A DNA stretch of 24,386 bases from a virus. Positions 1 through 24,386 of the stretch are shown here, one piece after another; positions within the stretch are counted from its first letter, which is position 1; every line of letters starts with the position of its first letter. A program made the position numbers and the translations under genes. The notes beneath the pieces are model-generated. The model saw only the letters and a list, made by a program, of their open reading frames with translations, did not search any database and was not told the origin of the DNA. The DNA is taken from positions 1 through 24,386 of the IMG/VR virus record IMGVR_UViG_3300009173_001007. One strand, given 5' to 3'.

Positions 1-194
1 CAATACTTACAGATTGTGGTTGCCCCACTGTCCCAAGCCTCAAAATCAAAATAATCAACTCTCTTGGTCTTCTTGCCGTCACGAGACCTGCGGTAATCTT
101 CTACGGCTAGGGTAAATCTAGCCACATGAGTACTGTCAACAGGAACAAGCTCAGGGTTCTGTGCTAGTCTACCAATAAAATTGCAACTATTCAT
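1..194 (-). CDS. ssb: Single-stranded DNA-binding protein (SSB), 3' end outside window
   Basis: Only the first 64 residues are in the window; the gene runs off the left edge. The translation begins MNSCNFIGRLAQNPEL and continues with VARFTLAVED and a basic RSRDGKKTKR loop before YFDFEAWD. This matches the N-terminal OB fold of bacterial SSB: start motif, GRL..xPE, VAxFxLAV, loop, then F..aW. By family knowledge it coats single-stranded DNA at the fork. The ATG at 192-194 overlaps the TAG of the upstream gene by 8 nt, and AAGGAGA precedes it at good spacing, so translation is probably coupled. It is the second gene downstream of the consensus promoter at 706-734. The C-terminal acidic tip cannot be seen. 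Confidence 0.88.
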   Translation of the reverse strand, partial: MNSCNFIGRLAQNPELVPVDSTHVARFTLAVEDYRRSRDGKKTKRVDYFDFEAWDSGATTICKY

Positions 195-690
195 CAGACT
201 CTCCTTGGTTTAAAATAATCAACCTGTATCCTTCTTCTACCCCGTTTTCTTTTGCTACTGTTTCCCAGTCATCTGAAAAGTCAGGAAAAGCCGCATAAAA
301 GATTGTGGCTAATTTGTTTTCCAGTTTGACCTCCTCCTCCGCACTAGGTCCAGCGACAATGTCTGTAAAGTTCGTTTCAAATAACTCTTCGCAATCTTCG
401 TTGTAGTAAATCACAAAGTCTTCAGACAAGCCCCACAGGGAAGCTTTGATTAGTATGTCTTGAAAGATTACTATTCTTGCAGCATATCTTGGACAATCCA
501 CTTCATGAATTTGTTCATACCAATCGGAATAGTATGAAAGAGTTCCGTCGTTTATAGTATATATACAAGCCTGCTCGTCCATTGTCGGGCTAGATATAAT
601 TTTTGGTGGATACATCACGAGGCACGCCTCCCCGTCGTGCATCGGAGACACTTTGATAACGTAGTTATGGTTTTTGAAAAACTCTTGCAC
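187..690 (-). CDS. Hypothetical acidic protein upstream of ssb
   Basis: This 167-residue protein is not recognised. It is acidic, with many Asp/Glu and an EEEVKLENK stretch near residue 120, and has no signal peptide or membrane segment. The reading frame opens with GTG at 688-690, only about 9 nt after the predicted transcription start of the promoter at 706-734. No clear ribosome site precedes it apart from a GAG, so it may be translated from a nearly leaderless message, or the real start may be the ATG at codon 17. Its stop overlaps the ssb start by 8 nt. Being in a two-gene unit with ssb suggests a DNA replication or SSB-associated role, but that is inference from position only. Confidence 0.7.
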   Translation of the reverse strand: MQEFFKNHNYVIKVSPMHDGEACLVMYPPKIISSPTMDEQACIYTINDGTLSYYSDWYEQIHEVDCPRYAARIVIFQDILIKASLWGLSEDFVIYYNEDCEELFETNFTDIVAGPSAEEEVKLENKLATIFYAAFPDFSDDWETVAKENGVEEGYRLIILNQGESDE

Positions 691-705
691 GATTAGCTCT
701 ATGGT

Positions 706-734
706 ATTATATCAGCAAAATTGACTTTTGTCAA
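706..734 (-). promoter_or_regulatory. Perfect sigma70-type promoter driving the 187-690 gene and ssb
   Basis: Read on the minus strand, TTGACA (729-734) is followed by exactly 17 nt and then TATAAT (706-711), a full match to the bacterial housekeeping consensus at optimal spacing. It occupies almost the whole 45-nt gap between the DnaE C-half stop and the next gene. The predicted transcription start near 699-700 is about 9 nt before the GTG start codon. Confidence 0.88.
721..734. repeat. Inverted repeat over the -35 box, candidate operator
   Basis: The bases TTGAC-TTTT-GTCAA form a perfect 5-bp inverted repeat with a 4-nt spacer, exactly covering the -35 hexamer of the promoter at 706-734. 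A repressor binding here would block RNA polymerase. Followed on the minus strand by TTTT it could also act as a very weak terminator for the polymerase gene, but five mostly A/T pairs make that unlikely. Confidence 0.45.
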
Positions 735-735
735 G

Positions 736-2418
736 TCATATTTGAAAAACTTTTTGAACAATCAGACTGTCCTTTTTCTTAGACCTCTGTCCCGTTACAA
801 GGACGGTGTTTCCTTCGTATAGCAAATGTTTATTTTTTGCCCACTCGTCGCTAAAGCAAATAACATTGTCTAATTCGCAACTACTGTCTTCTAAAGTCAA
901 AAACCCCATTTTTTGTCCTTTGGATTGTCCTTTAGTGATTTCATATTCACGAGATGATTTTACCGCAACCGCTAAAACTGCGGTCCCGTTTCTGCCACTG
1001 AAAAACTCTTTGCATGTTGAGTTTGCGGCGCCTGTATCACAAGAGTCTACTTTAGAATATGTAAGGCAAGTTCCCAGCAATTCTTCCTCGGTTCCAGAAA
1101 CCCACTCGGGGTCATCTTGAAGGGGGTAGGGGGAAGATTCCAATTGATACACATAGTCTGCGACAATCTCAGACCTTTTTATTGTAGAGGTTCCTCCACC
1201 GTTCTTTTTCGTGGGCCGTAAATGCTCTAAGCACTGTTTGAGGTTTTCCCAATCGGAGTCCTCCACATTGTTGCCAACCCACTCTCTTTCCTTTGCCGTT
1301 AATTTTGCCCATATATCATATTCGTATAACATTTTGTTTCTGCTCAAGCCCATGTGTGATAATGCACCGGCTGATATTAGAGAAGTTATCACCTTGCTGG
1401 TGACCTTGGTGGCACAAGATACTAAAAATTCTAACCAAGACCAATCCGCTGGAGGCTTGCACAACTCACGGGTAGCTTCAAGGACTGCGTTAGTCAACTT
1501 TTCTAATTGGCTGTCCCCGATAAATTTTACGTCTCCCACACCAAAGTTGATTTCGTTATTATATATGGAAAAGCTGCGATTCATCTTCGCAATCGATGGT
1601 GGGTAAATGGGTACGTCAGAAATTTTTGCATCAGACACCAACTCTCTTATCTCTTGTTGAGAGTCTTGTTTTCCTTTTGAGTAATACAAATAGTTGCAGT
1701 AAAAATTGACAGGAAAATGTGCTTTAGCGTAAGCAGACCAATAACCACAAATAGCATAGCTAACAGCATGGGACTTATTAAAAGAGTAACGATTCGATTT
1801 TTCAATCCAACCGAATATCTCTTCCGCTGTTTCTCTAGAAACCAAACCGACATTTTCTGTTCCAGATAAAAACTCTTTCTTTACCGAGGCCATCAAGTCG
1901 GCCTTCTTTTTGCCTATTGCCTTTCTAAGTTCGTCAGCCTGCTGCAAGTCAAATCCGGCAATTGTCTGAGCAATTTCCATGGATTGTTCTTGATAAACCA
2001 ACACCCCCTGAGTTGATTTTAATATAGGCTCTAAACAGTCGTCAATATAAGATACTTCTTCTTCTCCGTGTTTTCGGTCAACGTAATGCTGTGTCATGGA
2101 CTTTCCGTCCACGATTGCCTTCAAGCATCCCGGTCTAATCAAGGCCCCAAGGGCGGCTAGTTCCTCTATATTTCTAGGCTTTAACCTCTTGGCCCAAGAT
2201 TTTCCCAGATTGCTCTCAAGCTGAAAAACACCCTTGGTCCTGCCGTCACATATCAAACCCCATGTTTTTTCACAGGTATAAAAGTTAACATCCTCGTCCT
2301 GTTTTTCTTCGACATCAAAGATAATCGGTGGCAGACCGGTTTGCTTCTTTGTGACCGAGCCTTTGTCTATTTCAGAAATGTCGAATTCGCACCCGCATTT
2401 AAACGTATAGTGTGCCAT
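736..2418 (-). CDS. dnaE: DNA polymerase III alpha (DnaE-like), C-terminal half: fingers, beta-binding region and OB fold
   Basis: These 560 residues carry the DnaE signatures that follow the palm: VFQLES (64-69), RPG (95-97), YQEQ (142-145), FNKSHAVSYA (213-222), then an ELLG motif and a C-terminal OB domain (about 470-560) with the MGFLTLED pattern. They match E. coli alpha from just after its third catalytic Asp. The palm is missing and lies in the separate gene at 3729-5717, so both products must associate to form an active enzyme. The ATG at 2416-2418 is chosen because AAAAGG stands 8-9 nt before it; a TTG at 2452-2454 would add 12 residues inside the exonuclease gene. The first 30 or so residues (CGC at 8-10) have no DnaE counterpart. 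The tau-binding tail of E. coli alpha is absent. No intein motif is seen. Confidence 0.9.
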   Translation of the reverse strand: MAHYTFKCGCEFDISEIDKGSVTKKQTGLPPIIFDVEEKQDEDVNFYTCEKTWGLICDGRTKGVFQLESNLGKSWAKRLKPRNIEELAALGALIRPGCLKAIVDGKSMTQHYVDRKHGEEEVSYIDDCLEPILKSTQGVLVYQEQSMEIAQTIAGFDLQQADELRKAIGKKKADLMASVKKEFLSGTENVGLVSRETAEEIFGWIEKSNRYSFNKSHAVSYAICGYWSAYAKAHFPVNFYCNYLYYSKGKQDSQQEIRELVSDAKISDVPIYPPSIAKMNRSFSIYNNEINFGVGDVKFIGDSQLEKLTNAVLEATRELCKPPADWSWLEFLVSCATKVTSKVITSLISAGALSHMGLSRNKMLYEYDIWAKLTAKEREWVGNNVEDSDWENLKQCLEHLRPTKKNGGGTSTIKRSEIVADYVYQLESSPYPLQDDPEWVSGTEEELLGTCLTYSKVDSCDTGAANSTCKEFFSGRNGTAVLAVAVKSSREYEITKGQSKGQKMGFLTLEDSSCELDNVICFSDEWAKNKHLLYEGNTVLVTGQRSKKKDSLIVQKVFQI

Positions 2419-3082
2419 CTGCAAATGCCTTTTCAAACTTAGTTTTGGAGCCAATTCTTCTCTGATGCTTCCAGAAGCGTATAAAAATATTAGCCGTATC
2501 TTTCACGTCTTGCAAAGCATCGTGAGCATTATCTGTTTCTAGAGATAAAAAGTCTCTCATGGAATCCATGCTCATAGATTTAACATTTGGATTGCTTTCA
2601 AGCCACCCATAAGCAAGGTCTAAAACATCTACTTTATGAATTTTATGAAAGAGCGCCTGACTACCATTTTTGTCGGTAGGCCCAAACTGTTCGCATAGCC
2701 TTTGTATGATAATCATGTCATAGTTGATAATATTATACCCCACGGGTATAGGGGCAAACCATTGTGTTTTCTTGAAGTTATATTTATTAACGAACTTTAC
2801 AAATTTTTCCCAGACCTGTTTAGGTTGTGGAGCTTTAGCTAGTGTCTTCCTGTCTTTTCTGGTGATGTTTAGGGCTTCTTCCTCCAGAGGGTCTAGCCCC
2901 ATTTCTATTGCCTTTTCATCATCAAGAATGGGGCGAATCTCACTGTTGAAAAACCCTCCGGGCTGTGGGGTCAGCTTTCTGCCATGGATTGCTACCGCCG
3001 CCAATTGTGTCGGCTGCGCCTTATGGGGGTTCTTTGAACCCGTTTCAAAATCAAAGACAATGTAATCTCTATTAGGTATCAT
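2399..3082 (-). CDS. DEDDh 3'-5' exonuclease (DnaQ/epsilon-like proofreading subunit)
   Basis: This 227-residue protein shows the DEDDh exonuclease motifs in order: Exo I DFET (Asp11, Glu13), Exo II GYNIINYD (mid protein) and Exo III AHDALQDVKDT near residue 190. Such enzymes remove mispaired 3' ends using two metal ions. It lies between the two halves of the polymerase, where a proofreading subunit fits well. ATG at 3080-3082 has AAGGAG seven bases upstream and overlaps the end of the gene before it; its own end overlaps the polymerase C-half by 20 nt. Within the family it could also act as a general repair or RNA exonuclease, but the position favours proofreading. Confidence 0.9.
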   Translation of the reverse strand: MIPNRDYIVFDFETGSKNPHKAQPTQLAAVAIHGRKLTPQPGGFFNSEIRPILDDEKAIEMGLDPLEEEALNITRKDRKTLAKAPQPKQVWEKFVKFVNKYNFKKTQWFAPIPVGYNIINYDMIIIQRLCEQFGPTDKNGSQALFHKIHKVDVLDLAYGWLESNPNVKSMSMDSMRDFLSLETDNAHDALQDVKDTANIFIRFWKHQRRIGSKTKFEKAFADGTLYV

Positions 3083-3569
3083 TCAACATCTCCTTAATCA
3101 ATTTGACCGCTTCGGTTTTTTCTAGATTGTCTATCCTTTTGAACAGCCTATCAAGAATAGACTCCTTGGTATATACGTAGCCAGCAGAATTGTTGTCACC
3201 CCCAAAGGCCACCTTTTTGTGAGGCTCAACCTCTTCCATAAATGCTCTTAAGGAAGAAACAGAAGAAGCCCACACCGCTTTAGAACCATCGTCTTCTGGC
3301 AAGACGTGAATCCATAAGTTAGACTTGGTTACGGCAACACCGCTAGGTTTATCGGCCTTGCTGTTGTGATATTCTATGTAAATATTGCCCGTGGTACTAG
3401 ACTTCTCGTCAAATTTAACTTCGATAGTAAATTTCTTTCTCCCCATTTTGCAAGATAGGTCGTAGTCATACCTTTTGTCGTAGTCTTCATTGATTTCGCA
3501 CCTTATGTCAAGAAGTTCAAGGACTTCCTTGGCGCGCTCCTCCCCCTTTTGACCTTTTTGAAAATTCAT
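3072..3569 (-). CDS. PD-(D/E)XK-type nuclease candidate between the polymerase halves
   Basis: A 165-residue protein with a nuclease-like core: RYDYD (Asp35/Asp37), a strand, then E-V-K (Glu50, Lys52), then TGNIYIEYH. This D...ExK arrangement with a following polar strand is typical of small PD-(D/E)XK endonucleases such as Holliday-junction resolvases and restriction enzymes. A helix precedes the core (KGEERAKEVLELL) and another closes the protein. The exact family is not recognised. The ATG overlaps the upstream stop as ATGA. It may be a replication or recombination nuclease or a free-standing homing-type nuclease that helped split the polymerase gene; the sequence alone does not decide. 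Confidence 0.6.
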   Translation of the reverse strand: MNFQKGQKGEERAKEVLELLDIRCEINEDYDKRYDYDLSCKMGRKKFTIEVKFDEKSSTTGNIYIEYHNSKADKPSGVAVTKSNLWIHVLPEDDGSKAVWASSVSSLRAFMEEVEPHKKVAFGGDNNSAGYVYTKESILDRLFKRIDNLEKTEAVKLIKEMLNDT

Positions 3570-3784
3570 CTAATTTTTCTCTTAAGCTCTAGAAATTTCT
3601 TTACAGCTTGCGAGGAACTTTCATAGAACTCGCTATGCTTAACCCTTGTGTCGTCGCAATGAACTTGGTACAGAGTCTTTCTACGAAAAGAATTGCCCTT
3701 ATAATCGTTAATTGTGCATAGGGATAGTCTACCCTTCTCCAACGCACACCCGTCCAGTAGAACCGCTTCGTAATACTTCTCCAT
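3566..3784 (-). CDS. Small hypothetical protein overlapping the end of the polymerase N-half
   Basis: A 72-residue basic protein with no recognised domain; the second half is Lys/Arg-rich and probably helical (SSQAVKKFLELKRKI). ATG at 3782-3784 has GAGG 6 nt upstream, a good ribosome site, so it is probably translated. It starts 56 nt before the stop of the polymerase N-half, so the last 18 or so residues of that polypeptide are read out of frame through this gene. Its stop overlaps the next start as ATGA. Function unknown. Confidence 0.6.
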   Translation of the reverse strand: MEKYYEAVLLDGCALEKGRLSLCTINDYKGNSFRRKTLYQVHCDDTRVKHSEFYESSSQAVKKFLELKRKIR

Positions 3785-5717
3785 CGTTAACCTCTATATC
3801 TCCTGAGAATAATTGATTACTAATACCCATGATTTTATCTAGCAAATTTACGCCCAAAATATCAAATTTAACATGCCCCATAGCCTCTAGGTCTACCATT
3901 TCCATGCCAGCAATTCTGTCTTGTCCTTTAGTTTCTCTAACCATTGGACAAACTTCATTAAGCAATCTGGATGAAATAACCACCCCAGCAGCGTGCTTGC
4001 CTTGAGATTTGTATGTACCCTCAATTCGAATAGCTTGTGCAAATAATTTCGCATACTCGCCATCGAGAGAGCCATCTTCTGCTACCCGACAATAATCACT
4101 CAAGACTTCTGGCTGATGCAACATCGTCCATCGTATCACTGAAGACTCTTCCATGTCTTGTAGTTGGTCCGAAATCTCATGCTCCTGTGGCAGCGCCTTG
4201 GTAATCCTGTTCATCTCATCGTAGGAGCAAGCGTTATGCACACGGAGAACTTCTTTGAGCGCGCTTCTGCCTTGCAATCTCCCAAATGTAACCATCTGGC
4301 TCACATTATTATGCCCATACTTGGATTTAATATAGTCAACTACCTCATCCCTTTTTGTGGCAGGGACATCAATATCTATATCTGGAAGTGAAACGTGGCC
4401 TTCAGAATTTCTTCCCGCGTTATAGAATCTTTCAAAAATCAACCCATACTCAATGGGGTCCACCTGAGTGATTCCCACTAGGTATGACACCAAGCAGCCA
4501 GCAGCGGAGCCTCTACCCGGACCCGGAAGCCAGTCCTGATTTTTTACATAGGAGACAATATCTCTTACGATTAAGAAATACCCTGAAAGATTCGCATCGT
4601 TGATAACCTCTAGCTCTTTCTTAATTCTGTCCACGTAGATGTCTTCGTTTTCCTGTGTAGACACCTTGCCTCGTTTTTTTAGCCTTTGCCTCCATCCTTG
4701 TCTGCATAATTCTCTGAGATATTCCTTTTCGGTCATGTTGTCGGGGCATGGAAACTTGGGAAGGTCGGGCTTGCCCAAAATTTCATAATCCTCACACATG
4801 CTCGCAATAAGTGAAGTGTTTGAAATCTCCTCTTCGGTGTGAATCTCTTTCATCTCTTCTAGAGACGGTATGTGAAAATTATTTGACCGAAAGAATCCAC
4901 TTAGGCCGACATCCTCTCCTGTCAGCAATTTCTCTTCAACTTTTTTAAGCGTTGTTTTCATTGCGGAACAAAGTAGTACCCTCTGGTCCGCTGCGTCTTC
5001 TTTTCTTGGATAATGCGAATCTGCCGTTGCTACCGGAAGAATCCCAGTTTCCTTCGATACTTGTCGCAGACACTCTCCGACCAATTTTGACGCGGGGGAA
5101 TTCTCTTGGTCTATCAGTTGAATCTCGATAAAGAAATTGCCCTTGCGGAAAATCTGTTGATATCGTTCGGCCAAACTGGATGCTTGTTTGAGCCAGTCTT
5201 GCTTCAAAAAAGTTTGAGCTTCTTCAACCGTATTGGAGTTGTAGGCTTTCTTCCAATCGGTGAATAATACATTAGCAAGGTCGCTTCCAAGGTGACCACT
5301 AAAAGACACCAAGTTATTATCTCGGTTGCTTTCTTCAAGAATATCTAAGTCAATTCTGGGCTTAAAATAGAACATATCATCTTTGTTGCTTTTGGAAACA
5401 AGAGCAATAAGATTGTTCCAGCCCTCTTTATTCTTGGCTAAAACTACAAGGTGACTGAGGGTTCTATTTGTCTTCTCTTTTATGGTGGCACTCTGTTGGG
5501 ATAGGTAGAATTCACACCCTAGAATGGGCTTGACACCTTTTTCACGCATCGCTCTGACGAACGAGACGGCCCCTGAAATCGTCCCGTGGTCAGTTACCGC
5601 GCATGCATCGTACCCTAGCTCCTCGCAGCGCTCTGCGACCTGTGAGGGTTTTGAGAGACCGTCTAGGAGGCTGTAGTGTGTGTGTAGGTGCAAGGGGATA
5701 AATTTAACCGGGTGCAT
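3729..5717 (-). CDS. dnaE: DNA polymerase III alpha (DnaE-like), N-terminal half: PHP and palm domains
   Basis: This 662-residue polypeptide is the front part of a bacterial C-family polymerase. The PHP domain opens with HLHTHYSLLDG (His10, His12) and keeps further likely metal ligands: DH at 43-44, Glu69, His142 and DSH at 233-235, which E. coli DnaE has largely lost. The palm has PGPGRGSAAG (about 399-408), LPDIDID (catalytic Asp448 and Asp450) and VKFDILG (third Asp at 619). The protein then stops about 43 residues later, before the fingers. The remainder is the separate gene at 736-2418. ATG 5715-5717 is preferred over the TTG at 5727-5729 because GGA lies 7 nt upstream; it overlaps the upstream stop by 14 nt. 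The final residues look non-conserved, as expected if an ancestral gene was broken here. Confidence 0.92.
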   Translation of the reverse strand: MHPVKFIPLHLHTHYSLLDGLSKPSQVAERCEELGYDACAVTDHGTISGAVSFVRAMREKGVKPILGCEFYLSQQSATIKEKTNRTLSHLVVLAKNKEGWNNLIALVSKSNKDDMFYFKPRIDLDILEESNRDNNLVSFSGHLGSDLANVLFTDWKKAYNSNTVEEAQTFLKQDWLKQASSLAERYQQIFRKGNFFIEIQLIDQENSPASKLVGECLRQVSKETGILPVATADSHYPRKEDAADQRVLLCSAMKTTLKKVEEKLLTGEDVGLSGFFRSNNFHIPSLEEMKEIHTEEEISNTSLIASMCEDYEILGKPDLPKFPCPDNMTEKEYLRELCRQGWRQRLKKRGKVSTQENEDIYVDRIKKELEVINDANLSGYFLIVRDIVSYVKNQDWLPGPGRGSAAGCLVSYLVGITQVDPIEYGLIFERFYNAGRNSEGHVSLPDIDIDVPATKRDEVVDYIKSKYGHNNVSQMVTFGRLQGRSALKEVLRVHNACSYDEMNRITKALPQEHEISDQLQDMEESSVIRWTMLHQPEVLSDYCRVAEDGSLDGEYAKLFAQAIRIEGTYKSQGKHAAGVVISSRLLNEVCPMVRETKGQDRIAGMEMVDLEAMGHVKFDILGVNLLDKIMGISNQLFSGDIEVNDGEVLRSGSTGRVCVGEG

Positions 5718-6726
5718 CGTAATATCCAATGCTAAAGCCCTCTTTTGTACAATCAGAGGTGGTCTTTTCTATGCCATCTTTTTTAAGTTTATCGTGAATA
5801 TGTTGACAAATATTCTTATCTGTCCCCTCCCAGTTGTTCTTATAGTAGTCACAAAGCTTTGTGCATTTCCAGTGAGCCTGTCCCGCTGAGAGCATCTTGG
5901 GCATATCCGTGTCTTGTATCTGTAGGAAGCGATTTTTTAGCATCCCCATAAACTTTTCTTCATCAGACCGGTCAAAGCACAGGGAGAAAGGCCCCCCATC
6001 CTTGATGTAAAAGATGGTCATTATGGCCTGTTGATATTCTGGGAACAATTTAGATATCGCATAGTTATACAGCAGGAGTTGAGGGTCTTGCTCAAGTTTT
6101 TCATAGGTCTTCTCTTGACCCGTTGCCCAATCGACCCTTCTACCCGTTTTCCAATCCACCACTTCTATAATGCCGTCGCCTACCTTTGTGACGAGGTCAA
6201 TCGTCCCCTTGACGGCTAACCGGCCCTTGAGGGTCGAACCATCCGGCGCCTGATACTCGTATTCAGCCCAGTCTTCTTCGATGGGGATGTCGAAGTGAGG
6301 TTCCGTCGCAACTATATCTCGAAGGCGAGGGTCAAATTGACCGTTGTTGTATTCGAGAGCCATCCAAGACCATTTTCTGCAATCGTTCTTCTCTTTCTTG
6401 GTATAGCTATGGGTGCAGTTGGAGGTGTAGTGTTCAAAGCTTTTGTCAACTATGTCGTCAACAAATTCCTCTCCCATTAATTTGCTTTTGGTAAAGGTAA
6501 TCTTTCCAATGGCATCATCCGTAATGCTCATTAAGCCGGAGTCGGGCGAGTCTTGTGTTTTCTTTTTGCATGCAGCAAGACACTCCATCACCTTGTGTAC
6601 AATGGTCCCCATTTGCGCTTTTTTCCCAGACGTTGTGGGATAGCCAAGCACATAGCTTATGAAATACTGCTGTTGACAGAAATCATAATTATTGTATGAG
6701 GAACTTCTGATATAAGTTACTAGCAC
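5704..6726 (-). CDS. RecB/Cas4-like PD-(D/E)XK exonuclease with probable Fe-S cluster
   Basis: About 340 residues. The nuclease motifs appear in family order: GTIVH (motif I His), GTIDLV (Asp), EVVDWKTG (D-x-K) and QDPQLLLYNYA (Q...Y, motif III). One Cys near the start (DFCQQQY) and three near the end (WKCTKLC and NICQH) match the four-Cys Fe-S binding pattern of AddB and Cas4 nucleases. By analogy it resects DNA ends for recombination or degrades DNA; there is no helicase domain. The start is uncertain: GTG at 6724-6726 has AAGGAG four nt upstream and overlaps the thyX stop by 7 nt, while TTG at 6742-6744 adds six residues and has AAGG seven nt upstream. It lies between thyX and the polymerase. 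Confidence 0.87.
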   Translation of the reverse strand: MLVTYIRSSSYNNYDFCQQQYFISYVLGYPTTSGKKAQMGTIVHKVMECLAACKKKTQDSPDSGLMSITDDAIGKITFTKSKLMGEEFVDDIVDKSFEHYTSNCTHSYTKKEKNDCRKWSWMALEYNNGQFDPRLRDIVATEPHFDIPIEEDWAEYEYQAPDGSTLKGRLAVKGTIDLVTKVGDGIIEVVDWKTGRRVDWATGQEKTYEKLEQDPQLLLYNYAISKLFPEYQQAIMTIFYIKDGGPFSLCFDRSDEEKFMGMLKNRFLQIQDTDMPKMLSAGQAHWKCTKLCDYYKNNWEGTDKNICQHIHDKLKKDGIEKTTSDCTKEGFSIGYYDAPG

Positions 6727-7361
6727 GGAACTCCTTCGCTCCAACCAAGCGCCTTGGATATAATTGGAAGCTTACAGGAAAAAATGCCCCATTTGATTGC
6801 GTTTGCTATGTCTCTGTGTTCTTTTTGTGTGGACGGGTCTGTTCGCAATTGTAGATAATGAATCCAGCTTCTAACCGTTCCGTTCATATACATGCGAGTC
6901 TTTGTGTTTAACGGCAATAAAAATCTTGCGCTTTCTTTTGCTATCCCTCTTTTGATAGCTTCTTTATACAGAGAGTAAGACCTTCTGCCCTGTCCGCGAA
7001 CAACTATCTTGAACCATTCTTTATCGTTTTTATCCAAGTTGTCGAAAGAGTTTTGTCTATTCTTTTCATCTTGCCGTCGAGGTTCAATTTCTTCAAATCC
7101 CTCGATTTCAGCATAACGTTGGCTAAACTCCTGAAAAGAAAAGCTTCTGTGCCTGAGAATTTGGGCAGCTATACCTCTTGAGGTGTTAACTTCAATCACC
7201 ATATTTGCCATTTCAAAAATAGACCAATGTCCATTCTTAATACAGAACTTCAGAAGCCCGGACACGTTTGGGTTTCCTTGATTTTTTGGATTGCTCACTC
7301 TCGCGCAATAGCCGATTGTTTCTTCTGCGTTCGGAGTAATGGATATTAGCCTTACGTTCAT
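6720..7361 (-). CDS. thyX: Flavin-dependent thymidylate synthase
   Basis: A 213-residue ThyX. It makes dTMP from dUMP using FAD, NADPH and methylene-tetrahydrofolate. The signature RHR...S.R is present as RHRSFSFQEFSQRY (residues 70-83), with Q in place of the common N at the eighth position. The C-terminal half keeps SARFLLPL and the RSWIHYLQLRTDPSTQKEHRDIA block that binds dUMP and FAD. ATG at 7359-7361 is chosen because the protein then starts MNVRLISITPN, the usual ThyX beginning, and forms an ATGA overlap with the dNMP kinase stop; GTG at 7380-7382 and ATG at 7374-7376 are alternatives. Together with RNR, dUTPase, deaminase and kinase it forms the phage dTTP supply line. Confidence 0.95.
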   Translation of the reverse strand: MNVRLISITPNAEETIGYCARVSNPKNQGNPNVSGLLKFCIKNGHWSIFEMANMVIEVNTSRGIAAQILRHRSFSFQEFSQRYAEIEGFEEIEPRRQDEKNRQNSFDNLDKNDKEWFKIVVRGQGRRSYSLYKEAIKRGIAKESARFLLPLNTKTRMYMNGTVRSWIHYLQLRTDPSTQKEHRDIANAIKWGIFSCKLPIISKALGWSEGVPC

Positions 7362-8098
7362 GTTGATGTAACCCATCCCCACTTCATCAGAATAGATAAT
7401 AATTCTTCAACTTGTTCATGCACCGTCATTTCTGCGTTGTCAATTACGGCATCGAATTTTTTGAAGTTTTTAAGGGCTACTTCGCTTGAGTGATTGTCCT
7501 CATGGGGCTGTCTGGTGAGCCTTATCACCTTGCCGCCAGATTCTTGTATTGCGGCCACCTCGTTGGGAAATCTGCAATCCGCAATAATCGCTAATTCGCT
7601 GTCCTCTTCTGAAACCTTCTCTAAGCAGAACGAGGTCCATATATCCGGCTTGAGAGTTCGACAAACATTGGTCCCAAAATATTGAAGGAATTCTCTGGCT
7701 GTAAAAACCACGGTCCCACCGGGTTTTGCAATATCGGTGTAGCTATTTTTTTCTTCATCAGTGCCATAGCATTGTTCGTATGACAGACCAAATAGCTCCA
7801 TGGATACGGACTTAAGTGCGTCGGCAAAGTTATAGGCTTTAACGTGAGGCCATATATTGCTAAACGCATACTCGCCAAATTGATAATCTCTTCTAAAGAT
7901 ATCTAGCACCCCCATTCCTTCGGAGGTTGAGCCGTCAGCGCTGGTAAACAAGGCGTTGACCGAAAGCCCTCCTTTGTCGGTGATTTCGAAATGTTCTATC
8001 ACCTCATTTCTTTTCATCTCATAGCCGTAAAGAAAATTTGCACAGGTGGTCTTTCCGCTTTGCTTAGCGCCGGATATTGCCAATAATTTATGAGACAT
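7358..8098 (-). CDS. Deoxynucleoside monophosphate kinase (T4 gp1-like)
   Basis: A 246-residue P-loop kinase. GAKQSGKTT at 10-18 is the Walker A motif, followed by a long insertion and ALKSVSMELFGLSYEQCYGT, a stretch typical of phage dNMP kinases related to T4 gene 1. Later AREFLQYFGTNVCR and IADCRFPNEVAAI, then IRLTR, complete the nucleotide-binding core. It should phosphorylate dTMP, dGMP and probably modified dNMPs to diphosphates. Start ATG overlaps the primase stop by one base, and the stop overlaps thyX as ATGA, so kinase and synthase are probably co-translated. Confidence 0.88.
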   Translation of the reverse strand: MSHKLLAISGAKQSGKTTCANFLYGYEMKRNEVIEHFEITDKGGLSVNALFTSADGSTSEGMGVLDIFRRDYQFGEYAFSNIWPHVKAYNFADALKSVSMELFGLSYEQCYGTDEEKNSYTDIAKPGGTVVFTAREFLQYFGTNVCRTLKPDIWTSFCLEKVSEEDSELAIIADCRFPNEVAAIQESGGKVIRLTRQPHEDNHSSEVALKNFKKFDAVIDNAEMTVHEQVEELLSILMKWGWVTST

Positions 8099-9192
8099 TA
8101 TACCATTCCATTAATTTGCGGTTTCAAGTTTTCGTTTATGTCCACCACAGACATATCCCCCACGTCTTTTTTATCTAGCTTCGGAAAATGCAGATTAAAT
8201 AGCCTTCCACATTTTTCTTCGATGGAGTCCGCCGCTTTTCTGCCCGGTTCATCATTGTCGGTGAGAACAACAATATTCAAAGCGCCAGACCTTTCTATAC
8301 TGATTTGCTGGTAGTCAGTCAAGTGGCATCCAAAGATTCCCACGGCGTTTTTGATACCAGCCTCCCAGAGCCTCCAAACATCCCCTTGTCCTTCTACAAG
8401 AACGATTGTCTCAGTTTTTGCTATTCTGTCTTTTGCCATTGAATAGTTGTAAAGATGACTGCCAGAATTGAAGCCCTTACTGTTTATCCATTTCTGCATA
8501 GCGGGATTGTCCTCAAGGCTACGCCCAACACAACCCACCATGTATTGATGGGACTCGTCGTATACGGGGACTACAATCCTATTATACATCAGCTTGTTGG
8601 AGTTGAGACAAATTCCTACATCGAACGTGTCAAGAGTTTCCTCAAGATACCCTCTTTTTAGGTAGAATTCTACCGGTCTTTTCAAGCCCCGTCGAACGAT
8701 GTCTCTGGGAACGCCTCCCTGTGAAGATTTGGATTCTTTTAATAGGCTGTTTGCACACGCAATAAAAGAGGTCTTTTCCATGTGTTCCATATCAACCTTT
8801 ATATCATCCAATGATGAATCAATAAACTGGCAAGCAAGCTTTATCGTTTCGGAAAAAGTCGCCTCTCTATCTTCTCGATGGCTAATAACCCCACGAATAA
8901 ATCCCAGCATCGTGTTGACATATTTCTTTTCACAATGGTTAGTCCAGCAGTACCAATTACCAGATACATTATCTCCAGATGTGAATATGGTAAGAGCGTC
9001 ACACTTGTCGCCACCATGCACGGGGCACGGAGCCGATATGCGATTACCATACTGGTCGTACTCTATGCCAAAAAAATCTAGAATATCCTCTATTTTTTCC
9101 GACAATTTCTCACACAGCACATCTACCTGTGCTTTAGATAGATTAGTCTGCGATTTCAAATGGGATTTCTTCATTATCATCATCGTTTTCAT
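8098..9192 (-). CDS. dnaG: DnaG-type DNA primase
   Basis: A 364-residue primase that lays RNA primers at the fork. The N-terminal zinc-binding domain has CPVH (Cys56, His59) and, after about 22 residues, YCWTNHC (Cys82, Cys87), a CHC2-like finger. The catalytic core shows LMYNRIVVPVYDE...GCVGRS and a TOPRIM domain with VLVEGQGD (acidic Glu) and LTDNDEPG (DxD). It is shorter than cellular DnaG (about 600 residues): the C-terminal helicase-binding domain is missing, so the contact with DnaB must differ. The start is uncertain; four ATGs lie at 9174-9192 inside the end of dnaB and none has a clear ribosome site. Confidence 0.92.
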   Translation of the reverse strand: MKTMMIMKKSHLKSQTNLSKAQVDVLCEKLSEKIEDILDFFGIEYDQYGNRISAPCPVHGGDKCDALTIFTSGDNVSGNWYCWTNHCEKKYVNTMLGFIRGVISHREDREATFSETIKLACQFIDSSLDDIKVDMEHMEKTSFIACANSLLKESKSSQGGVPRDIVRRGLKRPVEFYLKRGYLEETLDTFDVGICLNSNKLMYNRIVVPVYDESHQYMVGCVGRSLEDNPAMQKWINSKGFNSGSHLYNYSMAKDRIAKTETIVLVEGQGDVWRLWEAGIKNAVGIFGCHLTDYQQISIERSGALNIVVLTDNDEPGRKAADSIEEKCGRLFNLHFPKLDKKDVGDMSVVDINENLKPQINGMV

Positions 9193-10618
9193 TTACAATA
9201 AATCCATCGTCTTTTTGCTTTGAGCCGCCCTTTTTCAGTTCGTTTCTTGTAACGTTTTCCGAAATTTGCGCGATGCTACCACTCATAGACATATTTATGT
9301 AGTCACCATCTTCTAAAGCAGGCCCGTGTCTGGCGACGATTGGAATAAGCTTTTTGTTTCCAGTCTCCGGGCCATCTTCAGCAATTTCTTCATCGCTTTT
9401 ATTCTTAAAAATCGAAAAACTAGTACACAGCCATATTAGCCTGTCAGAGCCGCTGACTACGTCTGTAGATTCTCTAGTTATTCCGTCTCTATTTAGCTGG
9501 ACAAAACTTAGACAGGGGCAGTCATACTCCACACAAAAGTTGTGTAAAGAGGTTATCTGAAATCCAAGCGCTTGGAATTCTTGCAGGTTCGACAGAGAAT
9601 CTGCGCTCATGAGTTTGAGGTAGTCATAAATTATCAAGCAGTTGTTAGTTCTCCCATTTTCGTCAAACCCCACCTCTTGCAATATCCATCTACGCATGAT
9701 AGATAAAGTTTGTTCAAATGGATTCCCGGCTATGCTGACATATTTGTAGGGAACATCTTTAAGGTGCTCTGCTGCGGCGTAAACTCGCTCTTTTTTTGTC
9801 GCGTCTTGAGAATATTTTCCCGTTGATATCTCATTAATTTCAACGCCGCTTAAATTTGCTAGCACCCGGTTCAGGTGGTCTTCCAAGGACATTTCGGTAT
9901 CTAGCATCAAGACGGGTATTTCAAGCTCCCCGGCTATGTGCAAGCCAACATTGTCTCCGAACATGCTTTTGCCAACTTTAGGCCTAGCAGCCACGAGGTC
10001 AACACACTTTCTTCTGAAGCCTCCGCCGATGGCGGCGTCATACCTCGGATATCCGCTAGGCACTCCCATAATTGAAGAGGGATTCTCTTCCAAATGAAGC
10101 AGGTACTCTTCTACCTTCTCCCCCAAAAGGGTCGGCCTAACGCTTTCGTTTGAACCGAGAGACGAGGACAACTCAAAGATGGGATTTTCTGCGACCCCGA
10201 TAATCTCACTAACGGTTTCGTCGCCGTTTATTTCGGAAATTTCATTGTATATACCTGTTGCCTTTGCTTGTATAACCCTACCAATTTGCAGCTTCCTGAT
10301 TTTTATCGCGTGCTGTTTTACATTTTGTAGCTTGATAGGGAAGTTGTAGACCGCCCTTAAGTGGTCCATAGACTTTTTGTTGTTAAGAGTATCCCCTAGT
10401 GACAATTCGTTAGCAGCAGAAAGAATGGAGGCTACATCAATCTCGTCTTGTGTAGATAGGACTTTTTCAAGACACTTGAAAATTATCTGATTTTCTTCTA
10501 AAACAAACGTCTCCACTTCAACCAAGTCTTCAATTTCTAGATAAGATTCTGCTCCATAAGAACACACGCCCGATAGCACGGCCCGTTCGGCGGCGGCGTT
10601 CATCAACGGTTTTTTCAT
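9143..10618 (-). CDS. dnaB: Replicative DNA helicase, DnaB family
   Basis: A 491-residue helicase with the DnaB two-domain plan. The N-terminal helical domain begins NAAAERAVLSGV and includes ENQIIFKCL. The RecA-like motor has Walker A ARPKVGKS (211-218), DTEMS (240-244) with the catalytic Glu, Walker B LIIYDYLKLM (from 329) and a later QLNRDG motif. It unwinds DNA 5'-3' ahead of the polymerase and works with the primase encoded next. The C-terminal tail is highly acidic and ends DDDNEEIPFEIAD, which resembles the SSB acidic tip. No intein or frame break is present. It starts three bases after the stop of the zinc-ribbon gene. Confidence 0.95.
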   Translation of the reverse strand: MKKPLMNAAAERAVLSGVCSYGAESYLEIEDLVEVETFVLEENQIIFKCLEKVLSTQDEIDVASILSAANELSLGDTLNNKKSMDHLRAVYNFPIKLQNVKQHAIKIRKLQIGRVIQAKATGIYNEISEINGDETVSEIIGVAENPIFELSSSLGSNESVRPTLLGEKVEEYLLHLEENPSSIMGVPSGYPRYDAAIGGGFRRKCVDLVAARPKVGKSMFGDNVGLHIAGELEIPVLMLDTEMSLEDHLNRVLANLSGVEINEISTGKYSQDATKKERVYAAAEHLKDVPYKYVSIAGNPFEQTLSIMRRWILQEVGFDENGRTNNCLIIYDYLKLMSADSLSNLQEFQALGFQITSLHNFCVEYDCPCLSFVQLNRDGITRESTDVVSGSDRLIWLCTSFSIFKNKSDEEIAEDGPETGNKKLIPIVARHGPALEDGDYINMSMSGSIAQISENVTRNELKKGGSKQKDDGFIVNENDDDNEEIPFEIAD

Positions 10619-10621
10619 ATA

Positions 10622-11059
10622 TCACCTGTTGCCAATACATTTTGCGCATTTATAAAAATCACGCTTGTGTTGAGGGTTGACCGTTTCTTCTTTACCACAA
10701 ATATGGCATTTTTGCTTCACCTTTTTATAAGAAGCTCTTTCCCTAGTGGTTGGTTTTACGTTATCATTTATTGCGTCATACCCAGCTTCTTCTGTATCAG
10801 TTGTGCCATCGTCAACAAACTTATTAATCCTGTTGCTTAATACTACGCTTCTACTTGCTGTAGACTCACCCCTTGTACCTGCGATAAAATCGTCCTTATC
10901 GGAGTTCGGAGAAGATTGTTCAACAGCCACCTCTGGGCTATCTGAAATCTCAACAGATTCTCCAGTAAGAAGTTTAAACCCCTCCGCAACTTTTGACATA
11001 TCGTTTGATAATATACCCTCTCTGATAGATTTTATAGCCTCAATCAAATGTCCTGTCAT
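10622..11059 (-). CDS. Hypothetical protein with C-terminal zinc ribbon
   Basis: A 145-residue protein. The only recognisable element is a C-terminal four-Cys zinc ribbon: CHIC (118-121) and CAKC (138-141). The N-terminus (about 1-35) is likely helical, and residues 40-110 are polar, Ser/Thr/Asp-rich and probably disordered. The start overlaps the previous stop as ATGA, and dnaB begins just downstream. Its place between recombination genes and the helicase suggests a DNA-binding accessory of replication, for example a helicase or primase partner, but this is inference. Confidence 0.7.
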   Translation of the reverse strand: MTGHLIEAIKSIREGILSNDMSKVAEGFKLLTGESVEISDSPEVAVEQSSPNSDKDDFIAGTRGESTASRSVVLSNRINKFVDDGTTDTEEAGYDAINDNVKPTTRERASYKKVKQKCHICGKEETVNPQHKRDFYKCAKCIGNR

Positions 11060-11553
11060 GAGTATTGTTTCCTTTTAGATAACTCTATTAGCACGTCACC
11101 CATCCTTCTAACGTCACGCATTTTATCTGTCAACATGTCAACCCTTGCCGTAGCGTGTGTTTTTATATTGCTAAGACTTCTGGCAAATTCATTGTCTTGG
11201 ATTGCCTCATAATATTTTTGTTCATGCTTAGTATATTTATCTCCGTACTGTTTCAATACCGGAGAAACCACTTTGCTAATTGCGTCGGTAACCCAGTGTA
11301 GCTTAAGCAAATTGCTGTTGTACAAAGTCTGCAAATAGTCAGCGTAAGAAAAAAGAATGTAGGCGGCTGACAAGCATTGCTCTGAGCTTAACGAATGGAG
11401 CAGGGCGGAGTCATAGTTGAGTATGTTGACAATCTCGGGATTTATCTTTGTCAACCCAACATGCTGGCCGCTAATATATCTTTCGGTTGCGTCAACAAAT
11501 CTGTCAAGCCTCTCCTTAGCGTTCAACGATTGCTCGTTTCCAGTCATTATCAT
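11056..11553 (-). CDS. Hypothetical helical protein in the recA-dnaB interval
   Basis: This 165-residue, probably all-helical protein is not recognised; it contains YILFSYADYLQTLYNSN and a long charged C-terminal helix (KTHATARVDMLTDKMRDVRRM). No signal peptide or membrane segment is seen. Its first 38 bases overlap the upstream nuclease gene; the start may be either ATG at 11551-11553 or at 11545-11547, the latter having GGA about 8 nt before it. It stays in the RecA to DnaB gene string, so a role in helicase loading or recombination mediation (the job of T4 gp59 or UvsY) is possible but not shown by sequence. Confidence 0.7.
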   Translation of the reverse strand: MIMTGNEQSLNAKERLDRFVDATERYISGQHVGLTKINPEIVNILNYDSALLHSLSSEQCLSAAYILFSYADYLQTLYNSNLLKLHWVTDAISKVVSPVLKQYGDKYTKHEQKYYEAIQDNEFARSLSNIKTHATARVDMLTDKMRDVRRMGDVLIELSKRKQYS

Positions 11554-11938
11554 CGTCCGAATATTTAAGTGTGATTATCTTAAGGTCGTTTATCGAGCAC
11601 CAATCAGCCTTGTCTCTGTCTCTGGCTTTGGCCTTGTAAAAATCTAGCTTTGTCTTATGAAAAAAGGGAACGTGTTCGTAGTGCTGTCTACCATGTACTT
11701 CTATGACAAGGTCTCTGTTGGGAATGTAGAAGTCGGCAAACAGAATGGAGTTTCTAGTCTGTGTTTTGCTGCCGGGTAGAGATACTTCTTCAAGAATTGC
11801 GTCTCTTGGAAAAAGCTTACGAAGGAGCGCTCTGGCTCTCAGATGGGGTTTTGAGCGAGGACGAGTTGCGCTTTGTCGGGATTTGTTCTTGCGTACCGAC
11901 CATTTGTAATCTTTGCCGTCAAAGCCCCTGACTATCAA
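11516..11938 (-). CDS. Vsr/DUF559-like PD-(D/E)XK endonuclease
   Basis: A 140-residue protein with a basic N-terminus (SVRKNKSRQ, RPRSK) and a Vsr/DUF559-type nuclease core: a helix (RARALLRKLF), Glu51, FADFYIP (Asp69), LVIEVHGRQHYE (Glu80, His82, Gln85, His86) and a C-terminal strand KIITLKYSD. This D-x10-E-x-H/D-G-x-QH pattern is shared by very-short-patch-repair and DUF559 endonucleases and some phage homing nucleases. It begins with TTG in a TTGA overlap with the recA stop; no ATG alternative exists in frame. Placement next to RecA favours a recombination endonuclease over an inserted homing enzyme, though either is possible. Confidence 0.7.
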   Translation of the reverse strand: MIVRGFDGKDYKWSVRKNKSRQSATRPRSKPHLRARALLRKLFPRDAILEEVSLPGSKTQTRNSILFADFYIPNRDLVIEVHGRQHYEHVPFFHKTKLDFYKAKARDRDKADWCSINDLKIITLKYSDDDNDWKRAIVER

Positions 11939-13005
11939 AGCATGGCCTTTAAATCTTTTTCTAGATTAGACAACACGACCTTGTTCCCTTTAAGAAATTG
12001 ATACAGTTTTTCCTGTCCTTGGAATTTAAGAAATCTTGCTACTTCTTCTTCAGTGTCAGTTATATTGTTTTCTTTAATAAGTGAGGCTAGAGTATCCTTA
12101 TGGTCTAACATAAAGTCGCAAGAATACCACGCGCCCCTTTTAGATATTAGCCCAAGGTCCGCCCCTAAACTTAGAAGCTCTTGTACAAAATCTAAGCCAA
12201 CACCATATTTAAGCCAGCTTTGGCATTCCGTATTGTTGGCACCCATCGAAGAGCAAAGAATACGCCAGTTAATCATTTGACCAACCTGTTTTGTCCCAAC
12301 GTCCCAAGGCTTTATGCTTTTGACTTCCATTCTGGTGTCAGCCTGATACTGAATCTTTCGACCGCAGTCTGGCATTCTGGGTTTACCGTAACCGCTAGTG
12401 TTTGCGATAAAGTGTGTTATGATAACAATTGTAGCTCTCTGCTGTGTAACCACATTAGAAAGCTTGCGACAGAAAGAGGCAAGTATCTTTGGAAGACCTG
12501 CACGAAAACTCCCGCCGATGTCTTCCGTAAGTTCTCTTTCAGGAATTAAAGAAGACGTTGAATCAATTATGCAAACACAGCGGTAGAAGTCTTTGCTGGT
12601 TATAAGTTTGATGGCTATATCTAAAAATTGTTCTGCACTGAGAGGCTCTTCGTCTGAATGCACGACCCTCATCTTCTCTCTATCCAAACCATTAATCCCG
12701 ACTAGGTTCATGGCTTTAAGCCTGCCCTCACCGTCAAGATAGATTATCGGACGTGCGCCATTCTCTTCTTTTTGGCAGTTGGCTGCTATTTGCAGAGCCG
12801 TAGTTGTTTTGCCGGTCTTAGGGTCTCCGGTGAGCAGCACCCAACTACCCTCTTTCAAGCCACCTCCCAGAGCTATATCTATGGAGGGGCTGACAGGCAG
12901 CATATCAAAGTCGTTTCTTTCTTCGAAAACCTCCATCCCACTGGAGATAACCTTTCCGTGTTTCTTAATTATGTCCTTGGTGGTAGCATCGCTAAACGTC
13001 GCCAT
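11935..13005 (-). CDS. recA: RecA/UvsX-type recombinase
   Basis: A 356-residue strand-exchange ATPase. Walker A GDPKTGKT is at 60-67, the IIYLDGEG strand carries the catalytic Glu, Walker B is CIIDSTSSL (about 146), and the strand VIITHF ends before the DNA-binding loop region (GYGKPRMPDCGRKIQYQ). The N-terminal sequence SPSIDIALGGGLKEGSWVLLTG is the classical RecA core opening. The protein should form filaments on single-stranded DNA for recombination-dependent replication and repair. AAGGGA lies six bases before the ATG, which overlaps the upstream stop. It is diverged from cellular RecA, with a short C-terminal region ending in a helix. Confidence 0.93.
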   Translation of the reverse strand: MATFSDATTKDIIKKHGKVISSGMEVFEERNDFDMLPVSPSIDIALGGGLKEGSWVLLTGDPKTGKTTTALQIAANCQKEENGARPIIYLDGEGRLKAMNLVGINGLDREKMRVVHSDEEPLSAEQFLDIAIKLITSKDFYRCVCIIDSTSSLIPERELTEDIGGSFRAGLPKILASFCRKLSNVVTQQRATIVIITHFIANTSGYGKPRMPDCGRKIQYQADTRMEVKSIKPWDVGTKQVGQMINWRILCSSMGANNTECQSWLKYGVGLDFVQELLSLGADLGLISKRGAWYSCDFMLDHKDTLASLIKENNITDTEEEVARFLKFQGQEKLYQFLKGNKVVLSNLEKDLKAML

Positions 13006-13432
13006 CTAATTCCCTTAGCTTTTGAAGGTTGCTTTTTTGTCCGAAGGGTTTTCTGGGCGTGGCAGAGGGCGAGGCTGGTTTGACAACAGACTTTGCCTCG
13101 TCTTGTTTTTTTAGAACCTCTGTCTGTTCCTCTATCATTTCCTTGAGTCTGGGAAATCTAAGAGAGTATATTTTTCGACCCTGCTTGCTTTTTAAAGCCG
13201 CTATGATTGCCCTCTCGTCGTGTTCATCAACCAGTCTGTTTGCAGCAATAATTTGTAGCTGATATGTTTTCTTCCACTTCTTAGTGTTCCAAAACTTATA
13301 CGCTAGACTCCCCTCGTTGCTATTCTCTGCCATTCGCTGGCACATCATCTCGGCTATATATTGCGCTCCAGTACAGTAGTCTCCAGTTGAAGGAGATTTG
13401 TACCGGCTCAAATCTGTACGCTTTTCTGTCAT
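12992..13432 (-). CDS. Hypothetical protein upstream of recA
   Basis: A 146-residue basic protein of unknown function. The N-terminal 100 residues look folded and helical (GAQYIAEMMCQRMAEN, KFWNTKKWKKTYQLQ). The C-terminal 45 residues are Lys/Pro/Ser-rich and probably flexible (KPASPSATPRKPFGQ). Similar compact helical proteins with basic tails occur near replication genes of aquatic phages, but I cannot name the family. The ATG overlaps the upstream TAA as TAATG and the stop overlaps the recA start by 14 nt, so expression is coupled to recA. Confidence 0.68.
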   Translation of the reverse strand: MTEKRTDLSRYKSPSTGDYCTGAQYIAEMMCQRMAENSNEGSLAYKFWNTKKWKKTYQLQIIAANRLVDEHDERAIIAALKSKQGRKIYSLRFPRLKEMIEEQTEVLKKQDEAKSVVKPASPSATPRKPFGQKSNLQKLRELDGDV

Positions 13433-13866
13433 TATGCGCCGATTGTAGATTTAGCTATCAACGAAATACCAGCATCGTTTGGGTCTCTGTTTTCTGACCA
13501 CTCTCTTTTCAGTTCTGGAACAGTCCAGTGGCCAACATGGAGATTACCATCGTTTAAAGTACCAGCTACGAAACCATGGTAAGTATAGTCTCCAAACATA
13601 AATCCACCTGCCGTTTTTCTAAAATAGAAACCGTCAAGATTTTCACCAACTGTAACCACGTTGGTTCCATTTTGTAAAATCATTTTGGAGATATGCAAAT
13701 CGTTTTCTTTGCAATATATACCAAGACGCTCCCATGCAGAGGGAGGGTCCATATCAAGTCTGTCATCGTCTTGATAAGCCTGAGTGCCGTCAGATAGAGT
13801 GCATGTCCACACCGTCTCTGTATCGAACAGCTTGGCCATATATTCGTCTACTTGTGTACAAATCAT
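13432..13866 (-). CDS. Hypothetical protein
   Basis: A 144-residue protein with no recognised domain. It is rich in aromatic and Gly residues in short strands (GFYFRKTAGGFMFGDYTYHGFVAG), suggesting a beta-rich fold. It starts in an ATGA overlap with the upstream gene and ends in a TAATG overlap with the next. A second ATG at codon 10 (MAKLFDTE) is an alternative start; neither has a clear ribosome site. Function unknown. Confidence 0.66.
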   Translation of the reverse strand: MICTQVDEYMAKLFDTETVWTCTLSDGTQAYQDDDRLDMDPPSAWERLGIYCKENDLHISKMILQNGTNVVTVGENLDGFYFRKTAGGFMFGDYTYHGFVAGTLNDGNLHVGHWTVPELKREWSENRDPNDAGISLIAKSTIGA

Positions 13867-14195
13867 TGATTTTTAATCGTGGTTACTGCTCCGGTGTACC
13901 TAGCACCCAAGCTTTTAACCTTCCCCCTGCTTTCATCGCCAGCTTGAGAAGCACCCTCTGTCATAGTCGTAGAGCCTTTTTCGTTTCTCGCCATCAGCAC
14001 GCCAGCGCGCGTGGTGGCTGCGGAATCAGACTTACTTTCTGTAGAATGTTTTGTTGAGGGTTTGACGCCATCCATGTGAGACTGAACGGTCTTTTGTGTT
14101 CTACTAAGCTCTTCTGATAGCGCCTTTTTACCTAGCTCTAAATTATGTTCTATATAGAACTTTTCAATCTTGGTTAGTGGGCCTTTTTTAGTCAT
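13863..14195 (-). CDS. Small helix-turn-helix candidate DNA-binding protein
   Basis: A 110-residue protein. Residues 1-36 (start MTKKGPLTKIEKFYIEHN) form a likely helix-turn-helix: a helix, then ALSEELSRTQKTVQSHM, which fits the HTH spacing with a TV in the recognition helix. The rest is Ser/Thr/Lys-rich and probably disordered. ATG at 14193-14195 is chosen because GAGAGG lies seven bases upstream and it forms a TAATG overlap; a longer frame to 14228 has no ribosome site. It is the second gene after the promoter at 14466-14494, which carries a palindrome, so autoregulation is plausible but unproven. Otherwise a small structural or packaging protein. Confidence 0.65.
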   Translation of the reverse strand: MTKKGPLTKIEKFYIEHNLELGKKALSEELSRTQKTVQSHMDGVKPSTKHSTESKSDSAATTRAGVLMARNEKGSTTMTEGASQAGDESRGKVKSLGARYTGAVTTIKNQ

Positions 14196-14530
14196 TACAA
14201 AACCTCTCTTTCCGATTGCAGAAAACATTTGTGGTTTCTAGTTTTTAAATACTTAGAATACAGGTTGAAAGCTTTTTCAGAAACCTTTCTATATTCTAAG
14301 TCTACAACTTTCTCTCTTCCAGAGTACATGCCCCATGGGTCAAACATTTTTCCACGATAAAACTTAACAAAACAAGATACTGTTTTGCCGTTATCTTTTA
14401 CGGCCTTTTTGCAATAAGCCTTCTTGTCTTCCTTGTCGACTTCCGTCATTTTAACTGTGTATGCTATTATAGCATTTTTTGGCACGTCTGTCAACCCGAA
14501 ATTTTCAGATTCTTTGTCTTTATTAGTCAT
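14195..14530 (-). CDS. Hypothetical protein with an internal promoter in its 5' end
   Basis: A 111-residue basic protein of unknown function (FVKFYRGKMFDPWGMYSGREKV). Two starts are supported. ATG at 14528-14530 overlaps the upstream stop by 8 nt and has GAGAG upstream, so it fits polycistronic translation. ATG at 14447-14449 (codon 28) lies about 10 nt after the predicted start of transcription from the consensus promoter at 14466-14494 and would give an 84-residue form. The 27-residue extension is polar (KDKESENFG), and the residues over the -10 box read AIIAY. Both forms may be made from different transcripts. Confidence 0.65.
   Translation of the reverse strand: MTNKDKESENFGLTDVPKNAIIAYTVKMTEVDKEDKKAYCKKAVKDNGKTVSCFVKFYRGKMFDPWGMYSGREKVVDLEYRKVSEKAFNLYSKYLKTRNHKCFLQSEREVL
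14461..14475. repeat. Perfect palindrome over the -10 box, candidate operator
   Basis: ATGCTAT-t-ATAGCAT is a perfect 7-bp inverted repeat around one central base, and the TATAAT box of the promoter at 14466-14494 sits inside it. A dimeric repressor here would compete with RNA polymerase. The arrangement parallels the inverted repeat over the -35 box at 721-734, although the two motifs differ in sequence. Confidence 0.5.
14466..14494 (-). promoter_or_regulatory. Perfect sigma70-type promoter inside the 14195-14530 gene
   Basis: On the minus strand TTGACA (14489-14494), 17 nt of spacer and TATAAT (14466-14471) give a full consensus match. It lies within the first codons of the gene when read from the upstream ATG. 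The expected transcript begins near 14459 and would express the short form of that gene, the HTH candidate and possibly genes on to recA. Confidence 0.83.
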
Positions 14531-14822
14531 CAGTTTCTATCTCTCTAACATACACTATTGTTAAATCGTCAGAAGTATCTATGTTTGCCAAATTCATGCC
14601 TTCACCCGGCCCTACATAGAACTCGCCATGAATCTCGTGAACAAAGCTGTCATCCGACCCGTTGTGCAAAGACGCTTTGACATTTGTAACTCTGCTGCTT
14701 TCACTAACTATCCAGAGGTCAACCATCTCTACGGTTTCGTCAGAATTTTTAATTATCACATGCCCCAAATCTGAGAACTTTTCGCGTTCTATTTCTTTCT
14801 TAAAAAAATTGTCCTCTCTCAT
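14523..14822 (-). CDS. Hypothetical acidic protein
   Basis: A 99-residue acidic protein without a recognised domain. Alternating hydrophobic strands (VEMVDLWIVSE, VTNVKASLHNG, LTIVYVRE) suggest a small beta fold. AAGG is six bases before the ATG, which overlaps the upstream stop as ATGA; its own stop overlaps the next ATG by 8 nt. Function unknown. Confidence 0.67.
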   Translation of the reverse strand: MREDNFFKKEIEREKFSDLGHVIIKNSDETVEMVDLWIVSESSRVTNVKASLHNGSDDSFVHEIHGEFYVGPGEGMNLANIDTSDDLTIVYVREIETDD

Positions 14823-15169
14823 TTTGTACCTTTCTCTATATACTTTTTCTTTTGCTCGGAGGTCATCCCCTGAATCTGTCTGGAGCTTGCTGGCCCGCTC
14901 CCTAAAGAAGTCTGTTTCTTTTTAGAACCCTCTTTCCTCTTACCTTCCTTGTCTCCTAACTCATACCTACCCATTCTCTCAGTATTTCTTTCGGCCTGAT
15001 GCCCCACCGTTTGTGGCTCACCCCTTATGAACACCATGGGCTTGCCGATGACTCTTTCTAGCTTTATTTTTTTGCACAAAGGACACTTGCGTTTCGTTTT
15101 CTCTTTCATTGATTGAACTATTTCAAAAGAGTGTTCGCAGTTTGAGCAAGCGTATTCATACGTTGGCAT
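14819..15169 (-). CDS. FmdB-family zinc-ribbon protein
   Basis: A 116-residue protein opening MPTYEYAC, the hallmark of the FmdB regulatory-protein family, with zinc ligands Cys8, Cys11, Cys29 and Cys32 (CSNC and CPLC). The second half is Lys/Gly/Ser-rich and low in complexity, ending with EQKKKYIEKG. FmdB-like proteins are found in many bacteria and aquatic phages; their function is unclear, perhaps nucleic-acid binding or transcription. ATG at 15167-15169 is preferred to the one six bases upstream because AGGA stands six nt before it and family members start here. Confidence 0.85.
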   Translation of the reverse strand: MPTYEYACSNCEHSFEIVQSMKEKTKRKCPLCKKIKLERVIGKPMVFIRGEPQTVGHQAERNTERMGRYELGDKEGKRKEGSKKKQTSLGSGPASSRQIQGMTSEQKKKYIEKGTK

Positions 15170-15488
15170 CTTCATTCCTGTATTCTATAAAGCCCGCATA
15201 GTTTTCTGGTCTTTCCAGCATATGGGCCAGTTGTTGTACTGCTTCATCCAGAGCGGCTTTATCTCCGCTGTTTCTATAGCTTATTATATACTCGCAGATT
15301 TCTCTTAAGTCTAACAGGTTCTGAGAAAGAATGACAACAATGTTGCCTTCGATGAGATTGTCGGTTTCTCCGATAGCCAAAACTTTTTCAAGCTGGGGTC
15401 TTGGCATAATCTTGACTTGTTTAAGATTGACGACATTGTCAAAAATATTTTTGCGTTTTCTGAAAATGTGTTTGATAAAGTCAAGCAT
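15156..15488 (-). CDS. Hypothetical protein
   Basis: A 110-residue protein of unknown function. It begins with a basic amphipathic helix (MLDFIKHIFRKRKNIF), then a central hydrophobic strand region (NIVVILSQ) and a helical C-terminal half (LREICEYIISY, DEAVQQLAHML). ATG at 15486-15488 has TAGG six nt upstream; an in-frame TTG at 15504 would overlap the upstream gene. The basic first helix could bind membrane or nucleic acid. No family recognised. Confidence 0.65.
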   Translation of the reverse strand: MLDFIKHIFRKRKNIFDNVVNLKQVKIMPRPQLEKVLAIGETDNLIEGNIVVILSQNLLDLREICEYIISYRNSGDKAALDEAVQQLAHMLERPENYAGFIEYRNEDANV

Positions 15489-15495
15489 GCTGAGC

Positions 15496-15831
15496 CTACG
15501 CAACAAAATAAATTAAGTATGCAAATAGCAGTATCTGGGTCAAGAATATAGACGTGTTTATTATCCAAGAAGCTTTTCTGTAGTTGTGATACAAAACGGT
15601 GACGCATCCGAGAGAAAATATAGTCCCGAACATTTTAATCCCTACAAACGCAGGAACTCCACACTTGCCCATAATGTATCGAGCCATCGGATTTTTTTCT
15701 ACTTCGTATAGATACTCCCCATTTAACACAGACAGATACGCATCGTATGATGACGCAAAGCCTATGAACATCCACATGGCACAAAATATCCACGTAGATG
15801 TAGAATATCTATTAATCGTATTCAGGACCAT
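15496..15831 (-). CDS. Three-helix membrane protein resembling DUF5658
   Basis: A 111-residue integral membrane protein. Hydrophobic segments at about 13-33, 58-80 and 89-110 look membrane-spanning. The pattern SSYDAYLS near the first helix followed by VEKNPMARYIM resembles DUF5658-type proteins, where a conserved D and an ExNPxxR loop follow the first helix; that family has no known function. The start ATG overlaps the end of phoH by 20 nt. A holin is less likely given the conserved polar loop. Confidence 0.68.
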   Translation of the reverse strand: MVLNTINRYSTSTWIFCAMWMFIGFASSYDAYLSVLNGEYLYEVEKNPMARYIMGKCGVPAFVGIKMFGTIFSLGCVTVLYHNYRKASWIINTSIFLTQILLFAYLIYFVA

Positions 15832-16483
15832 CCAGACACGCCAGTATTGTAGATATGAGCTTGTTTCTTATAATATCCCCACGCTCTAATTCAGAGATTC
15901 CAACCCCCTGAATTCCATCCAGCTTATCCATGCATATATCAAGAGCACCTCTCATTTTAAACGGGAGGTCTGATTGATGTGTATCGCCATTAATAACAGC
16001 CTTGGACTCCCTGCCAGTCCTAGTTATAAACATCTTGATTTGTTCAAAAGTGGCGTTTTGGGCTTCGTCAAGAATCATAAAAGACCTATGAAAGTTTCTT
16101 CCTCTCATATATTCTAAAGGGCATACTTCTATTATACCCTCAGAACGCATCTTGTTTATCTCATCCGACTTAAAATATCGACCCATTTCTTCTAATACGG
16201 GTACTAGATAGGGATGTATTTTTTCAGCAAAGGTTCCCGGTAGAAAGCCTAGACCCTTGCCGGATTCAACAACGGGCCTTGTAATGACTATCTTGTCTAC
16301 CTTCTTGTCTTGCAGATATTCACAAGCCATACCAACTGCCACGGCGGTCTTGCCGCTTCCAGCCGGTCCACTACAAATAGTAATGTCGTTCTCAGACATC
16401 TCGCGGATATAATCCGCTTGATTTTTCGTTTTTGGGGTTAATCTTTTGGGGATATTATTCTTGGGGCGTTTTCTTCTACTCAT
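15812..16483 (-). CDS. phoH: PhoH-like P-loop ATPase
   Basis: A 223-residue PhoH-family protein. The Walker A motif GPAGSGKT is at 39-46, ITRPVVESGKGLGFLPG (67-83) is the family hallmark, Walker B FMILDEAQN ends at 143, and NGDTHQSD and SELERGDIIR follow. The N-terminus is basic. PhoH is common in phages of aquatic bacteria; its role is uncertain, with RNA/DNA helicase or phosphate-stress functions proposed. It is only the ATPase core, without the PIN or KH domain of cellular relatives. It begins three bases after the dUTPase stop with a weak ribosome site. Confidence 0.93.
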   Translation of the reverse strand: MSRRKRPKNNIPKRLTPKTKNQADYIREMSENDITICSGPAGSGKTAVAVGMACEYLQDKKVDKIVITRPVVESGKGLGFLPGTFAEKIHPYLVPVLEEMGRYFKSDEINKMRSEGIIEVCPLEYMRGRNFHRSFMILDEAQNATFEQIKMFITRTGRESKAVINGDTHQSDLPFKMRGALDICMDKLDGIQGVGISELERGDIIRNKLISTILACLDGPEYD

Positions 16484-16486
16484 ATA

Positions 16487-16930
16487 TTAACGACCAGAGC
16501 TACCGAATCCTCCAGAACCTCTGTCAGTATCGTCTAACTCTCGCACCTTTCTAATAAAAAAGTTATCTACTTTTTGAATTAAAAGTTGAGCTATCCGGTC
16601 GCCTTCCAAAAGTTCCACGATATCATCGCTTGAGTTGTACAGACAGACTTTAATCTCTCCCCTATATTCAGCGTCAATCACCCCGGCAAAAACATCTATG
16701 CCTTGCTTTACAGCTAGACCAGAGCGGGGCCAAATAAGCCCCACGTGGCCGTTGGGTATTGCTACAGCAACATCAGTGCCAATAAGCTCTCTTGATTCTG
16801 GGTCAATTGAAACGCTTTCAGAAGCGTACAAATCAAACCCGGCATCAAAGCGATTCGCCTTAGATGGCAGCGTTGCTTTGTCCGATAATAATTTGACCTG
16901 TAGTGAACCCTCCTCGTCCGCAAGTGCCAT
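16487..16930 (-). CDS. dut: dUTP diphosphatase (trimeric dUTPase)
   Basis: A 147-residue dUTPase with all five family motifs: AGFDLYA, PRSGLAVKQG, GVIDAEYRGEI, RIAQLLIQ and the C-terminal RGSGGFGSSG that closes over the active site. It hydrolyses dUTP to dUMP, keeping uracil out of DNA and supplying the substrate for ThyX. ATG at 16928-16930 is chosen because GGAGGAGG lies five bases upstream; the frame runs open to 16966 but with no comparable site. It follows the RNR gene, so substrate flow and gene order agree. Confidence 0.95.
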   Translation of the reverse strand: MALADEEGSLQVKLLSDKATLPSKANRFDAGFDLYASESVSIDPESRELIGTDVAVAIPNGHVGLIWPRSGLAVKQGIDVFAGVIDAEYRGEIKVCLYNSSDDIVELLEGDRIAQLLIQKVDNFFIRKVRELDDTDRGSGGFGSSGR

Positions 16931-16935
16931 GCTAT

Positions 16936-16943
16936 CCTCCTCC
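16936..16943 (-). promoter_or_regulatory. Strong ribosome binding site fixing the dUTPase start
   Basis: GGAGGAGG on the minus strand is five bases before the ATG at 16928-16930. It rules out the three upstream in-frame ATG/extended starts and predicts very efficient translation of dUTPase. Confidence 0.8.
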
Positions 16944-16974
16944 GCACACCGTGTCATAAAAAACATTTTTTATC

Positions 16975-19158
16975 CTAGATAATCTCGCACACACCACCAG
17001 AACAAGCCAACTCCTGTTCCGGCGTAGTGTTGTCATGCTCCTCTACACAAAGAGTATAATCTACAGAACTATAAGACCCTTTAATGTCTACCCATTCTTT
17101 CCAATTGTATACGTCTTTCATACAATAAGAAAGTTTTTTGATATCCCCATCCATATACTTGTTTGCGAAACGAGTACACCTATCGACCCAGTCTTTCTTT
17201 CCGTTGCCTTTGACCTTAGTTCCTAGGCCCATTAGAGCATCGCAAGCAGTCCAAAGGTTGTCTTCCCACAGATTGAGAGCAACTTCTATTAACCCACCGA
17301 CAAATACAACGCCATCCCCATAATGAGACACCATCTCGCTGGGAAGGTAGACCGTTGTAAAGGGGGCTTGCGGATAATCCTTGTCCCCACTCACGGGGAG
17401 AAGAGAAACTCCACAGAAATACTTTCTATTTTTAAATATAAATTTCTCTACGTCTTCCCATTCTTCGGGCTTTACATTGATTGTATTTGAAACATTGTGT
17501 TGAAGAAAACTCTTCACGCATAGTGAGTCAGTTCTTCCTGTCATCACCCAATTTTGTTGGGTAGTCTTAACACAGCTTAACAAATCTATGGCGCCGACTT
17601 TATTTTTAAGCTTTGCGCCATCTGGCACTTCTATGCAAAAAGAAACAACATCATCGCTATCATTAGCGGACCAGACCGATTCTTCACACGCCCGTGGATT
17701 CGTTTTTTTGAAGTGTTGGTAGATATCTTCCAGTTTATTAGCTTGCACACGTCTAATATAGCGCTTGGCATGATGAGGATGAATGCCACTACTAGTACCA
17801 AGAATGCAACTAGCAGTTCCTTCAGGCTTAACACAAGTAGTTCTAGCTGCTGGATTAATTCCGATTTTTGCAGCAAGCTCTTTATTCGTTCTCTTGACAA
17901 CTCTGGCGCCTTCTTTTTGAACATCTGGGTCCAGACAAAGCTCATGCTGCTCCATTATTCCCGTCATGGAGACACCCAGCAAGGCTTCTCTTTTAAAAAT
18001 TCTTTCGCTTACTTCACCTAAATATGGCAGGGTGGTGAACCCGGCTTGGAGGGTTCCTATAATTGAAGCGGCTCGACAGGACTCGAAGAACTCTTCTTTT
18101 GTTTTTACTTTTGCGCAGTTGATAGTGCTAAGATTGCACGCTTGCCATCCGGTCTTGCCGGTTTTTTCATCAACAGGATAAAGCCCAATCTCCACACAGG
18201 GATTTACGATAAGCTCTGTAGAGTCTGACCAAACAAACCCCGGCTCACCGAACTCCTTAACCGATTGCATTAATGATGTAAATTGTTCAGGACTGGTCTT
18301 ATCACGAAGTAGCAGAGCAGAATTATTAGAACGACCACGTTGAGGATTATCGTGAAACCAATTACCAGTCTTTGCCAATGCCATCTCCTCATCGTTTGGC
18401 GAAAAGAGGCAAATGGTAGCACTCCTACGCACACCACCAGAGATAACAGCGTCAGCAGCGTGCATAACAACGTCGTAGACATCTATAGGTCTCAGTTTTT
18501 TATTTGAAAATAGCGCATCCTTCAGCGCTTTGTCTAAAACTTTCTTAATGTTTGTCAGGGCTTTTTTGAGAGGCTCTGGGCCGGGAGCTTTGCCTGAACT
18601 TGAACTTAGGTACGAACCGGCTGGCCTGATTTCTGAGAAGTCAAAGCTTACGGTCTTCCCTACATACTCAGGAAACAGTTCGCAACCTTCAAAATAACTG
18701 ACGACTAAAACACCAACAGCATCAGACCACCCCTCTATTGTGTCTGGGATGGTGAATTTCTTAGTGCCGTCTTTCTTTTGAATCAACTTAGGCAGCTTTT
18801 CTACATGATGCTTCTGCACCGAAAAGCCTACGCCGCAACCGCAAAGAAGAAGATACATGCATTCTTGAAAAAATCTTGGTCTATCAACATACGACGCAAT
18901 GCAGTTATACACTCTCGCGTGATGTTTGAGGATAGGCTCGCCACCAAACTGTAGCGCCCTCTGAGAACCTAAGACTCGCTTTTTATACATTAGGTCATAC
19001 GCCCAATCAATATCCCCGTTGACCTCGGGGTATCGTTCGTGCATCATCTTCCTAACGCGAGTGACAGATTCTTTCCAAGTTTCTCTTCTTTTCTTTTCGG
19101 GAATCCATCTAGCGTATTTGCTAACAAACGCATAATTTTGTAGTTCTGTGACTGACAT
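16975..19158 (-). CDS. nrdJ: Adenosylcobalamin-dependent (class II) ribonucleoside-triphosphate reductase
   Basis: A 727-residue monomeric class II RNR like the Lactobacillus leichmannii enzyme (about 739 residues). It reduces NTPs to dNTPs using a B12-generated radical, with no oxygen or second subunit needed. Seen: YNCIAS (Cys86, first redox Cys), GGVRRSATI (241-249, typical of B12 reductases), NPCVEI (Asn319, thiyl Cys321, Glu323), CNLSTINC (Cys341, second redox Cys), PEGTASCILGTSSGIHP and the C-terminal shuttle pair in ACSGGVCEII (Cys719, Cys724). All catalytic residues are present; no split or intein interrupts it. No B12 riboswitch is seen upstream, and the ribosome site is weak. Activity depends on host cobalamin and thioredoxin. 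Confidence 0.95.
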   Translation of the reverse strand: MSVTELQNYAFVSKYARWIPEKKRRETWKESVTRVRKMMHERYPEVNGDIDWAYDLMYKKRVLGSQRALQFGGEPILKHHARVYNCIASYVDRPRFFQECMYLLLCGCGVGFSVQKHHVEKLPKLIQKKDGTKKFTIPDTIEGWSDAVGVLVVSYFEGCELFPEYVGKTVSFDFSEIRPAGSYLSSSSGKAPGPEPLKKALTNIKKVLDKALKDALFSNKKLRPIDVYDVVMHAADAVISGGVRRSATICLFSPNDEEMALAKTGNWFHDNPQRGRSNNSALLLRDKTSPEQFTSLMQSVKEFGEPGFVWSDSTELIVNPCVEIGLYPVDEKTGKTGWQACNLSTINCAKVKTKEEFFESCRAASIIGTLQAGFTTLPYLGEVSERIFKREALLGVSMTGIMEQHELCLDPDVQKEGARVVKRTNKELAAKIGINPAARTTCVKPEGTASCILGTSSGIHPHHAKRYIRRVQANKLEDIYQHFKKTNPRACEESVWSANDSDDVVSFCIEVPDGAKLKNKVGAIDLLSCVKTTQQNWVMTGRTDSLCVKSFLQHNVSNTINVKPEEWEDVEKFIFKNRKYFCGVSLLPVSGDKDYPQAPFTTVYLPSEMVSHYGDGVVFVGGLIEVALNLWEDNLWTACDALMGLGTKVKGNGKKDWVDRCTRFANKYMDGDIKKLSYCMKDVYNWKEWVDIKGSYSSVDYTLCVEEHDNTTPEQELACSGGVCEII

Positions 19159-19169
19159 CGTATATATTT

Positions 19170-19526
19170 CTATCCGTTTTTGGTCTCGGTAGCTAGACCT
19201 TCCCTAACCATTATAGCTGAGAAATCCTCTCCGTCAAGGAAGACTCTCCCAATCGCCCGACCAAAGGTGAAGACATCCTTTATCTCTCCTTCTGGGTCAG
19301 AGGGTATATGAACGACAACGTCTCGGTACAAAAGTTTATTTTTTGCAAACTGTTTGGACGCTAACCCCCTCGCCTTTTCTTCTTTATCTCTAGTCCGTGT
19401 TTCTGGCGCCCAACAATCCTCTAATCTAATGCGCATTCGCCTTTCAATTAGAACATCTACGGTATCACCGTCAACTACTCTAGTTATTTTAGCCTTGGTT
19501 GTAAAGCCCGTTGGGGGTTCTTTCAT
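19170..19526 (-). CDS. SNase-like (thermonuclease-family) nuclease
   Basis: A 118-residue protein with the staphylococcal-nuclease fold signature: ITRVVDGDTVDV (Asp19, Asp21), RIRLEDCWAPET (Arg34, Glu42) and FGRAIGRVFLDG (Arg90). By alignment with SNase these are the two Arg, the general-base Glu and one Ca ligand; the third acid (SNase Asp40) is replaced by Trp39, with Asp37 nearby. No signal peptide, so it would act in the cytoplasm, perhaps on host DNA. ATG has AGAGAGAGG five bases before it. It is the first gene after the strong terminator at 19552-19583, so it starts a new transcript unless there is read-through. Confidence 0.86.
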   Translation of the reverse strand: MKEPPTGFTTKAKITRVVDGDTVDVLIERRMRIRLEDCWAPETRTRDKEEKARGLASKQFAKNKLLYRDVVVHIPSDPEGEIKDVFTFGRAIGRVFLDGEDFSAIMVREGLATETKNG

Positions 19527-19551
19527 GGCTGCCTCTCTCTGAATACCTTAT

Positions 19552-19583
19552 AAAAAAGACCCGTAGCGGGTAGGCTACGGGTC
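19552..19583 (-). terminator. Intrinsic terminator ending the candidate RNA
   Basis: On the minus strand a perfect 10-bp stem (GACCCGTAGC / GCTACGGGTC, 19558-19567 with 19574-19583) around a 6-nt loop is followed at once by TTTTTT (19552-19557). On the plus strand the tail is broken by a G and A's, so it works best for minus-strand transcripts. Confidence 0.9.
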
Positions 19584-19775
19584 TGTAATTTTTAAGAACG
19601 ACACTGGAAACTAATCAAGCACAGCATAGTAACGCTCACGTCTATTAGTATAGCTTAAGTTCATTATGATTACAAATAATGCTTGATGCTCGCGGGCTGG
19701 CTGGATAAGTGTCGCTCTAGCTCTTATAGGAGGGGCAGCTTTGTGCGCCGTCGCTTAGAACTCTATAAAATCCAG
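19552..19775 (-). ncRNA. Candidate structured non-coding RNA between dCMP deaminase and the SNase gene
   Basis: The 274-nt gap 19527-19800 has no credible gene but strong pairing potential on the minus strand. An 11-bp helix (19708-19718 with 19595-19605, one G-U) encloses a second helix of 8 bp plus a G-U (19679-19687 with 19614-19622), with a small inner hairpin ATTAT/ATAAT. A 5' hairpin (TTATAG/CTATAA, 19763-19768 with 19724-19729) precedes them, and a strong intrinsic terminator ends the segment. No tRNA, tmRNA, 6S or RNase P motif was recognised. No clear promoter is visible just upstream, so it may be processed from the deaminase transcript. Ends are approximate. It could instead be a 3' untranslated region or an attachment region. 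Confidence 0.55.
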
Positions 19776-19800
19776 CAATAGATATACACTATATTTCTCA

Positions 19801-20298
19801 CTAACTCGAAGAACTTTTCAGACTACTCACCAGTTGATTTAGATGCGACAGGTCGGGTTCGATAAAATTAACTTCAAGACCATTGCTAGACAAGAATTCA
19901 TAAACTATGCGGTCTTCTTCGGTTTGACCGTGTGCCTTTGAGTCTTTTGGCACATACCACTCATGAACTCCGTTTTGCCACAGTAGTTTTGCGCAAGTAG
20001 CGCAGGGGAGATGGGTGATATAAGCCGTGTAATAATCCATATGTTTAACAATTAGATTGCTCACAGCATTAGCTTCTGCGTGAACCATAAACGGGTATTT
20101 TCCCGGTCGGGTTGTAGGGAGGGCGCTGTCATCCACGCCGCCGGGGAATCCGTTGTACCCAACTCCAACAACCGCATGCTGGCTATTAACTATAACGCAG
20201 CCCACTTGAGTCTGAGAGTCGTGACTTCTTGTGGAAACGTAGTAAGCAAGCCCAATAAAATAATCGTGCCAAGAGGGTCTATTTTGTCGAGGTTTCAT
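19801..20298 (-). CDS. dCMP deaminase
   Basis: A 165-residue zinc deaminase. It turns dCMP into dUMP, the substrate of ThyX. The catalytic zinc site is HAEANA (His73, Glu75) and PCATC (Cys99, Cys102); GYNGFPGG (48-55) and the start RPSWHDYFIGLAYYVSTRS are typical of dCMP rather than cytidine deaminases. A Ser-rich tail ends the protein. ATG at 20296-20298 matches family length; a longer frame from GTG at 20331 would overlap the small basic ORF and has no good ribosome site. Its stop is followed by the candidate RNA region and a terminator. Confidence 0.92.
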   Translation of the reverse strand: MKPRQNRPSWHDYFIGLAYYVSTRSHDSQTQVGCVIVNSQHAVVGVGYNGFPGGVDDSALPTTRPGKYPFMVHAEANAVSNLIVKHMDYYTAYITHLPCATCAKLLWQNGVHEWYVPKDSKAHGQTEEDRIVYEFLSSNGLEVNFIEPDLSHLNQLVSSLKSSSS

Positions 20299-20383
20299 AG
20301 GCTCGTTTCTTGTTCCTGTTCCGTCTCTCACTCTTTAAGCGCTTCCTGTCTCGCTTGCTCTTTTTCCTAATAGTCTTTCCCAT
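20279..20383 (-). CDS. Possible very basic 34-residue peptide
   Basis: An ATG two bases after the stop of the upstream gene opens a 34-codon frame, starting MGKTIRKKSKRDRKR, in which more than half the residues are Lys or Arg. It fills the only gap between two genes and ends 20 nt inside the deaminase gene, a coupling seen elsewhere here. No Shine-Dalgarno is evident, and A/G-rich DNA gives Lys/Arg codons by chance. If real it would bind nucleic acid. Confidence 0.45.
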   Translation of the reverse strand: MGKTIRKKSKRDRKRLKSERRNRNKKRAYETSTK

Positions 20384-20384
20384 T

Positions 20385-20891
20385 TTAAAAAGCCACAGCC
20401 GTTAAATATCTATAAGCACGAACACTAAACGAATACTTTTTTGTCAGCTTAGACACAACTAAATACCAGCCCCCATCTTCCATGTTGACTTCTGATATCT
20501 TTGTGGGAACTCTGGTTACGCAAAGGTCATATGTTTCCTCTACGCCGCTCGCGCTGTCAATATTTTTTCTGTTTAGCTCCTGAATAATTTCGTCATCAAA
20601 CTTCTTGTAGGTATACTTCCCTCTAAATCCCAGCAGCTTACAGGTAAATTCCATGTGGCTAGCCGGGTCTTTTGATTTGTCAATTTCAATTATACTGTTC
20701 AAGTCTGACACCACCACTCCAGAACGGTCATATAGGGTTTTAAGAAAATAAGCATCTTCTATAAGCTTATTCTTGTGTTCGTCTGGCATATTGAGAGGGC
20801 TTCCGGTTTTCCCTTTATACATATGGCTCAGTATTCTTTCAAAAGGCTCTTGCCAGTCCTTTAAATCTTCTACCCGTATAGCTTTGTCCAT
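20385..20891 (-). CDS. Hypothetical protein
   Basis: A 168-residue mixed alpha/beta protein with no recognised domain. The N-terminal third has a helical pattern (WQEPFERILSHMYKG, KLIEDAYFLKTLYD), and the second half has strands (GKYTYKKF, GGWYLVVSKLTKKYSFSVRAYRYL). The ATG overlaps the stop of the beta-propeller gene by one base. Function unknown. Confidence 0.67.
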   Translation of the reverse strand: MDKAIRVEDLKDWQEPFERILSHMYKGKTGSPLNMPDEHKNKLIEDAYFLKTLYDRSGVVVSDLNSIIEIDKSKDPASHMEFTCKLLGFRGKYTYKKFDDEIIQELNRKNIDSASGVEETYDLCVTRVPTKISEVNMEDGGWYLVVSKLTKKYSFSVRAYRYLTAVAF

Positions 20892-21802
20892 TATGGCTCC
20901 AGTATTTCTAGTCCATGAATACAGTGACGCATATCCTCTTCTAAACCAATCTCTTTCTCAAACTTCTTTGTTTTCATGTCAAACATAAGAACTCTAGCCG
21001 GTGAAGAGCCTACAAAAATGTAGTTCTCCAATCTAGCCAATCCTCTGTTCCAGTTATTTTCAGCTATATCATCGGCATAATATTTAACTGACTTAGAACG
21101 GGGGACATCAGTAGTTTCGCAAATAGAGTTTCTAATAACCCCCAATTTATTCCAACCCGTTAAGTTAACGAGATTAAAATTATCGTATTCATAGAAATTA
21201 TGCTGGAAGCTTTTAGCGTTTTGAATTATGGGCATTGACTCGACGACACTCATGGTGTCAAAGTCATATAGATGTGTGATTAATCCACCAACTACCAGCC
21301 TATCGGAAAAGGAGGAAATTGAATTAATATGGAAGCTGTCGTTTTCCTGAACTTTAGACACGTCTGTCAGGTGTTTGCCCGTAAGAATTTTGTAATCGCT
21401 TTGGCTTTCACCTAATATTTGATAGATGCCAACGACGTTAAAGTCTAGGTCTACCTGCACTATACAATCTATTGCCGTAGAGGTGACCCAAATAGAACCG
21501 GCGAAAAAGCATATCTCGTGAATTGAACGAAAAGCCTCGCGGTCTTCAAGCCTTTTGACTACTTCAAAAGTTTCTTTGTCTAGCTCGATAAGGCTAGTGG
21601 CACTGGCAACGATAATTCTATCGTCGAGAACACATATTCCTCTAAGGCCACGCTCGCCACCTCGCTCGTTGTCATTGACAAATTTCTCGTCGTAGGGAGC
21701 GTAATGAATTACGCGCTCTTCTTCTACGTCGATAACATAAAGCCCACCGTGGTTAGAGCCATGTTCAGCAGCCCTAACCACGGTGGTACAGATAATCTTC
21801 AT
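20891..21802 (-). CDS. Beta-propeller-like protein
   Basis: A 303-residue protein whose sequence repeats in blades of about 45-55 residues: each has a hydrophobic strand pair ending in Gly/Ser-hydrophobic-Asp (GLYVIDVEEE, RIIVASATSLIELDKETF, SIWVTSTAIDCIVQVDLDF, RLVVGGLITHLYDFDTM, YIFVGSSPARVLMFDMKT). His residues recur before the blades (IHEICF, FHINSIS, QHNFYE, IHGLEI), pointing to a top-face pocket. Such folds are usually binding or hydrolase scaffolds; no catalytic set is evident. There is no signal peptide. TTAGG precedes the ATG. It could be a receptor-binding, sugar-binding or regulatory protein, but I do not recognise the family. Confidence 0.68.
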   Translation of the reverse strand: MKIICTTVVRAAEHGSNHGGLYVIDVEEERVIHYAPYDEKFVNDNERGGERGLRGICVLDDRIIVASATSLIELDKETFEVVKRLEDREAFRSIHEICFFAGSIWVTSTAIDCIVQVDLDFNVVGIYQILGESQSDYKILTGKHLTDVSKVQENDSFHINSISSFSDRLVVGGLITHLYDFDTMSVVESMPIIQNAKSFQHNFYEYDNFNLVNLTGWNKLGVIRNSICETTDVPRSKSVKYYADDIAENNWNRGLARLENYIFVGSSPARVLMFDMKTKKFEKEIGLEEDMRHCIHGLEILEP

Positions 21803-21812
21803 TTAACCTAAC

Positions 21813-21992
21813 CTATGATGCTCTAAGGCTATCCCCGACAATCCAAGCGCCCCCCAATAGGACTACATGGTTAACTTGTTCGGGTGAAATGCCAGTGCCA
21901 AGACCGTCGAATATCACAAATACAACGCCCCCAACAGCGACCCAAAATCTGCGTGATGAGAATAGACCGGACAGTTTACTTACGTTTAGCAT
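21813..21992 (-). CDS. Small single-pass membrane protein, holin-like
   Basis: A 59-residue ORF in the gap between the protease and propeller genes. It starts MLNVSKLSGLFSSRRFW, then a hydrophobic helix (AVGGVVFVIFDGLG), a SPEQV turn and a second moderately hydrophobic stretch (VVLLGGAWIVGDSL). This 'SRRFWVAV ... ISPEQ ... IVG' layout resembles small phage membrane proteins often annotated as holin-like. AGAGG stands about 8 nt before the ATG, which overlaps the protease stop by 17 nt. A lysis role is inference; no endolysin gene is in the window. Confidence 0.7.
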   Translation of the reverse strand: MLNVSKLSGLFSSRRFWVAVGGVVFVIFDGLGTGISPEQVNHVVLLGGAWIVGDSLRAS

Positions 21993-22953
21993 CGTTGTTG
22001 CCTCTGTGGTGATTATGTTTGAATAGTACCGGAAACTTCACAGAGTCCTTTGTGAGCTTGATTCCTTCACTTGATTTTGTTGCCCCTCCTTCTATCGGTA
22101 AAGATAGAATCTCCTTTAGCGTAGGGGTAGGCGCAGCTTCATCAACGGACCATAGAATTCCCTCCCTTTGTGCGTACTCTCTAATCCTTCTAACGGGCAC
22201 TATAAGATTGAAAGTTTCTCCCGCACCTCTAACCAGCATTCCCACGTATTGTCCCGCCTTATTTCCCGACCTCTCTGATAGAAAAACGCCACCGCCACTG
22301 GACCCCGGAAATGCCGTAACCGTCGTTTGGTCAAAAACTACACCATCGCCAGTACCCAAGTCAAGAACTCTTCCTATCTGAGATATTATACCCCTCGTCA
22401 GGCTGTTCGAGCCAGTTTGGCCAAGCAAACTTCCCACATGGTATAATTCTGTACCAATAGCCACCGGCTTGCCAGTGTCATTATAGAAGGTTACAGATTT
22501 GTCAATAAAGCCCTTCTTTCTAACCATCAGAAGAGCTAGGTCTTCTCCGTTTTCAGAGTCGCTATATTTAATAACCTTGGCTTCCATCTTGACCTCGCCA
22601 ACGCGACGGCCATCTTCGACTAACTCCTGAACGATTTGAGCATCCTTAAATTCAACAATCTTAATTGGCCTACCATCCTTGATTACTGTTCTAACAGACC
22701 TTAAATTGTCGATTACATGTGCTGCCGTCCAGATAAAATTTACCTTTGCCGTTAGCGGTTTGCCTTTGGAGTCTATGGCAATGGGAATAGTTCGTGTAAT
22801 AATTACTCCAGAACCCTCTCCACCCCCGCTCTTGACTGTTACAGAAATGTCTTGCAAAAGCTGAGAAATCTCTTTTACAGATTTGTCTTCTGCCGAAGTG
22901 TGTGTGGGCAGGGATAAAATGGCAGCGGCCATTAAAGCGATTAGAAATTTCAT
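21976..22953 (-). CDS. Exported trypsin-like (S1/HtrA-type) serine protease
   Basis: A 325-residue protein. The start MKFLIALMAAAILSL is a classical Sec signal peptide with a likely cleavage after TSA (about residue 21). The chymotrypsin-fold triad is visible: TAAHV (His79), DLALLMV (Asp138) and GSSGG (Ser219). It is too short for an HtrA with PDZ domains; the last 80 residues are Lys- and Pro-containing and end in a His/Asn-rich basic tail. ATG at 22951-22953 is chosen because AAGGA is 8 nt upstream and the longer frame would run through the terminator hairpin. It would act in the envelope or periplasm, on a host or phage protein; substrate unknown. Confidence 0.88.
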   Translation of the reverse strand: MKFLIALMAAAILSLPTHTSAEDKSVKEISQLLQDISVTVKSGGGEGSGVIITRTIPIAIDSKGKPLTAKVNFIWTAAHVIDNLRSVRTVIKDGRPIKIVEFKDAQIVQELVEDGRRVGEVKMEAKVIKYSDSENGEDLALLMVRKKGFIDKSVTFYNDTGKPVAIGTELYHVGSLLGQTGSNSLTRGIISQIGRVLDLGTGDGVVFDQTTVTAFPGSSGGGVFLSERSGNKAGQYVGMLVRGAGETFNLIVPVRRIREYAQREGILWSVDEAAPTPTLKEILSLPIEGGATKSSEGIKLTKDSVKFPVLFKHNHHRGNNDAKRK

Positions 22954-22961
22954 GGTAGGCA

Positions 22962-22969
22962 TCCTTCCT
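22962..22969 (-). promoter_or_regulatory. Ribosome binding site fixing the protease start
   Basis: AGGAAGGA on the minus strand, with AAGGA 8 nt before the ATG at 22951-22953, follows directly after the T-tract of the terminator at 22974-23005. The ATG nine bases upstream (22960-22962) overlaps this site and is therefore unlikely as the start. Confidence 0.7.
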
Positions 22970-22973
22970 GTGT

Positions 22974-23005
22974 AAAAAAAAGATGGCCCCCCTTCGGGGG
23001 CCATC
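22974..23005 (-). terminator. Strong intrinsic terminator after the 23024-23821 gene
   Basis: On the minus strand GATGGCCCCC (22996-23005) and GGGGGCCATC (22982-22991) pair perfectly over 10 bp with a GAAG loop, followed by eight T's (22974-22981). It closes the transcript that covers the two rightmost genes. The protease gene begins just after it with no promoter in the 20-nt remainder. Confidence 0.93.
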
Positions 23006-23023
23006 AAGTAGAAATCGAATTAA

Positions 23024-23821
23024 TTACCCTATAACCTCTCCACCATTACCCTGCATCTCTCTTTCGAGTACACGGTTGGGTGAATTGGGGTCATTGTCTT
23101 CTACGCCGGGAGCAACCGGAACATTAGGAGTTGCAATCGGACGAAGCTCGTCTTCAGTAAATTCACTACCAAGAGCAGGATGCTTAATCCATTCGATGGT
23201 AGGAATGTGGCTGACATCATAACTGCCGAAGTCTTCAGTTGTCAAGAAGAAGGCGTCCCCTTCGTCGCTGAAGACCTTTTCTGCTGTAGCAATAGGAACT
23301 CTGAATAGTTCTACGCACATAAGCCTGTAGCCTTCGCGGAAGAGCTTCTTCATTTCCTTAGCCGTAGGTTCTGACCAATCGTTGCCCCAAGTGTTTTCAC
23401 TTAGCTGGGCGATATTGCTGAGACCCTGAAGACATAGCTCAATCCATCTACGGCAGTAGTCATTCTTTACATCGAAGTAACGAATTGGATAAAGCTTGAA
23501 AGCCCGTCTCTCGTGACTGATGTGATGAGCCTCAAGTCTTTCCATGTTGTCTCTCTTGGTGTTTGTGTCAATCAGATTGCACAAACGGACAAACATGTTG
23601 TGATGATGCTTCACCGCGCCAAGCGTTGGAGGGCCGGGAACGAAACAGTCGGTACGAACCGAAAATGCCTGTAGGTGTTCGCCAACCTTTTCAAACAGGC
23701 GAGCCAAGGCAAGATTCATGGTTTCTTTGTTGTCCCCTACGTTGGGGATGGCCCACTTTACACCCTTAAACATGTAAGGGAGAATTGCGTCGTGGGTGGG
23801 AATGATAAGATTATCTGCCAT
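23024..23821 (-). CDS. Unknown protein, probably highly expressed (virion protein candidate)
   Basis: A 265-residue soluble protein with no recognised domain. It is helical in the centre (NLALARLFEKVGEHLQAF, CRRWIELCLQGLSNIAQLSENTW) with a Pro/Asn/Glu-rich flexible C-terminal 45 residues. AAGGAG precedes the ATG by 8 nt, codons look more GC-rich than those of neighbours, and a strong terminator ends the transcript 19 nt after the stop. These features fit an abundant structural or assembly protein, but there is no motif to prove it. Confidence 0.75.
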   Translation of the reverse strand: MADNLIIPTHDAILPYMFKGVKWAIPNVGDNKETMNLALARLFEKVGEHLQAFSVRTDCFVPGPPTLGAVKHHHNMFVRLCNLIDTNTKRDNMERLEAHHISHERRAFKLYPIRYFDVKNDYCRRWIELCLQGLSNIAQLSENTWGNDWSEPTAKEMKKLFREGYRLMCVELFRVPIATAEKVFSDEGDAFFLTTEDFGSYDVSHIPTIEWIKHPALGSEFTEDELRPIATPNVPVAPGVEDNDPNSPNRVLEREMQGNGGEVIG

Positions 23822-23833
23822 TTAAGGAACTCC

Positions 23834-24382
23834 TTATTCTATGTTAAATTTTTCTTTTAGGCGCTGACGAATAAGTGTATCAAGCTGCCCCATCGTCATG
23901 GTTTGGTCGTTTCGATACTCATTAGTCAATTCACCAATAACCGTCATAATCTGCTCTGATGTTACCGTTTTTCTAGTGCTAAACGGTATATTAATAAACT
24001 GTGGTGGAAGTCCATGGACCGGTTGTGGCTGCTGATAATATGGGGTTGCTACGTTTACAGGCATCCCATATCCAGCAAACCCAGAATTAGGCCCGCTCTG
24101 TCCTCTCTGCGAATCGTCAATTTCATTGCTTGTTTGAGGTTGAGGGCATTCATCAGGAGGCATTATATATTCATTTGCATGCTTGTGTTTATGAATATGT
24201 TCGTGTCGATGAACATGCTCTTTTGGGCCATCATCCAAGCTTGGAGGATGCGAAGGCCCCATGTTATCATACCCTTCTTCTCTATCTAAATCTTCATTAT
24301 CTTCATCCTTTTTCTTTTTTCTTCGTCTTCTGTTGAGTAACAACGGAACTCCGTATTTTAACGCCAACATTCCCAAGCTCAT
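23834..24382 (-). CDS. Protein with an alternating HxH histidine run
   Basis: A 182-residue protein. It opens with a hydrophobic segment and basic block (ALKYGVPLLLNRRRRKKKK), followed by acidic residues, then HVHRHEHIHKHKH (residues 56-68), seven His at every second position. A Gln/Pro-rich linker leads to a C-terminal helical domain (EQIMTVIGELTNEY, GQLDTLIRQRLKEKF). Alternating His on one strand face can bind transition metals; trimeric phage tail-fibre and spike tips use HxH pairs to hold iron. Whether this protein is such a fibre or a membrane-linked metal binder is open. The ATG is four bases from the window edge, so the start may lie outside. Confidence 0.68.
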   Translation of the reverse strand: MSLGMLALKYGVPLLLNRRRRKKKKDEDNEDLDREEGYDNMGPSHPPSLDDGPKEHVHRHEHIHKHKHANEYIMPPDECPQPQTSNEIDDSQRGQSGPNSGFAGYGMPVNVATPYYQQPQPVHGLPPQFINIPFSTRKTVTSEQIMTVIGELTNEYRNDQTMTMGQLDTLIRQRLKEKFNIE

Positions 24383-24386
24383 ACCA

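What the first reader, a model, noticed from the sequence alone, without database searches (positions are those of the whole stretch)
736..5717. DnaE-type polymerase split into two genes between palm and fingers, with a proofreading exonuclease gene in the gap
The N-half (3729-5717) contains PHP and palm with all three catalytic Asp and stops in the loop after VKFDILG. The C-half (736-2418) resumes about where E. coli alpha continues towards VFQLES. Little or nothing conserved is missing, yet the active site must form from two polypeptides. The gap holds three genes, each with its own ribosome site or start/stop overlap, including a DEDDh exonuclease. The known split DnaE of cyanobacteria uses a split intein at another point; no intein N or C fragment is visible here. 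This may be an undescribed non-covalent two-piece C-family polymerase with its exonuclease in the same unit.
Basis: partly seen in the sequence, partly recalled or inferred. Interest (0 to 1): 0.78.

Follow-up and report, generated by a model that had tools for sequence, protein, structure and literature searches.

The report
Two-piece phage DNA replicase with proofreader
A large group of uncultured, mostly aquatic phages makes its only recognisable DNA-copying enzyme, a relative of bacterial DNA polymerase III, as two separate proteins encoded on either side of a proofreading-type exonuclease gene, so the active enzyme almost certainly assembles from pieces that are not joined by a peptide bond.

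Summary
On the minus strand, window 3729-5717 encodes PHP+palm of a DnaE-type polymerase (662 aa) and 736-2418 encodes fingers-HHH-OB (560 aa). Between them lie three overlapping genes, one a DEDDh exonuclease. Relatives settle that it is not an accident: all 247 related loci with both halves (240 IMG/VR, 7 phage-like contigs in MAGs) have the halves in separate ORFs, same order and strand, exonuclease always between; none is fused. Bacterial dnaE under the same procedure came out fused in 69 of 70; the exception carries a group II intron. The break is fixed: 12-40 residues after the third catalytic Asp. Both halves evolve under strong purifying selection (dN/dS 0.05-0.09). The split lineage is one clade (SH-aLRT 100). 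Long contigs up to 231 kb hold exactly one palm; in the 19 tested further there is one fingers domain and no PolA or PolB. No intein halves or introns appear at the break. Best reading: an obligate non-covalent two-subunit C-family replicase with its own exonuclease. Not wholly without precedent: DnaE genes broken elsewhere exist in cultured phages, and a minimal split Pol III alpha was described in jumbo phages. The palm/fingers break with exonuclease in the gap looks undescribed. Assembly and activity are inferred.

The parts
3729..5717 (-). N half of the DnaE-type polymerase (662 aa): PHP domain, palm with all catalytic Asp, thumb
   Evidence: Pfam PHP and DNA_pol3_alpha; AlphaFold2 model pLDDT 89, pTM 0.86, matches 2HNH/2HPI
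736..2418 (-). C half of the DnaE-type polymerase (560 aa): fingers, HHH, OB; lacks the C-terminal ~90 profile positions
   Evidence: Pfam fingers and HHH_6; PRK05673 592-1052/1146; AlphaFold2 model pLDDT 90, pTM 0.84, matches 2HPI, 7PU7
2399..3082 (-). DEDDh 3'-5' exonuclease (227 aa), proofreading candidate; its 3' end overlaps the start of the C half by 20 nt
   Evidence: Pfam RNase_T 1.8e-12; D11, E13, D122, H187, D192 invariant in 31 relatives; between the halves in 247 of 247 loci
3072..3569 (-). 165-aa gene of unknown function, present only in close relatives; sequence suggests a PD-(D/E)XK-like fold (inference)
   Evidence: PHROG 13596 3.8e-13, no Pfam; dN/dS 0.12-0.15
3566..3784 (-). 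72-aa small conserved gene overlapping the 3' end of the N half
   Evidence: homologues in the same place in many loci; dN/dS 0.10-0.18
4368..4382 (-). catalytic DxD(xD) motif, N residues D446 I D448 I D450
   Evidence: Asp in 239 of 247 relatives, remainder broken just upstream
3861..3863 (-). third catalytic Asp, N residue D619 (VKFDILG), about 44 codons before the stop
2212..2226 (-). FQLES motif where conserved fingers sequence resumes in the C half
   Evidence: residues 65-69 of the C half
1768..1782 (-). FNKSH motif, intact inside the C half: the place where cyanobacterial split-intein DnaE is broken (own knowledge)

Best explanation
The operon encodes the phage's main replicase as an obligate, non-covalent two-subunit C-family polymerase. 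Subunit 1 (3729-5717) supplies PHP, palm and thumb with the two-metal catalytic centre and the dNTP-triphosphate-binding loop; subunit 2 (736-2418) supplies fingers, HHH and OB, which grip the template and primer and close on the incoming base. They dock along the palm/fingers contact that is a covalent loop in ordinary DnaE. The DEDDh exonuclease encoded between them is the proofreading subunit, made from the same overlapping set of genes so that the pieces are probably translated and assembled together. Shown: gene order, fixed breakpoint, conserved active-site residues, purifying selection, one clade, no other recognised polymerase in the contigs tested. Inferred: docking, activity, and the exonuclease's partnership.
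For: 247 of 247 loci split with exonuclease between, same strand. Breakpoint constant across clades at 43-95% identity. Same test on bacterial dnaE: 69 fused, the one other carrying a group II intron. dN/dS 0.05-0.09 for N and 0.07-0.08 for C, 0.01-0.03 for exo. Catalytic Asp kept; invariant fingers residues. Each half folds confidently and matches Pol III alpha structures. One palm and one fingers domain, no PolA or PolB, in 19 contigs of 79-167 kb; one palm in 13 further contigs up to 231 kb, the L149 contig showing one palm in two pieces. Split lineage is one clade, SH-aLRT 100. C-half start overlaps exo stop in 122 of 179 distinct sequences.
Against: No physical evidence of association; the tools here model single chains only. 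Long contigs are incomplete, so a second polymerase elsewhere is not strictly excluded. One search found no beta clamp of the PF00712 type in 16 contigs, so processivity is unexplained. Some loci put 2-6 kb between N half and exonuclease (L005, L006), so tight adjacency is not essential.
Confidence: 0.87

Rival explanations
1. The halves are joined after expression, by a split intein or by trans-splicing of an intron whose halves flank the gap, giving one ordinary DnaE chain.
For: Cyanobacteria do this for DnaE at another site. Members of this phage family carry LAGLIDADG elements at the DxD codons and an intein-like insert in the neighbouring exonuclease gene, and a bacterial dnaE has a group II intron at the third-Asp codon.
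Against: N tails of 12-40 aa and C heads as short as about 20 aa before FQLES leave no room for intein halves. Rfam finds no intron in the window. The gap varies from about 0.5 to 6.7 kb with complete genes.
Confidence: 0.04
2. The split is an assembly or frameshift artefact, or a decaying gene.
For: Fragmented dnaE annotations occur in single isolates (for example L100).
Against: 247 of 247 loci agree; strong purifying selection on both halves; catalytic residues kept.
Confidence: 0.01
3. The halves no longer act together as the main replicase: one or both work as separate repair or regulatory factors, and the phage uses the host polymerase or an unrecognised one.
For: In group 2.2 jumbo phages a split minimal Pol III accompanies a family B replicase (PMC7824862). 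Contigs are incomplete.
Against: No PolA or PolB in 19 long related contigs; both halves keep polymerase-specific invariant residues; they sit in an operon with helicase, primase and RecA-like genes.
Confidence: 0.06

Closest known systems
Bacterial DnaE / DNA polymerase III alpha (C family; PRK05673, TIGR00594)
   Same: PHP, palm with three catalytic Asp, fingers, HHH, OB in the same order; PDB 2HPI, 2HNH, 7PU7 match both halves
   Different: Two polypeptides broken between palm and fingers; C-terminal ~90 profile positions absent
Split minimal Pol III alpha of group 2.2 jumbo phages (Iyer et al. 2021, PMC7824862)
   Same: C-family catalytic module in two proteins proposed to reconstitute an enzyme
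   Different: There the genes are far apart, the protein is minimal, the break separates the NTP-binding from the Mg-binding part, and a family B polymerase is present; here one operon, PHP present, break after the third Asp, no family B found
Cyanobacterial split-intein DnaE
   Same: DnaE encoded by two genes
   Different: Break at FNKSH with intein halves and protein splicing (own knowledge); here FNKSH is intact and no intein halves exist
Cbastvirus phages phiST and Larrie, Bacillus phage Jayan
   Same: dnaE as two phage genes
   Different: Broken just before DxD; adjacent, or with only a 77-aa ORF between; no exonuclease in the gap
Microbacterium cluster EF phages (PMC7302621; FreddieHg gp57/gp58)
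   Same: Two Pol III alpha genes noted in print
   Different: Break between PHP and palm; genes adjacent
Pseudomonas phage PB1 replicase
   Same: Phage DnaE with a 3'-5' exonuclease gene next to it
   Different: DnaE is one chain and the exonuclease lies upstream, not in the middle

Membership tests
C-family DnaE polymerase | Palm with DxD plus third catalytic Asp | tested here: met
   D446/D448/D619, Asp in 239 of 247 relatives
C-family DnaE polymerase | PHP domain at the N-terminus | tested here: met
   Pfam PHP 1.8e-41; metal ligands kept in the window; 97 of 247 relatives have lost most
C-family DnaE polymerase | Fingers, HHH and OB modules | tested here: met
   OB below the Pfam cut-off (E 0.00065), but the C-half model aligns along nearly its full length to Pol III alpha
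C-family DnaE polymerase | Single polypeptide | tested here: not met
   247 of 247 relatives in two ORFs
C-family DnaE polymerase | Templated DNA synthesis activity | not testable with these tools
   needs biochemistry
Cyanobacterial split-intein DnaE | Intein N and C fragments flanking the break | tested here: not met
   tails and heads too short, no Hint match
Cyanobacterial split-intein DnaE | Break at FNKSH | tested here: not met
   FNKSH intact inside the C half
Iyer et al. split minimal Pol III of jumbo phages | Minimal module without PHP, distant genes, with family B polymerase | tested here: not met
   PHP present, one operon, no family B in 19 relatives
Intron-interrupted dnaE | Self-splicing intron at the break | tested here: not met
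   no Rfam match; positive control L227 detected
Proofreading epsilon-type subunit (the exonuclease) | DEDDh exonuclease residues | tested here: met
   D11, E13, D122, H187, D192 invariant
Proofreading epsilon-type subunit (the exonuclease) | Binding to the polymerase | not testable with these tools
   only gene position supports it

The most novel reading that the evidence does not exclude
The replicase is an obligate three-protein enzyme (PHP-palm-thumb / exonuclease / fingers-OB) in which the exonuclease stabilises or bridges the two polymerase halves and the pieces assemble as they are translated, so that polymerase and proofreading sites form only in the complete complex.
Probability: 0.3. 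Interest if true: 0.78.

Novelty: new variant of a known kind. Interest (0 to 1): 0.64.

Why it matters
Replicative C-family polymerases are textbook single chains. A lineage that has kept its main replicase cut between palm and fingers across an anciently diverged clade shows that the active site can be built from two polypeptides without splicing. It gives a natural two-subunit system for studying how fingers close on the palm, how proofreading couples to synthesis, and why phages fix gene fissions. In practice, annotation pipelines that look for whole dnaE will report such phages as having fragments.

Tried and rejected
Intein and intron searches at the break: nothing. Fused relatives: none in 247 loci. 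My first script misassigned a few N halves (for example L138, L126) because alignments ran upstream of the start codon; corrected. Gut 'Bacteriophage sp.' hits MT836213 and MT835501, and Pseudomonas phage Y1, were rejected as comparators because the unsplit dnaE there appears to lie beside bacterial genes (judged from translations). A gp23 capsid search over 16 contigs gave no hits but its controls did not ring, so it says nothing. The PHROG 'head-tail adaptor' match of the 72-aa gene (E 0.002) is too weak to use. The exonuclease has no tblastn match in cultured phages at 1e-5. Literature searches found no description of this arrangement in the open library; subscription papers are not covered.

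Full report
What is there. On the minus strand, in order, lie an upstream PD-(D/E)XK exonuclease gene (5704-6744), the N half of a DnaE-type polymerase (3729-5717), a 72-aa gene (3566-3784), a 165-aa gene (3072-3569), a DEDDh exonuclease (2399-3082) and the C half of the polymerase (736-2418). Neighbouring ORFs overlap by 56, 4, 11 and 20 nt from the N half to the C half. The record is a 24,386-base virus contig and nothing more of its genome is held.

Where the break is. PDB alignments place the N half up to E. coli alpha 563 and the C half from 595. On the DnaE profile PRK05673 the N half covers 4-567 and the C half 592-1052 of 1146. The cut therefore falls just after the third catalytic Asp, at the palm/fingers boundary. 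The ~90 C-terminal profile positions are missing, so this is an alpha without the usual C-terminal domain. AlphaFold2 folds each half with confidence (N: pLDDT 89, pTM 0.86; C: pLDDT 90, pTM 0.84), and both match Pol III alpha structures.

How general it is. Scans with the halves and with an alignment gave 240 IMG/VR loci and 7 contigs binned in MAGs that hold both halves. In every one of the 247 the halves are in different ORFs on one strand with the exonuclease between. Several loci come from one contig; 179 distinct C-half sequences entered the overlap count, and 125 distinct N/C pairs were counted among the first 161 loci. No fused member was found. The same procedure on bacterial dnaE gave 69 fused and one broken; the broken one, L227 from a Clostridiales MAG, holds a group II intron next to the codon of the third Asp, which is a positive control for the intron search. 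Over the first 161 loci the N half stops 12-40 residues after (K/R)xDxLG (except seven with a further break), and the C half begins 14-64 residues before FQLES.

Function. The catalytic Asps are Asp in 239 of 247; in the other eight the N half is broken a second time just upstream of DxD, so that the Asps lie in a separate ORF. Between close relatives dN/dS is 0.05-0.09 for N, about 0.07-0.08 for C and 0.01-0.03 for the exonuclease. Nineteen related contigs of 79-167 kb hold one palm and one fingers domain each and no PolA or PolB. Thirteen further contigs, up to 231 kb, were tested for the palm only and hold one each, the L149 contig in two pieces. No beta clamp of the PF00712 type was found in 16 contigs, so the clamp is host-derived or unrecognised. 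The exonuclease keeps D11, E13, D122, H187 and D192 in 31 relatives. In 150 N halves the PHP metal ligands are kept; in 97 most of residues 115-235 and most ligands are lost, while the exonuclease is kept in all. That fits, but does not prove, proofreading by the separate exonuclease.

Evolution. In a maximum-likelihood tree of 30 split, 22 bacterial and 9 cultured-phage polymerases the split set is one clade (SH-aLRT 100) on a long stem, so one ancient fission explains the data. The quick search, long branches and unsure root mean that its sister group is not resolved.

What is known. DnaE in two genes is not new in itself. Cyanobacteria use a split intein at another site. Iyer and colleagues described a split minimal Pol III alpha in group 2.2 jumbo phages, with distant genes and a family B replicase (PMC7824862). 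Microbacterium EF phages have two Pol III alpha genes (PMC7302621), broken between PHP and palm. Cbastvirus and Bacillus phage Jayan genes are broken just before DxD. A phage DnaE next to an exonuclease gene is also known (PB1). The palm/fingers break, the exonuclease in the gap, and the use as the only recognised polymerase of a large clade were not found described. I therefore class it as a new variant of a known kind.

Limits. Association, activity and fidelity are inferred from anatomy and conservation. Contigs are fragments, so absence of another polymerase is strong but not complete evidence.

Noticed in passing
L149-L155, L146, L176 (N half, e.g. L149 6126-9119): In these relatives the N half is broken a second time at the catalytic DxD codons; in L149 a LAGLIDADG-type ORF lies between, and no Rfam intron is recognised in L149 or L176.
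   Followed up: partly
L149 4141-6129: The neighbouring PD-(D/E)XK exonuclease gene carries an intein-like insert with a LAGLIDADG domain ending in THN|T.
   Followed up: partly
97 of 247 N halves, e.g. L029, L042: The PHP domain has lost about 100 residues and most metal ligands while the palm is intact; the other 150 keep the ligands.
   Followed up: yes
L227 5074-7859 (Clostridiales MAG SIG258): Bacterial dnaE interrupted next to the third-Asp codon by a group II intron with a reverse transcriptase ORF.
   Followed up: yes
L171 (Cellulophaga phage phiST 41.6-45.2 kb), L339 (Tenacibaculum phage Larrie): dnaE in two ORFs broken just before DxD; in phiST neither ORF is annotated.
   Followed up: partly
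L178, L179 (contigs binned as Lokiarchaeota), L174-L177 and L180 (various MAGs): Contigs of this phage family appear binned into archaeal and bacterial MAGs.
   Followed up: no
L340 (Staphylococcus phage S-CoN_Ph8): A 964-aa and a 285-aa 'DNA polymerase' gene followed by an HNH endonuclease: possibly a further interrupted dnaE.
   Followed up: no
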